Positions 1 through 64,000 of a stretch of 64,000 nucleotides of DNA are shown here, piece by piece. A program made the position numbers and the translations under genes. This DNA is from Mumia quercus. GTDB lineage: Bacteria > Actinomycetota > Actinomycetes > Propionibacteriales > Nocardioidaceae. Every line of letters begins with the position of its first letter. The first letter of the stretch is position 1. Below the pieces are notes generated by a model. That model worked only from the letters and a program-made list of their open reading frames with translations. It did no database searches and had not been told where the DNA came from. The stretch is taken from contig NZ_JANZYO010000001.1 in NCBI RefSeq assembly GCF_025506335.1, forward strand, positions 590,074 through 654,073, read 5' to 3'.

Positions 1-627
1 CCGTACAACCGCCGTGCGGCCCGCATCGCCGCCCGTCGTCGACGCCGCGTCCTGCTCGTGCTGCTCGCCGCGTGCGCGGTGGTCGGCGGGCTTTCCGTCG
101 CGGGCGTCCTGCTGCCCTGGGCAGCGGCGATCCCGGGTGGGCTGGTCGTCGTGTGGCTCGTCCTGTGCCGCGTCATGGTGCGCAGCGAGATCGGACGCCC
201 GGTGCGTCTGACGCGCCAGCCGCCGGTCGAGGGGCGGGCGGAGGCCAAGGCCGAGGCGAAGGCCGAGCGCGCCGCTGCGCGTGCGACGAGGCGCGAGGAG
301 CGGCGCGCGTCCGCCGCTGCCGCTGCCGAGACCGCGGCACCCGTCGATCCCGACCACGAGGCGACCGTGGTGATCTCCGGCATGGTCGAGGACCACGACC
401 CGCACCGCCGCAACGTCATGGAGCGCACCCCGCTGCCCGAGGGCGCCCTCGACCAGCAGATCGTCGACGCCGCGGCGATGACGACCACCTCCGGCGTGAC
501 GCTGTGGGACCCGGTCCCGGTGACGCTGCCGACGTACGTCACGAAGCCGGCTGCCCCCCGTACGGTCCGGACGATCGACTTCGGCGAGAAGGGCGACTCC
601 GAGCCCCGCCGGGCGGTCGGCGACTGA
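1..627 (+). CDS. Two-helix membrane protein, 5'-truncated (possibly SepX/GlpR-like)
   Basis: The reading frame is open from the first base, so the true start lies upstream. The 208 visible residues begin with an Arg-rich stretch, then two closely spaced hydrophobic segments (about residues 17-36 and 40-60), an Ala/Glu/Arg-rich linker (75-110), and a polar C-terminal region. This is a membrane anchor with a long cytoplasmic tail. The layout and the position just upstream of a tRNA-Ala recall the actinobacterial division protein SepX (GlpR). That assignment rests on recollection of layout and context, not on a diagnostic motif. No terminator is visible before the tRNA promoter. Confidence 0.75.
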   Translation, partial: PYNRRAARIAARRRRRVLLVLLAACAVVGGLSVAGVLLPWAAAIPGGLVVVWLVLCRVMVRSEIGRPVRLTRQPPVEGRAEAKAEAKAERAAARATRREERRASAAAAAETAAPVDPDHEATVVISGMVEDHDPHRRNVMERTPLPEGALDQQIVDAAAMTTTSGVTLWDPVPVTLPTYVTKPAAPRTVRTIDFGEKGDSEPRRAVGD

Positions 628-648
628 GTGCGGGCGGGCACCCCCGGA

Positions 649-678
649 TTCGGAACCGGCTCGGGTGCGTGGTAATCT
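649..678 (+). promoter_or_regulatory. Putative tRNA-Ala promoter
   Basis: A -35-like TTCGGA (649-654) and a -10 TAATCT (673-678) are separated by 18 bp. Transcription would start a few bases before the mature tRNA 5' end at 691, as expected for a short-leader tRNA gene. This is a consensus match only. Confidence 0.5.
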
Positions 679-690
679 CAATCTCGCTTT

Positions 691-763
691 GGGGCTATGG
701 CGCAGTTGGTAGCGCGTCTCGTTCGCAATGAGAAGGTCCGGGGTTCGAATCCCCGTAGCTCCA
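691..763 (+). tRNA. tRNA-Ala (anticodon CGC)
   Basis: The 73-nt sequence folds as a cloverleaf. The acceptor stem is GGGGCTA/TAGCTCC (with one G-T pair) and the D stem is GCGC/GCGC. The anticodon stem is TCTCG/TGAGA with loop TTCGCAA, giving anticodon CGC (reads GCG, Ala). The T arm is CGGGG-TTCGAAT-CCCCG. The discriminator is A and CCA is not encoded. Confidence 0.95.
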
Positions 764-770
764 CCCGCTG

Positions 771-801
771 AAGGCCGGATCCGCACCGCGGATCCGGCCT
801 T
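771..801 (+). terminator. Hairpin terminator after tRNA-Ala
   Basis: A 13-bp perfect stem, AAGGCCGGATCCG with its reverse complement at 789-801, encloses a 5-nt loop just downstream of the tRNA. There is no long U tract, which is usual for actinobacteria. It lies 30 bp from the convergent stop of the next gene and could serve both strands. Confidence 0.7.
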
Positions 802-831
802 CGTCGTTGGCCCGGCTCAGTGTTGCTCGGC

Positions 832-1803
832 TCAGTGCCGCAGCAGGCGCCGCCCGCCGAGGTAGGCACCGGCGAGCACGGCGAGCAGCGCCGCCCACGG
901 GATCAGGAACCCCACGACGCGGACGACGAAGCCGAGCGTCGCCACCAGGCCGTCCCAGCCGGCGTCGAGGGCGCCGACGAACCCGGACCGGCTCGGGGCG
1001 TCCGGCCGTTCCTCCGTGGAGATCTCCACCGTGTACGTGGCCATCGCGACCTGCTCGGACAGCCCGCGGCGTTCCGCCTGGAGCGCCTCCAGGTCCGCCT
1101 GTCGCTGGCTGAGCGTCTGCTCGGCGGCGAGGAGGTCGGCCGTCGTGGCCGCCTCGGCCATCAGGTCCTGGAGCCGCGCCGTCGAGACCCCCAGCGCCCG
1201 GATGCGCGCGTCCAGGTCGCGGCCTTGCGCGGTGACGTCCTCGGAGTCGATCGACAGCCCCGAGACCTCGCCGAGCTCACGAAGGCGCTGCGTCGTGTCT
1301 CCCGTGCTGCCGGCGGGCACGCGCAGCCGCAGCGAGACCGAGGCCTCGCCGTCGTGCGTCGACTCCGACCGTGACTCCACCCGCCCCTTCTCGTCCTCGA
1401 CCCAGCCCGACAGCGTGTCCGCGGCGGCCCCAGGATCGTCGACGGTGAGCGAGGCCCACGCGGTGGTGACGATCTCGCGCACGCCGTCTGGAGTGGTCTT
1501 TTTGAAGTCCGCCGCGCCATCGGCCTCACGTGCGGACCCTGCCGAGTCGTCGAGAGCCCGCTCCTCGGGGACCGAGAGCATGTCGCCCGAGCTGTCGCTG
1601 TCGCCGGGCACGAAGGTCACACCGCCGCCGACCACGGCGCCCCCGAGCCCGAGCACGACGACGACAGAGGCCGCAGCGAGCAGCACCTTGCGTCGCTTCG
1701 TGCGGGCGGTGGACGCGTCGAGGTCGATCCGCCCGGTGACGCGGCGGTACATCCGGTCGACCTGCTCGTCGCTCAGCTCGGGAATCTCGGCGTGCATGCT
1801 CAT
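832..1803 (-). CDS. DUF4349 membrane protein, partner of ECF sigma factor
   Basis: The product is 323 residues. A short cytoplasmic N-terminus (1-38, ending in a TKRRK positive cluster) is followed by a transmembrane helix (about 39-60), a Ser/Asp-rich stalk, and an extracytoplasmic domain with the DUF4349 pattern. That domain has an alpha/beta core containing WVEDEKGRVES, a long coiled coil (about 205-255), a final helix near 290-312 and a basic tail. ATG was chosen because it overlaps the sigma-factor stop as ATGA (1803-1800), implying translational coupling. The position just downstream of an ECF sigma factor suggests an anti-sigma or signal-sensing role. That is inference, since no zinc-finger anti-sigma domain is visible. 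Confidence 0.85.
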   Translation of the reverse strand: MSMHAEIPELSDEQVDRMYRRVTGRIDLDASTARTKRRKVLLAAASVVVVLGLGGAVVGGGVTFVPGDSDSSGDMLSVPEERALDDSAGSAREADGAADFKKTTPDGVREIVTTAWASLTVDDPGAAADTLSGWVEDEKGRVESRSESTHDGEASVSLRLRVPAGSTGDTTQRLRELGEVSGLSIDSEDVTAQGRDLDARIRALGVSTARLQDLMAEAATTADLLAAEQTLSQRQADLEALQAERRGLSEQVAMATYTVEISTEERPDAPSRSGFVGALDAGWDGLVATLGFVVRVVGFLIPWAALLAVLAGAYLGGRRLLRH

Positions 1804-2372
1804 GCGGGTCCCCTCAGGTCGTGGGTGGCGGCGCGGACGCGGCTGCGGATGCGCGCGACCCGGTTGCGGACAGCGCCGTGGGTCACGCCGAGCTCGTCGG
1901 CGGCCTCGGCGTACGTCAGGTCGCCGACGACGCAGCGCTCGAACAGCTGCTGGTCGAGCGGCGACAGGCCGGCGACGCTCTCGCGCACGCGGGCGAGCAG
2001 CATCGCGGACACGACCTCGTCGACGGGTTCGGGCGCCTGGACCGCCAGGCTGTCGTCGAGCTCCTCCCACTGCCGGCGGGTGCGTCTGCGGCGCAGGTTG
2101 AGCGCGACGTACTTCGCGGTCGCGAGCAGCCAGGGCAGCACCGACGTGTCGACGACGCGCAGGTCGGCACGTCGTCGCCACGCGGTGACGAAGACGTCCT
2201 GGGTGACCTCCTCGGCGTCCTGCGCGGTGCCCGTCATGCGGTACGCCTGCCAGTAGACGGGTGTCACGTGACGCGCGTAGAGCGTGCCGAAGGCGTCTCG
2301 GTCACCCCGGCGCGTCCGGGCGAGCAGCAGCCGGTCGTCGACGGCGTGCTCGGTCGGGAGATCGGTCGTCAT
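1800..2372 (-). CDS. ECF-family RNA polymerase sigma factor
   Basis: The product is 190 residues with the two-domain ECF layout. Region 2 lies at about 30-66 (ARHVTPVYWQAYRMTG, then DAEEVTQDVFVTAWRR). A proline/acidic linker follows. Region 4 is near the C-terminus (LSPLDQQLFERCVVGDLTYAEAADELGV with recognition helix HGAVRNRVARIRSR). The ATG at 2372 has a GGAGCG ribosome-binding site a few bases upstream. An upstream in-frame start would add eight residues without a better site. It is the first gene of a two-gene operon with the DUF4349 protein, its likely regulator. The ECF subgroup cannot be assigned by eye. Confidence 0.9.
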   Translation of the reverse strand: MTTDLPTEHAVDDRLLLARTRRGDRDAFGTLYARHVTPVYWQAYRMTGTAQDAEEVTQDVFVTAWRRRADLRVVDTSVLPWLLATAKYVALNLRRRRTRRQWEELDDSLAVQAPEPVDEVVSAMLLARVRESVAGLSPLDQQLFERCVVGDLTYAEAADELGVTHGAVRNRVARIRSRVRAATHDLRGPA

Positions 2373-2473
2373 GGCGCTCCGTTCGCATGGCCTCACCTGG
2401 TCTATGTCGTGAGGAGCACGACCGTCTCACGCCGGGTCGTCCTCGTGCCCGGACTTTGGTCGTGCGGGCCTCC

Positions 2474-2887
2474 TCATGCGGACCCGGCGGCGAAGGCGTC
2501 GGCGAACGTCGCGTCCGGCGGGATCGGCGTGATGACGTCGACGAGGACCCCGCCCGGTGCCGCGAGGATGAAGTGCCGCTGCCCGAACGGCTCCGTCCGC
2601 AGCGCGAGGACCGGCTCGAGACCGCCCTCGGTGACCAGCCGGGCGTACTCGGCGTCCACGTCGTCGACCTCGACGTTGAGGATCGTCCCGCGTGCGGCCG
2701 CGCCGTACCCGTCCGGGATCGTCTCGTGGGCGGGGTCGAGCAGTGCGAGCTCGTGCCCGTCGCGCTCGAGGCTGACGTACCAGTCCGAGGTGAAGGTGCG
2801 TCGGAAGCCGAACCACCTCTCGTAGTAGGCGGCGGCCTCCGTGACGTCCGTGGTGCCGAGCACGGGGTAGAAGCTCTTGAGTGTCAT
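2474..2887 (-). CDS. VOC (glyoxalase/bleomycin-resistance fold) family protein
   Basis: The 137-residue protein has the paired beta-alpha-beta-beta-beta modules of the vicinal oxygen chelate superfamily. The first half begins with [20 protein letters not shown] and the second with [15 protein letters not shown], followed by [20 protein letters not shown]. Such proteins bind a metal and act as glyoxalases, dioxygenases or antibiotic-binding proteins. The substrate cannot be read from the sequence. The gene is transcribed divergently from a TetR regulator across a 75-bp gap full of inverted repeats, so it is probably that regulator's target. Confidence 0.85.
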
Positions 2888-2898
2888 GACTCCTCCTC

Positions 2899-2934
2899 AA
2901 TACATGCGTGGTGTATGTATTCAGTAACATACAC
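2899..2934. promoter_or_regulatory. Operator repeats between VOC and TetR genes
   Basis: Two overlapping inverted repeats lie in an AT-richer gap: AATACAT-9 bp-ATGTATT (2899-2921) and GTGTATGT-8 bp-ACATACAC (2911-2934). The shared half-site (A/G)TGTATGT appears in both orientations, as expected for a TetR dimer or pair of dimers controlling both divergent genes. Confidence 0.65.
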
Positions 2935-2962
2935 TGCGTACGTATCTGAGGGAAGGAGCACG

Positions 2963-3544
2963 ATGGGACGCTCGTCGAAGGTGCAGAGCGAGGCGAACCG
3001 GGCGCACCTGGTCGACCTGGCGTGCCGGCTGTTCGCCGAGCACGGGTACGACGCCGTCGGGCTGGAGGAGGTCGCGACCGCCGCAGGGCAGACCCGCGGT
3101 GCGGTGTACCACCACTTCGGGAGCAAGCGCGGGCTCTTCAGCGCGGCTCTCGCGCAGGTGCAGGCCTCGGTCGCCGCGGACGTCGCGCGCGCGGCAGCCG
3201 CCGAGCCCGACCCGTGGGACGGCCTGGTCGCGGGGTGCCACGCGTTCCTCGACGCCGCGTCGTCGGCAGGTGCGCGACGCGTCATGCTCGTCGACGGACC
3301 GGCCGTCCTCGGATGGCAGGAGTGGCGCGACGTGGATGCCGCGAGCTCGCGCCGCCTTCTCGAGGAGGGCCTGCGCGAGCTCGGGGAACGCGAGGTCGTC
3401 GTCCCCGACGAGGTCGAGGCACTCACCACCCTCCTCTCGGGAGCGATGAACGAGGCCGCGCTGTCTCTCGCGGAGGAGGGGCCCTCGGTCCGCGACGCCG
3501 TGCATGCCGGGCTGGACCGTCTGCTCACCGGTCTCCGGCGCTGA
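2963..3544 (+). CDS. TetR/AcrR-family transcriptional regulator
   Basis: The protein is 193 residues. The N-terminal TetR DNA-binding domain (about 8-58) has LVDLACRLFAEHGYDAVGLE followed by the helix-turn-helix EEVATAAGQTRGAVYHHFGS and KRGLF. The all-helical C-terminal half is the ligand pocket and dimer interface. The ATG at 2963 follows GGAAGGAG. The long open frame upstream lacks any other good initiation site. It probably represses itself and the divergent VOC gene through the repeats at 2899-2934. The ligand is unknown. Confidence 0.92.
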   Translation: MGRSSKVQSEANRAHLVDLACRLFAEHGYDAVGLEEVATAAGQTRGAVYHHFGSKRGLFSAALAQVQASVAADVARAAAAEPDPWDGLVAGCHAFLDAASSAGARRVMLVDGPAVLGWQEWRDVDAASSRRLLEEGLRELGEREVVVPDEVEALTTLLSGAMNEAALSLAEEGPSVRDAVHAGLDRLLTGLRR

Positions 3545-3590
3545 GGCGTTCCGCGCTGCGCGCAACGGGCGCCGGTGCGAGGGTCGGGGC

Positions 3591-4421
3591 ATGGCCACCG
3601 CACCGCTGCGCACACTGAACGACGGACTCTCGCTCCCCACGATCGGGCTCGGCACCTATCCGATGGACGACGACGAGGCCGCCGGCGCCGTACGAGGTGC
3701 GCTCGAGCTCGGCTACCGGCTCGTCGACACCGCGGCGTCGTACGGGAACGAGTCCGGGGTCGGGCAGGGGATCGCGACCAGCGACGCCCCTCGCGACGAG
3801 ATCGTGGTGACGACGAAGCTGCGCGGCGAGGACCAGGGGTACGAGTCGACGTTGCGCGCGTTCGCGGAGTCGCGTGAACGTCTCGGCCTGGAGTACGTCG
3901 ACCTCTACCTCATCCACTGGCCGCTCCCGCGCCTCGACCGCTACGTCGACTCGTGGAAGGCGATGATCCGCCTGCGCGACGACGGACTTCTCAACAGCCT
4001 CGGCGTCTCCAACTTCACCCCCGAGCAGATCGACCGCCTGGTCGCGGAGACCGGGGTGGTGCCCGCGGTGAACCAGGTCGAGCTCCACCCGTACTTCGCG
4101 CAGGAGGAGCTGCGCGCGTACGACGCCGCGCACGACATCGTCACGGAGGCCTGGCAGCCGCTCGCCCGCAAGACCGACCTGCTGCGCGACGCGGACGTCC
4201 GCGAGATCGCCGAGCGGCACGGCGTCACCCCGGCGCAGGTGGTGCTGCGCTGGCACGTGCAGCGCGAGGTGGTCCCGATCCCGAAGTCCAGCAGCCCGGT
4301 CCGTCAGCGCGAGAACCTCGACGTCTTCGGCTTCACGCTGACCGACGCCGAGCTCGCGACGATCGGCGAGCGCGGACAGGCGCGCAGCGGGGGCGACCCG
4401 GCGACGCACGAGGAGTTCTGA
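3591..4421 (+). CDS. Aldo/keto reductase
   Basis: The 276-residue protein is an NADPH-dependent oxidoreductase with a TIM-barrel fold. The catalytic tetrad is complete: D46, Y51 (VDTAASYGNE), K76 (VTTKLRG) and H109 (LYLIHWPLP). The C-terminal coenzyme-binding segment VPIPKSSSPVRQRENL is present. Length and motifs match the 2,5-diketo-gluconate-reductase-type AKR5 group common in actinobacteria. The physiological substrate cannot be deduced. The gene stands alone, 46 bp after the TetR gene on the same strand, and could be co-transcribed with it. Confidence 0.93.
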   Translation: MATAPLRTLNDGLSLPTIGLGTYPMDDDEAAGAVRGALELGYRLVDTAASYGNESGVGQGIATSDAPRDEIVVTTKLRGEDQGYESTLRAFAESRERLGLEYVDLYLIHWPLPRLDRYVDSWKAMIRLRDDGLLNSLGVSNFTPEQIDRLVAETGVVPAVNQVELHPYFAQEELRAYDAAHDIVTEAWQPLARKTDLLRDADVREIAERHGVTPAQVVLRWHVQREVVPIPKSSSPVRQRENLDVFGFTLTDAELATIGERGQARSGGDPATHEEF

Positions 4422-4476
4422 CCCGTACGTCGGTGATCCTGCGTCGGCGCGACGGGCGGTCCTGTGGGCAACCAGG

Positions 4477-4503
4477 TGTCGATCACGGCTCGCCCGGACC
4501 GTC
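4477..4503 (+). promoter_or_regulatory. ECF42-type promoter
   Basis: TGTCGA (4477-4482) and CGTC (4500-4503) are separated by exactly 17 bp, 40 bp upstream of the DGPF-protein start. As I recall, TGTCGA / CG(A/T)C is the published target motif of ECF42 sigma factors, and an ECF42-like sigma factor is encoded two genes downstream, so this is a likely autoregulated promoter. Confidence 0.75.
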
Positions 4504-4542
4504 ATCTCGGTGTCACGATCACACCGAGGGAAGGATCAACCG

Positions 4543-4920
4543 ATGCTCTACACGCTCTTCATCCACAACGCGGACCCGCGCGAGGCCGGCATCAGCGAGG
4601 AGGACATGGCGCCGGTCCAGGCCGCGTTCGACGCCTACGCGAAGGCGCTGGACGAGGCCGGGGCGTTCGTCACCACCCAGATCCTCGGGTTCCCCGAGGC
4701 TGCGACGACGGTGACCGCCGTCGGCGGCGAGCCCAAGATCCAGGACGGGCCGTTCGCCGACACCAAGGAGTACGTCGGTGGCGTCGTCGTCATCGACGTG
4801 CCGGACCTGGACGCGGCGCTGGCGTGGGCCGAGAAGTGCCCGGGAGCGACGTACGGGTCGGTCGAGGTCAGGCCGACGATGCTCACCTGGAGCCGTGAGC
4901 GGCAGTGGTACCAGCCCTGA
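4543..4920 (+). CDS. YCII-related DGPF-motif protein
   Basis: The 125-residue protein has the YCII fold and the hallmark DGPF motif (IQDGPFADTKEYVGG, about residues 67-81). DGPF proteins are the standard genomic partners of ECF42 sigma factors, and their biochemical activity is poorly known. The ATG at 4543 follows a GAGGGAAGGA site. The stop codon overlaps the GTG-started sigma-factor gene by 16 bp, so the two are translationally coupled. Transcription probably starts from the ECF42-like promoter at 4477-4503. Confidence 0.92.
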   Translation: MLYTLFIHNADPREAGISEEDMAPVQAAFDAYAKALDEAGAFVTTQILGFPEAATTVTAVGGEPKIQDGPFADTKEYVGGVVVIDVPDLDAALAWAEKCPGATYGSVEVRPTMLTWSRERQWYQP

Positions 4921-6164
4921 GCGCCCACGAGGAGGCCGAGCGGGCGGCGCGGACGTCGTACGGTCGCCTGCTCGCCATCCTCGCCGCGCCCACCGGCGAT
5001 CTCGCGGCCGCGGAGGACGCGCTCGCGGACGCCTTCGAGCGGGCGCTGCGGACGTGGCCGGAGCGCGGGGTCCCGGACAACCCGGACGCCTGGCTGCTGA
5101 CGGTGGCGCGCAACCGGCTGCGCGACCTCTACCGGACGGCGGCCCACCGTACGTCGGTGCCGTGGGAGGGAAGCGCGATCGACCTGGAGGACTCCGCCGT
5201 CCCGGCCGACCTGGGGGAGGGCGACGCGATCCCGGACGAACGGCTGGCCCTGATGTTCGTGTGCGCGCACCCGGCGATCGACCCGGCCGTCCGGACGCCG
5301 CTGATGCTGCAGACGGTCCTCGGGCTCGACGCCCGCCGGATCGCCGAGGCGTACGCCGTGCCGACCAGCGCGATGGCGCAGCGCCTGGTGCGCGCCAAGC
5401 GCCGGATCCGGGACACACGCATCCCCTTCGTCGTCCCCGGCGCCGAGGTGATGCCGTCCCGGCTCCCGGCGGTCCTCGAAGCCGTCTACGGGGCGTACGC
5501 GATCGACTGGTCTGCCGTCCCGAGCACGTCACCACGCGCGTCGACCGCGGGCGAGGCACACTACCTCGCCGTCCTGCTGGCGTCGCTGCTGCCGGACGAG
5601 CCCGAGGTGCTCGGCCTGGCGGCGCTGGTGGCGCTGTCGCTCGCCCGGGGCCCGGCCCGCACCGACGACGCTGGACGCCTCGTCCCGCTCGACGCGCAGG
5701 ACCCGGCGCGGTGGGACCCCGCGCTCGTCGCCCAGGGCGAGCGCCTCCTCCGTGCTGCCTCGCGCCTCGGACGCCCCGGCCGGTTCCAGCTGGAGGCCGC
5801 GATCCAGTCCGCGCACTGCGACCGGGCACGAACCGGTCGTACCGACGAAGAGGCCCTCCTGCGGCTGCACCGGGCGCTGGTGGCGCTCGCCCCCACGCTC
5901 GGCGCGCAGGTGTCCCTGGCGGCCGCCACCGCACGCGTCGACGGAGCCGCGGCCGGGCTCGCGGTGCTCGACTCGCTGGCTGCTCGGACCGACGCCGCCA
6001 CGCTCCGGCGGTTCCAACCCGCCTGGGCGCTGCGTGCGCACCTCCTCGACGAGCTCGGGAAGGGCCGCGACGCCGCGGAGGCGTACGACAAGGCGATCTC
6101 GCTCACCACCGACACGGCGAGCAGGGAGTTCCTGGAGACCCGGCGCGGCAGGCTCGACGCCTGA
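4905..6164 (+). CDS. ECF42-type sigma factor with long C-terminal extension
   Basis: The 419-residue protein is about twice the length of a normal ECF sigma factor. Region 2 (about 12-78; DALADAFERALRTWP, DAWLLTVARNRLRD) and region 4 (about 118-180; LDARRIAEAYAVPTSAMAQR) are followed by a roughly 230-residue all-helical extension. That length and the DGPF partner gene identify the ECF42 group, whose extension is TPR-like and required for activity (family knowledge). No anti-sigma gene is adjacent, consistent with ECF42. The GTG at 4905 overlaps the upstream stop. Confidence 0.92.
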   Translation: MVPALSAHEEAERAARTSYGRLLAILAAPTGDLAAAEDALADAFERALRTWPERGVPDNPDAWLLTVARNRLRDLYRTAAHRTSVPWEGSAIDLEDSAVPADLGEGDAIPDERLALMFVCAHPAIDPAVRTPLMLQTVLGLDARRIAEAYAVPTSAMAQRLVRAKRRIRDTRIPFVVPGAEVMPSRLPAVLEAVYGAYAIDWSAVPSTSPRASTAGEAHYLAVLLASLLPDEPEVLGLAALVALSLARGPARTDDAGRLVPLDAQDPARWDPALVAQGERLLRAASRLGRPGRFQLEAAIQSAHCDRARTGRTDEEALLRLHRALVALAPTLGAQVSLAAATARVDGAAAGLAVLDSLAARTDAATLRRFQPAWALRAHLLDELGKGRDAAEAYDKAISLTTDTASREFLETRRGRLDA

Positions 6165-6191
6165 GCCCGCCGCGCGGGGGCCTCCCTCAGG
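6160..6191. terminator. Possible bidirectional terminator
   Basis: CCTGAG (6160-6165) pairs with CTCAGG (6186-6191), with an inner CCCGC-CGC-GCGGG hairpin. It sits between the convergent stops of the ECF42 gene and the Ig-like protein gene. Confidence 0.45.
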
Positions 6192-7862
6192 TCAGCGGAC
6201 GCGAAGCGTGACCGGCCTGCTCGTGCTGGACTTCGCCGCGCTCTGCGAGCCGTCGCCGCCGTAGTAGGCCTTGAACGACGCGCGGAGCTTGTACGTGCCG
6301 CGGGGAAGCCGCTTGAGGCGGATCGTCACGTTGGCGGGACGGTCCTGGGCGTAGCTCGTCCGTCCGACGACCTTGCCGTTCGCGCGGACGACCACGGAGC
6401 CGACCACGTCGCGCTTGCGGATGCCGCCGGGGACCGTGACCGCCACCTTCACCTTGGCGCGCGAGCCGGCGCTGACCGTGCGCTTCACCAACGTCAGGGT
6501 GGTCTTGGACGCGCGCGGGGTGACGGTGAACGGTGCGGTCGCCGACGACGTCGCGGGACCGGTGGCGGCGGTCGGCCGATACGTCGCGCGGATGCGCGAG
6601 TAGCGGCCGAGGTGCTCGGGCAGCCGGACCGTCACGACACCCGACGCGCCGACCGCGACCGTGCGGCTCCACGAGCCCAGGCACGGGTCGTGTGACGTGT
6701 CGTAGACGGTGCAGTTCTGGTCGAACGTGACCGACCCGGCAGCCGACCCGCCGTCGGCGGCGACCACCCGCGCGGTGACGTTCACCCGATCCGTGTTGCC
6801 GTAGCGCGCGCTCGGCTGGGACAGCGTCACCGTCGTGGTCGTGGTCGTGCGTGAGACGGCGAGGGCGCGCGAGCGGACCGACGCGGAGGTGTAGCCCGAG
6901 CGGCTCGCCGTGACCTCCGCGGTCAACGTACGTCCGCGGTCGGCATCGGTCACCGTGTAGCGCGCCGTGGTCGCGCCACCGATGGGCGACCCGTCGCGCA
7001 GCCACCGGTAGCCGAGCGTGAGCGCGCTGGCCGGGTAGCTGAAGGCGCGAGACGCGTCGACCGACACGACATCACCGACGCGCGCCGGGCCGGAGACCGG
7101 CTTGCCCGCGCGCGAGACGAGGGCGTACGGCGTGGCTCCGTACGGGCGGATCACCGCGGGCATCACGAGCGAGGCGGTCGTGGTCCCCGGCGCCTTGACC
7201 GTCGTGAGCGCGCGCTGCCAGGTGCCGGCGCCGACCGTGCGGTACTCGAGGGTGTGGGCGCCGCCCTCGAGGTCGCCGAGGTACGCGGTGCTGCCCTTCG
7301 CGTACACCCACGCACCGCCACGCCCGTCGCGACGGATGCGGTAGCGCAGGTCGCCGACCGTGCGCAGCCCCTTGACGTCGGTGAACGTCACGGTGGCCGA
7401 GCCGACGGGCGCGAGACCCGTACGCGGCGCCTTCGTGACGCGTCCGCGCTTGACCGTCAGGGTGCGCCCCGAGGTCGCCGTGAGCTTCTTCTTGGCCGAG
7501 ATCGGCGTCCAGACCGACGGGCCGCCGACCCATCCGATGCGCGCGCGTCCCTCGCCGCCGACGAGGAGGCGGTAGCGGCCGTCGGGCAGACGCACCGAGA
7601 ACCGGCCCTTGCTCGAGGTCGTGGTCTGCGCGGTGCGGACCCACGTACGGGTGCCGGGCTTCTTGCGGTACGCCCAGACGAGGGCGCCGGCGTGGGCCTT
7701 GCCGGTGCCCTTCACGACGACCTTCCCGGTGATCGCCCCGCGTTGGGGTGCGGCGGCGGCCGGGGACGCGGCGAGGAGCAGGCTCCCCGTCATGGCAGCG
7801 GCGGTCGCGAGCGCGAGAGCGCGGACCGGATGGCGCGGAAACAGACCGACGGTGGTGGGCAC
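6192..7862 (-). CDS. Secreted Ig-like repeat protein
   Basis: The 556-residue protein has a Sec signal peptide (basic PRHPVR, hydrophobic core, cleavage near AASPAAAA). An N-terminal carboxypeptidase-regulatory-like/CnaB-type beta domain follows (ITGKVVVKGTGKAHAGALVW). After it come a Thr-rich central region with an Ig-like domain (GYRWLRDGSPIGGATTARYT) and two Big3-like C-terminal domains (TVTLSQPSARYGNTDRVNV and KTTLTLVKRTVSAGSRAKVK). There is no LPXTG or membrane anchor, so it is probably released or wall-associated. GTG at 7862 was chosen for its GAGGAG site; the longer frame has none. It lies next to protein O-mannosyltransferase and is rich in Thr/Ser, so it is a possible substrate. Confidence 0.85.
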   Translation of the reverse strand: MPTTVGLFPRHPVRALALATAAAMTGSLLLAASPAAAAPQRGAITGKVVVKGTGKAHAGALVWAYRKKPGTRTWVRTAQTTTSSKGRFSVRLPDGRYRLLVGGEGRARIGWVGGPSVWTPISAKKKLTATSGRTLTVKRGRVTKAPRTGLAPVGSATVTFTDVKGLRTVGDLRYRIRRDGRGGAWVYAKGSTAYLGDLEGGAHTLEYRTVGAGTWQRALTTVKAPGTTTASLVMPAVIRPYGATPYALVSRAGKPVSGPARVGDVVSVDASRAFSYPASALTLGYRWLRDGSPIGGATTARYTVTDADRGRTLTAEVTASRSGYTSASVRSRALAVSRTTTTTTVTLSQPSARYGNTDRVNVTARVVAADGGSAAGSVTFDQNCTVYDTSHDPCLGSWSRTVAVGASGVVTVRLPEHLGRYSRIRATYRPTAATGPATSSATAPFTVTPRASKTTLTLVKRTVSAGSRAKVKVAVTVPGGIRKRDVVGSVVVRANGKVVGRTSYAQDRPANVTIRLKRLPRGTYKLRASFKAYYGGDGSQSAAKSSTSRPVTLRVR

Positions 7863-7914
7863 GGCGACTCCTCGAGACCTCGGAAGGGTGCCAGGAGTGT
7901 GGCACAAAGAGAGG

Positions 7915-9576
7915 TCAGATCCAGCGCTGGAACCACATGCGTTGCAACCACTCGTCGTTCGAGAGGAGCATGTCGGTCCAGATCGGGAAGAAGAACGCGA
8001 AGCACGCCAGCGCCACCGCGACGTACACCCCCAGCGCCACCGGCCCCCACCAGCGCCACCGGCTGCGCCGCGACGCGCGGAGCAGCCGCCCGGCCACCAG
8101 GGCGATCGCCGCGCAGGTGAACGGGATGAACGCCGTCGCGTAGAAGAGGAAGATCGGCCGGTCGTCGTAGGCGAACCACGGCAGCCAGGCCGCGAGGACG
8201 ACGAGCACGACCAGACCGAACCGCCAGTCGCGCTCGCGGATCCACAGCCAGACCGACGCGATGAGCGCGAGCAGCCCGCCCCACCAGATCGCCGGGTTGC
8301 CGAGGATCAGGACCTGCCGCAGGCAGGTGGCCTCGCCGGTCGCGGGGCAGCCGGGCGTCGAGGCCGGCAGGTCGGTCTGGGCGTCCACGCCGACGGGTCG
8401 GTTGAGGACGAGCCAGCCCCACGGGTCGGACTGGTACGGGTGGCTCTTGCCGGCAAGGTAGTCGCCGGTGTGGAAGGAGTAGACCATCTGGTGGTAGTGC
8501 CACAGCGAGCGCAGCGCCTGCCAGGCCTCGCCGAGCGGGCCCTTGTCGCCGCCGTCGAGATAGCTGCCCCACGGAGGCGTCTCGCCGTAGCCGTGGCCGA
8601 ACCGTGCCTCGAAGACCTCGTGGTTCACGAGGAACCCCGTCCAGGTGAGGACGTAGACGACGAGGGCGACCAGGACGAGGGACACGAACGCGGGCAGGCC
8701 GTCGACGATCACCGAGCGCCACCACGCCCCGCGTACGCCGATCGCCTGGCGGTCGATCGCGTCGAGGACCCACACGGCGACACCGACCACGGCGAGGACG
8801 TACAGCGCGCTCCACTTCGTGCCGACCGCCAGCCCGAAGCAGACGCCGGCGGCCAGGCGCCACGGGCGCAGCAGCAGCATGCGGACGGGCCCGTACCCCA
8901 CGATCTGCTCGGTGTGGGGGTACCGCCGCGCCAGCCGGGCGCGACCCCAGTCGCGGTCGGCGACCACGCAGGCGAGCGCGCACACCAGCCAGAACGCGAG
9001 GAAGACGTCGAGGAGCGCGATCCGCGACATCACGAAGTGCACGCCATCGACGGCGAGGAGCAGGCCCGCCAGGCAGCCCAGCGTGGTCGAGCCCGTCATG
9101 CGGCGGACCATGCGCGCCAGCACCAGGACGGTCAGGGCACCGATCACCGCAGCCGAGATGCGCCAGCCGAACGAGGTCATCCCGAACAGGTGCTCGCCGA
9201 CGGCGATCATCCACTTGCCCACCTCGGGGTGGACGACCTGGGTCGGCTCGCCGGTCCACAGCCCGGTCGTCTGTCCCGCCTCGACCTGGGCGTTGGCCTC
9301 CTCCACCCAGTCCTGCGCGTAGCCGAAGTGGAGCAGCGACCACGCGTCCTTCGCGTAGTAGGTCTCGTCGAACAGCAGGCGGGGCGGGTACTCCAACCGC
9401 CACACGCGCGCGGCGAACGCCAGCAGGGCGATCGCCAGCGGCGCGAGCCACCCGATCAGCCGTGGTGCGCCCGCGATGCGGGGACGGAACCGCTCCGCCA
9501 GCAGCGGCAGGGGCTTGCCTGCGCGCGTACGCCCCAGCGGCACGAGAGCCTGCTGGCGGTCGACGGTCAGGGACAC
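7915..9576 (-). CDS. pmt: Dolichyl/polyprenyl-phosphate-mannose protein mannosyltransferase
   Basis: This 553-residue GT39-family integral membrane enzyme transfers mannose from polyprenyl-phosphate-mannose to Ser/Thr of proteins crossing the membrane. About 10-11 hydrophobic helices are visible. The catalytic Asp-Glu pair is D70-E71 in the first external loop (RLLFDETYYAKDAW). HPEVGKWMIA and the C-terminal YDDRPIFLFYATAFIPF segment are characteristic of actinobacterial PMT. The divergent arrangement with rsmI is conserved in actinobacteria (Rv1002c/Rv1003 in M. tuberculosis). A -10 TAGGGT lies 6 nt before the GTG, so the mRNA is probably leaderless. Confidence 0.95.
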   Translation of the reverse strand: MSLTVDRQQALVPLGRTRAGKPLPLLAERFRPRIAGAPRLIGWLAPLAIALLAFAARVWRLEYPPRLLFDETYYAKDAWSLLHFGYAQDWVEEANAQVEAGQTTGLWTGEPTQVVHPEVGKWMIAVGEHLFGMTSFGWRISAAVIGALTVLVLARMVRRMTGSTTLGCLAGLLLAVDGVHFVMSRIALLDVFLAFWLVCALACVVADRDWGRARLARRYPHTEQIVGYGPVRMLLLRPWRLAAGVCFGLAVGTKWSALYVLAVVGVAVWVLDAIDRQAIGVRGAWWRSVIVDGLPAFVSLVLVALVVYVLTWTGFLVNHEVFEARFGHGYGETPPWGSYLDGGDKGPLGEAWQALRSLWHYHQMVYSFHTGDYLAGKSHPYQSDPWGWLVLNRPVGVDAQTDLPASTPGCPATGEATCLRQVLILGNPAIWWGGLLALIASVWLWIRERDWRFGLVVLVVLAAWLPWFAYDDRPIFLFYATAFIPFTCAAIALVAGRLLRASRRSRWRWWGPVALGVYVAVALACFAFFFPIWTDMLLSNDEWLQRMWFQRWI

Positions 9577-9611
9577 GCCGCCACCCTAGCGACCACCCGT
9601 ACGCTGGGCGG
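9577..9611. promoter_or_regulatory. Compact bidirectional leaderless promoter of pmt and rsmI
   Basis: The two divergent GTG codons are only 35 bp apart. In between are a minus-strand -10 (TAGGGT, 9588-9583) and a plus-strand -10 (TACGCT, 9600-9605), each 6 nt from its start codon. Both mRNAs would therefore start at or next to the initiation codon. No convincing -35 box is seen for either. Confidence 0.6.
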
Positions 9612-10439
9612 GTGCTGATTCTCGCCGCCACGCCGATCGGGAATCCCGCGGACGCCTCGACACGGCTCCGGGACCTCCTCGCCTCCGCCGACGTCGTCGC
9701 AGCCGAGGACACGCGCCGGGTGCGCCGGCTCGCCGCCGATCTCGGGGTGACCATCGGCGGGCGCGTGGCGTCGTACTTCGAGGGCAACGAGGCGCGCCGT
9801 ACGCCGGAGCTGGTCGCCGAGCTCGACGCCGGGCGTACCGTCCTCCTCGTCACCGACGCCGGTATGCCGAGCGTGTCCGACCCGGGCTACCGGCTCGTGG
9901 CGGCAGCAGTCGAGGCCGGGCACGACGTGACGTCGGCTCCCGGCCCGTCGGCGGCCCTCGCCGCGCTCGCGGTCTCGGGGCTGCCGGTCGACCGCTTCAC
10001 GTTCGAGGGGTTCCTCCCGCGCAAGACCGGCGAACGCGACCGTGCCCTCGCCGCGCTCGCGGACGAGCCGCGGACGATGGTCTTCTTCGAGTCGCCGCAC
10101 CGGACCCGCGAGACCCTGGACGCGATGGTGGCGGCCTTCGGGGCCCAGCGGCGCGGCGCGGTGTGCCGCGAGCTGACCAAGACGTACGAGGAGGTCCGGC
10201 GCGGCCCGCTCGACGAGCTGGCGGCGTGGGCGGCGCCCGACGCCGAGGAGGAGCGCGTCCGTGGCGAGATCACGATCGTCGTCGCCGGCGCACCGCCGCG
10301 TACGTACGACGAGGACACGCTGCTCGCGATGGTGGCCGAGGGCGAGCGCTCGGGACTGACGCGCAAGGACGCGATCGCCGACGTCGCGCGGCGCACCGGC
10401 GTGCGGCGGCGCGTCGTGTTCGACCTGGTCCACCGCTGA
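9612..10439 (+). CDS. rsmI: 16S rRNA (cytidine-1402-2'-O)-methyltransferase RsmI
   Basis: The 275-residue protein 2'-O-methylates C1402 in the decoding centre of 16S rRNA using S-adenosylmethionine. The N-terminus LILAATPIGNPADASTRL is the family signature. AAEDTRR, TDAGMPSVSDPGYRLV and FEGFLPRKTGERDR follow in order, and the C-terminal GEITIVVAG is typical. GTG at 9612 is set by the -10 box 6 nt upstream. The longer upstream open frame overlaps the pmt gene and is not coding. Confidence 0.96.
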   Translation: MLILAATPIGNPADASTRLRDLLASADVVAAEDTRRVRRLAADLGVTIGGRVASYFEGNEARRTPELVAELDAGRTVLLVTDAGMPSVSDPGYRLVAAAVEAGHDVTSAPGPSAALAALAVSGLPVDRFTFEGFLPRKTGERDRALAALADEPRTMVFFESPHRTRETLDAMVAAFGAQRRGAVCRELTKTYEEVRRGPLDELAAWAAPDAEEERVRGEITIVVAGAPPRTYDEDTLLAMVAEGERSGLTRKDAIADVARRTGVRRRVVFDLVHR

Positions 10440-10543
10440 CGGGGGCGTTCGTCGCCAACTGGGCTGGTCGGAGGGGGAGGGCAGACCTGTAGTCTGTCCT
10501 TTCGTTCACCGGTGATCGAAATGTGGATGGAGCGCGCTCGAGC

Positions 10544-11767
10544 ATGGCTGCCCCCCTGGACGAGTCGACCTCGGACTCCTTGCTCCTGCCCGAAGGTGCC
10601 CGCCTCCTCCACATCGGGCCGCACAAGACCGGGACGACAGCCGTTCAGCAGGCATTCGACCGCGCTCGGCCGGATCTGAAGCGGCTCGGCGTCCACTACG
10701 CCGGCCGTACGACGCAGACCTACGACGCGGCTGTCGACCTCCTCGGCAACCCCGGTCGGCTGGGCGTCCCGCGCCGCCGCGGGGCATGGGACGAGCTGGT
10801 CGACGAGGTCCGGGCCGCCGGCGACCGTCGGGTCGTGATCAGCAGCGAGACGTTCTCGGGCGCCAAGGACGACACCATCTCGCGGCTGCGCGACGACCTC
10901 GGTGACCGTCTCCACGTCGTGCGGGCGGTGCGTCGCCTGGACAAGCTCCTGCCCTCGCAGTGGCAGCAGACCGTCGTCAACGGGAGCCGCACCCCGTACG
11001 TCCGGTGGCTGCGCGACGTGCTCGCGAGCGAGGACCACCGCTTCTGGCGGCGGCAGTCGTACCGTGCGCTGACCGAGCGCTGGGCTCGGGTCGTGGGCCC
11101 CGAGAGCGTCACGGTCATCGTCGTCGACGACAACGACCACCGGCACATCCTCGACGTGTTCGAGAGGTTGACCGGCCTGCCCGCAGGGACGCTCGAGCTC
11201 TCGCCGACCGTCGACAACCGGTCGCTGACCGCGAACGAGGCCGCCGTCGCCCGCAACTTCAACGTGGCGCTGAAGCGCAACCGCTGGAGCGCGCGCACGC
11301 AGTTCCGGCTGATGAGGCTCGGAGCCCTGCGCGGGTTCAAGGGCCGGCCGACCGACCCTGACGACGTCCGCCTGGCGATCCCGAGCGAGTTCGCCCAGGC
11401 CGTGGCCGAGGTCAGCAACCGCGAGGTCGACGCGCTCGCGTCCCTCGGCGTACGCGTGGTCGGCGACCTCGAGAGCCTGCGCCTGGATGCCGGCGCGATG
11501 CGCACGGTCCCGGCGTCGACGTTCACCGAGTCCGGGCTCACGCTCGCGCCGGAGGCGGTCGCCGACGCCGTCGTCGCGCTCGTGGAGCGCGCGCTCGCGA
11601 CCGGCAAGGCGCCGCTGGTGGCCAAGGTCGGTGACCCTGGGGAGACCCACCTCGCCTCGATCCGAGGGCGCGACCTGCCGCCTGCGCTGGTCTCGACGTG
11701 GGACCTGAACCGCGAGGTGGCGCGACGCGGGCTCTCCCGCGTCGGAGGGAAGGAGGACGACCGGTGA
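10544..11767 (+). CDS. Sulfotransferase-like protein, paralogue 1 of 3
   Basis: The 407-residue soluble protein has the PAPS-binding 5'-phosphosulfate loop of sulfotransferases near its N-terminus ([18 protein letters not shown], about 21-38). A conserved RLDKLLPSQWQQTVVNG segment probably holds the 3'-phosphate site. Later it shares the NRSLTANEAAVARNFNVALK motif with its neighbours. No signal peptide or membrane span is seen. ATG at 10544 is chosen after GGATGGAG; an in-frame GTG at 10523 would add 7 residues. A TAGTCT -10 lies at 10490-10495. It heads a three-gene unit and its stop overlaps the next GTG (GTGA). The acceptor is unknown; a cell-surface glycan is plausible. Confidence 0.85.
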   Translation: MAAPLDESTSDSLLLPEGARLLHIGPHKTGTTAVQQAFDRARPDLKRLGVHYAGRTTQTYDAAVDLLGNPGRLGVPRRRGAWDELVDEVRAAGDRRVVISSETFSGAKDDTISRLRDDLGDRLHVVRAVRRLDKLLPSQWQQTVVNGSRTPYVRWLRDVLASEDHRFWRRQSYRALTERWARVVGPESVTVIVVDDNDHRHILDVFERLTGLPAGTLELSPTVDNRSLTANEAAVARNFNVALKRNRWSARTQFRLMRLGALRGFKGRPTDPDDVRLAIPSEFAQAVAEVSNREVDALASLGVRVVGDLESLRLDAGAMRTVPASTFTESGLTLAPEAVADAVVALVERALATGKAPLVAKVGDPGETHLASIRGRDLPPALVSTWDLNREVARRGLSRVGGKEDDR

Positions 11768-12927
11768 GCGACCTCCTGCTGCCCGAGGGCGTACGCCTCG
11801 TCCACATCGGCCCCCCGAAGACCGCGACCACCTCGCTGCAGGCGGCGTTCCACGCCGCTCGACCGGCGCTCGCCGAGCACGGCGTCCACTACGCAGGGAA
11901 GGGCCGCCACGCGATGCTCGCGGCCGTCCAGGCAGTCGGCGGTCGGGGCTTCCTGGGCGGACCGACCCCTGCCGAGGACGCCTGGGGCACGCTGCTGAGC
12001 GACATCCACGACGCCGGTGACGCCCGGGTGGTGTTCTCCAGCGAGTACCTCGCCCAGGCCAACGACGCGCGGGTGCAGCGCATCGTCGAGGAGATCGACG
12101 CGAAGCGGACGCACGTGGTGCTGACGCTGCGTCCGCTCGACAAGCTCATCCCGTCGCAGTGGCAGCAGTACATTCAGACCGGCTACGACGTCGGGTACGA
12201 AGACTGGCTGCGGGCGATGTTCAGCGACGAGCCTCCGAAGGGCCTGACCCCCTCGTTCTGGGTCCGGCACCGTCACGACCGCCTGGCCGAGCGCTGGGCG
12301 GAGGCGGTCGGACGCGACAACGTCACCGTCGTCGTCCTCGACCCGCGTGACCACGGGCACGTCCTCCGGGTCTTCGAGCAGCTCGTGGGGCTGCCGGCGC
12401 ACACGCTGGAGCTGCAGGAAGACCTCTCCAACCGGTCGCTGACGCTGGCCGAGATCGAAGTGGTCCGCGCCTTCAACGCGCGGTTCCGGGAGAAGAAGTG
12501 GCCGGACAACGTCCACTTCCACTACCTGCGCAACGGCGTGATCGCCGAGATGCGCACACGTCAGCCCGGGCCCGACGAGGCGAAGATCGTCACCCCCGCC
12601 TGGGCCCAGGACCGCATCGCCTCGCTCACCGCGGAGATGGTCGACAACCTGCGGTCGTCCGGCATGCGCATCCTCGGTGACCTCGACCAGCTCCTCGGGC
12701 GCCCGGCCGACCCGGACGCCCCCGAGCAGCCGGCGTCGGCTGCACGGGTCAGCGCGAAGGTCGCGAGCCTGGCGCTGATCGGTGCCGCGCGGCAGTCCGG
12801 CGACCCTTCGGTCGACAAGGCGCGTGCGCGCGAGTGGCGACCGCTGCGCGACTACTCGGGCCGCAAGATCGCACGGATCGTCGCCGACCGGCTGAGGCAC
12901 CGTGGCGGCGCGCAGCAGGAGTCCTGA
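11764..12927 (+). CDS. Sulfotransferase-like protein, paralogue 2 of 3
   Basis: The 387-residue protein is homologous to both neighbours. The 5'-phosphosulfate loop HIGPPKTATTSLQAAF (14-29) differs at the second position of the loop (PP for PH) and has A for G before TT. The LRPLDKLIPSQWQQYIQTG and NRSLTLAEIEVVRAFNARF motifs are conserved. GTG overlaps the previous stop by 4 bp, so translation is coupled. The C-terminal 70 residues are variable and basic. The altered loop may mean different activity. No regulatory site separates it from gene 1. Confidence 0.85.
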   Translation: MSDLLLPEGVRLVHIGPPKTATTSLQAAFHAARPALAEHGVHYAGKGRHAMLAAVQAVGGRGFLGGPTPAEDAWGTLLSDIHDAGDARVVFSSEYLAQANDARVQRIVEEIDAKRTHVVLTLRPLDKLIPSQWQQYIQTGYDVGYEDWLRAMFSDEPPKGLTPSFWVRHRHDRLAERWAEAVGRDNVTVVVLDPRDHGHVLRVFEQLVGLPAHTLELQEDLSNRSLTLAEIEVVRAFNARFREKKWPDNVHFHYLRNGVIAEMRTRQPGPDEAKIVTPAWAQDRIASLTAEMVDNLRSSGMRILGDLDQLLGRPADPDAPEQPASAARVSAKVASLALIGAARQSGDPSVDKARAREWRPLRDYSGRKIARIVADRLRHRGGAQQES

Positions 12928-12928
12928 G

Positions 12929-14062
12929 ATGTCGGACCTCCTGCTCCCTCCTGACGCGCTCCTGCTGCACGTCGGGCCGCACAAGACCGGCACCACCGCG
13001 GTGCAGAGCGCCTTCTTCGTCGCCCGTGACGCGATGGGCCAGCACGGAGTCAGCTACCCCGGCCGGTCGCGGACACCGATCTACGCCGTCTCGGCGCTGA
13101 CCGGCTACGGCCCGATGACGGGCGACCCGCCGCTGGACATCCGCAACTGGGAACGCTTCGTCGCGTCGGTGCCGCGGCAGGGTCGTGTGGTCGTGTCGAG
13201 CGAGTTCTTCGCCGACGCCGAGGGCGAGGCGGTCGAGCAGGCGGTGGGCGACCTCGGTGACGAGCGCGTGCACGTCGTGGTGACGTTGCGCCCGCTCGAC
13301 CGGATCGTCCCGTCGCAGTGGCAGCAGTACGTGCAGAACGGTGCGGTAACGCCCTTCCGGCGGTGGCTGCGGCGGACCCTCGAGGCCGATCCGGCGACCT
13401 CAGGCTTCTGGCGCCGGCACCGCCACGACGCGCTGGTACGACGCTGGAGCGACGTGGTCGGTCCGGACCGGGTGCACGTCGTCGTGGTCGACGACGCGGA
13501 TCGCGCAGCGCTGCTGCGGACGTTCGAGGCGATGAGCGGTCTGCCCGACGGCCTCCTCGTCCCGGAGGCCGACCGGGAGAACCGCTCGCTCACGTTCCCG
13601 GAGATCGAGATCGTGCGGGCGCTGAACGCGGAGTTCCGGGAGCGCGGCTGGGACCCGGCCGACTACCGTCGCTTCGTACGGCTCGGTGTCACGCGGGCGC
13701 TGAAGGGCGTGCGGCCCGACCCGTCCGCGCCTCGCCTGGTCCTTCCGCGCTGGGCGGTGGAGTGCCTGCGTGAGGCGAGCGTCCGTACGGTCGAAGAGAT
13801 CCGGGCGAGCGGCGTACGCGTCGTGGGTGACCTCGACTCGCTGGTCGTCGCGCCGCCGGGGCCCGATGCGCCCGAGAAGATCCGCAAGAGCGTCGAGGTC
13901 CCGCCCGACCTGGCGGCACGGGCCGCCGCCGGGGCCATCATGGCAGCGCAGGAGGCGGACGGGCCGGGGATCGAGCGCGCGGCGCGCACCCTCGCCCGGA
14001 AGACGCCCGGCCAGCTCGTCTCGCGACTTGTCCGCCCACGCGGGCGCGGCGCGACGGGCTGA
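12929..14062 (+). CDS. Sulfotransferase-like protein, paralogue 3 of 3
   Basis: The 377-residue protein has the 5'-phosphosulfate loop [16 protein letters not shown] (14-29), [19 protein letters not shown] and [19 protein letters not shown]. Its loop is identical in key residues to paralogue 1. The ATG is one base after the previous stop, preceded by CAGGAG. It ends the tandem unit just before the leaderless metG promoter. Its presence between rsmI and metG breaks the usual core gene order, so the three genes were probably inserted and then duplicated here. Base composition does not differ visibly from the flanks. Confidence 0.85.
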
Positions 14063-14072
14063 GCGCGCTCCG

Positions 14073-14078
14073 TAGGAT
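14073..14078 (+). promoter_or_regulatory. -10 box of metG (leaderless)
   Basis: TAGGAT lies 7 nt before the metG ATG, which places the transcription start at or next to the A of ATG. It rules out the in-frame ATG at 14077, which would lie inside the -10 box. Confidence 0.6.
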
Positions 14079-14085
14079 GGGGGCC

Positions 14086-15936
14086 ATGTCCAAGACGGTC
14101 CTCACCGCGGTCGCCTGGCCTTACGCCAACGGCCCGCGCCACATCGGTCACGTGTCCGGGTTCGGAGTCCCCTCCGACATCTTCTCCCGGTACCACCGCA
14201 TGATGGGCGACCGCGTGCTGATGATCTCGGGCACCGACGAGCACGGGACGCCGATCCTGGTGCAGGCCGACGCCGAGGGCTCGACGGCCCGCGAGCTCGC
14301 CGACCGCTACAACCGGGTGATCGTCGAGGACCTGGCGGGCCTCGGCGTCTCGTACGACCTCTTCACCCGGACGACGACGCGCAACCACTACGCGATCGCC
14401 CAGGAGGTCTTCCACGGCCTCCACCGCAACGGCTACCTCGTGCCCCGCGTGACGACGGGCGCGATCTCGCCGTCGACAGGGCGGACGCTGCCCGACCGCT
14501 ACATCGAGGGCACCTGCCCGATCTGCGGGTACGACGGTGCGCGCGGCGACCAGTGCGACAACTGCGGCAACCAGCTCGACCCTGCCGACCTGATCAACCC
14601 GCGCAGCAAGGTCAACGGCGAGACGCCGGAGTTCGTCGAGACCGAGCACTTCTTCCTCGACCTGCCGGCGCTCGCCTCGGCGCTCGGCGACTGGCTGAAG
14701 TCGCGTCAGGACTGGCGGCCGAACGTCTTGCGCTTCAGCCTCAACCTCATCGACGACCTGCGCCCGCGCGCCGTGACCCGCGACATCGACTGGGGAGTGC
14801 CGGTCCCGCTCGAGGGATGGTCCGACCGCGCCGACAAGAAGCTGTACGTGTGGTTCGACGCCGTCATCGGCTACCTGTCGGCCTCGGTCGAGTGGGCGGT
14901 CCGCTCCGGTGACCCCGACGCGTGGCGGGAGTGGTGGACCAACCCCGACGCCGAGTCGTCGTACTTCATGGGCAAGGACAACATCACCTTCCACTCCCAG
15001 ATCTGGCCGGCGCTGCTGCTCGGCTACCGCGGTCTGGGCGACAAGGGCGGTGAGGCCGGCCCTCTCGGAGAGCTGGAGCTGCCGACCGAGGTGGTGTCGT
15101 CGGAGTACCTCACGATGAGCGGGTCGAAGTTCTCGACGAGCCGCGGCACCGTGATCTACGTCCGCGACTTCCTGCGCGAGTACGGCCCCGACGCGCTGCG
15201 CTACTTCATCGCGGTCGCCGGTCCGGAGAACCAGGACTCCGACTTCACGTGGGAGGAGTTCGTCCGCCGGACCAACTTCGAGCTCGCCAACGAGTGGGGC
15301 AATCTCGTCAACCGGTCGGTGTCGATGGCCCACAAGAACTTCGGCGAGGTCCCGACGCCGGGGCCGCTGACCGAGGCCGACCAGGCGCTGCTCGACGTGG
15401 CCGCCGCGGCGTTCGACACGGTGGGGTCGCATCTCGCGCGCAGCCGGTTCAAGCAGGCGATCGGGGAGGCGATGCGGGTCGTCACGGCCGCCAACCGCTA
15501 CCTGTCCGACATGGAGCCGTGGAAGCTCAAGGACGACCCGCAGCGGCAGGCGACCGTCCTGCACACCGCGCTGCAGGTCGTCTCCGACGCCAACACGCTG
15601 CTCACGCCGTTCCTGCCGCACGCCGCGCAGCGCGTCTTCGAGACCCTCGGAGGCACCGGCATCTGGGCGGCGCAGCCCGAGGTGCGCGAGGTCGTCGACG
15701 ACGTCCCCGCCGACCCGATCGGCGTCGGCGTCCCCGAGCTCGGCCACGCGTACCCGGTCATCACCGGCGACTACACGGTGGAGCAGGCGGTGTGGCGGCG
15801 TACGGAGGTCGTGCCCGGGACGCCCCTCACGAAGCCGTCGCCGCTGTTCACGAAGCTCGACCCGGCGCTCGCCGAGACCGGGCCCGAGTGGGCGCCGATC
15901 GTGAGCGGTCCCGTCGAGTCCGAGGCGCCCGCGTGA
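14086..15936 (+). CDS. metG: Methionyl-tRNA synthetase
   Basis: This 616-residue class I aminoacyl-tRNA synthetase charges tRNA-Met. The HIGH signature is in [13 protein letters not shown] (about 15-24). A four-cysteine zinc knuckle ([18 protein letters not shown]) follows in the connective peptide. The KMSKS loop appears as KFSTSRG. The anticodon-binding helical domain ([10 protein letters not shown]) closes the catalytic part. No C-terminal EMAP/tRBD domain is present. The start is fixed by the TAGGAT box 7 nt upstream. The stop overlaps the tatD GTG by 4 bp, and the metG-tatD-rpf-rsmA-ispE order matches actinobacteria such as M. tuberculosis. Confidence 0.98.
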
Positions 15937-16778
15937 GCACGCCGGGAGACCGGCCGCCGCTTCCCGAGCCGCTCCCGCGTCCGGTGGTCGACAACCATTG
16001 CCACCTGGACATGGACGACTCGGCCGAGCAGCTCTCGGTGCTCGACGCCCTGGAGCGCGCGGGTTCGGTCAACGTGCCGCGGATCGTCCAGATCGGGTGC
16101 GACCTGCCCGGCGCGAAGTGGGCGGTGCAGGTCGCCGAGGCCCACGACGCGATCGTCGCCGGGGTCGCCCTGCACCCGAACGAGGCACCGCGCCTGGCCG
16201 CCGACGGGCAGCTGGACGACGCGCTCGCCGAGATCGAGTCGCTCGTCGTCGCCAGCCCGCGGGTCCGCGCCGTCGGCGAGACCGGCCTCGACTACTTCCG
16301 TACGGGCGAGGAGGGGCGCGCGGCGCAGCACGAGTCGTTCCGCGCCCACATCGCGATGGCGAAGAAGCACGACAAGACGCTCGTGATCCACGACCGCGAC
16401 TCGCACGCCGACGTGCTGGCGGTGCTCGACGAGGTCGGCGCGCCCGAGCGTACGGTCATGCACTGCTTCTCGGGCCACGCCGACTTCGCCCGGGCCTGCG
16501 TCGAGCGCGGGTTCTGGTTGTCGTACGCCGGCACGGTGACGTTCAAGAACGCCCAGCCGGTCCGGGACGCGCTCGCGGTGACCCCGCTGGACCGGGTGCT
16601 CGTCGAGACCGACGCGCCGTTCCTGACGCCGACCCCGTACCGCGGCCGCCCCAACGCCTCGTACCTCGTCCCGACCACCGTCCGGGCGATGGCGCAGGTC
16701 CTCGAGGTCGAGCTCGAGGAGCTCTGCGAGGCGATCAACACCAACAGCGACGCGGCTTTCGGCGGCCCCTGGGGCTGA
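15933..16778 (+). CDS. tatD: TatD-family metal-dependent hydrolase (DNase)
   Basis: The 281-residue amidohydrolase-fold protein has the metal ligands of the TatD family: [11 protein letters not shown] (HxH), GETGLDYFR (E), [18 protein letters not shown] and [11 protein letters not shown] (D). TatD proteins are 3'-5' exonucleases acting on damaged DNA. The GTG overlaps the metG stop as GTGA, so it is translated from the metG mRNA. Immediately downstream is a large inverted repeat (16792-16875) that could end the operon. Confidence 0.95.
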
Positions 16779-16791
16779 CCCGCGGCTGGGA

Positions 16792-16875
16792 GTTTGCCAC
16801 GCCAGCGTGGGAAACCCCGGTTGGCGCGGCATGCACGCCACGCCCACCAGGGTTTCCCACGCTGGCGTGGCAAAC
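16792..16875. repeat. 26-bp perfect inverted repeat (hairpin element) between tatD and rpf
   Basis: Arms 16792-16817 and 16850-16875 are exact reverse complements (26 of 26), with a 32-bp spacer that can itself pair through TGGCG/CGCCA. Each arm is also a near-palindrome (TTTGCCACGCCAGCGTGGGAAA). It starts 13 bp after the tatD stop. It could be a strong transcription terminator or a copy of a dispersed REP-like element. No second copy was seen in this window. Confidence 0.85.
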
Positions 16876-16953
16876 CGAGAGCCGAGGCAGGGGTGCGGGA
16901 GCCCGTACGACGGCGGTGAACCACAACGCGGTAAGTTCCCCTGTGGAGCGTGA

Positions 16954-18141
<1,188 letters not shown>

Positions 18142-18149
18142 GCGGCTCA

Positions 18150-19007
18150 GTGAGGCTCCTCGGCCCCGGTGACGTCCGTACGCTCGCCGAGGAGCTCGAC
18201 GTCGTCCCGACCAAGAAGCGCGGTCAGAACTTCGTCATCGACGCCAACACCGTCCGGCGGATCGTCCGCGCGGCCGAGGTCGGCCCCGACGACGTCGTGC
18301 TCGAGGTCGGGCCGGGGCTCGGGTCGCTGACCCTGGCTCTGCTGGAGCAGGTGCGCCACGTGGTCGCCGTCGAGGTCGACGGCCGTCTCGCGGAGGCGTT
18401 GCCGGCGACGATCGCGGCGTACGCCCCGGAGCGCGCCGGCGACGTCGACGTCGTCCATGCCGACGCCATGCAGGTGCGTGAGCTCCCAGGCCCGGATCCG
18501 ACCGCCGTCGTGGCGAACCTGCCGTACAACGTCTCCGTGCCGGTCCTGCTGCACCTCTTCGAGCACGTGCCGACGATCGAGCGCGGTCTCGTCATGGTCC
18601 AGGCGGAGGTCGCCGACCGGCTGACGGCGGGCCCGGGCTCGAAGGTCTACGGCGTGCCGAGCCTGAAGGCCGGCTGGTACGCCGACGTACGGCCTGCGGG
18701 CCGCGTCGGACGTACGGTCTTCTGGCCGGCACCCAACGTCGACTCCGGCCTCGTGGCGTGGACGCGGCGCGAGCCGCCGGCCGACGCCGACCGCGCACGC
18801 ACCTTCGCGGTCATCGATGCCGCGTTCGCCCAGCGCCGCAAGACGCTGCGGGCCGCGCTCTCGTCGATCGCCGGCGGTGCGGACCGTGCGGAGGCGGCGC
18901 TGGTCGCCGCCGGGGTCTCGCCCCAGGCCCGGGGCGAGCAGCTCGACCTGGACGCGTTCGTCGCGATCACCCGTGCGCTCGGCGACGACGTCGTGGCCTC
19001 CCGGTAG
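18150..19007 (+). CDS. rsmA: 16S rRNA (A1518/A1519-N6,N6)-dimethyltransferase
   Basis: The 285-residue KsgA/RsmA enzyme dimethylates two adenines near the 3' end of 16S r[21 protein letters not shown] is the N-terminal family motif. The SAM motif [16 protein letters not shown], the acidic VEVDGRL and the catalytic NLPYN ([17 protein letters not shown]) follow. [14 protein letters not shown] and [13 protein letters not shown] complete the pattern. GTG at 18150 lies 8 bp after the rpf stop. The stop codon is part of the -10 box of ispE. Confidence 0.97.
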
Positions 19008-19010
19008 TTT
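19005..19010 (+). promoter_or_regulatory. -10 box of ispE (leaderless), overlapping rsmA stop
   Basis: TAGTTT begins with the rsmA TAG stop codon and ends 6 nt before the ispE GTG. This implies an internal, leaderless promoter in addition to readthrough from rsmA. Confidence 0.5.
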
Positions 19011-19016
19011 GTTGCG

Positions 19017-19934
19017 GTGCGTACGACGACCGTCCGGGTGCCGGCAAAGATCAACCTCTCGCTGGGAGTAGGCCCTCTGCGCGGCGACGGCTATCACCCG
19101 CTCGCGACCGTCTACCAGGCCGTCGACCTCTGCGACGAGGTGCGAGCCACCGAGGTCGAGGACGACTCCGTGACCGTCGAGGTGCACTTCGGCGGGGACG
19201 GCCTCCGCGAGCAGGCTCCCGTCCCGACCGACGACAACAACCTGGCCGTCAAGGCAGCGCTCGCGCTGCGTGACGCCTTCGACGTGAAGGCCGGCGTCGC
19301 GCTGTCGATCCGCAAGGTGATCCCGGTGATGGGCGGGATGGCCGGGGGTTCGGCGGACGCTGCCGCCGCGCTCGTCGCCTGCGACGCGCTGTGGGGGACC
19401 GGGGCGACCCGGCTCCAGCTGGAGGAGATCGCCGCAGGCCTGGGTTCGGACGTCCCGTTCCTGCTCCACGGCGGCACCGCGCTCGGCGGGGGCCGTGGCG
19501 AAGAGGTCAGCCCCGTGCTCGTACGGGGTCGGTTCCACTGGGTCTTCGCGATCGCCGACCGCGGGCTGTCGACGGCGGCGGTGTACGCCGGCTACGACGT
19601 GCGGCACGCGGACGACCCGCCCCCGATGCCGGAGGTGCCGCCGGCGTTGCTGACGGCACTCGCGGCCGGCGACGCCGCCGGGGTCGGGGCGGCCCTCTCG
19701 AACGACCTCCAGCCCGTCGCGCTCGCCCTGCGTCCGGAGCTCCAGGACGTGTTCGCGGTCGCCGAGCAGGCGGGCGCGCTCGGGGCGCTGGTGTCCGGCT
19801 CGGGGCCGACGGTGATGGTCCTGGCCGAGGACGCCGACCACTCCGCCGAGCTCGCCCGTAGGCTGCTCGCCGAGGGCGTGTGCGTCGATGCCGTCCAGGC
19901 GACGGGCCCGCATCCCGGCGCGCACCTGATCTGA
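19017..19934 (+). CDS. ispE: 4-diphosphocytidyl-2-C-methyl-D-erythritol kinase
   Basis: The 305-residue GHMP-family kinase of the MEP isoprenoid pathway phosphorylates CDP-ME at the 2-hydroxyl. VRVPAKINLSLGVGPLRGDGYH is the substrate-binding N-terminus. The ATP loop is IPVMGGMAGGSADAAAAL. The third GHMP motif is GALVSGSGPTVMVL. GTG at 19017 is set by the -10 TAGTTT 6 nt upstream. The isoprenoid product feeds undecaprenyl phosphate, the carrier needed by the surface-polymer locus in this window. Confidence 0.97.
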   Translation: MRTTTVRVPAKINLSLGVGPLRGDGYHPLATVYQAVDLCDEVRATEVEDDSVTVEVHFGGDGLREQAPVPTDDNNLAVKAALALRDAFDVKAGVALSIRKVIPVMGGMAGGSADAAAALVACDALWGTGATRLQLEEIAAGLGSDVPFLLHGGTALGGGRGEEVSPVLVRGRFHWVFAIADRGLSTAAVYAGYDVRHADDPPPMPEVPPALLTALAAGDAAGVGAALSNDLQPVALALRPELQDVFAVAEQAGALGALVSGSGPTVMVLAEDADHSAELARRLLAEGVCVDAVQATGPHPGAHLI

Positions 19935-19970
19935 GCGCCCCGGCGCGCTCGCGCGCGTACGGGGGCCTCG

Positions 19971-19976
19971 TAGGCT
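19971..19976 (+). promoter_or_regulatory. -10 box of ABC-F gene (leaderless)
   Basis: TAGGCT lies 7 nt before the GTG at 19984, giving a predicted leaderless transcript. Confidence 0.5.
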
Positions 19977-19983
19977 TGGCAGG

Positions 19984-21753
19984 GTGACTCCGCCTCAGAA
20001 CCTGGTGAACCTCGACGGGGTCGAGAAGACCCACGGCACCCGCACGCTCCTCGACGGGGTGAGCCTCGGTGTCGGCGCGTCCGACCGGATCGGCATCGTC
20101 GGGCGCAACGGCGGTGGCAAGACGACGCTGCTGCGTGTGCTCTCCCGGATCGAGCCGGTGGACGCCGGACGGGTCACCCACGTACGCGGGCTCGAGGTCG
20201 GCTACCTCAACCAGACCGACGAGCTCCACGAGGCACACACGCTTCGCGAGGCGGTGCTCGGCGGCAAGGCCGACCACGAGTGGGCCTCCGACGCCGACAC
20301 CCGCGAGATCGTCACGGTGCTGCTCGCGGGCGTGCCGCTGGACCGCGTCGTCGAGGGCATGTCGGGAGGCGAGCGCCGGCGCGCCTCGCTCGCGCGGCTG
20401 CTCCTCGGCCAGCACGACCTCCTCGTCCTCGACGAGCCCACCAACCACCTCGACATCGACGCGATCGCGTGGCTCGCCCGCCACCTGCGCAACCGCGAGT
20501 GCGCCATCGTCGTCGTCACGCACGACCGCTGGTTCCTCGACGAGGTCGCGACGCGGACGTGGGAGGTGCACGACGGCGTCGTCGACCAGTACGACGGCGG
20601 CTACGCGGCGTACGTGCTGGCCCGGGCCGAGCGCGACCGGCAGGCGGCGGCCAGCGAGAGCCGGCGTCGCAACCTCGTCCGCAAAGAGCTGGCCTGGCTG
20701 CGCCGTGGCCCGCCGGCGCGCACCTCGAAGCCGAAGTTCCGCATCGACGCCGCCAACGCGCTCATCGCCGACGAACCCCCGCCGCGGGACCGGCTCGAGC
20801 TGGAGCGGTTCGCGACGCAGAGGCTCGGCAAGGACGTGCTCGACCTGGAGGACGTGAGCCTGACCCGCGGGACCGCCACGATCCTCGACCACGCGACCTG
20901 GCGGCTCGGGCCAGGGGACCGTATCGGGCTGGTCGGGCCGAACGGCACGGGCAAGACCTCGATCATGCGGCTCCTGGCCGGCACCCTGGAGCCCGACGGT
21001 GGCACGGTCAAGCGGGGCAAGACGATCTCGGTGGCCTACCTCTCTCAGGCGCTCGACGAGCTCGATCCTGCCGAACGCGTCCTCGACTCCGTGAGGGGAC
21101 CCGAGCTGCGCGCGACGTCGCTGCTGGAGGGCTTCGGGTTCACCGGCGACCTCCTGACCGCCCGCATCGGCGACCTGTCGGGAGGCGAGCGTCGTCGGCT
21201 CCAGGTGATGCGCCTGCTGCTCTCCGAGCCGAACGTGCTCCTTCTCGACGAGCCGACGAACGACCTCGACATCGACACCCTGACGGTCATCGAGGACTAC
21301 CTCGACCGCTGGCCGGGGACCCTCGTGGTGGTCTCGCACGACCGGTACTTCCTCGAGCGCGTCACGGACACCGTGTACGAGCTGCCAGGCGACGGCTCGG
21401 TGCGGATGCTGGTCGGCGGGATCGAGGCGTACCGGCCGCGCGACCTCGCGGCCCGTACGCGTCCGACGGCCGCGACGGCCGCGACGGTCACCGCAACGAC
21501 GGCGCCGCCGGCCGCAGTCGGGCAGCCGACCCTGTCGGGCGCCGAGGAGCGCGCAGCCCAGAAGGAGCTGGCGCGTCTCGACCGGCGGCTCGCGCGGCTG
21601 TCCGAGCAGAGCGCCGAGATCGAGGCGGAGATGCTGGCCAACGCCACCGACGTCGCCGCGCTCTCCGCGCTGCAGGAGCGGTTGTCGGCGATCCACCACG
21701 AGCGAGAGGAGCTGGAGGCCTCCTGGCTCGACATTGCCGACGTGCTAGGTTGA
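19984..21753 (+). CDS. ABC-F family ATPase
   Basis: The 589-residue soluble protein has two ABC domains. The first has Walker A GRNGGGKTT, signature MSGGERRRASLARLL and Walker B LVLDEPTNHLDIDA. The second has GPNGTGKTS, LSGGERRRLQVM and LLLDEPTNDLDID. The two are joined by a charged linker (about 205-265), and an Ala/Thr-rich hinge leads to a C-terminal coiled coil (about 520-585), as in Uup. There are no membrane segments. ABC-F proteins act on ribosomes as translation factors or antibiotic-protection factors. Placement after ispE is frequent in actinobacteria and favours a housekeeping role. Confidence 0.94.
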   Translation: MTPPQNLVNLDGVEKTHGTRTLLDGVSLGVGASDRIGIVGRNGGGKTTLLRVLSRIEPVDAGRVTHVRGLEVGYLNQTDELHEAHTLREAVLGGKADHEWASDADTREIVTVLLAGVPLDRVVEGMSGGERRRASLARLLLGQHDLLVLDEPTNHLDIDAIAWLARHLRNRECAIVVVTHDRWFLDEVATRTWEVHDGVVDQYDGGYAAYVLARAERDRQAAASESRRRNLVRKELAWLRRGPPARTSKPKFRIDAANALIADEPPPRDRLELERFATQRLGKDVLDLEDVSLTRGTATILDHATWRLGPGDRIGLVGPNGTGKTSIMRLLAGTLEPDGGTVKRGKTISVAYLSQALDELDPAERVLDSVRGPELRATSLLEGFGFTGDLLTARIGDLSGGERRRLQVMRLLLSEPNVLLLDEPTNDLDIDTLTVIEDYLDRWPGTLVVVSHDRYFLERVTDTVYELPGDGSVRMLVGGIEAYRPRDLAARTRPTAATAATVTATTAPPAAVGQPTLSGAEERAAQKELARLDRRLARLSEQSAEIEAEMLANATDVAALSALQERLSAIHHEREELEASWLDIADVLG

Positions 21754-21796
21754 GGACCACCGAGAAGGATAGATTTTCTACCTAAATGGAGTGAGC

Positions 21797-23896
21797 GTGT
21801 CTCAGGGTTCCACCGATCGTTCCCCCCGACGCCGCTGGTGGTGGGTGCTCCCCATCGCCGTCGTCCTCGTCTGGCTCGTGGTGGGTGGGGCCGCCGGCCC
21901 GTTCGCCGGCAAGCTCTCCGAGGTCTCCGAGAACGACAACGCCGCCTTCCTGCCCGACAGCGCGGAGTCGACGGAGGTGGCGAAGCTCCAGGAAGGGTTC
22001 AGCCCGGACAGCGTCCCCGTCGTCATCGTCTGGGAGTCCGACGAGCCGGCGACAGAGCAGGGCCGTGCGGCGGTCGCCCAGCAGCTGGACGCGGTGTCGA
22101 AGGTCGAGGGCGTCGAGCGGCCCGTCAGTCCGCCGGTGCCCTCGGAGGACGGTGAGGCGCTCGCCGGCTACGTCAAGATCTCGCCGAAGTACGAGGGCGA
22201 GGTCGAGACCGTCGTCGAGGACATCCGCGACGCGGTGGAGCCGGTCGACGGACTGACCCCGTACGTCACCGGGCCCGGCGGCTTCTCCGCCGACCTCGGC
22301 GAGGCGTTCGGGGGTATCGACGGGCTTCTCCTCGGTGTCGCGCTCGCCGTGGTGCTGGTGATCCTCCTGATCGTCTACCGGAGTCCGCTGCTGCCGTTCG
22401 CCGTCCTGCTGACGTCCGTCCTCGGGCTCGGCCTGGCCGCGTTCGTCGTCTACCTGCTGGCCGACGGTGGCGTCCTCGACCTGAACGGCCAGAGCCAGGG
22501 CATCATGTTCATCCTCGTGGTCGGTGCCGCCACCGACTACGCCCTGCTCCTCGTGGCCCGCTACCGCGAGGAGCTGCGTGCTCACGCCGACCGCGTCGAG
22601 GCGATGAAGATCGCGTGGAAGCGCGCCTTCAAGCCGATCCTCGCCTCCGGCGGCACGGTGATCCTGGGCCTTCTGTGTCTCCTGCTCTCCGACCTCACGT
22701 CCAACCGCAGCCTGGGGCCGGTGGCCGCGCTGGGGATCGCTGCGGCGATGTGCGCCTCGCTGACCTTCCTCCCCGCCGTGCTCCTCCTGCTCGGTCGCAC
22801 CGCGTTCTGGCCTTTCCGCCCCCACGTCGGCACGGAGAAGCCGGAGGAGTCCGGCGTGTGGGGCCGGGTCGCGGGCCTGGTCCGTCGCCGTCCGCGTCGC
22901 CTCTGGGTCGTCGTGACGTTGGTCCTCGTCCTGGGTGCGGCGTTCGCCCCGACCTTCAAGGCGTCGGGAGTCTCGCAGAGCGACTTCTTCCTCGGTGAGG
23001 TTGAGGCGGTCGCGGGCCAGGAAGCCCTGTCGCGGCACTTCCCCGGTGGCTCCGGATCTCCCGCCGTCGTCATCGCGCCCGAGTCTGACCTCGATCAGGT
23101 CGTCCGGGTGGTCGAGGACACCGACGGCGTCGCCTCGGCGCAGCCCATGACCGAATCCGGTGACGCGCCCGCGCCGGGCCAGGACGCACCGCCGAAGGTG
23201 GTCGACGGCAAGGTGATGGTCGAGGTCACGCTCGAGGACGCGGCCGACTCCGCTGCGGCGGAGGACACTGTCCGCGACCTCCGTACCGAGCTGCACGACC
23301 TCGGCGACGACGTGCTGGTGGGCGGCGCGACGGCTCAGCAGATCGACGGTGACGACATCGCCGAGCGCGACCGTACGGTCATCATCCCGGTGGTGCTGAT
23401 CGTCATCCTGCTGGTGCTGATCGTCCTCCTGCGCTCGGTCCTGGCTCCCGTCCTGCTGGTGGCTACGACGGTGCTCAGCTTCTTCGCGACGCTGGGCGTC
23501 GCCGCGCTGGTCTTCAACCACATCTTCGACTGGCCGGGCGCAGACCCCTCGGTGCCGTTGTACGCGTTCGTGTTCCTCGTCGCCCTGGGGATCGACTACA
23601 ACATCTTCCTCATGACGCGGGTGCGGGAGGAGTCTGCCCAGCGGGGGACGCGTGAGGGGATCCTGCACGGACTCGTCGTCACCGGCGGGGTCATCACGTC
23701 GGCCGGCATCGTCCTCGCGGCGACGTTCTCCGCGCTCGCCGTGCTGCCGATCCTGTTCCTCGCGCAGATCGCCTTCCTCGTCGCTTTCGGCGTCCTGCTC
23801 GACACGCTGATCGTCCGGTCGCTGCTCGTGCCGGCACTGTCGTACGACATCGGCTCGCGGATCTGGTGGCCGAGCCGGCTGCAGCAGCGGCGCTGA
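21797..23896 (+). CDS. MMPL/RND-family membrane transporter
   Basis: The 699-residue protein has two repeats, each with one N-terminal helix, an extracytoplasmic domain and five clustered helices. The first cluster covers about residues 175-335 and the second about 530-690. The MMPL signatures GAATDYALLLVARYREEL and VALGIDYNIFLMTRVREE carry the paired Asp-Tyr relay residues. Such proteins export lipids or hydrophobic compounds. GTG at 21797 is preferred because GGAG lies 5 nt before it; GTG at 21791 is in frame but lacks spacing. Upstream is an AT-rich 11-bp palindrome TAGATTTTCTA (21770-21780), a possible operator. The convergent MarR gene may regulate it. Confidence 0.93.
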   Translation: MSQGSTDRSPRRRWWWVLPIAVVLVWLVVGGAAGPFAGKLSEVSENDNAAFLPDSAESTEVAKLQEGFSPDSVPVVIVWESDEPATEQGRAAVAQQLDAVSKVEGVERPVSPPVPSEDGEALAGYVKISPKYEGEVETVVEDIRDAVEPVDGLTPYVTGPGGFSADLGEAFGGIDGLLLGVALAVVLVILLIVYRSPLLPFAVLLTSVLGLGLAAFVVYLLADGGVLDLNGQSQGIMFILVVGAATDYALLLVARYREELRAHADRVEAMKIAWKRAFKPILASGGTVILGLLCLLLSDLTSNRSLGPVAALGIAAAMCASLTFLPAVLLLLGRTAFWPFRPHVGTEKPEESGVWGRVAGLVRRRPRRLWVVVTLVLVLGAAFAPTFKASGVSQSDFFLGEVEAVAGQEALSRHFPGGSGSPAVVIAPESDLDQVVRVVEDTDGVASAQPMTESGDAPAPGQDAPPKVVDGKVMVEVTLEDAADSAAAEDTVRDLRTELHDLGDDVLVGGATAQQIDGDDIAERDRTVIIPVVLIVILLVLIVLLRSVLAPVLLVATTVLSFFATLGVAALVFNHIFDWPGADPSVPLYAFVFLVALGIDYNIFLMTRVREESAQRGTREGILHGLVVTGGVITSAGIVLAATFSALAVLPILFLAQIAFLVAFGVLLDTLIVRSLLVPALSYDIGSRIWWPSRLQQRR

Positions 23897-23912
23897 CCCG
23901 CCGACGCGACGT

Positions 23913-23948
23913 CGACGCCCCGTCCTGAAGGGTCAGGACGGGGCGTCG
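23913..23948. terminator. Bidirectional terminator inside the marR 3' end
   Basis: A 16-bp perfect stem (23913-23928 with 23933-23948) and a 4-nt loop lie between convergent genes. The right arm includes the marR stop codon and its last five codons, so the hairpin is partly coding. Confidence 0.85.
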
Positions 23949-24427
23949 AACGGAAGCAGCAGCCCGCGGAGGAGGCTCGCGAGCCGGCGGGCGTCGTCGT
24001 CGCCGAGCGAGGCGAGGAGCTCGCGTTCACGTGCGAGGAGCGCGTCGAGGGCGGCGTCGACGGTGGCGCGCCCTTCGTCGCTCAGCCGCACCTGGACGCC
24101 CCGGCGGTCCAGGGGGTCGGGCAGCCGCTCCACGAACCCGCGCGCCGCCAGCCGGTCGATGCGGTTGGTCATCGTCCCGCTCGTGACCAGGGTCTCGCGC
24201 AGCAGCTGACCTGGGGAGAGCTGGTAGGGCTCGCCGGCGCGCCGCAGCGCGGAGAGGACGTCGAACTCCCACCCGTCGAGGTTCTGGTCGGCGAAGGCCT
24301 CGCGTCGCGCCAGGTCGAGGTGACGCGAGAGCCGAGAGACGCGGCTCAGCACCTCCATGGGGTCGACGTCGAGGTCCGGGCGCTCCCGGCGCCAGGCTGC
24401 GACCAGTCGGTCGACCTCGTCTCGCAT
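23933..24427 (-). CDS. MarR-family transcriptional regulator
   Basis: The 164-residue protein has a winged helix-turn-helix. The pattern is QLSPGQLLRETLVTSGTMTN, then RIDRLAARGFVERLPDPLDR, then the wing GVQVRLSDEG, with dimerisation helices at both ends. ATG at 24427 is supported by a TACGCT -10 six bases upstream (leaderless); the longer frame runs into the divergent promoter region. The adjacent palindromes at 24442-24456 suggest autoregulation. It faces the MMPL transporter tail to tail, a common regulator/exporter pairing, but regulation of MMPL is inference. Confidence 0.92.
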   Translation of the reverse strand: MRDEVDRLVAAWRRERPDLDVDPMEVLSRVSRLSRHLDLARREAFADQNLDGWEFDVLSALRRAGEPYQLSPGQLLRETLVTSGTMTNRIDRLAARGFVERLPDPLDRRGVQVRLSDEGRATVDAALDALLARERELLASLGDDDARRLASLLRGLLLPFDAPS

Positions 24428-24433
24428 GTCTTC

Positions 24434-24456
24434 AGCGTACCGTCGAGATTCTCGAC
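24434..24456 (-). promoter_or_regulatory. marR promoter with palindromic operator
   Basis: On the minus strand a -10 TACGCT (24439-24434) lies 6 nt before ATG. The palindrome GTCGAG-ATT-CTCGAC (24442-24456) sits just upstream, overlapping a second palindrome TCTCGATGTCGAGA. Repressor bound here would block the promoter. Confidence 0.6.
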
Positions 24457-24472
24457 ATCGAGATGCTTGCTT

Positions 24473-24518
24473 CGTCAACATGGGTTGACGACCTCCCTTC
24501 CGTCAACTACGGTTGACG
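24473..24518 (+). promoter_or_regulatory. Twin operators and leaderless promoter of the HTH/Clp-N operon
   Basis: Two copies of CGTCAAC-4 bp-GTTGACG occur at 24473-24490 and 24501-24518, 28 bp apart. The right half of copy 1 supplies a -35 TTGACG (24485-24490). The -10 TACGGT (24508-24513) lies in copy 2, with a 17-bp spacer. The -10 ends 7 nt before the ATG at 24521. Each operator thus covers one promoter element. Confidence 0.75.
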
Positions 24519-24520
24519 AC

Positions 24521-24733
24521 ATGGACCTGAAGGAAGCCACCGGCGACGACCCCGAGGTCGGGCTGCGTGCCGTGCGCGCGCTGCGCGAGCTGGCGGACCG
24601 GCTCGAGCGGCTCCAGGTCGAGCGGGCACGCTCGCTGGGCTGGTCGTGGCAGCAGGTCGCCGACGCGCTCGGTGTGAGCCGGCAGGCGGCGCACAAGAAG
24701 CACGGCGAGAACGCACGACAGGGGAAGGGCTGA
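24521..24733 (+). CDS. Small helix-turn-helix protein
   Basis: The 70-residue protein is an N-terminal helical segment (RAVRALRELADRLERLQVE) followed by a helix-turn-helix (LGWSWQQVADALGVSRQAAH) and a basic tail. It resembles sigma region 4 or MerR-like HTH modules. The start is the ATG at 24521, fixed by the -10 box 7 nt upstream. It is followed one base later by the Clp-N gene. The twin operators over its own promoter make autorepression by this protein the simplest model. HTH plus Clp-N pairs are common in actinobacteria, but I know no defined function. Confidence 0.85.
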   Translation: MDLKEATGDDPEVGLRAVRALRELADRLERLQVERARSLGWSWQQVADALGVSRQAAHKKHGENARQGKG

Positions 24734-24734
24734 G

Positions 24735-25262
24735 ATGTTCGAGAAGTTCACGCGCGCGGCCCGGGCGGTCGTCGGTGACGCCCAGCACGAGGCACACGCG
24801 GTGGGGGACGGGCGCATCGAGCCGGTGCACGTGCTGGGGGCCCTGGCGAAGCAGGAGCGCACCAGCGGCGTCCTCGCGCGGCACGGCGTCACGTACGACG
24901 CGGTGCGGGCCCAGATCGCACGGACCGGTGACAGCGCCCTCGACGTCGACGCGCTCGCGAGCCTCGGGGTCGACCTTGAGGCGGTCCGCGAGCGGGCCGA
25001 GGCGACCTTCGGCGAGGGTGCGCTCGAGCGGGCGCGGCGTGGTCGCGGCCACCTCCGCTTCACCCGGCCGAGCAAGGCGGTCCTCGAGCACGCGCTGCTC
25101 GTGACGGTCGTGGGTCCGGGTCGCGAGGTCGGCGCTGCGCAGCTCCTCGCGGGCGTGCTCGCCGTCGACGATCCGAGGACCACGTCCGTCCTCTCGGCGG
25201 TCTGCGACGATCCCGCTGCGCTGCGGGCCGACGTCATGGGCCTGACTGAGGAGGCCGGGTGA
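24735..25262 (+). CDS. Clp N-terminal-domain protein (no ATPase domain)
   Basis: The 175-residue protein has two Clp_N repeats like those of ClpC/ClpA: FTRAARAVVGDAQHEAHAVG...RIEPVHVLGAL at about 5-40, and LRFTRPSKAVLEHALLVTVV...VGAAQLLAGVL at about 105-145. It carries no AAA+ module. It may bind substrates or adaptors of the Clp protease as a stand-alone domain, which is inference. It lies 1 bp after the HTH gene, and its TGA overlaps the next GTG (GTGA), so the three genes form one operon. Confidence 0.88.
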   Translation: MFEKFTRAARAVVGDAQHEAHAVGDGRIEPVHVLGALAKQERTSGVLARHGVTYDAVRAQIARTGDSALDVDALASLGVDLEAVRERAEATFGEGALERARRGRGHLRFTRPSKAVLEHALLVTVVGPGREVGAAQLLAGVLAVDDPRTTSVLSAVCDDPAALRADVMGLTEEAG

Positions 25263-26029
25263 CGGCGCGCTGGGACCCACGTCTCTACCTCGCGTACGAG
25301 TCGGAGCGTGCGCGGCCGTTCATCGATCTTGTGATGCGCATCCTCACGCACCCGCGCACGATCGTCGACCTCGGCTGCGGCCCCGGCCACCTGAGTGCGG
25401 TGCTCCTCGACCGGTGGCCGGATGCGACGGTGCTCGGCGTCGACTCCTCGCCGGAGATGGTTGCGCAGGCCCGGCGTGACGCGGCGGGGCCGCAGGTCTC
25501 GTACGCGCTGGGCGACCTCGCGACGTGGGCGCCGCCGGTGCCGGTGGACCTGGTGATCTCGAACGCGGCCTTCCAGTGGGTGCCGGACCAGCTCGAGGTC
25601 GTGCCGCGCCTGCGCGACCACGTCGCGCCGGAGGGGGTGCTGGCGTTCCAGGTGCCCGACAACCACCACGAGCCCAACCACGTGCTGCTCCGCGAGATCG
25701 CTGGCCGGGCGCCGTACGCGAAGCACACCGCGGGCCTCGCGCTGACGCGCAGCGTCTCGCCCGCGACGTACCTCGACCTCCTGGCCGACGACGCGTGGGA
25801 CCTCGACGTGTGGGGGACGACGTACTACCACGTGCTGGAGGGGGAGGACCCCGTCTACCGGTGGATCTCCGGCACCGGCGCACGTCCGGTGCTCGAGGCG
25901 TTGCCGCCGGGTCTTCGTGAGGACTTCGAGGCGGAGTACAAGGCGGCGCTGCGCGAGGCGTACCCGACGCGGTCGTACGGGACGGTGCTGCCGTTCCCGA
26001 GGAGCTTTGTCGTCGCGAAGCGGCGCTAG
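25259..26029 (+). CDS. tam: Trans-aconitate 2-methyltransferase
   Basis: The 256-residue SAM-dependent methyltransferase is very close in length and pattern to Tam. ARWDPRLYLAYESERARPF is the typical N-terminus, motif I is TIVDLGCGPGHLSAVL, and the acidic motif is VLGVDSSPEMV. NAAFQWVPD and the C-terminal AYPTRSYGTVLPFPR are also characteristic. Tam monomethylates trans-aconitate, a spontaneous inhibitory product of cis-aconitate. GTG overlaps the Clp-N stop. Its TAG shares the sequence CTAG with the stop codon of the convergent TetR gene. Confidence 0.92.
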   Translation: MTARWDPRLYLAYESERARPFIDLVMRILTHPRTIVDLGCGPGHLSAVLLDRWPDATVLGVDSSPEMVAQARRDAAGPQVSYALGDLATWAPPVPVDLVISNAAFQWVPDQLEVVPRLRDHVAPEGVLAFQVPDNHHEPNHVLLREIAGRAPYAKHTAGLALTRSVSPATYLDLLADDAWDLDVWGTTYYHVLEGEDPVYRWISGTGARPVLEALPPGLREDFEAEYKAALREAYPTRSYGTVLPFPRSFVVAKRR

Positions 26030-26676
26030 CTCTCGTCCTTGCGGGGGAGCAGCTCGGGCTTGGTGTCGAGGTGGGAGAGGCCGTTCCAGGCGAGGTTGAC
26101 GAGGTGGGCGGCGACGACGTCCTTGCTCGGCTTGCGCGCGTTCAGCCACCACTGTCCGGTCGTGGAGACCATGCCGACGAGCATCTGTGCGTACATGGGC
26201 GCGAGCTTGGCGTCGTACCCGCGCCTCTTGAACTCGCCGACGAGGATGTCCTCCACCCGGCTCGCGATGTCGCTGATGATGCTGACGTACGAGCCGGTCG
26301 GCGTGCCGACGGGGGCGTCGCGGACGAGGATCCGGAACCCGTCCGAGCTGGTCTCGATGTAGGTGAGCAGCGCGAACGCCGCGCCCTGGAGGAGCTCGCG
26401 GGGCCCGCCGCTGCTGAGTGCGGAGCGCATGCCGCCGAGGAGGGTCTGGACCTCGCGGTCGACCACCACGGCGTAGAGCCCTTCCTTGCCGCCGAAGTGC
26501 TCGTAGACCACGGGCTTGGACACCGAGGCGCGCGAGGCGATCTCCTCGACGGTGGTGCCGTCGACCCCCTTCTCCGCGAAGAGCGTCCGGGCGATCTCGA
26601 TGAGCTGCTCGCGCCGCTCGGCGGCGGTCATCCGCTTGCTGCTCCGCTTGGGTGCCGGATCGCTGTTCTTGGCCAT
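26026..26676 (-). CDS. TetR/AcrR-family transcriptional regulator
   Basis: The 216-residue protein has a TetR DNA-binding domain (about 17-64): RREQLIEIARTLFAEKGVDG, then EIASRASVSKPVVYEHFGGK. The helical ligand domain follows. ATG at 26676 is preferred because a -10-like CAGAAT ends 7 nt upstream. The longer frame adds a low-complexity N-terminus. A palindrome at 26797-26814 in the divergent gap is the likely operator, shared with the secreted hydrolase gene. The ligand cannot be deduced. Confidence 0.9.
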   Translation of the reverse strand: MAKNSDPAPKRSSKRMTAAERREQLIEIARTLFAEKGVDGTTVEEIASRASVSKPVVYEHFGGKEGLYAVVVDREVQTLLGGMRSALSSGGPRELLQGAAFALLTYIETSSDGFRILVRDAPVGTPTGSYVSIISDIASRVEDILVGEFKRRGYDAKLAPMYAQMLVGMVSTTGQWWLNARKPSKDVVAAHLVNLAWNGLSHLDTKPELLPRKDES

Positions 26677-26796
26677 TCTCGGCATTCTGCCGCACGCGAC
26701 GCTTCGGGCGTCGTCGGCGTCGTCCGGCGCCGATCCCCGGAATCCCAGCATCCGGTGGTGCGCCGCCGCCGCGGAGGATATGGCGCGGAAAACAGG

Positions 26797-26814
26797 TAAG
26801 CAAGCGCTTAGTTA
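26797..26814. promoter_or_regulatory. TetR-type operator between tetR and hydrolase genes
   Basis: TAAGCAAGCGCTTAGTTA is an imperfect 18-bp palindrome, TAAnnAAGCGCTTnnTTA, in the divergent gap. It is a typical size and symmetry for a TetR dimer. The distances are about 120 bp to tetR and 140 bp to the hydrolase start. Confidence 0.6.
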
Positions 26815-26953
26815 TCGGGATTCATAGCAGGAAAAGGAAGTTCTGTGGCGCTCTTGCCCTCATTGTCATCGAGTCGTTAACGTCCCGTTCACTTCGCGGG
26901 CTTCCGGACCAGCTGGGGGCGTTCTCGGGCCGCTGATCGAAGAGGAGAACGAG

Positions 26954-27820
26954 ATGTACAAACAGCTCGTGGTCCGTCTCGCGGCGCTCGTCGCGACCGT
27001 GACCCTCCCGCTCGTCGGGGTCGCGGCACCGACCGCCGTCGGCGCCGAGAACCCGTACGAGCGGGGACCGGCCCCGACGTCGTCCAGCGTCCTCGGCAAC
27101 GGCTCGTACAGCGTCAGCACGACCTCGGTGTCGAGCCTGCTCGTGAGCGGTTTCGGGGGCGGGACGATCTACTACCCGTCGACCACCTCGGACGGGACGT
27201 TCGGCGGCGTCGTCCTCGCCCCGGGTTTCACCGCCACCTCGAGCGCGTACGCCGGCGTCGCCCGGCGCGTCGCCTCGCACGGCTTCGTGGTCTTCGCCAT
27301 CGACACCAACACGACGCTCGACCAGCCCGACAGCCGCGGCCGGCAGATCCTGGCGGCGCTCGACTACCTGACCCAGCGCAGCTCCGTGCGGTCGCGGGTG
27401 GACGCCTCGCGGCTGGCCGTGTCGGGTCACTCGATGGGTGGCGGGGGCACGCTGGCCGCCGCCAGCTCACGCTCCAGCCTGAAGGCGGCGGTCGCGCTGC
27501 AGCCGTGGCACACGACCAAGAGCTGGCCCGGCGTCCGCGTGCCGACGATGATCATCGGGGCGCAGACCGACACCATCGCGCCGAACTCGTCGCACTCGAT
27601 CCCGTTCTACAACAGCCTGACGAACGCGCCCGAGCGTGCGTACGGCGAGCTGCGGGGAGAAGGGCACCTGGCCGCCAACACGAACCCCGACTGGCAGGGG
27701 CGGCTGATGGTCACCTGGCTCAAGCGGTACGTCGACTCGGACCTGCGCTACTCGCAGTTCCTCTGCCCGGCGCCGAGCTCGCTCTCGCTGTCGGACTACC
27801 GCAACTCCTGCCCGGACTGA
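26954..27820 (+). CDS. Secreted cutinase / polyester-hydrolase-like alpha/beta hydrolase
   Basis: The 288-residue protein has a Sec signal peptide (cleavage near AVGA, residue 31). The mature part begins ENPYERGPAPT, as in Thermobifida cutinases. The triad is S160 (GHSMGGGG), D206 (QTDTIAP) and H238 (GEGHLA). The oxyanion or aromatic-clamp position is F92 (PGFTA), where characterised enzymes usually have Tyr. W185 (QPWHTTK) is kept, and C271/C286 match the conserved C-terminal disulfide. TTLDQPDSRGRQILAALDYL and VTWLKRYVDSDLRYSQFLCP are family signatures. These enzymes hydrolyse cutin, aliphatic polyesters and often PET; activity here is untested. ATG follows GAGGAG, and the TetR gene is divergent. 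Confidence 0.93.
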   Translation: MYKQLVVRLAALVATVTLPLVGVAAPTAVGAENPYERGPAPTSSSVLGNGSYSVSTTSVSSLLVSGFGGGTIYYPSTTSDGTFGGVVLAPGFTATSSAYAGVARRVASHGFVVFAIDTNTTLDQPDSRGRQILAALDYLTQRSSVRSRVDASRLAVSGHSMGGGGTLAAASSRSSLKAAVALQPWHTTKSWPGVRVPTMIIGAQTDTIAPNSSHSIPFYNSLTNAPERAYGELRGEGHLAANTNPDWQGRLMVTWLKRYVDSDLRYSQFLCPAPSSLSLSDYRNSCPD

Positions 27821-27846
27821 CGGCCCGAGCCTCCCTCCAGTGACGG

Positions 27847-27881
27847 GGCCGGGCGCGATGGTGGAAGCACCGCGCCCGGCC
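27847..27881 (+). terminator. Terminator after the hydrolase gene
   Basis: An 11-bp perfect stem GGCCGGGCGCG / CGCGCCCGGCC encloses a 13-nt loop, 26 bp after the stop codon. Confidence 0.65.
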
Positions 27882-27993
27882 TCCCTCCATGATCGCGGAG
27901 GCCCTCGCCGCATCTGCCGGCCGGGGCGCCCGCTTGCGCTTCTCCGGCCCCGGGCGGACGGTGGAGGGGCACGCCCGTCCCTGAGGAGGTCGC

Positions 27994-28227
27994 ATGCATC
28001 TCAGCAAGATCGCGAAGTGGGGTCTCGTCGTCGCCGTGGTGGTCGCGTTCGTCGGCTCCGGTCTGGTCATGCTCGTGCTCGTCCGAAACGGGGCCCTCAA
28101 CAGCTACCCGTGGGAGTCCGTCGGCACGGCTCTGGCCATCTTCGGCGCCATCTCCGGACTCGTGGCCGGGATCGCCGAGGCAGACCTCGGCACCCACAAG
28201 ACGAAGCGGGACGCCGGGATCCGCTGA
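27994..28227 (+). CDS. Small two-helix membrane protein
   Basis: The 77-residue protein has a basic N-terminus (MHLSKIAKWG), a first helix (about 9-31), a short loop with NSYPWE, a second helix (about 43-62) and a charged tail (THKTKRDAG). A strong GAGGAGGT site lies 4 nt before the ATG, which supports a real gene. I do not recognise the family. It converges on the desaturase gene, 8 bp away. Confidence 0.75.
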   Translation: MHLSKIAKWGLVVAVVVAFVGSGLVMLVLVRNGALNSYPWESVGTALAIFGAISGLVAGIAEADLGTHKTKRDAGIR

Positions 28228-28235
28228 CGCGGCGC

Positions 28236-29180
28236 TCAGGCCGCGACGCGCTTGGCCTCGATCCGCGACGCGACCGGCCAGCGGACGTCGCGGACCCATC
28301 CGGCCTTCTCGAAGAGCCAGATGAGACGGGCCGAGATGTCGACCTGACCGCGCAGCACCCCGTGCCGCGCGCAGGTCGGGTCGGCGTGGTGAAGGTTGTG
28401 CCACGACTCGCCCATCGAGGGGATCGCGAGCCACCACACGTTGCCGGAGCGGTCACGCGACTTGAACGGCGACTCGCCCATCGTGTGGCAGATGGAGTTG
28501 ATCGACCAGGTCACGTGGTGAACCAGGAAGACCCGGACGAGCGACCCCCAGAAGAACGCCGTCACCGCACCCTGCCACGACCAGGTGACGAGTCCGCCGA
28601 TCACCGCCGGCGCGGCCAGCGACACGAGCACCCACAGCGGGAACTGTCGCGACAGCCGCACGATGTCGCGGTCCTTGAGGAGATCAGGGGCGTACTGGCG
28701 CTGCGGCGTCTGCTCGGCGTTGAACATCCAGCCGAGGTGCGCGTAGGCGAATCCCTTGGTCAGTGCCGGCACGGTCTCGCCGTAGCGCCAGGGCGAGTGC
28801 GGGTCGCCCTCGCGGTCGGAGAACTTGTGGTGCTTGCGGTGGTCGGCGACCCAGCGGGTGATCGGGCCCTGGATGGCCAGGCTCGCGGCGACGCCGAGGG
28901 CGATCTTGAGCGGGCGGTTCGGCTTGAACGACTTGTGCGTGAAGAGTCGGTGCATGCCGACGGTGACGCCCAGCGAGCCGATCAGGTAGAAGACGGCGAG
29001 AAGGACGAGGTCGACCGGCCCGAGCCAGCCGCCCCACGCGACGGGGACGGCCGCCAGCAGCGCGAGGAAGGGGACGGCGACGAAGACGCCGAGGGTGAGC
29101 TGCTCGACGCGGCCCGGCGGGGTTCCTTCGGCGCCGTGGCCTGCCTCGTTGCGGATCGGCGTCTCGAGTCCTGCGGACAT
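28236..29180 (-). CDS. Membrane fatty-acid (acyl-CoA delta-9) desaturase
   Basis: The 314-residue di-iron membrane desaturase has all three histidine boxes: H77RLFTH82, H114RKHH118 and H261NLHH265. At least four transmembrane segments surround them. It introduces a double bond into saturated acyl chains and so adjusts membrane fluidity. ATG at 29180 follows GAGGAG with a 6-nt gap; the in-frame ATG at 29207 lacks such a site. An operator-like palindrome lies at 29222-29239. The electron donor is not encoded nearby. Confidence 0.94.
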   Translation of the reverse strand: MSAGLETPIRNEAGHGAEGTPPGRVEQLTLGVFVAVPFLALLAAVPVAWGGWLGPVDLVLLAVFYLIGSLGVTVGMHRLFTHKSFKPNRPLKIALGVAASLAIQGPITRWVADHRKHHKFSDREGDPHSPWRYGETVPALTKGFAYAHLGWMFNAEQTPQRQYAPDLLKDRDIVRLSRQFPLWVLVSLAAPAVIGGLVTWSWQGAVTAFFWGSLVRVFLVHHVTWSINSICHTMGESPFKSRDRSGNVWWLAIPSMGESWHNLHHADPTCARHGVLRGQVDISARLIWLFEKAGWVRDVRWPVASRIEAKRVAA

Positions 29181-29221
29181 CGAAGTCTCCTCGGTGCTGG
29201 GAAGCAAGTTCGGGGAAGCCT

Positions 29222-29239
29222 ACCTACGCTCCCGTAGGT
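29222..29239 (-). promoter_or_regulatory. Operator-like palindrome upstream of desaturase
   Basis: ACCTACG-CTCC-CGTAGGT is a perfect 7-bp inverted repeat, 42 bp before the ATG. Its size fits a TetR-type repressor site overlapping the promoter (a TAGGTA on the minus strand could be the -10). Confidence 0.55.
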
Positions 29240-29358
29240 TCAGTCTTCCCGCTGCACCGGTACCCGGCAACCGCTCCGCGCAATCGCCCCGCGCGCAAGG
29301 ACGGCCGCGAGCCGATGTGTGCGCCAGTGCGCGTGTTCCGTACGCTGGGTGCGGATGA

Positions 29359-29438
29359 TCCCCGGTTGGTCTGTCGGCAGGGCCCGCCGCACTTTGAATG
29401 CGGATCAAGCGACGTAGGTTCGACTCCTACCCGGGGAG
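29359..29438 (+). tRNA. tRNA-Gln (anticodon TTG)
   Basis: The acceptor stem is a perfect 7 bp (TCCCCGG/CCGGGGA). The anticodon stem is CCGCA/TGCGG with loop CTTTGAA, giving anticodon TTG (Gln, CAA). The T arm is GTAGG-TTCGACT-CCTAC and the discriminator is G. The region between anticodon and T stems is about 10 nt, longer than the usual 4-5, so the 80-nt length is unusual. A tRNA-Gln just upstream of glmU is familiar in actinobacteria. Confidence 0.85.
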
Positions 29439-29473
29439 CTCATCCGCCCAGCGACGTCGGTGGAGAGGAACGC

Positions 29474-30937
29474 GTGAGCGAACAGGCTCCGATCAGCGTG
29501 ATCGTGCTCGCTGCAGGCGGGGGCACCCGCATGCGGTCGAAGACGATGAAGGTGCTCCACCCGCTTGCCGGGCGGTCGCTCCTCGGGCATGCGTTGCACG
29601 CCGCCCGCGGCGTCGCGCCCGACCATGTCGTCGCGGTCGTCGGCAACCAGCGCGAGCAGGTCGCCGAGCACCTGGCACAGATCGACCCCGACGTGCTCCA
29701 GGCCGTCCAGGACGAGCAGCTCGGCACCGGGCACGCCGTCTCCATCGGGCTCGCCGCGCTCGGTGACGGCCTCGCCGGCACGATCGTCGTCGTGTACGGC
29801 GACGTGCCGCTGCTCGAGCCGGAGACGCTCGAGGCCTTCCTCGACGACCACCGTTCCCACGGGCGCACGCTGTCGGTCCTCACCGCCCGCGTCGACGACC
29901 CGACCGGCTACGGCCGCGTCGTCCGCAACGACGACGGCACCGTCGCGGCGGTCGTCGAGGAGAAGGACGCGACCCCCGCGCAGCGTGCGATCCACGAGAT
30001 CAACTCCGGCATCCTCGCCTTCGACGCCGTCTGGGCACGTGACGCGCTTCGTCAGGTGGGCAACGACAACGCGCAGGGCGAGTACTACCTGACCGACCTC
30101 ATCGGCATCGCGGTCGCCGAGTCGCGCCCGGTCGGCGCGTACGAGATCGACGACGCCGTCCAGACCGAGGGCGTGAACACCCGTGTCCAGCTGGCCCGGA
30201 TGGCCGCCGAGGCAAACCGCCGCATCGTCGAGCGCCACATGCTGGCCGGGGTCACCGTCGTCGACCCGGCCACCACCTGGATCGACGCCGACGTCTCGAT
30301 CGGTGCCGACACCACCGTCCTGCCGGGCACCCAGATCCTCGGCGCGACGACGATCGGCGAGGACGCCGTGATCGGGCCCGACTGCACCCTCACCGACATG
30401 GAGATCGGCGACCGCGCGAGCGTGGTCCGCACCCACGGCTCCCTGTCGGTGATCGATGCCGACGCGACGATCGGGCCGTTCACCTACCTGCGCCCCGGCA
30501 CGACGGTCGGTCCGGGCGGCAAGCTCGGCGCCTTCGTCGAGGCGAAGAACACCCGTCTCGGGGCCGGCGCCAAGGTGCCGCACCTGTCGTACGTCGGCGA
30601 CGGCGACATCGCCGAGGGCGCCAACGTGGGAGCGGGGACGATCTTCGCGAACTACGACGGCGTCAACAAGAACCGCACGAGGATCGGCGCCCACGCCCGC
30701 ACCTCGTCGAACAACACCTTCGTGGCGCCGGTGAGCGTCGGCGACGGCGCGTTCACCGGTGCAGGTGCGACCATCCGCGAGGACGTTCCGCCGGGGGCGC
30801 TCGCGGTGTCGGCTGGATCACAGCGCACCATGGAAGGGTGGGTCGCGCGGAAGCGTCCGGGCACCCCGTCCGCCGAGGCCGCCGCGCGCGCCCTCGCGGG
30901 TCACGACAGCGACGACGGCCAGGAGAACTCCCCGTGA
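29474..30937 (+). CDS. glmU: Bifunctional UDP-N-acetylglucosamine pyrophosphorylase / glucosamine-1-phosphate acetyltransferase
   Basis: The 487-residue two-domain enzyme makes UDP-GlcNAc for peptidoglycan and surface polymers. The N-terminal nucleotidyltransferase domain has ISVIVLAAGGGTRMRSKTMK and QLGTGHAV. The linker GVNTRVQLARMAAEANRRI leads to a left-handed beta-helix acetyltransferase with hexapeptide repeats, including GPFTYLRPGT and GANVGAGTIFANYDGVNKN. GTG at 29474 follows GGAGAGG. The stop overlaps the prs GTG, and glmU-prs is a conserved actinobacterial pair. Confidence 0.98.
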   Translation: MSEQAPISVIVLAAGGGTRMRSKTMKVLHPLAGRSLLGHALHAARGVAPDHVVAVVGNQREQVAEHLAQIDPDVLQAVQDEQLGTGHAVSIGLAALGDGLAGTIVVVYGDVPLLEPETLEAFLDDHRSHGRTLSVLTARVDDPTGYGRVVRNDDGTVAAVVEEKDATPAQRAIHEINSGILAFDAVWARDALRQVGNDNAQGEYYLTDLIGIAVAESRPVGAYEIDDAVQTEGVNTRVQLARMAAEANRRIVERHMLAGVTVVDPATTWIDADVSIGADTTVLPGTQILGATTIGEDAVIGPDCTLTDMEIGDRASVVRTHGSLSVIDADATIGPFTYLRPGTTVGPGGKLGAFVEAKNTRLGAGAKVPHLSYVGDGDIAEGANVGAGTIFANYDGVNKNRTRIGAHARTSSNNTFVAPVSVGDGAFTGAGATIREDVPPGALAVSAGSQRTMEGWVARKRPGTPSAEAAARALAGHDSDDGQENSP

Positions 30938-31914
30938 CCGGTATCAAGCGCACCACCGAGAAGAACCTCATGCTCTTCTCCGGACGTTGCCACCCCGCGC
31001 TCGCCGAAGAGGTCGCCAAGGAGGTCGGAACCGCACTGGTCCCGACCTCCGTCTACGACTTCGCGAACGGCGAGATCTACGTGCGCTACCAGGAGTCGGT
31101 GCGCGGCTCAGACGCGTTCGTGATCCAGAGCCACGCCGCGCCGATCAACGAGGCGATCATGGAGCAGCTGCTCATGGTCGACGCGCTCAAGCGCGCCTCG
31201 GCGAAGCGCATCACCGTCATCCAGCCGTTCTACGGCTACGCCCGCCAGGACAAGAAGCACCGCGGGCGCGAGCCCATCTCGGCCCGTCTCATGGCGGACC
31301 TCTTCTTGACCGCCGGCGCCGACCGGCTCATGACCGTGGACCTGCACACCGCGCAGATCCAGGGGTTCTTCGACGGTCCCGTCGACCACCTCATGGCGAT
31401 GCCGATCCTCACCGACTACGTGCTGGAGCGCTACGGCGACCGCCGCCTCGCGGTCGTCTCGCCGGACGCCGGCCGCATCAAGGTCGCCGAGAACTGGGCC
31501 GAGAAGCTGGGTGGTGTCCCGCTGGCGTTCATCCACAAGACCCGCGACATCGACCGGCCGAACGCGAGCGTCGCCAACCGCGTCGTCGGTGAGGTCCAGG
31601 GGCGGACCTGCATCCTCGTCGACGACCTCATCGACACCGGCGGCACGATCGTCCAGGCCTGCGAGGCGCTGATGGAGGCCGGAGCGGCCGACGTCGTCAT
31701 CGCCGCGACGCATGCGGTGTTCTCCGGTCCCGCGATCGAGCGCCTCGAGAAGTGCTCGTCCGCCGAGGTCATCATCACCAACACCCTGCCGCTGCCCGAC
31801 GAGAAGCGCTTCGACAAGCTGACCGAGCTGTCGATCGCGCCGCTGCTGGCACGGGCCATCCGCGAGGTCTTCGAGGACGGCTCCGTCACCAGCCTGTTCG
31901 ACGGGAAGGCCTGA
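30934..31914 (+). CDS. prs: Ribose-phosphate pyrophosphokinase
   Basis: The 326-residue enzyme makes PRPP from ribose-5-phosphate and ATP. The flexible loop GYARQDKKHRGREPISARL, the metal-binding VDLHTAQIQGFF and the PRPP loop CILVDDLIDTGGTIVQA are present, as is the C-terminal regulatory flag LPLPDEKRFDKLTELSIAP. The GTG overlaps the glmU stop (GTGA), so the two are translated together. No promoter is seen between them. Confidence 0.98.
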   Translation: MTGIKRTTEKNLMLFSGRCHPALAEEVAKEVGTALVPTSVYDFANGEIYVRYQESVRGSDAFVIQSHAAPINEAIMEQLLMVDALKRASAKRITVIQPFYGYARQDKKHRGREPISARLMADLFLTAGADRLMTVDLHTAQIQGFFDGPVDHLMAMPILTDYVLERYGDRRLAVVSPDAGRIKVAENWAEKLGGVPLAFIHKTRDIDRPNASVANRVVGEVQGRTCILVDDLIDTGGTIVQACEALMEAGAADVVIAATHAVFSGPAIERLEKCSSAEVIITNTLPLPDEKRFDKLTELSIAPLLARAIREVFEDGSVTSLFDGKA

Positions 31915-31959
31915 GCCTTTCCTTTGCAACCCGTTTCGACAGGGCTCACCCGCGCCTTG

Positions 31960-32135
31960 TAGGATGGGGAAGTTGCCTCGGCGAGGGTTGGCTTTCCGTC
32001 AGCCGTGATCGACTTGGTGTCTGGGACAAGGTGTCGCGGACAGCCTGCGCGATGCGGCCGTCCGAAAGACCACCGTCGCCGGGTGCAACGCGATCGTAGT
32101 TCACCACCCGCGAGTTCCAGAGGAGCAACACCGCC
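31960..32135 (+). promoter_or_regulatory. rplY promoter and about 165-nt leader
   Basis: A -10-like TAGGAT (31960-31965) would start a leader of about 165 nt before the rplY GTG. The leader contains several short hairpins, for example CCTC-GGC-GAGG and GGCT-7 nt-AGCC. An autogenous ribosomal-protein leader is possible but no known motif was recognised. The GAGGAG ribosome-binding site lies just before the GTG. Confidence 0.4.
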
Positions 32136-32795
32136 GTGTCCGAGATCAAGATCCAGGCTGAGACGCGTACCGAGTTCGGCAAGGGCGCCGCTCGTCGTAT
32201 CCGCCGCGAGAACAAGGTTCCCGCGGTCCTCTACGGGCACGGCATCGACCCGATCCACATCACGCTGCCGGGCCACGACCTGATGCTCGCCCTCAAGCAG
32301 CCGAACGCGCTGCTGTCGGTCGACGTCGACGGCGACGCCCAGCTGGCGCTGCCCAAGCAGGTCCAGCGCGACCCGATCAAGGGCTTCATCGAGCACGCCG
32401 ACCTCCTCGTCGTCCGCAAGGGCGAGAAGGTCACCGTCGACGTCCCGATCAATGTCGTCGGCGAAGTCATCGGCGGCGCCATGGTCGTCACCGAGAACGC
32501 CACCGTGCCGATCGAGGCCGAGGCCACCCACCTCCCCGAGGTCATCGAGATCTCCGTCGAGGGCCTGGACGCCGGTGCGCAGATCCACGCGTCCGACCTC
32601 GAGCTCGCCAAGGGCTCGTCGCTGGCGATCGACCCCGAGACGCTCATCGTCAACGTCGTCGCCGCGCCGACCGCCGAGCAGGTCGAGGCCGAGCTCGAGA
32701 GCGCCGAGGCCGAGGCCGGCATCGAGCGCGACGAGTCTCAGGCCGAGGTCGAGGCGGCTGAGGCTGAGGCCGAGGCTGCTCCCGAGTCCGAGTGA
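32136..32795 (+). CDS. rplY: 50S ribosomal protein L25 / general stress protein Ctc
   Basis: The 219-residue long (TL5/CTC) form of L25 binds 5S rRNA. The L25 domain (1-90) has AETRTEFGKGAARRIRRENK and PAVLYGHG; the C-terminal TL5 domain covers about 95-185. It ends in a Glu/Ala-rich acidic tail (about 185-219) typical of actinobacteria. GTG at 32136 follows GAGGAG. The pth gene starts 23 bp downstream, and rplY-pth is a conserved pair. Confidence 0.96.
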   Translation: MSEIKIQAETRTEFGKGAARRIRRENKVPAVLYGHGIDPIHITLPGHDLMLALKQPNALLSVDVDGDAQLALPKQVQRDPIKGFIEHADLLVVRKGEKVTVDVPINVVGEVIGGAMVVTENATVPIEAEATHLPEVIEISVEGLDAGAQIHASDLELAKGSSLAIDPETLIVNVVAAPTAEQVEAELESAEAEAGIERDESQAEVEAAEAEAEAAPESE

Positions 32796-32818
32796 CGCTC
32801 TGACGCCGACGGGAGAGC

Positions 32819-33409
32819 ATGGCGGTGACGGACTCACCGTGGCTGGTCGTCGGCCTCGGCAACCCGGGGCCGTCCTACGCCCAGACGCGTCACAACATCG
32901 GCTATGCCGTGACCGATCGACTCGCTGAGCGGGTCGGGGGTCGCTGGAAGTCGCACAAGCCCACGCGCACGGACGTCGTGGAAGGCCGCCTCGGCGGCGT
33001 TCCCGGCGTCCGTGTCGTCTTGGGCCGCTCGCGGTCGTACATGAACGAGAGCGGAGGCGGCGTGCGCGCGCTGTGCACCTTCTACAAGGTGCCGCCTGAG
33101 CAGCTGGTGGTCGTCTACGACGAGCTCGACCTGCCCTACGAGACGATGCGCGTGAAGTTCGGCGGCGGGGACAACGGGCACAACGGCCTGAAGTCGATCC
33201 GCGCGTCGCTCGGCACCGGCGACTACTACAAGGTGCGGGTCGGCATCGGTCGTCCGCCCGGACGCCAGAGCCCTGCCGACTACGTGCTCAAGCCGTTCTC
33301 GAGCACCGAGCGCAAGGAGCTCCCGCTCGTCGTGGAGACGGCAGCCGACGCGGTCGAACGCCTGCTCACCGCGGGCCTCGAGGTCGCCCAACGCGAGTTC
33401 AACAGCTGA
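32819..33409 (+). CDS. pth: Peptidyl-tRNA hydrolase
   Basis: The 196-residue enzyme recycles peptidyl-tRNA released from stalled ribosomes. The catalytic His is H25 in QTRHNIGY, with N15 in VVGLGNPGPSY. VVYDELDLP supplies the Asp, and GGGDNGHNGLKSI and YYKVRVGIGRPPG complete the family pattern. It is the last gene of the core block; the surface-polymer locus begins about 115 bp downstream. Confidence 0.97.
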   Translation: MAVTDSPWLVVGLGNPGPSYAQTRHNIGYAVTDRLAERVGGRWKSHKPTRTDVVEGRLGGVPGVRVVLGRSRSYMNESGGGVRALCTFYKVPPEQLVVVYDELDLPYETMRVKFGGGDNGHNGLKSIRASLGTGDYYKVRVGIGRPPGRQSPADYVLKPFSSTERKELPLVVETAADAVERLLTAGLEVAQREFNS

Positions 33410-33524
33410 GCGAGACAGAGATCACAGTGCCGAGCCACCGATCATGCCCACTGTTCTCGACAATCCGCCACGAGCTGCTCCATCCATCTGATTCACTCGT
33501 GCCTCGGGGTTTGAGTCCAACGGG

Positions 33525-34955
33525 GTGGAACACTTGACCGAGATCGATCTCTCGCGCGCCGCACGCCTTCGTGTCGGCGCACGCAGTGCTCGTGCCGAGT
33601 CCGAGAGCCGGCTCGTGCGCAAGATGCGCAACCGCTCACGGATGGCGGCACTGGCCTTCCTGCTGTCGACCCTCGGGGCTGCTCTCGTCGCGGCCGTGCG
33701 TGCCCCGTTCGTGGGCGGGTACGTGTGGCTGGTCGTCGCGGCGATCGCCGGCACCCTCGTTGTGGAGTTCTTCACGATCCCGGCGTACGAGCGGACGCGC
33801 TCGCTGCGCCCCGCACGACACCTCGTCGTCTCTGGGTCCATCGTCGTCCTGGCGCTGACCGTTACAGAAATCATTCGCCCGGCCACCGCCCGGGTCAGCA
33901 TGTCGCTCATCCTCACCGCAGCAGCCTTGAGCGCCGGTGCCGTCCTCCTGCGCTACTTCGTCGCGGCGCCGAGGTCGACCCTTCTGGTCGGAGACCGCAC
34001 CGGGGTCGGCCACTTCATCGCGCAGTGGGGCGAGCGCTCCGACATCGAGATGAAGGGCATCTGCCTCGTCGGTGACGACGGCGCGCTGCCCTCGCAGCTC
34101 GGCGGCGTCCCGGTGGTAGGTCTGCTCAGCGACGTCCGGGCGGCTGCGGACGCGCTCGGCGTCGACGAGGTCGTCGTCGCGCCGGGGCCTCACCTGAGCG
34201 CGTACGACGTCCGTCGGCTCAACTGGGCGCTCGACCACTCCCTGGTCGAGCTCACCGTGGCGACGGAGGTCCACGGCGCGATGCCCAGGCGGGTGCAGCC
34301 GCGCGTCCTCGGCCGGCGCCTGATGCTGTCGGTGCGCCCTCCCCGGCGCCCCGCGCTGGCGCTGTGGCTGAAGGGCGTCATCGACTGGGCCGGCGCCGCG
34401 GTGCTCCTCGTCCTCCTGTCGCCCGTCTTCCTCGCCGCGGCGGTGGCCATCAAAGTCACCTCGCCGGGCCCGGTGCTCTTCCGTCAGGTGCGCACCGGAC
34501 TGTGCGGGCAGCCCTTCAAGATGATCAAGTTCCGGACGATGGTGGTCGATGCCGAGGAGCAGCTCGACGCCCTCCTGAAGCTCAACGAGGGGGCGGGTCC
34601 GCTGTTCAAGCTGCGCGAGGACCCGCGGGTGACCCGCGTCGGGCGGTTCCTCCGCAAGACCTCGCTCGACGAGCTGCCGCAGCTCTTCAACGTCATCCGC
34701 GGCGAGATGTCCTTGATCGGACCGCGACCGGGGCTGCCGCAGGAGGTCGAGACGTACGACGACTGGATCCGGCACCGCCTCCAGGTCAGGCCCGGGATGA
34801 CCGGTCTCTGGCAGGTGTCGGGCCGGTCCAACCTCAGCTGGCAGGACTCGGTCCGCCTCGACATCGACTACGTCGACAACTGGACGCTTCGCAGCGATCT
34901 GGCGATCGCCGCGAAGACCGCACGCGCGGTCATCCGAGGTGACGGCGCTCATTGA
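33525..34955 (+). CDS. Polyprenyl-phosphate sugar-1-phosphate transferase (initiating enzyme)
   Basis: The 476-residue membrane enzyme is of the WcaJ/CpsE type and starts polymer synthesis by loading the first sugar phosphate onto undecaprenyl phosphate. Four N-terminal helices (about 40-140) precede a Rossmann-like domain (about 145-265), then a further helix and the bacterial sugar transferase domain (about 285-472). That domain has PGPVLFRQVRTGLCGQPFKM, KFRTM, KTSLDELPQLFNVIRGEMSL, IGPRPG and RPGMTGLWQVSGRS. GTG at 33525 is the only good start. It is the first gene of the surface-polymer locus, just before a large secreted protein gene. Confidence 0.93.
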   Translation: MEHLTEIDLSRAARLRVGARSARAESESRLVRKMRNRSRMAALAFLLSTLGAALVAAVRAPFVGGYVWLVVAAIAGTLVVEFFTIPAYERTRSLRPARHLVVSGSIVVLALTVTEIIRPATARVSMSLILTAAALSAGAVLLRYFVAAPRSTLLVGDRTGVGHFIAQWGERSDIEMKGICLVGDDGALPSQLGGVPVVGLLSDVRAAADALGVDEVVVAPGPHLSAYDVRRLNWALDHSLVELTVATEVHGAMPRRVQPRVLGRRLMLSVRPPRRPALALWLKGVIDWAGAAVLLVLLSPVFLAAAVAIKVTSPGPVLFRQVRTGLCGQPFKMIKFRTMVVDAEEQLDALLKLNEGAGPLFKLREDPRVTRVGRFLRKTSLDELPQLFNVIRGEMSLIGPRPGLPQEVETYDDWIRHRLQVRPGMTGLWQVSGRSNLSWQDSVRLDIDYVDNWTLRSDLAIAAKTARAVIRGDGAH

Positions 34956-35072
34956 GCCGTCTCTGCGAGCCGGGCGGCGCGGGATCGTGAAATCCCCGGA
35001 TCTCCCTTCGTCGCCTGTCCCTAGACTTCCCCAGCCGCTGCAACCGGCACGGCAGACCCGAAAGAGAATCTC

Positions 35073-38000
35073 GTGAAGAAGGCACTGATCGCGGCAGGCG
35101 CCGCAGCCGCGCTGACCGTGGGAGGGCTCGCGGCGATGTCGCCCTCCGTGAACGCGGCTCCGTCGACGGTGGGCACCGTCGTCAGCGACGACCCGGTGAA
35201 CTGGACCCCGCACGTCCTCGACGGCCGGGTCAACTCGATCGTCCAGGTCGGTGACCAGATCGTCCTCGGCGGCGAGTTCACGCAGGCACGCGACGACCGA
35301 CGCAACGACCCCTCGGAGACCGTGGTGCCGCGCGTCGATCTGCTGGCCTTCGAAGCGGCGACGGGCAAGCTCAGCACGACGTTCACCCCGGAGACCGACG
35401 GGTCCGTCAACGTCGTGCTGCCGGCCGGGGACGGCGAGTCCGTCTACGTGGGCGGCTCCTTCACGACGATCGCCGGCCAGCCCGCGAAGAACCTCGCGCG
35501 CATCCGGGTGTCGGACGGCTCTGTGGTGCCCGGGTTCGACGGCGGCTCGCCGACCGGCGTGGTCAAGGACCTGCGCCTTGCCGGCGGTCGGTTGTACGTC
35601 GCGGGGATGTTCACCCACATCCAGGGCAAGCGGCAGCCCGCCCTGGCCACTCTCGACCCCGAGACGGGCGCCTTCGACCCGTTCGTCGCGAACGCGTTCG
35701 AGGGCGTGCACAACAGCGGCTTCACCGGGGTCCAGAAGATCGACGTCGACCCGCAGGCCACGCGTCTGGTCGCGATCGGCAACTTCGCGACGGTGGACGG
35801 CGCGGCCAACCACCAGATCGTCATGCTGGACGTCTCCGGGTCCCAGTCCGCCGTCTCGGGCTTCCACACAAATTTCTACACGCAGGCGTGCTCGCAGTCC
35901 TTCGACTCCTACATGCGAGACCTCGACTTCTCGCCGGACGGCTCGTTCTTCGTCATCTCCACGACGGGCGCGTACGGCGGCCAGAACGCCCCCTGCGACA
36001 CCACCGCGCGGTTCGAGAAGGACCGGGTCGGCACCAACCTCCAGCCGTCGTGGATCGCGTCCACGGGCGGCGACACCACGTACGCCGTGGAGATCACCGA
36101 CGCCGCCGTCTACACCGGCGGTCATGCGCGCTGGCAGAACAACCCCTTCTCGGGTGACCGCGCGGGGCAGGGCGCGGTCTCGCGGCCCGGCATCGCGGCT
36201 CTCGACCCCGTCAACGGTCTGCCGCGCACGTGGAACCCGACCCGGACCCGTGGTGTGGGTGTCTTCGACTTCCTCGTCAACGACCAGGGCCTGTGGGTGG
36301 GTTCTGACACCGACCGGATCGGTGCGTACGAGTACCACGGCCGGATCGCGCTGATGCCGCTGGCCGGGGGCACCCCGGTCGACAAGGTCACGACGCCCCA
36401 GCTGCCGAACGACCTCTACCTGGCGAACACGAACGGGAGCCTCACCAAGCGTCCCTTCACCGGCGCGAAGCCGTCCGCTGCGCAGTCCGCCCCGTCGGGC
36501 GGGATCAACTGGAACTCCGCCCGCGGCGCCTTCATGGTGAACGGCTACCTCTACGCCGCGTGGTCCGACGGCAGCTTCAGTCGACGCACCTTCGACGGCT
36601 CGACGTACGGTCCCGTGGAGCAGGTCAACACGGCCGACCTCCTGACCAACCTGTCGGACTGGGACTCCGACGCGGCGACGGCGACGGGCATGTTCTTCGA
36701 CGAGGGGCGCCTGTACTACACGCGCAGCGGCTCCTCGAGCCTCTTCTACCGCTACTTCACTCCGGAGAGCGGAGTCGTCGGGGCGAAGCGGCTCACCGCG
36801 AGCACGGGCGTCTCGGGCATCAGCTTCTCGGGTGTCCGTTCGATGGTCCTCGGCGGCGACAAGCTGGTCTTCACGACGAGCCTCAGCGAGCTCAAGCAGA
36901 TCGACTGGCAGCGCGGTCCGATCGCCGGCGCTCCCGTGGCCGGCACGGCGACCACGCTCTCCTCGCCGTTCACGGACGGTCAGTCGTGGTCGAGCGTCCG
37001 GTCGATGTTCCTGTTCCAGGACGCCGACGGTGACGGGGTCCCGCTCCCGCCGACCGCGGAGTTCACGTCGTCGTGCACCAGCCTCGACTGCGCGCTCGAC
37101 GCCACCGATTCGACCGCGCCGTCGTCGGTGATCGAGTCCTACGCCTGGGACTTCGGCGACGGGACGTCGGGCACGGGCGCGACGGCCGACCACCGCTACG
37201 CGGCGTCGGGCACCTACGACGTCACCCTGACGGTCACCAACCGCAAGGGCACCGCGACCAGCACCACCAAGCAGGTCCAGGTCACCCGTGTGAACGAGGC
37301 GCCGGTCGCCGCGTTCACCACGAGCTGCGACGAGCTGACCTGCACCTTCGACGGTGCGGAGTCCAGCGACCCCGACGGCACGATCGCGTCGTACGAGTGG
37401 AGCTTCGAGGCGGGCGCGTCGGCGACCGGCAAGAGCGTGACGCACGAGTTCACCGACGGCGGGACCTACGCCGTCACACTCACGGTGACCGACTCCGACG
37501 GCGCCACCGCGTCGACGGAGCATGACGTGGTCGTGGCTCGGACGGCGCTGGCGTTCGTCGGTGCCTCGAGCACCAACGGCAACCGCACCTCGCACCCGCT
37601 CGCGGTCCCCTCGGGCACCGAGGTCGGGGACACGTTGGTCCTGTTCTTCACGGGCAACTCGAGCACGAGCACGGCTGCGGACCCCGCTGGCTGGGAGCCG
37701 CTCGCCGTCGGTGACGCCGACGGGATCGCCGCGCGGGCCTGGACTCGCACGGCGACGGCCGCCGACGTCGGCGGGACCGTGACCGTGACGACGAGCGGCA
37801 CTGTGAAGGCGGACCTCTCGCTCGCCGTCTACCGCTCGAACGGTGACGGTGCCGCGGTCGTGAGCGCGGCCGGCTCCGCGGCGACGGGCCCGGTGACGAC
37901 GTTCGCGAGCCCGGGTCTCACCTCGCCGGGCGGTCCCACGTGGCTGCTGAGCTACTTCGCCGTGAAGTCCAGCGACACGACGGCGATCACCGTCTCGGGA

Positions 38001-38168
38001 CTGGAGCAGCGCGCCAGCTCGGAGGGTGCCGGTGGCGGTCGGATCTCCGCGCTGCTCGGCGACTCCGGTGGCGCCGTCCCGGCAGGGGCGGTGGGTGGGC
38101 TCTCGGCCACGCTGAGCCCCAACGGCAGCCGTGCGGCCACCTTCTCGGTGCTCGTCACGGCCCAGTGA
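35073..38168 (+). CDS. Large secreted propeller-like/PKD protein, paralogue 1 of 3
   Basis: The 1031-residue protein has a signal peptide (1-28, ending SVNAAP). A long repeat region (about 30-640) has propeller-like blades: TPHVLDGRVNSIVQVGDQI, VLGGEFT, VYVGGSFTTIAGQPAKNLAR and WVGSDTDRIGAYEYHGRIAL. Two PKD domains follow (about 660-742 and 745-825; WDFGDGTSGTG, YEWSFEAG). The C-terminal module (about 830-1031) starting STNGNRTSHPLAVP is shared with two other proteins in this window. No anchor is seen. A TAGACT -10 lies at 35022-35027. It sits next to the initiating sugar transferase, suggesting a role in binding or organising the polymer. The activity is unknown. Confidence 0.85.
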   Translation: MKKALIAAGAAAALTVGGLAAMSPSVNAAPSTVGTVVSDDPVNWTPHVLDGRVNSIVQVGDQIVLGGEFTQARDDRRNDPSETVVPRVDLLAFEAATGKLSTTFTPETDGSVNVVLPAGDGESVYVGGSFTTIAGQPAKNLARIRVSDGSVVPGFDGGSPTGVVKDLRLAGGRLYVAGMFTHIQGKRQPALATLDPETGAFDPFVANAFEGVHNSGFTGVQKIDVDPQATRLVAIGNFATVDGAANHQIVMLDVSGSQSAVSGFHTNFYTQACSQSFDSYMRDLDFSPDGSFFVISTTGAYGGQNAPCDTTARFEKDRVGTNLQPSWIASTGGDTTYAVEITDAAVYTGGHARWQNNPFSGDRAGQGAVSRPGIAALDPVNGLPRTWNPTRTRGVGVFDFLVNDQGLWVGSDTDRIGAYEYHGRIALMPLAGGTPVDKVTTPQLPNDLYLANTNGSLTKRPFTGAKPSAAQSAPSGGINWNSARGAFMVNGYLYAAWSDGSFSRRTFDGSTYGPVEQVNTADLLTNLSDWDSDAATATGMFFDEGRLYYTRSGSSSLFYRYFTPESGVVGAKRLTASTGVSGISFSGVRSMVLGGDKLVFTTSLSELKQIDWQRGPIAGAPVAGTATTLSSPFTDGQSWSSVRSMFLFQDADGDGVPLPPTAEFTSSCTSLDCALDATDSTAPSSVIESYAWDFGDGTSGTGATADHRYAASGTYDVTLTVTNRKGTATSTTKQVQVTRVNEAPVAAFTTSCDELTCTFDGAESSDPDGTIASYEWSFEAGASATGKSVTHEFTDGGTYAVTLTVTDSDGATASTEHDVVVARTALAFVGASSTNGNRTSHPLAVPSGTEVGDTLVLFFTGNSSTSTAADPAGWEPLAVGDADGIAARAWTRTATAADVGGTVTVTTSGTVKADLSLAVYRSNGDGAAVVSAAGSAATGPVTTFASPGLTSPGGPTWLLSYFAVKSSDTTAITVSGLEQRASSEGAGGGRISALLGDSGGAVPAGAVGGLSATLSPNGSRAATFSVLVTAQ

Positions 38169-38173
38169 GTGGA

Positions 38174-38206
38174 GGGGTTGCGCCCGGCCAAACTGGGCGC
38201 AACCCC
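38174..38206 (+). terminator. Terminator after paralogue 1
   Basis: A 12-bp perfect stem GGGGTTGCGCCC / GGGCGCAACCCC with a 9-nt loop begins 6 bp after the stop codon. Confidence 0.8.
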
Positions 38207-38299
38207 CACATTCTGAAAACGCACTCGTGGGTCGAGGCGTCTGCTTAGACTCCGTGAGATATCGCCGTCGAGCGCCATACCAGTCACCGGGGGACCCCT

Positions 38300-41200
38300 A
38301 TGAAGCGCTTACTCGCCGTCATCGGCTCGAGCGTCCTCGTCGTCAGCGCGATGCTCACCTCTCCCGCGCTCGTGTCCTCGGCAGCAGCGGCGACACCGAC
38401 GAACGGCAACCTCGTCAGCGCGGACCCGGCCGACTTCACCCCGCACGTGCTCGACGGCAGGGTCAACTCGATCGCCCAGGTGGGCGGCACGATGGTGCTC
38501 GGCGGGTCGTTCACCCGGACGCGCAACAGCACGAGCGCGACGGAGATCGCCCGAACGAACCTGGTCGCGTTCAACGCGACCACCGGCCAGATCACGTCCT
38601 TCGCCCCGAACCCGAACGGCACGGTCAACGTCGTCATCCCCGCCGGTGACGGCCAGAGCGTCTACGTCGGCGGGTCGTTCACCTCGATCGCCGGTCAGTC
38701 GGCGAAGAACCTCGCGCGCATCCGGGTGTCGGACGGTGCCCTCGTCGCCGGCTTCAACGGCGGCTCGCCGACCGGCGTGGTCAAGGACCTGCGGCTCGCC
38801 GGCGGACGCCTCTGGGTCGCGGGGGCGTTCACTCACATCCAGGGCAAGCGGCAGCCGGCGCTGGCGACGATCAACCCCTCGACGGGCGCGTTCGACCCGT
38901 TCATGGGCCTGGCGATCGAGGGCGTCCACAACGGCGGCTACACCACCGTCAGCAAGATCGACGTCGATCCTGCCGCCTCGCGCCTGGTCGCCGTCGGCAA
39001 CTTCGACACCCTCGCCGGCGCCAAGAACCACCAGGCCTTCATGCTCGACACCTCCGGCGGTGCTGCGGCGCCCTCGGCGTTCCAGACGAGCTACTACGAG
39101 ACGCCGTGCTCGCAGTCCTTCGACTCCTACATGCGAGACGTCGACTTCTCTCCGGACGGCACGTTCTTCGTCATCAGCACCACGGGCGCGTACGGGGGCC
39201 CCGACGTCGCCTGCGACACGACCGCGCGTTTCGAGGAGAGCTCGACAGGAACCGGCGTCCAGCCGTCGTGGGTCGACGCGACCGGCGGCGACACCACGTA
39301 CGGGGCCGAGATCACCGACAACGCCGTCTACGTCGGCGGACACCAGCGCTGGCAGAACAACCCGTACGCCGGTGACACCCCGGGAGCAGGGGCGGTCGCG
39401 CGTCCGGGGATCGCGGCGCTGGATCCCCAGAACGGCCTGCCGATGAGCTGGAACCCCACCAGGACCCGGGGTGTCGGCGTCTTCGACTTCCTCTTGACCT
39501 CCCAGGGCCTGTGGGTCGGTTCGGACACCGAGCGCATCGGAGCTTTCGAGTACCACGGCCGCATCGCGCTGATGCCGGCCAACGGGACTGCGGTGCCTCG
39601 TGTGACGACGCCCGGCCTGCCCAACGAGATCTACCAGGCGGGCACCCTCGGGTCGGCCAGCGACCCGCGCGTCCTCTACCGCGTGAACGCCGCGGGCCCC
39701 GAGCTCAGCGCCGCGAAGGGCATCGACTGGGCCGCCGACACCGACGCGTCGCCCAGCCCGTACCACAACGCCGGCAACAACCGCGCTGGATGGGGGACGG
39801 TCGGAAGCGTCGACTCGACGGTGCCTGCCGGTACCCCGGTGGACCTCTTCAGCTCGGAGATGTGGGACGGCGGAGGGGGCGAGGAGATGCACTGGGGCTT
39901 CCCGGTGCCTGCCGGGACCCGCGTGCAGGTCCGGCTCTACTTCGCCAACCAGTGCTCGTGCACCGACGACCCGGGTGAGCGGCGGTTCAGCGTCGCCGTC
40001 GACGGCAGCACCGTGCTCCCCGACTTCGACATCGTCGCCGCCGTGGGCCACAACCGCGCCACCATGCGGACGTTCGACGTGACCAGCGACGGCAACGTGG
40101 ACATCGACTTCGGCCACATCGTCGAGAACCCGCTCATCAACGGGATCGAGATCATCAACCTCGACATCCCGGAGTCGCCGAGCACGGCGGGCTCGCTGAC
40201 GAAGCGCTCCTACAACGCCGGGACGGTCGGCCCGTCGGTCACCGCACCCGCAGGCGGGATCGACTGGAACCAGACGCGCGGGGCGTTCATGGTCAACGGC
40301 CAGCTCTACCTCGCGATGGCTGACGGGTCGTTCAGCCGGAGGTCGTTCGACGGCACCGGCTTCGGAGCGTCCTCCCCGGTCGACACGGCCGACCAGCTCG
40401 TCCCGCTGGCGGCCTGGCGCAGCGACGCCTCGCAGGCCACCGGGATGTTCCTCGACGACGGGCGGCTCTACTTCACCCGTGCGGGCTCGTCGTCGTTGTA
40501 CTACCGGTACTTCACCCCCGAGAGCGGCGTGGTGGGTGCCAAGCAGCTGGTGGCGAGCGGGAACGTCGACGGGATCGACTTCTCGAAGGTGAAGGGGATG
40601 TTCTCGACCGGCGAGAAGCTGTTCTGGGCGACGGCCGACGGCAACCTCCACCGCATCGACTGGCAGCGCGGCGCCCGCCACGGGCAGCCCGTCGCCGGCA
40701 CCCACGCCGTGGTGTCCGGCCCGGCGGTCGACGGCAACGCGTGGGCGAGCCGGGCGATGTTCCTCTTCCAGAACGCCGACGGCAACGGCGCGGGCCTTCC
40801 GCCGGCGGCGAGCTTCGAGAGCCAGTGCGACAGTCTGACGTGCGCGTTCGACTCGAGCGAGAGCACGGCTCCAGGAGGAACGATCTCCTCGTACGCCTGG
40901 AGTTTCGGGGACGGCGCGACCTCGACCGCGGCGAACCCCTCGCACACGTACGCAGCCAACGGGAAGTACACCGTGACCCTGACGGTCACCACGCAGGCGG
41001 GTGCGAGCGCGACGACCACGCGCCTCATCACCGTCACCCGGGTCAACAAGGCACCCACGGCCGAGTTCGACGTCACGTGCGACCAGCTCGTGTGCGCGTT
41101 CGACGCCTCGTCGTCGACGGACCCTGACGGTGAGATCGTGTCGTACGGCTGGAAGATCGGCACCGCCACCGCGCAAGGGGTCACGACGCAGCACGAGTTC

Positions 41201-41926
41201 GCCGCGGCGGGGACCTATCCGGTCACGCTGACCGTCACCGACAACGAAGGCGCTCAGCGCCAGGTGACTCGCGACGTCGCGGTCACGACTGCGCCGGCAC
41301 CCGCGCTGGGGCACGTCGCCGCGGCGAGCACGAACGGCAACAGGTCGGTCCACGCCGTCGCCATCCCGGCGGCCGTCCAGGCAGGAGACCAGCTGATCGC
41401 CACCTTGAACGTCAACTCCTCGACGGTGACCGTGACTCCGCCGGCCGGCTGGACGGAGATCGCCTCGGCCGACGCGGACGGCTTCCGTACGCGCGCGTGG
41501 GCGAGGACCGCGGTCGCCTCCGACGCCGGTGCGACCCTCACCGCCGGGACCTCGGCTCTCGCGAAGTCGGCCTTCACCGTCGCCGCGTACCGGTCGAACA
41601 CCGGCAAGGTGACGGTCGCCGAGGCGAAGCTCTCGTCCTCGTCTGCGGTGACGTCGGCGACGTCACCCACGGTCACGGGCGTCGCGGGCGGTTGGCTGGT
41701 CACCTCCTGGGGAGTGAAGTCGAGCAACGTCCTCTCCTGGCAGCTTCCGACGGGCTCGGCGGTCCGCTCGACGTCGACCGGGAGTGGGGGCGGAGCGGTC
41801 TCCGACGCCCTCGTCGACAGCGGTGGTCCGCTCACGACGGGTCCTGCCGGCGGGCTCACCGCCACCTTCGGCGCGCAGGTGAGCCGCGCCGCGGCTGTCT
41901 CCCTCGTCCTCAAGGCGGTGCCGTGA
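38300..41926 (+). CDS. Large secreted propeller-like/malectin/PKD protein, paralogue 2 of 3
   Basis: The 1208-residue protein has a signal peptide (1-30) and the same N-terminal repeat region as paralogue 1 ([35 protein letters not shown]). It differs by an inserted malectin-type carbohydrate-binding domain (about 467-625; NRAGWGTVGSVDSTVPAGTP, RLYFANQCSC, GIEIINLDIPE). Two PKD domains (about 830-1000) and the shared C-terminal module (STNGNRSVHAVAIP, about 1005-1208) follow. A TAGACT -10 is at 38246-38251. The stop overlaps the GTG of the WecG-like gene, so the secreted protein and a cytoplasmic glycosyltransferase are translationally coupled. Confidence 0.85.
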   Translation: MKRLLAVIGSSVLVVSAMLTSPALVSSAAAATPTNGNLVSADPADFTPHVLDGRVNSIAQVGGTMVLGGSFTRTRNSTSATEIARTNLVAFNATTGQITSFAPNPNGTVNVVIPAGDGQSVYVGGSFTSIAGQSAKNLARIRVSDGALVAGFNGGSPTGVVKDLRLAGGRLWVAGAFTHIQGKRQPALATINPSTGAFDPFMGLAIEGVHNGGYTTVSKIDVDPAASRLVAVGNFDTLAGAKNHQAFMLDTSGGAAAPSAFQTSYYETPCSQSFDSYMRDVDFSPDGTFFVISTTGAYGGPDVACDTTARFEESSTGTGVQPSWVDATGGDTTYGAEITDNAVYVGGHQRWQNNPYAGDTPGAGAVARPGIAALDPQNGLPMSWNPTRTRGVGVFDFLLTSQGLWVGSDTERIGAFEYHGRIALMPANGTAVPRVTTPGLPNEIYQAGTLGSASDPRVLYRVNAAGPELSAAKGIDWAADTDASPSPYHNAGNNRAGWGTVGSVDSTVPAGTPVDLFSSEMWDGGGGEEMHWGFPVPAGTRVQVRLYFANQCSCTDDPGERRFSVAVDGSTVLPDFDIVAAVGHNRATMRTFDVTSDGNVDIDFGHIVENPLINGIEIINLDIPESPSTAGSLTKRSYNAGTVGPSVTAPAGGIDWNQTRGAFMVNGQLYLAMADGSFSRRSFDGTGFGASSPVDTADQLVPLAAWRSDASQATGMFLDDGRLYFTRAGSSSLYYRYFTPESGVVGAKQLVASGNVDGIDFSKVKGMFSTGEKLFWATADGNLHRIDWQRGARHGQPVAGTHAVVSGPAVDGNAWASRAMFLFQNADGNGAGLPPAASFESQCDSLTCAFDSSESTAPGGTISSYAWSFGDGATSTAANPSHTYAANGKYTVTLTVTTQAGASATTTRLITVTRVNKAPTAEFDVTCDQLVCAFDASSSTDPDGEIVSYGWKIGTATAQGVTTQHEFAAAGTYPVTLTVTDNEGAQRQVTRDVAVTTAPAPALGHVAAASTNGNRSVHAVAIPAAVQAGDQLIATLNVNSSTVTVTPPAGWTEIASADADGFRTRAWARTAVASDAGATLTAGTSALAKSAFTVAAYRSNTGKVTVAEAKLSSSSAVTSATSPTVTGVAGGWLVTSWGVKSSNVLSWQLPTGSAVRSTSTGSGGGAVSDALVDSGGPLTTGPAGGLTATFGAQVSRAAAVSLVLKAVP

Positions 41927-42681
41927 CCTTCTCCGACATCCCGTCCGTTCCCGTCGGACCGTTCGCGGTCGCCGACCTCACCCGGCACGACCTGGTGCGG
42001 ACGATCGTGGCGCGCGGCAGCGGCGCCGACCAGCCCGTGGTGGCGTACGCGCTGCACGTCGGTGGTCTCAACGCCCGCCGCGACCCCGAGTTCGTGGGGT
42101 CGATGGAGCGAGCCGACGTGATCTACGCCGACGGCGGCTCGGTGGTCCTCGCGGCCCGCGCGGCGGGAGCCCGCTCGATCGAACGCGCTCCCACCACAGA
42201 CATCGGCTGGGACCTGCTCCACGAGCTGCGGGCGACCAGGGGCCGACGGCCCACCGTGGCGCTGATCGGCGGTCCGGAGGGCCTCGCGGAGCGGGCGGCA
42301 GCGGCGCTCGAGGCCGGCGCCGACGTGTCCGTCGTCCTCACGGCGCACGGCTACGTCGAAGACTGGGAGCCGATCGTCGAGAAGGTGCGCAAGGTGAGCC
42401 CGGACATGCTCGTCGTGGGCCTGGGCGCTCCTCGCGAGATGCTCTGGGTCGACCGGTGGAGGGCGCAGCTTCCACCGTCGATCGTGCTCACCTGCGGCGG
42501 CTGGTTCGGCTATCTCGCGGGGGAGGAGCAGCGAGCGCCTCGCCTCCTGCGGCGAGCGGGGCTGGAGTGGATCGCCCGCCTGGCCCAGGCGCCGACGCGC
42601 CTGGGACCGCGCTACGTCCGCGGGCTGTGGTCGACCCTCGTCGTCACGGTCGACGCGCGGAGGAAGCGGAGGTCGAGGTGA
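41923..42681 (+). CDS. WecG/TagA/CpsF-family glycosyltransferase
   Basis: The 252-residue GT26 enzyme probably adds a sugar (often N-acetylmannosamine or its uronate) to the lipid-linked first sugar. The conserved block is PDMLVVGLGAPREMLWVDRW, then VLTCGGWFGYLAGEEQRAPR and GLEWIARLAQAPTRLGPRYV, with the early catalytic Asp in YADGGSVVLAARAAG. GTG overlaps the preceding stop by 4 bp and its own stop overlaps the next GTG by 4 bp. These three genes (38300-43466) form a tight operon. Confidence 0.93.
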   Translation: MTFSDIPSVPVGPFAVADLTRHDLVRTIVARGSGADQPVVAYALHVGGLNARRDPEFVGSMERADVIYADGGSVVLAARAAGARSIERAPTTDIGWDLLHELRATRGRRPTVALIGGPEGLAERAAAALEAGADVSVVLTAHGYVEDWEPIVEKVRKVSPDMLVVGLGAPREMLWVDRWRAQLPPSIVLTCGGWFGYLAGEEQRAPRLLRRAGLEWIARLAQAPTRLGPRYVRGLWSTLVVTVDARRKRRSR

Positions 42682-43466
42682 GGCGCGTGCGCCGTACGGC
42701 CGCGGGGATCGTGGCGCTGATGGCGACGGCCGTCGCGCTGAGCGCCTGCCAAGACGCTCCGGCGGGGGCGGACCTGCCGTCCTCGGCGCCGACGGCGACC
42801 CAGGCCACGCCGGTCCTGGACCTGCGGTTCGACGCCGGCCTGGTGAACGACGGGGAGCTCGACGCCGAGATTCGCGAGCTCGCCTCCGGTGCCGGCGTCA
42901 CGTTCGTCGCTGCCGGTGCGGGTGGCGGGCGTGCGATCGCTTTCCCGGACGCCCGGCAGAGCCGCGTCGTCATCACCGTGCTCGACCGGGGGTCGACGGG
43001 TCTCCTCGACCCGGGCCGCCGGCCGTTCGTCCTCGGCGCCGACGTCCGCCTGGACCGGCTCGAGGCCGGTGACGACCTCGACAACGGAGAGAACGTCGTC
43101 CAGCGCGGACTCTTCGACGACGGCTCGCAGTACAAGCTGCAGCTCGACCACGGCTACCCGTCGTGCCTGGTCACCGGCTCGACCGGTCGGGTGTTCGCGA
43201 AGTCGCAGGCCCAGCTCGCCCCTGGGTCGTGGTACAGGCTGGAGTGCCGTCGGGTGCGCGACGACCTCACCGTGGTGGTGCGCGACCTCGCGGCCGACCG
43301 CACGCTCGACCAGGTCACCGCCTCGGGGCCGATCGGCGACGTCGCGGTGCCGGCGACCGTCCCGCTCACCATCGGGGCGAAGGCCGGGGCGAACGGGGCG
43401 TTCCTCGCCTCGAGCACCGACCAGTTCGACGGCGCCCTCGACAATGTCCTCTTCGCCGTCGACTGA
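42678..43466 (+). CDS. Lipoprotein with LamG/concanavalin-like domain
   Basis: The 262-residue protein has a lipoprotein signal peptide with lipobox LSAC (Cys24). An Ala/Thr/Pro linker and a beta-sandwich domain follow (PVLDLRFDAGLVNDG, FVLGADVRLDRLEAGDD, YKLQLDHGYPSCLVTGS, GSWYRLECRRVRDDLTVVVR, DQFDGALDNVLFAVD), with the pattern of LamG/concanavalin lectin-like domains. It may bind the surface polymer at the membrane. GTG overlaps the WecG-like stop. The gene converges on the next gene with 1 bp between stop codons. Confidence 0.82.
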   Translation: MRRVRRTAAGIVALMATAVALSACQDAPAGADLPSSAPTATQATPVLDLRFDAGLVNDGELDAEIRELASGAGVTFVAAGAGGGRAIAFPDARQSRVVITVLDRGSTGLLDPGRRPFVLGADVRLDRLEAGDDLDNGENVVQRGLFDDGSQYKLQLDHGYPSCLVTGSTGRVFAKSQAQLAPGSWYRLECRRVRDDLTVVVRDLAADRTLDQVTASGPIGDVAVPATVPLTIGAKAGANGAFLASSTDQFDGALDNVLFAVD

Positions 43467-43467
43467 G

Positions 43468-43956
43468 TCAGCCGACCGAGAAGGAGAGGGTCGAGTAGCC
43501 CAGCGCGTCCAGCCAGCCGTCACCGGTCCGCGCGACCTCGCCGTACGCCGGCAGGTCGGGCTCGTCGGCAGCCCGGGCCAGACCGCGAGCACCTGCCGCG
43601 ACCTTGCGCAGCTCCTCGGCGCCGGGGCACGACGCCGAGCGACGGGCGAGGCGGGTCGTCTGGCGAGCGAAGGAGCGGGCATAGTCCGCGTGGTCCTCGC
43701 GGCCGACGGAGCTCACGACGCGGTCCCAGTTGCGGAGCACCAGCCGCACCCGCGGCGTCGTCAGGGAGCAGTCGTCGGCGACCGGGCCTCGGGCTGCGGG
43801 TTCGGCGGGGGCGTCCTCGCTGGCGGTGACCTCGGCCGACGGCGTCGAGGCCGAGTCCGCGGAGCGCGGTGGCGTAGCATCGTCCTCGCCCGAGCAGGCG
43901 GTGACCGAGGCCACCAGCAGCACCCCGACCAGCGCGACAGCAGAAACAGACGTGCG
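43468..43956 (-). CDS. Putative small lipoprotein
   Basis: The 162-residue protein has a lipobox VTAC (Cys22) after a hydrophobic segment. A Ser/Thr/Pro/Glu-rich stalk (about 25-55) leads to a small helical domain with two cysteines (DDCSLTTPRVRLVLRNWDRV; RRSASCPGAEELRKVAAGAR). I do not recognise the family. GTG at 43956 is preferred because AAGGGA lies just upstream; GTG at 43989 would add 11 residues and lacks a site. It is divergent from the polymerase gene. Confidence 0.75.
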   Translation of the reverse strand, partial: RTSVSAVALVGVLLVASVTACSGEDDATPPRSADSASTPSAEVTASEDAPAEPAARGPVADDCSLTTPRVRLVLRNWDRVVSSVGREDHADYARSFARQTTRLARRSASCPGAEELRKVAAGARGLARAADEPDLPAYGEVARTGDGWLDALGYSTLSFSVG

Positions 43957-44089
43957 CACCCTGCGTCCCTTCCCGAGAAGTCTCCTCACAGCGTAGGCGC
44001 GCGGACGTACGTTTGTGCGGGTTTGGCTGAAGCAAGGCCACCGGCTCGCTTAGTCTCGTTCCATCCTCACACGACCTGAAAGTGCTGCT

Positions 44090-46237
44090 GTGCCCGCCTC
44101 CCGCGTCCTCGCACCTGACGCGGTTCCTCAGACGACGAGGAACCGTCCCAGGCGGTGGCCGGAGCACTGGCCGCTGACGGTGGCGCTGGTCGGCTTCCCC
44201 CTCTGGTGGATCGCCGGGCTGTCGGGTGTGATCGCCATCCTCGCGGCCGTCCCGATGGCAGTCCAGCTGGCGCGTCGCCGCCGCGTGTTCGTGCCGCCGG
44301 GGTTCGGGTGGTGGGTGCTCTTCCTGGTGTGCGTGGTCGTCGGCGTGCTCACCCTCTGGGCGGACGCACCCGGTGCCGTCCCGGGCGGCGGCGCATCGCG
44401 CCTCATGGTCTGGGGCTACCGGGTCGCCTGGTACGTCGCCTGCACGATCGCGCTCCTGTGGGCGGCGAACTCCGACCCGCGCTCGGTCTCCGAGCGCCGC
44501 GTGTTCCAGCTGTTCGGCTGGATGTTCGTCGTCACCGCCGCCGGGGGACTGCTGGGAGTCCTGGCGCCGACCCTCGAGCTGCGCTCGCTCGTCGAGCTGT
44601 TCTTGCCCGGCGGCCTCCGGTCGAACTCGCTCGTCCGCGGGATCGTGCACCCCGGTGTCGCCGACATCCAGACCGTCCTCGGGCGCCCGGAGGCGCGGCC
44701 CAAGGCCCCGTTCGCCTTCGCGAACTCGTGGGGCGCCAACATCTCGCTGTACCTCCCCTTCTTCCTCGTCGCCTGGCTCAAGCAAGGCAGGCGCTGGCAG
44801 CGGCTGGCCGCGCCGCTCGTCCTGGCCGTCGCGGCGATGCCGATCGTCTACTCCTTGAACCGCGGGCTCTGGGCATCGCTCGGTCTCGGCGCGGCCTTCG
44901 TCGTCGCGCGCCAGGTCGTGCGCGGCAACGTGGTCGCGATCGTCGGGACGGCGCTGGTGGGAGGTATCGCCGTCGCCGCCTTCCTCGTGAGCCCGCTGAG
45001 CGACCTGGTCGGCGAGCGCCTCGAGAACCAGCACAGCAACGACCGGCGCGGACAGCTGCTCAGCCAGACGGTCTCGAGCACGTTCGAAGGCTCACCCGTG
45101 ATCGGCTTCGGGAGCACACGAGACGTGCAGGGCAGCTTCGCGTCGATCGCCGGGGCCTCGACTCCGGAGTGCCCTGCCTGCGGTGTCCCACCGCTGGGCA
45201 CGCAGGGTCACATCTGGCTCGTCATCTTCTCCCAAGGCTTCTTGGGGACCTTCCTCTTCCTCGCCTTCTTCGTCACGTCGCTGTGGCGTACGTGGCGATG
45301 CCGGACGACGATCGAGACCGTCTGCACCTGCCTGCTGCTGTTCTTCGCGCTGCAGATGTGGGTGTACGACACCCTCGGCATGCCGCTGTTCACGATCATG
45401 CTCACGATCGGGCTGGTGTGGCGCAGCCAGCATCCCGACGAGACCCCGTACCGAGGTCCGCGGCGTCGCACGCTCCAGCGCATGGTCCGCGACGCGTGGG
45501 AGGCGCGCCGCGTGTACGCCGCCGCGGTAGCGATCGGCATCCTCGTCGCCGGGATCGCGGTCGTCCGGCAGCCGCAGGAGTCCGTGGCGCGGACCTCCGT
45601 CCTCCTGGCGCCCTCGCCCGTCTACCTCACGACGGCGATCGTGAAGGCGTCGGCGCTCCCGCGTGACATCACCATCGACACCGAGGCGGCCCTGGTGTTC
45701 TCCGCCGCCGCCCGCGACGCCGCGGCGAGCGGTCCGACGGGCGCCGAGGACGCGCTGACCGACCGGATCCGCGTCACCGCCGCCCCGAGGACCCGGGTCC
45801 TCAACATCGACGTGAGGTCGACCGACCCGCGGCGAGCGGAGGCGGAGAGCCGTTCGCTCACCGAGCGGTACCTCGAGCTGCGGCGCGACTACCTCGAGAA
45901 GCGCCGGGACCAGATGCTGGAGGGCCTCCGCGACCGGTTGGCTCAGATGGACCTGTCGGCGGGCGGCCCGGACGACACCGAGGAGCTGTCCGCGGACGTA
46001 CGGGCGCGCGAGCGCGAGGCCATCGACAGCGCCATCAACAACCTGATCCTGACGTCGACCACCGCCGGCGAGGTGGTGCGCGCCAACACCGCCGTCGAGG
46101 TGCGCAAACCGATGGGCGTGCTGGTGGCCTCGGGGATCATCCTCGGGATCACCGTCGCCGCCGTCTTGTCCGTGCTCGCGCCACGCGTAGTCCAGGCCGT
46201 CTCGCGCCCCCGGCTCCGTCGGCGTCGGCGCCCCTGA
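44090..46237 (+). CDS. Wzy-type polymerase fused to a Wzz-like C-terminal domain
   Basis: The 715-residue protein has two parts. Residues 1-460 have about 10-11 transmembrane helices and a long periplasmic loop (about 300-375, ending in ECPACGVPPLGTQGHIWL) of the O-antigen ligase/polymerase type. Residues 474-492 form a helix, then an extracytoplasmic domain with VARTSVLLAPSPVYLTTAIV, a coiled coil (about 590-660) and a last helix (about 673-692) with a basic tail. That second part resembles a Wzz chain-length regulator, though weakly. A TAGTCT -10 is at 44051-44056. Polymerisation and length control would lie in one chain. Confidence 0.85.
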   Translation: MPASRVLAPDAVPQTTRNRPRRWPEHWPLTVALVGFPLWWIAGLSGVIAILAAVPMAVQLARRRRVFVPPGFGWWVLFLVCVVVGVLTLWADAPGAVPGGGASRLMVWGYRVAWYVACTIALLWAANSDPRSVSERRVFQLFGWMFVVTAAGGLLGVLAPTLELRSLVELFLPGGLRSNSLVRGIVHPGVADIQTVLGRPEARPKAPFAFANSWGANISLYLPFFLVAWLKQGRRWQRLAAPLVLAVAAMPIVYSLNRGLWASLGLGAAFVVARQVVRGNVVAIVGTALVGGIAVAAFLVSPLSDLVGERLENQHSNDRRGQLLSQTVSSTFEGSPVIGFGSTRDVQGSFASIAGASTPECPACGVPPLGTQGHIWLVIFSQGFLGTFLFLAFFVTSLWRTWRCRTTIETVCTCLLLFFALQMWVYDTLGMPLFTIMLTIGLVWRSQHPDETPYRGPRRRTLQRMVRDAWEARRVYAAAVAIGILVAGIAVVRQPQESVARTSVLLAPSPVYLTTAIVKASALPRDITIDTEAALVFSAAARDAAASGPTGAEDALTDRIRVTAAPRTRVLNIDVRSTDPRRAEAESRSLTERYLELRRDYLEKRRDQMLEGLRDRLAQMDLSAGGPDDTEELSADVRAREREAIDSAINNLILTSTTAGEVVRANTAVEVRKPMGVLVASGIILGITVAAVLSVLAPRVVQAVSRPRLRRRRRP

Positions 46238-46278
46238 CGCAAAGATCGGGAACTGCCTCGGGGCCGCGCGACGCAAGA

Positions 46279-46284
46279 TACGCT
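46279..46284 (+). promoter_or_regulatory. -10 box of the GT2 gene
   Basis: TACGCT at 46279-46284 predicts a start near 46291 and a 28-nt leader containing GAGGTG before the ATG at 46319. Confidence 0.45.
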
Positions 46285-46318
46285 CGAGGGGTTGCGTCCT
46301 ATCCGCTTTGAGGTGACC

Positions 46319-47233
46319 ATGCCTGGCTCTGCCCCGTCCGTCGATGTCGTGATTGCCACGCACAACCGCCCGGACATGCTCCGCCGGGCTCTCGACGCGG
46401 TGCTGGCGCAGACGTACGACGGCGACATCACCGTGATCGTGGTCTTCGACCAGTCCGAGCCCGACCGGTCGCTCGAGAGCGACACGACCGGGCGACGGGT
46501 CGTCGTCCTCTCGAACACGCGCACCCCGGGCCTGGCCGGCGCCCGCAACTCCGGCATCCTCCACGGGACCTCCGCCCTCGTCGGCTTCTGCGACGACGAC
46601 GACTTCTGGCGTCCGACGAAGCTCGCGGCCCAGGTGGCGCAGATGGCGGCCGACGGTGCGCCTACCTGCGTCACCGGCATCACCGTCAACTACGGAGACC
46701 GGTCGAACGACCGGATCCCCACGGCGGAGCAGATGACGCTGGACAACCTCGTACGGCACCGGGTGATGGCGGCGCACCCGTCCTCCGTCGTCATCGAGCG
46801 GAGCACCCTCGAGACGACGGTCGGACTGGTCGACGAGGAGATCCCCGGAAGCTACGGGGAGGACTTCGACTTCATCCTCCGGGCGGCGGCGGCCGGCCCG
46901 ATCGCCGTCGTCGAGGAGCCGCTCGTCGACGTCACCTGGGGGCAGTCGCTCTTCTCCCGCAAGTGGGGCACGATCGTCGAGGCCATCGACTACGTGATCG
47001 TCAAGCACGCCGCGTTCGGGCACGACGACCGTGCGCTCGCGCGCCTGTACGGGAGGCGGGCCTTCGCCCTCGCCGCGATCGGACGGCGACGCGAGGCCCT
47101 GAGCACCGCGTGGCGCACCTTCCGGCTGTCGCCGCGCGAGCAGCGAACCTACCTGGCGGCAGCGGTGGCCGGGCGCCTGGTCTCGGCCGAGCGGCTGATG
47201 GACATCGCCCACCGCCGCGGCCACGGCATCTGA
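46319..47233 (+). CDS. Glycosyltransferase family 2
   Basis: The 304-residue GT-A fold enzyme begins with SVDVVIATHNRPDMLRRALD. The nucleotide-sugar metal site GFCDDDDFWRPTK and the acceptor-side EDFDFILRAA follow. There is no membrane span, so it acts at the inner face of the membrane on lipid-linked intermediates. ATG at 46319 has GAGGTG upstream. It converges with the nitroreductase-like gene, 3 bp between the stop codons. The sugar specificity cannot be read. Confidence 0.9.
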   Translation: MPGSAPSVDVVIATHNRPDMLRRALDAVLAQTYDGDITVIVVFDQSEPDRSLESDTTGRRVVVLSNTRTPGLAGARNSGILHGTSALVGFCDDDDFWRPTKLAAQVAQMAADGAPTCVTGITVNYGDRSNDRIPTAEQMTLDNLVRHRVMAAHPSSVVIERSTLETTVGLVDEEIPGSYGEDFDFILRAAAAGPIAVVEEPLVDVTWGQSLFSRKWGTIVEAIDYVIVKHAAFGHDDRALARLYGRRAFALAAIGRRREALSTAWRTFRLSPREQRTYLAAAVAGRLVSAERLMDIAHRRGHGI

Positions 47234-47236
47234 GCC

Positions 47237-48229
47237 TCAGCGGCGGCGTACGAAGGTCTCGGCCGGCTTGCGGTCGGAGATCGGGACGACGCTCTCGGGC
47301 GGGAACTCGCCGACGGCGATGAACATGATGATCATCTCGGAGTCGTCGATGTCGAGCAGCCGTCGGACGGCCAGCTGGTCGCGGTAGTACATCATCGCGT
47401 TCAGCGGCACCGCTGCCAGGCCCTCGTGCTCGAGCCCGTACAGCACCGACATCGCGAAGAGGCCGCCGTCGACGAACGCCTCGTTGCGCTCGACCGGGCT
47501 CAGGAAGGTGTTGTTGGAGACGGTGATCGCCAGCAGCACCTCGGGCATCTCGGCGTACCCGAAGCCCCGCTGGTGCGCCAGGACCTGGGCAGCGAGCTGC
47601 TTGTCCTCAGTCCAGTACGCCCGCCACCCCTGGCGGTTGCAGACCGAGGGGGTCTTCTCCGCGTTGCGGAGCGCGTTCATCACCTTCTCGGTGTCGATCG
47701 GACGCCCCGAGAACTCGCGCACGCTGCTGCGGCCCTGCGCCAGGTCGTAGAAGGTCTTGTCGCAGTTGTTCTCCTTGTCGCTGCGGCGCACCGTCTTGGT
47801 CCCCGCGGCCTCCGCGGGCCGGTCGGTGCGACGGAGCTCGTCGTCGATCACCTCCGACAGGAACGGGACGTCGAACTCCTGCTTGCGGTGGTACTCCTCG
47901 TAGCGGCGGATGATCGACAGCCCTTCCACGTACGCGAACGCGGCGGTGTCGTAGCCGCGGGAGCGGTAGACGACGAGGGCGTCGTTGAGGTTCGACAGGG
48001 CCTTGCGGCCGAAGCCGAGCCGGACGTCGGAGTTCCTGGCGAGCCCTTTCTCGAGGGCGTGGACGTTGTACATGATGCGGGAGACGACCTGCTCGTAGCC
48101 GTCGTCGAAGACCGAGAAGGACGCCGTACGGGAGAAGCGGCTGATGTCCTTGTGCGCGAGGTAGCGCAGACGCACGCGCTGGAGCTGCTTCTTGCCGAAC
48201 TGTCGGGGCCGCGAGCTGTTCATCTTCAT
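47237..48229 (-). CDS. Nitroreductase-fold protein with N-terminal extension
   Basis: The 330-residue protein has an FMN-binding nitroreductase domain in its second half (about 165-325): GRSSVREFSGRPIDTEKVMN, TPSVCNRQGWRAYW and GLAAVPLNAMMYYRDQLAVR. It follows a helical extension of about 160 residues that I do not recognise. Nitroreductase-like genes occur beside polysaccharide pyruvyl transferases in other capsule loci; a redox role in sugar or pyruvyl chemistry is unproven. The ATG overlaps the stop of the upstream pyruvyl transferase (ATGA), so translation is coupled. Confidence 0.85.
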   Translation of the reverse strand: MKMNSSRPRQFGKKQLQRVRLRYLAHKDISRFSRTASFSVFDDGYEQVVSRIMYNVHALEKGLARNSDVRLGFGRKALSNLNDALVVYRSRGYDTAAFAYVEGLSIIRRYEEYHRKQEFDVPFLSEVIDDELRRTDRPAEAAGTKTVRRSDKENNCDKTFYDLAQGRSSVREFSGRPIDTEKVMNALRNAEKTPSVCNRQGWRAYWTEDKQLAAQVLAHQRGFGYAEMPEVLLAITVSNNTFLSPVERNEAFVDGGLFAMSVLYGLEHEGLAAVPLNAMMYYRDQLAVRRLLDIDDSEMIIMFIAVGEFPPESVVPISDRKPAETFVRRR

Positions 48230-49398
48230 CGGTCGGCCACCTTCTGGGCGATCGCGCTCGAGAGGTAGTCGGCCGTGCGTGCACGCTCGCGCGCCAGCAC
48301 CGACGCGACGGGTCGGTAGTCGACGGGCGCGGCGAGCGTGGAGACGAGCTGCGCGGCGTCGTCGACGCGGCGGTCCACGAGACCGAAGGTCTCGAGGAGG
48401 TAGCCGAGCTTCTCCTCGTTGCCGTAGCCGTGCCCGGAGCTGCGCCGGACGATCGTCGCGAAGGGCCGTTCGTTGATGAGCGAGAAGATCGTGCCGTGGA
48501 AGGTGTCGGTCACGACGCCCTCGGCGTGACGGAAGTAGGCCAGCAGCTCGAAGGGGCTGCAGTCGACGAACTCGTCGCAGCAGTCCTGCACGCCGCCGGC
48601 GCAGAGGATCCGCGCGCCGCGGGCGCGGGCGTACGAGCGGAGCGCGTCGTTCTCCTCCTTCCCGAGCCGGCCCGAGTACCCGTAGACGAGGAGGTACGGC
48701 TCGGGGTGCGGCCGTGCTGTGGGGATCCTGGTCTCCTGCCCCAGGAAGTCGTACGCCAGCGCCGGGTCCACGTTGATCGTGGACGTCCGGCCGGTGAGCG
48801 CCTTGACGATGTCGGCGGAGTTCTGGTCGCGCACGGAGAGGGCGTCGAAGCGGGAGAGGTCGGCTGCCACCTCGTCCCGGACCCCGGCCGCGCTCAGCTT
48901 GTCGAGGGTCGTGTTGCCGAAAGAGGCGGCGTAGGAGACCAGGCGACGCGCGGGGCTGCCGTGCCCGAAGAGGTCACGCGAGTAGCCCACGTTGGTGTTG
49001 GACTGGACGCAGTTGAAGACCTCGTCGCTCCCGACGACCTGGACGTCGAGGGCGAGGTCGCGTGCGGGCTCGGTCGGGATGCCCATCAGCGGGAAGTACT
49101 TCTTGCCGTAGGTCCGCTTGTGGTTGAAGAAGCGGAGCCGGTCGCGCAGCGAGGCGTCGACCTGGTTGTACTCCGCGACCTTCGCGAGGCTGCGTCGCAG
49201 CCGCGAGGTCGGCTCGGAGGAGGCCGCGTCCTTGATCAGCGGCTCGCCGGGGACGTAGTCGACGAACGACACCTGCACGTCCTCGACGTGCTGCTCGATG
49301 AGTCGGCGCAGACCGTACGCCTGGAGCGAAGATCCGTAGTTGTAGATGCGTTGCATCGACATGATCCCCACGCTCGTCGTGTGGCGAGTCTTCGACAT
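48226..49398 (-). CDS. Polysaccharide pyruvyl transferase family protein
   Basis: The 390-residue protein has IYNYGSSLQAYGLRRLI near the N-terminus, VVGSDEVFNCVQ in the middle and EGVVTDTFHGTIFSLINERP in the C-terminal half. These are the marks of the PS_pyruv_trans family, which adds ketal pyruvate to sugars using phosphoenolpyruvate. ATG at 49398 follows GAAAGG. The open frame extends 57 codons upstream but without a ribosome-binding site. A TACCAT -10 on the minus strand is at 49439-49434. Pyruvate would add negative charge to the polymer. Confidence 0.9.
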   Translation of the reverse strand: MSKTRHTTSVGIMSMQRIYNYGSSLQAYGLRRLIEQHVEDVQVSFVDYVPGEPLIKDAASSEPTSRLRRSLAKVAEYNQVDASLRDRLRFFNHKRTYGKKYFPLMGIPTEPARDLALDVQVVGSDEVFNCVQSNTNVGYSRDLFGHGSPARRLVSYAASFGNTTLDKLSAAGVRDEVAADLSRFDALSVRDQNSADIVKALTGRTSTINVDPALAYDFLGQETRIPTARPHPEPYLLVYGYSGRLGKEENDALRSYARARGARILCAGGVQDCCDEFVDCSPFELLAYFRHAEGVVTDTFHGTIFSLINERPFATIVRRSSGHGYGNEEKLGYLLETFGLVDRRVDDAAQLVSTLAAPVDYRPVASVLARERARTADYLSSAIAQKVADR

Positions 49399-49643
49399 CT
49401 GAGACCTTTCGGATCCGAGCGCTGCTCTCAAGAATGGTAGAGAGCCCATGGCGCGCGCGGGCCGTTTCCCCGGGTTTTGCGCCGTTTCGGGGGCGCTTGG
49501 CGACATTCCGACAGGCACGCGACCGGGGGCGAGCGGCAACCGTTGAGGGCCTTGCGCCCTGATGCTCACGGACTAGCATTCCAAGCCTGTTCTGATCCCT
49601 ACGTTGCTGCCGACCCGTCAGTGACAGCCGCAGGTGATGTCGA

Positions 49644-51296
49644 ATGCCGTCCCCCAAGCACAAGCAGCTGGCGCCGTTGCGCCGTCCGCGCGCGATCCTC
49701 GTCCTCTTCGTCTCGCTCGCCCTGGCCGCGGTCGTGGTCAGCACGTCGGCGCCCTCGCCGGCGCTCGTCGCCGGCCCCGAGCTCGTCGTCAACGGGACCT
49801 TCGACGAAGGCACCACAGGCTGGCGGACCAACGACGCGCGCAACTCCACGCTCACGGTGGTCTCCACCGACGGCGCCGATCCGCACGCCTCGGTGACGTC
49901 CCGCTCGACCCGGACGGTGGTGCTCAACGACCGCGTGAACACCGTCGCCCAGACGACCGAGGGCACCCGCTACCGCGTCTCCGCCTCCGTCCGAGGGTCG
50001 CGGCCGAAGGTCTCGGGGCAGCTGAGGGTTCGCGAGGTCGCCGGCAAGGACGTGACCGTCCACGGCTCGACCTTCTACCTCACCGACACCGACTGGACGA
50101 AGGTCGAGCTCGAGCTCGAGACCGCCTCCGACGGCGCCAGCCTCGACCTCAACGTGCTGGCGTGGAAGAACCCGGCGGGCCGCGCGCTGGAGATCGACGA
50201 CGTGTCGATGGTGGAGCTGCTCGAGCCGGGGACGGAGCCGACGCCGACGGCATCGCCGACCACGCCGACCGCCTCGCCTTCCCCGACCGCACCGACCGCG
50301 TCGCCGACGCGTCCGGCTCCGACGCCCTCGCCCAGCGCCACGCCGACCCCCACGGCGTCGCCCACCACTCCGAGCGTCTCGCCGTCTCCGACGGCACCGA
50401 CGGCGTCGCCGACGACGCCGCCGACCGCGGGCGTCCTGAGCAACGGCTGCCGCTACTCCGCGCGAGGCATCCCTGCGTGCGGCGCCTACTTCGGGGCTGC
50501 CGTCGGAGGGAACGCCGATCCGACGTCGTTCGAGCGCGCGGTCGGCGGCACCCTCGGTGTCCGCCGGACCTACTGGTCGCCGACCCAGGTCGACGGCGCC
50601 GTGAAGACCGCGGCCGCCGACCTGGAGGCCGGCCGCCTGCCGTGGATCAGCTTCAAGCTCCCGCACTCCTGGGCCGAGATGGCGCAGGGTGCTGGCGACG
50701 CGTGGGCGCGTGACATCGCGCAGCGGCTGGACGAGCTCGACGGCCCCGTCTGGCTGGCCTTCCACCACGAGCCCGAGGGCGACGGTCCGATCGCCGAGTG
50801 GACGCGTCTGCAGCAGCGCCTGGCGCCCCTCGTGCGCGCCGAGGCGGACAACGTTGCGTACACGATCGTGCTCACCGGCTGGAACCAGCTCCACGGCGCC
50901 CCCGAGTACGCGCTGGACTCGCTCTGGCCGAAGGGCGTGAAGGTTGACGTCGCCGGCTTCGACGTCTACAACTTCTACGGCTCGACCAAGGACGGTCCCG
51001 TGCGGCTGGAGCCGACGGACATGAAGGCCTACTTCAAGGAGTTCGCCGCCTGGTCGAAGGCCACCGGCGTCAAGTGGGGCCTCGCCGAGACGGGCTTCAC
51101 CGACATGGCGTCCGTCGACCACCCTGCCTGGATCAGCGAGACCTACGACGCGCTCGTCGACGCGGGCGGCATCGCCTTCACGTACTTCAACTCGCCGCTG
51201 AACAGCAGCTCCTCCTGGGTGATCACCACGACGCAGAAGGAAAGGTCGTTCGGCGCGGTCCTGAAGCGCTCGCCGCGGCTGCCTGCGGGCGGCTGA
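49644..51296 (+). CDS. Secreted glycoside-hydrolase-like protein with Pro/Thr linker, paralogue 1 of 2
   Basis: The 550-residue protein has a signal/anchor helix (about 17-36) and a carbohydrate-binding beta-sandwich (about 45-190; ELVVNGTFDEGTTGWRTND). A 65-residue linker follows, made of TPTASP-like repeats. The catalytic domain (about 263-550) starts VLSNGCRYSARGIPACGAYF. The candidate acid/base Glu is in LAFHHEPEGDG (about 376) and the nucleophile in WGLAETGFTD (about 480). The order and spacing suit a clan GH-A barrel related to GH26, but the family is not certain. A TAGCAT -10 is at 49574-49579. It may trim the surface polymer. The Thr-rich linker is a possible PMT target. Confidence 0.82.
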   Translation: MPSPKHKQLAPLRRPRAILVLFVSLALAAVVVSTSAPSPALVAGPELVVNGTFDEGTTGWRTNDARNSTLTVVSTDGADPHASVTSRSTRTVVLNDRVNTVAQTTEGTRYRVSASVRGSRPKVSGQLRVREVAGKDVTVHGSTFYLTDTDWTKVELELETASDGASLDLNVLAWKNPAGRALEIDDVSMVELLEPGTEPTPTASPTTPTASPSPTAPTASPTRPAPTPSPSATPTPTASPTTPSVSPSPTAPTASPTTPPTAGVLSNGCRYSARGIPACGAYFGAAVGGNADPTSFERAVGGTLGVRRTYWSPTQVDGAVKTAAADLEAGRLPWISFKLPHSWAEMAQGAGDAWARDIAQRLDELDGPVWLAFHHEPEGDGPIAEWTRLQQRLAPLVRAEADNVAYTIVLTGWNQLHGAPEYALDSLWPKGVKVDVAGFDVYNFYGSTKDGPVRLEPTDMKAYFKEFAAWSKATGVKWGLAETGFTDMASVDHPAWISETYDALVDAGGIAFTYFNSPLNSSSSWVITTTQKERSFGAVLKRSPRLPAGG

Positions 51297-51408
51297 GCCC
51301 CCCCGCTCGCCGCCGAGGTGCGGCTCGCCGAGGACGCTCGTACGGTGAAGGGACGATGCCGTCGCGAGACTCGGCTGCGACGGCGGAGCACGGGACGGGG
51401 GCGTACCG

Positions 51409-52929
51409 GTGGCAGGTGCAGTGGTGCCGCTGCGTCGTCTCGCGCTCCTCGGCACCGGGGTCATGCTCTTCTCGCTGCCGATCGCCGACACCGCCGCCGT
51501 CGGCCTCCCGAAGCGGGCCGCGGCAGCCGCGACGACCCACACGGCGCCCACGGAGCGTACGGCCGAGGGGCGACCGGTGCACGGGCCGAACACGATCCGC
51601 AACGGCTCGTTCGAACGGCCGCGACCACGCTGGACGACGGTGAACGTCTCGAGCCGTCGGCTCACCATCGGCAAGGGCGGCGTCCAGGGGAAGAAGCGCG
51701 CCAGGCTGGTGGGGACCCGGAAGGTGCCGAAGGTCGTCGTGGCCAGTCCGACGCGCAGGCTGGCCGCCGGCAAGGGGACACGGGTCGCGGTGAAGGTCTG
51801 GGTGCGGCCGTCGCGGCCGGGCACCCGAGTCCGGGTCGTCCTCCGCGAGACACGAGGCAAGAAGGCGCGCCGCCACGTCCGGGTCGTGAGGCCTGCGGCC
51901 AAGACCTGGCGTCGTGTCAGCTTCGCCACCCGGACGCGGCTCGCTCGCCCCGTGGTCCAGCTCCGCGTGACGGGAGCGTTCGCCAGGCCGGGCGCCCTGC
52001 TGCTGGACGGCGCGTCGGCGAGGACGGTGCGCGCGACGTCGGCCGTCCGGGAGGAGCCGGACGTCGACCCGTACGTGGGAGTCCTGTCGAACGGCTGCCG
52101 CTACACCCGTCGCGGCCTGCCGCAGTGCGGGGCGTACGTCGGCGCCGCGCACGGGGGCAACACTGATCCAGCCGGCCTGGAGAAGGAGATCGGGCGCCGT
52201 CTGGGTGTGCGGCGCACGTACTACGCCGCGTCCGGGGTCGACAAGGCCGTACGGACGGCGCGCGCCGACGTCGCGGCGGGCCGCCTGCCGTGGATCAGCT
52301 TCAAGCTCCCGCACTCGTGGGCCGCGATGGCGAACGGGCAGGGCGACGCGTGGGTGCGCGACCTCGCCGAGCGGCTGGACGCCATCCCGGGTCCCGTGTG
52401 GCTGGCCTTCCACCACGAGCCCGAGGGCGACGGTGATGTCAAGGCGTGGCGGCGGATGCAGGAGCGGCTGGCGCCACGGGTGCGCAAGTGGGCGGACAAC
52501 GTCGCCTACACGGTGATCCTCACCGGGTGGAACCAGCTCTACGGTCCGGCCGCGTACTCGCTGTCCGCCCTGTGGCCTAGGGGCGTCAAGGTCGACGTCG
52601 CCGGGTTCGACGTCTACAACTCGTACGGTCGTGACGGCCGGCTGGTCGAGAACGACGTCGTGAAGGACTACTTCGTCCCGCTCTCGCGCTGGGCGTCACG
52701 ACAAGGTGTGCGCTGGGGGCTCGCGGAGACGGGCTACTCTGACCCTGCGGCCGTGCGCGACCCGACGTGGATCCGCCGGTCGGCAAAGGCGCTGGCGGCG
52801 CGCGGAGGGGTCGCGTTCGCATACTTCGATTCGCCGTACAACAGCACGGCCAATTGGGTACTGTCGACGGACGCGAAGATCGCCGACTTCGCGTCCGCAG
52901 TGCGCGAGTCACCGACGTTGCCGCGCTGA
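51409..52929 (+). CDS. Secreted glycoside-hydrolase-like protein, paralogue 2 of 2
   Basis: The 506-residue protein has a signal peptide (1-39), a very basic beta-rich domain (about 60-215; SFERPRPRWTTVNVSSRRLT), and the same catalytic region as its upstream neighbour (about 225-505). VLSNGCRYTRRGLPQCGAYV, LPWISFKLPHSWAAMA, LAFHHEPEGDG and WGLAETGYSD are conserved. The Pro/Thr linker is absent. GTG at 51409 follows GGGACGGGGG, and a TACGGT -10 lies at 51341-51346. The pair arose by duplication with exchange of the N-terminal domain. Confidence 0.82.
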   Translation: MAGAVVPLRRLALLGTGVMLFSLPIADTAAVGLPKRAAAAATTHTAPTERTAEGRPVHGPNTIRNGSFERPRPRWTTVNVSSRRLTIGKGGVQGKKRARLVGTRKVPKVVVASPTRRLAAGKGTRVAVKVWVRPSRPGTRVRVVLRETRGKKARRHVRVVRPAAKTWRRVSFATRTRLARPVVQLRVTGAFARPGALLLDGASARTVRATSAVREEPDVDPYVGVLSNGCRYTRRGLPQCGAYVGAAHGGNTDPAGLEKEIGRRLGVRRTYYAASGVDKAVRTARADVAAGRLPWISFKLPHSWAAMANGQGDAWVRDLAERLDAIPGPVWLAFHHEPEGDGDVKAWRRMQERLAPRVRKWADNVAYTVILTGWNQLYGPAAYSLSALWPRGVKVDVAGFDVYNSYGRDGRLVENDVVKDYFVPLSRWASRQGVRWGLAETGYSDPAAVRDPTWIRRSAKALAARGGVAFAYFDSPYNSTANWVLSTDAKIADFASAVRESPTLPR

Positions 52930-52952
52930 TCCGCCACCCGCGAAGGAGAGCG

Positions 52953-54155
52953 ATGTCGGACGACGCCGGTGCAGCGCTGGCTGCGTGCGCCGAACAGCTC
53001 GCCGCCCCGGGTGCGGCCGTGACCGTCGCCGCGCGGCACGACGGGTCCCGCGACTACCTCTACGTCCCGAACCGCCGCTCCCCGCGACTCCTCGTCCCTG
53101 CCTCCCCGAACGGCGCGGCGGCCTGGTCGATGATGAGGTTCAGTGCCTCGCTCTCGGCGCGCGAGACGCTGGGCCGCCTCGGTCTGGCGGCTGCGCTCCG
53201 GGTCGGGGCCGGCAGGTTCCTGCCGGACGGGCTGTCGGTGGCCCCGCACCAGGCAGGCGGCCTCGCCGACCACCTGGCCGGGATCCTCGGTGCGGAGTCG
53301 GTCGTCTTCAGCCTGGGGGTCGGCACCGCACGCGCCAACCGCAAGCCGGTCCTCCAGGTCTTCGACACCGACGGACGCTCGCTGGCCTTCGTCAAGCTCG
53401 GCGTCACCGAGGTCTCCCGGGCTGACGTCACCGCGGAGGCGGAGTCGCTGCGCCTCCTGGGGTCGTCGCCGCTGCCGCCGACGTTCGAGGTGCCCCGTCT
53501 TCTGCACCTCGGCGAGTGGCAGGGGATGACCGTCCTCGCCATGACCGCCCTGCGGACGGCCTTCGCGCAGCGCCCGAAGGCCCAGTGGCACGTCCCCCAC
53601 GCCCTGATGGATTCCTTCGGTCGGGCGCTCGGTCCCGGTGACGTCCGCCCTCTGGCGGACATGCCGGTGTGGGCAGGGCTGGCCGCCGATGTCGCGCAGC
53701 TGCCGGCGAGCCAGGTGCAGGCGGTGCTGTCGCGCTCGCTCGAACGCCTCGCGCCGTACGCCGACGACACCCCCTTCGTCGAGGCGACGTGGCACGGCGA
53801 CTGGACCCCGTGGAACATGGCGCGCGCGCACCGCCGGACGCAGCTGTGGGACTTCGAGCGGCTCGAGTCAGGCGTTCCGCTCGGGCTCGACGCACTCCAC
53901 TACGGCGTCAACACCTACACGCGCGCCCACGGCCTGAGCATCCCGCACGTGCGCGCCGGTCTGGTGATGGGCAGGCCGGCCTGCGAGGACCGGCGGTCCC
54001 CGGACGCCGTCCTCGCGGCGACCTACCTCGCCACCATCACGGTGCGCTACCAGAAGTCGGTCCACAGGATCGGCGGCCACCTCGTCTCCGACCGGGCCGA
54101 GCTGATGGCGAACGCCCTCGACGACTGGCTCGACTCGATGGAGGAGTCCCGATGA
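52953..54155 (+). CDS. Kinase-fold protein of unknown function
   Basis: The 400-residue cytoplasmic protein has the aminoglycoside phosphotransferase/kinase pattern. It has a lysine strand (LAFVKLGVTEVSRADVTAEA, about 144-163), the catalytic loop WHGDWTPWNMARAH (about 280-293), and the metal Asp in LWDFERLESG (about 300). The N-terminal 110 residues include DYLYVPNRRSPRLLVPASPN and are not recognised. Family members phosphorylate small molecules or sugars. A role in phosphorylating a glycan intermediate fits the locus but is inference. ATG follows GAAGGAG, and its stop overlaps the sulfotransferase ATG (ATGA). Confidence 0.8.
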   Translation: MSDDAGAALAACAEQLAAPGAAVTVAARHDGSRDYLYVPNRRSPRLLVPASPNGAAAWSMMRFSASLSARETLGRLGLAAALRVGAGRFLPDGLSVAPHQAGGLADHLAGILGAESVVFSLGVGTARANRKPVLQVFDTDGRSLAFVKLGVTEVSRADVTAEAESLRLLGSSPLPPTFEVPRLLHLGEWQGMTVLAMTALRTAFAQRPKAQWHVPHALMDSFGRALGPGDVRPLADMPVWAGLAADVAQLPASQVQAVLSRSLERLAPYADDTPFVEATWHGDWTPWNMARAHRRTQLWDFERLESGVPLGLDALHYGVNTYTRAHGLSIPHVRAGLVMGRPACEDRRSPDAVLAATYLATITVRYQKSVHRIGGHLVSDRAELMANALDDWLDSMEESR

Positions 54156-55060
54156 AGACGTCACGTCAGCTGGTGCGCCGGGTCCGTGACGCGATGCCGG
54201 CGTCGCTCGGTCGGTGGGTACGCCGGGCCGCCACGTTCTGGGGCACCGCGACCTCGCGCTGGCGGATGGAGCCCGACTTCATCATCGTGGGCGCACAGCG
54301 GTGCGGGACCACGACGCTCTACCGGGTGCTGTCGGAGCACCCCGACGTCGTGCGTCCCACGCTCTCCAAGGGCATCGGCTACTTCGACCTGCACTACGCA
54401 CGTGGACGTCGCTGGTACCGCGGTCACTTCCCTGTCAGGTTCCTCGCCGACCGTCGCGCGCGTCACGGACGGGCGTTCACCTTCGAGAGCAGCGGCTACT
54501 ACCTCTTCCACCCGCTGGCGGCAGAGCGGATCGCGGCCGATCTGCCCCGGACCCGGCTGGTCGTGCTGGTCCGTGACCCGGTCGAGCGGGCGTACTCGGC
54601 GCACCGGCACGAGCTGGCCCGGGGGTTCGAGACCGAGCCGTTCGAGGAGGCGCTGAAGCTCGAGGACGAGCGCCTCGCCGGCGAGGAGCAGCGTCTGGTC
54701 GAAGACCCGTCGTACCAGAGTTTCGAGCACCGCCACCACGGCTACCTGGCGCGGGGGCGCTACGCGCCGCAGATCCGTCGCCTCCAGGAGGCGGTCGGCG
54801 ACGACCGCGTGTACGTGATGGACGCCGACCGGTTCTTCGACACCCCGCAGGAGGAGTTCGCGCGCCTCTGCGCCTGGCTCGGGATGCCGGCGTGGACGCC
54901 GGACGCGGTCGAGCAGTGGAACGCCCGCCAGCGTGACCCCATGCCCGCCGAGCTGCGGCGCAGTCTCGAAGCCGAGTTCGCCGACCTCGACGACGAGCTG
55001 TCTCAGATGCTCGGCAGGCCGGTCAGCTGGCGCGATCGCTCAGGTCGCGCGGAGCACTGA
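54152..55060 (+). CDS. Sulfotransferase domain protein
   Basis: The 302-residue PAPS-dependent sulfotransferase has a clear 5'-phosphosulfate loop DFIIVGAQRCGTTTLYRVLS (about 42-61) and 3'-phosphate motif RLVVLVRDPVERAYSAHRHE (about 136-155). HGYLARGRYAPQIRRL and the C-terminal LGMPAWTPDAVEQWNARQR match Sulfotransfer_1-type enzymes acting on carbohydrates. It is not closely related to the three paralogues at 10.5-14 kb. ATG overlaps the kinase-fold gene stop. Its last 38 bp overlap the 3' end of the convergent CDP-glycerol transferase gene. Confidence 0.9.
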   Translation: MKTSRQLVRRVRDAMPASLGRWVRRAATFWGTATSRWRMEPDFIIVGAQRCGTTTLYRVLSEHPDVVRPTLSKGIGYFDLHYARGRRWYRGHFPVRFLADRRARHGRAFTFESSGYYLFHPLAAERIAADLPRTRLVVLVRDPVERAYSAHRHELARGFETEPFEEALKLEDERLAGEEQRLVEDPSYQSFEHRHHGYLARGRYAPQIRRLQEAVGDDRVYVMDADRFFDTPQEEFARLCAWLGMPAWTPDAVEQWNARQRDPMPAELRRSLEAEFADLDDELSQMLGRPVSWRDRSGRAEH

Positions 55061-56132
55061 GGACGCCTCGCGCGACGAGCGCGTCGATGACCCGCTCGCT
55101 CGCCCGGCCGTCCTCGTGCGGGCAGAACGTCGCGACGAACGTCGCGTACCGGTCGCGCGAGGTGCGCGCGACCTCGGCGGGTTCTTCGAGGAAGGCGACC
55201 AGCGCGGCGGCCGTACGCGCGACCGGCCCCGGGGCCCACGTCTCGTAGTCGAAGTAGAACGGCCGCAACGACCCGCGGTAGTGGTCGAGGTCAGGGGAGT
55301 ACAGCACGATCGGTTTGCCCGTCACGGCGAAGTCGAAGATCGCGGACGAGTAGTCGGAGACGAGGAGGTCGGCGGCGAGGAACAGCTCGGCGATCTCCGG
55401 GTACGCGCTGACCTCGAGCACGCGCGGGTGGGCGCTGCCCGCCGGGGCGTGCACGTTCTTGTGGAGCCGGTTGAGGACCACCGAGCCGGGCGGAAGCACG
55501 TCGAGCGCGCGGGCGTACGGGAAGTCAACCGGATGGACGAACTGTCCGTCGGCGTTCTTCGCGTCGTCGCGCCACGTGGGTGCGTACAGCACCGCCGTCG
55601 CGTCCTCCGGGATGCCGAGGCTCGCCCGCACCCGGGCCCGTGTCGTCCCGTCGTCGTCGACGAGCATGTCGTTGCGCGGGTAGCCGGTCTCCAGGACCTC
55701 GCCGTCGAAGCCGAAGGCGCCGCGGAAGATCCGTGTGCAGGTCGGACTCGGCGACAGCAGGATGTCCCACTTGGCGACGTCGCGCAGCATGCGCTCGCGG
55801 TGCGCCTGCGCGCCCGCGTACGCGGAGTCCCGCTCGTCGAGCCCGATGACCTTGAGCGGGGTCCCGTGCCAGGTCTGGACGTACGTCACACCCGGGCCCT
55901 TGACCAGGTGCTTGCTGATGATGTCGTTGGACACCACGAGGTCGGAGGAGAGCAGCCTCGCGAAGTACGCGGGGGAGTGGCGCCGCACGACCGGGGCCGG
56001 CGGACGGTCGGCCACGCCGTCGTGGACCCACCGCTGGCGCACCGACGGGAACCGCCGGGCGAGCTCCAGGGAGAGGGCGCGCGGGCTGTCCGCGTACCGC
56101 CCCCGCCACGCCTCGAAGAGCACATCGGTCAT
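55023..56132 (-). CDS. CDP-glycerol glycerophosphotransferase family protein
   Basis: The 369-residue TagB/TagF-type enzyme moves glycerol-phosphate from CDP-glycerol to a lipid-linked glycan. The motifs are YVQTWHGTPLKVIGLDE (His catalytic), LETGYPRNDMLV, AVLYAPTWRDD and LLVSDYSSAIFDFAVTGKP. It has only the catalytic domain, as in short TagB-like members. ATG at 56132 follows GGAGGTGG and overlaps the flippase stop (ATGA). CDP-glycerol synthesis (TagD) is not in the window. It suggests glycerol-phosphate decoration or a teichoic-acid-like polymer. Confidence 0.93.
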   Translation of the reverse strand: MTDVLFEAWRGRYADSPRALSLELARRFPSVRQRWVHDGVADRPPAPVVRRHSPAYFARLLSSDLVVSNDIISKHLVKGPGVTYVQTWHGTPLKVIGLDERDSAYAGAQAHRERMLRDVAKWDILLSPSPTCTRIFRGAFGFDGEVLETGYPRNDMLVDDDGTTRARVRASLGIPEDATAVLYAPTWRDDAKNADGQFVHPVDFPYARALDVLPPGSVVLNRLHKNVHAPAGSAHPRVLEVSAYPEIAELFLAADLLVSDYSSAIFDFAVTGKPIVLYSPDLDHYRGSLRPFYFDYETWAPGPVARTAAALVAFLEEPAEVARTSRDRYATFVATFCPHEDGRASERVIDALVARGVLSAPRDLSDRAS

Positions 56133-57676
56133 CGAGAGGCCACCTCCGACGGCGTGGGGGACGGGCGTCGCGCACGCAGCGCGCGGAACGTGCTCAGCAT
56201 CAAGGGCTTCCGGAAGAACCACAGCCCGGCGAGGTACGCCAGCCCGCCGGCGACCGCGACGGCGCACAGCGCGAACAGACCCGCATCGGTCGTGAGGGAG
56301 AGGACCGCGACGGGAGCGGCGAAGCAGACGGCGTTGAGGCTCGCCACGATCAGGGTCGGGACGCAGAACGGGTTGATGCCCCACATCCGGTGCACCTGGA
56401 CGAAGGCCAGCGTGCAGCGGGTGACGATCGCGACCGTCCACGCGACCGCCGCGCCGGCGATGCCCATCCTCGGGATGAGCACGAAGCAGAGCACGAGGTC
56501 GAGCGCCAGCGCGACGAGCGAGTTGAACAGGCTCGTCGTGCTCCGTCCCGACATCAGCAGCAGGGTGTCGACCGGTCCGGAGAAGACCGCGAAGAGCATC
56601 GCCCCCACCATGAAGAGCACCACGGTGCGGCCGTCGTCGGCGTAGCCCGAGCCGAAGAGGGACAGGTAGACGTGCGGCGCGAAGCCGACGACCAGGTAGA
56701 GCGGCCACGCCATCGCCATGCTCCACGCGGTGGAGATGCGGAAGACCGTGCCGAGCGCCGCGTGCTCCCCTCGCGCGATCAGGTCGGTGAAGCGTGGCTG
56801 GACGGCCTGCTGCACCGCCTGCGTGCCGAACTGGCCGATCATCATGAACCGGGTCGCGGCGGTGTAGACGGCGGCCGAGGCCGGCCCGAGGAGCGCGGCG
56901 ATGATGATGATGTCGGCGCGCTGGATGACCATCTGGGACACCTGCGCCACGCTGCGGGGCCAGGTGAACGACCAGAACTGACCGACGATCTCCTGCCGAG
57001 GCGCAGGCGGCTCGGAGTCGGTGTACGACGCCTCGCGCCGCCGGTAGAAGCGTCGGAGCGTCACGATCGCGACCACGCCCGCCAGGACGTACGCCAGCGC
57101 CCAGCCGACGGTCAGGGCCAGGATGCCCAGGCCGAGGAGGCCCGTGACCAGCGCCGCGAGCGGCTGCACCGCCGAGCGGAAGATCTTGTCGATGAACACC
57201 GTCCATCGCATCTGGCCGAAGCCGCGGGTCGTCGCCAGGCACAGGCTCCCCACGACGGCGAAGGGGAGCGTGACCCCCAGCACCGCGACGATCGCCGCGC
57301 CGTCGTCGCCGAGCCCGGCGAGGTCGGCGATCGGGCGCGCCCCGGCCACCATCGCGAGACCGACGACGACGCTCACCACCACGACCGGTACGAACGCCGC
57401 GCGCAGGACCACGCGTACGTCGGCGAACCGGCGGGTGGCCTCGAAGCGCAGCAGGAATCGTCCGAGCCCGGCCTCGGTGCCCATGGCCGTCACCGCGCTG
57501 GCGACGACGAAGATCGATGTCGCCGAGAAGAAGACGCCCGCGACGTGCTTGCTGTACGTGTTGGTGATGACCGCGACCAGGAGGAACCCGCTGAGGGCGG
57601 AGACGGCCGCCCCGACCATCCCGATCGCTCCGCCGCGGGCGACACCACGCAGCGAGCGGGCTTCGTGATCGGTCAT
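56129..57676 (-). CDS. Wzx-type polysaccharide flippase
   Basis: The 515-residue MATE/MOP-superfamily protein has about 14 hydrophobic helices. The N-terminal signature RGVARGGAIGMVGAAVSALS leads to the first pair of helices. A central RRADIIIIAALLGPASAAVY-like helix (beginning with QRADIII) and LFGSGYADDGRTV are typical of lipid-linked oligosaccharide exporters. It would move repeat units across the membrane for the Wzy-like polymerase at 44090. It overlaps both neighbours as ATGA, so three genes (57673-59385, this one and 55023-56132) form a coupled operon. Confidence 0.92.
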   Translation of the reverse strand: MTDHEARSLRGVARGGAIGMVGAAVSALSGFLLVAVITNTYSKHVAGVFFSATSIFVVASAVTAMGTEAGLGRFLLRFEATRRFADVRVVLRAAFVPVVVVSVVVGLAMVAGARPIADLAGLGDDGAAIVAVLGVTLPFAVVGSLCLATTRGFGQMRWTVFIDKIFRSAVQPLAALVTGLLGLGILALTVGWALAYVLAGVVAIVTLRRFYRRREASYTDSEPPAPRQEIVGQFWSFTWPRSVAQVSQMVIQRADIIIIAALLGPASAAVYTAATRFMMIGQFGTQAVQQAVQPRFTDLIARGEHAALGTVFRISTAWSMAMAWPLYLVVGFAPHVYLSLFGSGYADDGRTVVLFMVGAMLFAVFSGPVDTLLLMSGRSTTSLFNSLVALALDLVLCFVLIPRMGIAGAAVAWTVAIVTRCTLAFVQVHRMWGINPFCVPTLIVASLNAVCFAAPVAVLSLTTDAGLFALCAVAVAGGLAYLAGLWFFRKPLMLSTFRALRARRPSPTPSEVASR

Positions 57677-59385
57677 ACGCCTTCGCCGAACCCCGAGACG
57701 GGAACGCGCCGCGCACCTCCCCGCAAGACGATGCGGTAGCGGGACTGGCTCGCGCTCGGCTCGGTCCGGGCGACCGGGGTGTCACGGTCCGCAGGGCCGG
57801 CCGTGTCCTCGTCGTCCGTGTCGGTGGCGAGGCCGCTCGACGGACCCGACGGGTCCTTCGGCGACGGCCTGCGCAACCGCCGGCGCCGGTGCGCAGTCTT
57901 GGCGGGCCGGAGGTAGACGCAGCCGACGAGCCGGGACGTCGCCTGCGGGACGACGTCGGGGATCGTGGTGAGGTCGCGGTGCGTCGTCGTGGCCTCGACG
58001 ACCTCGATGACGACGTCGTCCGCGAGCGCGACCAGCGCGCGGGTCCGGGGGTCGGTGAGGGTCGATGCCGCGAGGATCACCACCTCGAAGCGTCCCCTCA
58101 GCTCGTCGACGAACGCCTCCATCTGCGGGGCCACGAACAGGTCGTCGACCTCCATCGCGTCGTCGCCGCGCGGGACGACGTCGAGGTGCGGGGCGACCCG
58201 CGCGAGCGCGTCGTCGACCGAGGCCGATCCCCACAGCACGTCGTTCATGCCGACCGTCGCGTCCGGGAGGATCGTGGAAGGGCCGTTGGGCTGCCCGGTG
58301 GCGTCGACGACCACGGTCGAGACGTTCGACGCGGCGATGGACATCCCGATCGCGAGCGCAGAGGCGGCGGCCCCCTCCGAGTCGGAGGCGGCCGCGATCG
58401 CGAGGACGAACGGACGCTTGCGGTCGCCCGTCAGCAGCGCCACCCGGATGCGGCGCAGCTCGCCGGTCACCGCCGCGACTCCCTGAGCCGGGTGCTCCAG
58501 CCGGTCGGCGACCAAGGTGAGGTTCTCGGCGTCGAGCGACCCGAGGACCTCGAGATCGAGCGCCTCGACCTCGTCCACGTGGTGGATCCTGTTGTCGGCC
58601 CGCGCCCGTACCAGCGCGATGACCACGGCCACCACGAGGCCCGCCATGGCGCCCACCACCGCCATCAGCACCGTGGGGCTGAACGGCCCCGTCCCCGGGA
58701 CCGACGCAGGGGTCACGACCTGGCCGGCGTCGAGCGACCCGGTCGCCAGCTCTGCCGACCGGGCGCGGAGCTGGTTGATCTGGGTGGAGACGGCTTCGAC
58801 CTTCTCGGTGAGCAGCCGGGAGTTGGCCGTGCCGGCCGGAGTGCGTGACAGCTGCCGCGTCAGCACGCGCAGCTCTTCGTTGCGGCTGGTGATCTGGTCG
58901 TCGATCCGTGCGGTCTGGGTCGCGACGAGCGCGTCGGCGCGCGACTGCCGGTACGCGAGGTAGACGTCGGCGAAGCTCTGCGCGCGGACGACGGCGTCCT
59001 CGGCCCGCGGCGCCTCGTACGTGAGGTCGAGGATCTGCGTATTGGGCGGGACGGTCACCTTGAGTCCCTTGAGGAGGTCCGCAGGGGCGCCGGTGTAGTC
59101 GATGTCCTGCGCGACGAGCCGGGCGACCGCGTCGGACCGGAGCAGGTGGGCCTCGGTCTCGAGGTTGACGAGGTCGTCGCCGCGTCCCTCGGGGTTGAAC
59201 GGGTTGCCGACCAGGGGGTCGATCAGGACGGTCGCGCCCGCCGTGTGCGTCTGCGACTGCTGCGCACCGTAGAAGCCGCCGAGCACGGCACCGGCCAGGA
59301 CGATGAGGATCGCCAACGGGACTCCGCGTCGGAGCGAAGCCTTCAGCGATGCGAGCCTTGGCCCATTGCCGAGTTCCTGGGGCAC
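57673..59385 (-). CDS. Wzz-domain protein with degenerate BY-kinase-like ATPase domain
   Basis: The 570-residue protein has a Wzz domain with helices at about 21-41 and 239-259 flanking an extracytoplasmic part with a coiled coil (about 155-215). A cytoplasmic CpsD-like domain (about 265-495) follows, then a basic Pro/Ser-rich tail. The expected Walker A lysine is missing: the loop reads IAAASDSEGAAASALA (about 330-345). The Walker B Asp is replaced in FEVVILAAS. The tail has no tyrosine cluster. It therefore probably regulates chain length or assembly without kinase activity. GTG at 59385 follows AGGAGG, with a -10 TAGCAT at 59423-59418. Confidence 0.88.
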   Translation of the reverse strand: MPQELGNGPRLASLKASLRRGVPLAILIVLAGAVLGGFYGAQQSQTHTAGATVLIDPLVGNPFNPEGRGDDLVNLETEAHLLRSDAVARLVAQDIDYTGAPADLLKGLKVTVPPNTQILDLTYEAPRAEDAVVRAQSFADVYLAYRQSRADALVATQTARIDDQITSRNEELRVLTRQLSRTPAGTANSRLLTEKVEAVSTQINQLRARSAELATGSLDAGQVVTPASVPGTGPFSPTVLMAVVGAMAGLVVAVVIALVRARADNRIHHVDEVEALDLEVLGSLDAENLTLVADRLEHPAQGVAAVTGELRRIRVALLTGDRKRPFVLAIAAASDSEGAAASALAIGMSIAASNVSTVVVDATGQPNGPSTILPDATVGMNDVLWGSASVDDALARVAPHLDVVPRGDDAMEVDDLFVAPQMEAFVDELRGRFEVVILAASTLTDPRTRALVALADDVVIEVVEATTTHRDLTTIPDVVPQATSRLVGCVYLRPAKTAHRRRRLRRPSPKDPSGPSSGLATDTDDEDTAGPADRDTPVARTEPSASQSRYRIVLRGGARRVPVSGFGEGV

Positions 59386-59472
59386 GGGATCATCCTCCTG
59401 GCGGGGGGAACCGCCTCATGCTACAGCCAGCCCACACCCGTCGGCGGGAGTTCTGGACATACCGGTCGGATG

Positions 59473-63210
<3,738 letters not shown>

Positions 63211-63226
63211 TCAGCCCCTGCCCACG

Positions 63227-63232
63227 TACGCT
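63227..63232 (+). promoter_or_regulatory. -10 box of the LCP gene
   Basis: TACGCT ends 9 nt before the ATG at 63242, predicting a leader of only a few bases. Confidence 0.4.
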
Positions 63233-63241
63233 GAGACCGCC

Positions 63242-64000
63242 ATGGATACCCGGACGACCGAAGCCCCGCCCGAGGGGTCCGACACCGAACGCCGCAAGCC
63301 CCGGACCCTTCGCCGGGTCCTGATCGGCCTCGGCGTCTGCTTCGTCGTGCTCGGGCTCGTGCTCGTCGCGGGTGCCTGGTACCTGCAGGACCGGCTCGTC
63401 GGGCAGGTCGACCGCGTCGACGACGCCTTCGCAGGTCTGGAGAGCCGCCCGGCCCCCTCCAAAGGCGAGGGCGTCAACATCCTGCTGATGGGCACCGACC
63501 GCCGCTCGGAGGAGCCCACCACCGGCGACGACGCCGCTGCGCCGAGCTGGCTGCCCGGCCAGCAGCGCACGGACTCGCTCATGCTGCTGCACATCGACAG
63601 CGACCGTGAGCACGCGACGCTGGTCTCGATCCCGCGCGACTCCTGGGTGACGGTGCCGGGCTACGGCCAGAACAAGATCAACGCGGCGTTCTCGTTCGCC
63701 GGTCCGTCGCTGGCGGTGGAGACCGTCGAGCAGCTGACCGACCTCCGCGTCGACCACCTGGCGATCATCGACTGGGACGGCTTCGAGGCGTTGACCGACG
63801 AGCTCGGCGGGGTCACCATCACGGTGCCCGAGACGGTCCGTGACTCCGCTCGTGGCAAGACCTGGGAGGCGGGCGAGCACCAGATGGACGGTGAGGAGGC
63901 CCTGCTGTACGTGCGGCAGCGCTACGGTCTCGCCGGCGGTGACTTCGACCGGATCAAGCGCCAGCAGAACTTCCTCCGGGCCCTCATGCGCCAGACCCTC
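63242..64000 (+). CDS. LytR-CpsA-Psr (LCP) family ligase, 3'-truncated
   Basis: The frame is open to the window end, giving 253 residues without a stop. A cytoplasmic N-terminus rich in charged residues (1-28) is followed by one transmembrane helix (about 28-48) and the LCP domain from about 78. GVNILLMGTDRRSEE, QQRTDSLMLLHIDSD, VSIPRDSWVTVPGYGQNKIN and LLYVRQRYGLAGGDFDRIKR hold the conserved Asp and Arg residues that bind the polyprenyl pyrophosphate. LCP enzymes attach polyprenyl-linked glycopolymers to peptidoglycan, and so would finish the pathway encoded upstream. The start is the ATG at 63242. Confidence 0.92.
   Translation, partial: MDTRTTEAPPEGSDTERRKPRTLRRVLIGLGVCFVVLGLVLVAGAWYLQDRLVGQVDRVDDAFAGLESRPAPSKGEGVNILLMGTDRRSEEPTTGDDAAAPSWLPGQQRTDSLMLLHIDSDREHATLVSIPRDSWVTVPGYGQNKINAAFSFAGPSLAVETVEQLTDLRVDHLAIIDWDGFEALTDELGGVTITVPETVRDSARGKTWEAGEHQMDGEEALLYVRQRYGLAGGDFDRIKRQQNFLRALMRQTL

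Follow-up and report, generated by a model that had tools for sequence, protein, structure and literature searches.

A PETase-family hydrolase of Mumia quercus with a PHL7-like pocket and a predicted place in a beta-oxidation regulon

The window analyzed here, a 64,000-nucleotide stretch of Mumia quercus DNA, carries the gene of a PETase-family enzyme that is probably a secreted lipid- or cutin-type ester hydrolase with a PHL7-like pocket, under the control of a TetR regulator encoded at a distance among beta-oxidation genes. The enzyme is a new sequence of a known enzyme kind; its predicted link to a regulon and its place in a separate clade deserve follow-up. To our knowledge, what actinobacterial PETase-like enzymes act on in nature is for the most part guessed from plastic and model-ester assays. 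An operator common to beta-oxidation genes and a second lipase would tie one PETase-like enzyme to lipid or cutin use on comparative-genomic grounds and, if true, regulon membership would give a genetic answer to the question of the natural purpose of PETase-family enzymes.

The hydrolase gene and the residues discussed below are the following, in positions of the window:

26954..27820, plus strand: coding sequence of the hydrolase, a presumably secreted PETase-family (PF12740) protein of 288 aa, from the ORF and from family and structure matches
26954..27046, plus strand: probable Sec signal peptide, residues 1-31, with cleavage before ENPYERGP, by eye and from an AlphaFold pLDDT <50 over residues 1-30
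27227..27229, plus strand: codon of Phe92 at the aromatic clamp/oxyanion position (PHL7 Phe63), from the alignment and PHL7 residue lists
27431..27433, plus strand: catalytic Ser160 (GHSMG), from the alignment of 110
27506..27508, plus strand: Trp185, the substrate-site Trp (PHL7 Trp156), from the alignment and PHL7 lists
27569..27571, plus strand: catalytic Asp206, from the alignment of 110
27665..27670, plus strand: catalytic His238 and Leu239 (PHL7 His209-Leu210), from the alignment of 110 and PHL7 lists
27764..27766, plus strand: Cys271 of the C-terminal Cys pair, Cys in 98/110 relatives
27809..27811, plus strand: Cys286, its partner, Cys in 98/110 relatives and a gap in 12

The ORF starts with ATG, and a GGAG-type ribosome site lies ahead of it. 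The PETase profile PF12740 matched residues 31-287 with 348 bits (cut-off 28, E 4.4e-104). A phmmer search of the PDB with the hydrolase as query returned 179 distinct sequences at E <=1e-10, the best at E 7.9e-106, and the top matches (60 of the 179 listed) included ancestral PETases, the Thermomonospora curvata hydrolase, PET40, the Streptomyces exfoliatus lipase, MtCut, and PHL7. By these matches, which are far beyond chance, the hydrolase is an alpha/beta-hydrolase of the PETase/bacterial-cutinase family. This is what the sequence-only reading had proposed on the basis of the motifs ENPYERGP, GFGGGTIYYP, GHSMGGGG, and PWHTTK and of a C-terminal Cys pair (Cys271, Cys286), all of which are present. 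That reading had also suggested structure modelling, and the AlphaFold model, built from an 18-row alignment (mean pLDDT 83.9, pTM 0.83), indeed resembles PETases and PHL7: its best match was 7ykq, at 61% identity, and PHL7 (7nei) stood at 58%. Of the fifty solved structures closest in fold, none exceeded 63% identity to the hydrolase. The name BdeA, a bis(hydroxyethyl) terephthalate (BHET) hydrolase, was considered and set aside because the equivalog profile NF051441 of NCBIfam scored 411.9 bits, under its curated cut-off of 520.

The active site was read from an alignment of 110 distinct rows, which is 135 PETase-like ORF hits minus 25 identical or contained copies. The relatives' loci were the best 80 of 514 genome loci, and residue frequencies therefore lean to the close kin of the query. 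Ser160, Asp206, His238, Met161, Trp185, and Gln124 were invariant (110/110). The hydrolase has just two Cys residues, 271 and 286, which are predicted to form a disulfide. As claimed earlier, residue 92 is Phe where Tyr had been expected at the clamp, but this is not exceptional and does not make the enzyme a novelty: the column held 83 Phe and 27 Tyr in our sample, weighted to the hydrolase's nearest kin, and PMC10213408 gives 51% Tyr and 46% Phe family-wide. Likewise, the clamp residue of Cut190 is Phe106 (PMC9039725). Leu239, the equivalent of PHL7 Leu210, was rarer than Phe92, being found in 11/110 relatives, all of one clade and all with Phe92.

Numbering of the hydrolase equals that of PHL7 plus 29, an offset deduced from the match of query residues 33-287 to 7nei residues 3-258 and from agreement of the triad and of residue types. 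With this offset, 8/8 of the PHL7 subsite I residues listed in PMC11219463 match in the hydrolase. From the same paper, the subsite II list matches at 6/11 positions, and PHL7 L210F is given an activity down by about half; the 16-residue pocket list in PMC10213408 matches at 15/16. The hydrolase is thus like PHL7/PES-H1 (7nei, 7cuv), a type I PET hydrolase, in fold, triad, Phe63/Leu210 equivalents, subsite I, and pocket list, and unlike it in subsite II and in overall sequence (57-58% identity). The nearest solved relatives, at 61-63% identity, are the T. curvata hydrolase (7yko/7ykq), PET40 (8a2c), and ancestral PETases (8etx-8eu1); 7yko and PET40 share the Phe at the clamp in the PDB alignments. 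Another relative of the same family, at 62% identity, is the S. exfoliatus lipase (1jfr), deposited as a lipase. Type I PET hydrolases have a single C-terminal Cys pair and are without the extended loop of type II. The hydrolase has one Cys pair, and the five PDB alignments listed show no insertion around its catalytic His. The extended loop has a column of its own in the table of PMC11219463. Since the enzyme belongs to this family and retains PHL7 subsite I at 8/8 positions, it may fairly be predicted to hydrolyze polyesters.

A maximum-likelihood tree of the 110 rows split off 17 sequences with a branch support of 100/100. This clade was picked by its missing Trp101, which is therefore part of its definition (0/17), and the other four residues that mark it are not: Tyr99, Ala241, Gln248, and Gly249 were found in 17/17. 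Among the other 93 relatives, Trp101 and a Pro at 241 were each found in 93, Tyr99 in 0, Gln248 in 1, and Gly249 in 3. The clade changes sit in one helix and after the catalytic His. Its members come from the window genus (6/6 genomes) and from Nocardioides, for example, N. luteus, N. albus, and N. turkmenicus (L008-L016, L052-L056). Ten clade members were 68-94% identical to the hydrolase, and distant members were down to 56% identical to each other. Matches at E 1e-30 were found in 35 of 294 Nocardioidaceae genomes, a sample from a larger group. The five PDB sequences with alignments listed keep the helix Trp and have Phe after the catalytic His, where the hydrolase has Gly101 and Leu239. 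Since these five keep the Trp and the top 50 structures reach at most 63% identity, it is unlikely that a structure has been solved from within the clade. The clade pairs PHL7-like subsite I residues with an altered segment after the His, which makes it useful for relating sequence to polyester activity. As a side observation, the hydrolase of N. luteus-type genomes (L037, L038, L040, L045) adjoins a gene whose product has HGYIS(N/D)PPSRQ after a signal-like start, a beginning typical of AA10 LPMOs. Tandem pairs of PETase-family genes (L051, L064, L101) were also noticed: one family genome, G120, has such a pair, as do two genomes of Streptomyces.

The region around the hydrolase holds the following further features:

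26797..26810, no strand: operator-like palindrome TAAGCAAGCGCTTA, 143-145 bp ahead of the hydrolase start in 6/6 genus genomes
26854..26859, plus strand: putative -35 TTGCCC, by eye, with the TTG conserved in six genomes
26875..26886, plus strand: block CGTTAACGTCCC, identical in 6/6 genus genomes and holding a putative -10, TAACGT (26878-26883, by eye)
26026..26676, minus strand: divergent FasR-like TetR regulator, from profile, PDB, and genus-genome matches
28236..29177, minus strand: fatty-acid desaturase, no more than a few kb from the FasR-like TetR in 6/6 genus genomes

The distance from TAAGCAAGCGCTTA to the hydrolase start was 143, 144, 143, 143, 144, and 145 bp in the six genomes of the genus (G000, the window genome, to G005), and the palindrome was kept there although three of the genomes carry the hydrolase elsewhere than the other three. 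A pattern of the same type, TAAGCNNNNGCTTA, occurred at 57 places in these genomes, against 1 for the reversed control. The window genome had 10, against 0.6 expected from base composition, and all 10 lay 10-143 bp ahead of a gene start. For the nine others than the hydrolase, the operator stood 10-66 bp from the start codon. In the window genome, the pattern was found before:

the hydrolase
a 600-aa acyl-CoA dehydrogenase
livG of a liv-type (branched-chain type) ABC transporter
a thioesterase on one side and an SDR reductase on the other
a TetR gene in one direction and, in the other, an acyl-CoA dehydrogenase-family gene with a thiolase behind it
a Zn-binding oxidoreductase
a MaoC-domain protein
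a lipase whose N-terminus is signal-like (Lipase_C and AF_1763-like domains)
a serine hydrolase, beta-lactamase-like by eye
another acyl-CoA dehydrogenase

For some of these genes, the family was scanned on an orthologue of another genus genome. Most NCBIfam scores fell under the equivalog cut-offs; that of the thiolase was above its own. Every place was viewed in two genomes, G000 and G005. In G005, 9/10 stood before genes like those of the window genome and the tenth before an SDR gene (by eye); of the 9-10 places in each of the other four genomes, those viewed (G001 6/9, G002 5/10, G003 5/9, G004 5/9) were all before such genes. A fatty-acid regulon as the best explanation is weakened by several members that are not tied to fatty acids in particular, namely, the Zn-binding oxidoreductase, the SDRs, and the serine hydrolase, and by the liv-type transporter, whose substrate may be of another kind. 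Two conserved genes near one operator, of 680 and 237 aa, were tried as an acyl-CoA ligase and a TetR and rejected, as helicase and LexA domains were found in them. The second lipase (L163:5275-6606, G000:C8), apparently secreted, has the operator type 48 bp upstream and is followed by a carboxyltransferase-domain gene; a similar gene with an operator site was seen in G004 (L173).

Outside the genus, the operator was absent before the 11 clade-mates from other genomes and before the remaining relatives, where the best match was 13/16, in two Amycolatopsis. The N. luteus, N. albus, and N. turkmenicus homologues, although of the same clade as the hydrolase, had no TAAGC operator found in front of them, and their gene neighbors differed where compared. 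The link between operator and hydrolase is confined to the genus and therefore says little about the whole clade. Incidentally, the 13/16 matches, CTGAGCAAGCGCACAG upstream of the Amycolatopsis homologues L082 and L102, were not palindromic, lay 285-289 bp upstream of the matched start, and were equaled by 0 and 1 of 100 shuffles. Further weak matches were noted in a third Amycolatopsis (L106, 11/16) and in an Actinoplanes (L111, 12/16).

One of the genes behind the operator encodes a TetR protein:

G000:C6:376641-377222 (L166:12299-12892 in G003): distant TetR gene with PF17932 and PF00440 domains

This gene adjoins the acyl-CoA dehydrogenase-family gene and the thiolase. It was present in 6/6 genus genomes, with the site 29-53 bp ahead of the matched start. 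Matches to it were found in 31/52 genomes searched (18/39 at E 1e-40 and 13/13 at E 1e-30); the other 21/39 relatives were without a match at E 1e-40. A relaxed operator pattern stood within 250 bp upstream of the best hit in 27/31 genomes and was missing upstream of 4/31. This count leaves out three second copies (L192, L206, L207), likewise without a site, with which it becomes 27/34, and two more weak matches in G133. Across 80 other loci, 1,282 kb in all, the same relaxed pattern had 0 occurrences. Because the distant TetR gene is linked to the operator across genomes, there is strong comparative evidence that the two form a regulator-operator pair, and binding is predicted. Sequence relatives of the distant TetR include 3him and KstR2 (4w1u/4w97). 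From the TetR regulators of lipid catabolism in actinobacteria, such as KstR2 and KstR (Rv3574 and its M. smegmatis orthologue), the distant TetR differs by its predicted operator, TAAGCNNNNGCTTA. A literature search recognized no study of the distant TetR regulator among the matches listed.

Taken in this way, the Ser160-Asp206-His238 triad would hydrolyze ester bonds in long or polymeric substrates lodged between Phe92 and Trp185. The natural role would most likely be to release fatty acids or hydroxy-fatty acids from lipids outside the cell or from plant polyesters (triacylglycerols, cutin, suberin), an everyday job suggested by the fact that the operator is apparently common to fat-degradation genes. 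The distant TetR would bind TAAGCNNNNGCTTA before the hydrolase, the liv-type transporter, the acyl-CoA dehydrogenases, the MaoC hydratase, the thioesterase, the second lipase, and its own gene, so that on arrival of acyl chains extracellular hydrolysis, perhaps uptake, and beta-oxidation would switch on together. The ligand would be a fatty acid or an acyl-CoA, the latter by analogy with other TetR fatty-acid regulators. The earlier idea of induction by a released compound survives in this form, with the sensor moved from the adjacent TetR to the distant one. We lean, if only by a modest degree, towards a wider statement: that a beta-oxidation regulon has a PETase-family enzyme hard-wired into it, alongside a transporter and a second secreted lipase, that the operator of this enzyme, placed upstream of the core promoter, may activate, and that the 17-member Nocardioidaceae clade, in which the segment after the His is rebuilt, is an uncharacterized branch of PET hydrolases.

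The sequence-only reading had given the palindrome to the divergent TetR beside the hydrolase. Both exist, and a local circuit in which this TetR represses the hydrolase through the palindrome between them, with a released product as ligand, is suggested by the divergent orientation, by the intergenic position of the site, and by the recurrence of this layout in the two nearest species, G003 and G004. We nevertheless hold it to be very improbable. The hydrolase lies between this TetR and the desaturase in 3/6 genus genomes (the window genome, G003, and G004), whereas in G001, G002, and G005 it lies at other places and the TetR orthologue (81-88% identical there; 81-93% over the other five genomes, the gene being in 6/6) is found near the desaturase and glmU without it. 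In G005, a gap of 403 bp without the hydrolase separates the TetR match from the desaturase match. The desaturase accompanies the TetR within a few kb in 6/6 genomes, and glmU and prs lie close by in the stretches compared. In G001, G002, and G005, the 10-14 kb surrounding the TetR contained no TAAGCNNNNGCTTA, the nearest such sites in G005 and G002 being ~7 kb off, before an SDR gene, and the relocated hydrolase kept its palindrome. Since it is conserved with the hydrolase in 6/6 genomes and absent around the TetR in these three, the palindrome is, on genomic context, an element that goes with the hydrolase and not with the neighboring TetR. Ownership by the neighbor, which stays with the desaturase, was therefore rejected. 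The neighboring TetR itself is FasR-like, scoring 117.5 bits with NF053731 (FasR), below the cut-off of 330, and matching PDB 6o6n and 6o6p, structures of FasR of M. tuberculosis. It is probably not the regulator of the hydrolase.

A variant compatible with control by the distant TetR is that this protein acts as an activator, or that the site controls a long-leader transcript. It arises because the operator lies upstream of the putative core promoter, its center ~87 bp before the guessed transcription start and the operator itself ~44 bp upstream of the putative -35. Such placement is odd for simple repression and counts against the best explanation in its plain form. The variant draws on the fixed 143-145 bp distance in six genomes and on the conserved CGTTAACGTCCC, whose TANNNT-like -10 has a TTG ~18 bp ahead of it (by eye). 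However, a consensus scan of 26650-28250 gave 0 sigma-70-type sites, so that the -35 and -10 were named by eye, and two other promoters of the regulon have a -10-like TACGTT or TAGAGT directly ahead of the operator, the layout expected of a repressor (by eye, three genomes). We regard the variant as possible but less likely than not.

As to the enzyme, a plain secreted lipase or esterase of the S. exfoliatus type, without useful polyester activity, is rather doubtful. It accords with 1jfr being among the nearest solved structures, with the label of triacylglycerol lipase that the T. curvata enzyme bears in the PDB, and with a clade altered after the catalytic His and devoid of the Trp that 93/93 other relatives keep; yet PHL7 subsite I is fully retained, and PET40 and the ancestral PETases, which bear the name PETase in the PDB, stand just as close (62-63% identity). 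At the other extreme stands an enzyme dedicated to synthetic polyesters (PET/PBAT) and selected for the use of plastics or industrial polyesters. The pocket near that of PHL7, with its Phe63 and Leu210 equivalents, speaks for this, as does the loss of activity in PHL7 L210F reported in PMC11219463. Against it, the gene is present as a single copy (E 1e-20) in 6/6 genus genomes, within a Nocardioidaceae clade, and its operator is common to fatty-acid genes; we consider such a dedicated role highly unlikely. A search for the tannase family PF07519, to which MHETase belongs, gave 0 matches in the window genome, but it also matched in 0/14 control genomes and so carries no weight either way.

Two minor observations concern other genes of the window. 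Directly downstream of the hydrolase, at 27994-28227 (plus strand), lies a 77-aa ORF of two-helix membrane type (by eye), whose sequence is kept in the two nearest species (L032, L033). Further on, 35073-38168 and 38300-41926 (plus strand) encode two neighboring very large proteins with signal-like N-termini and a common motif, TPHVLDGRVNSI, which appear to be tandem paralogues.
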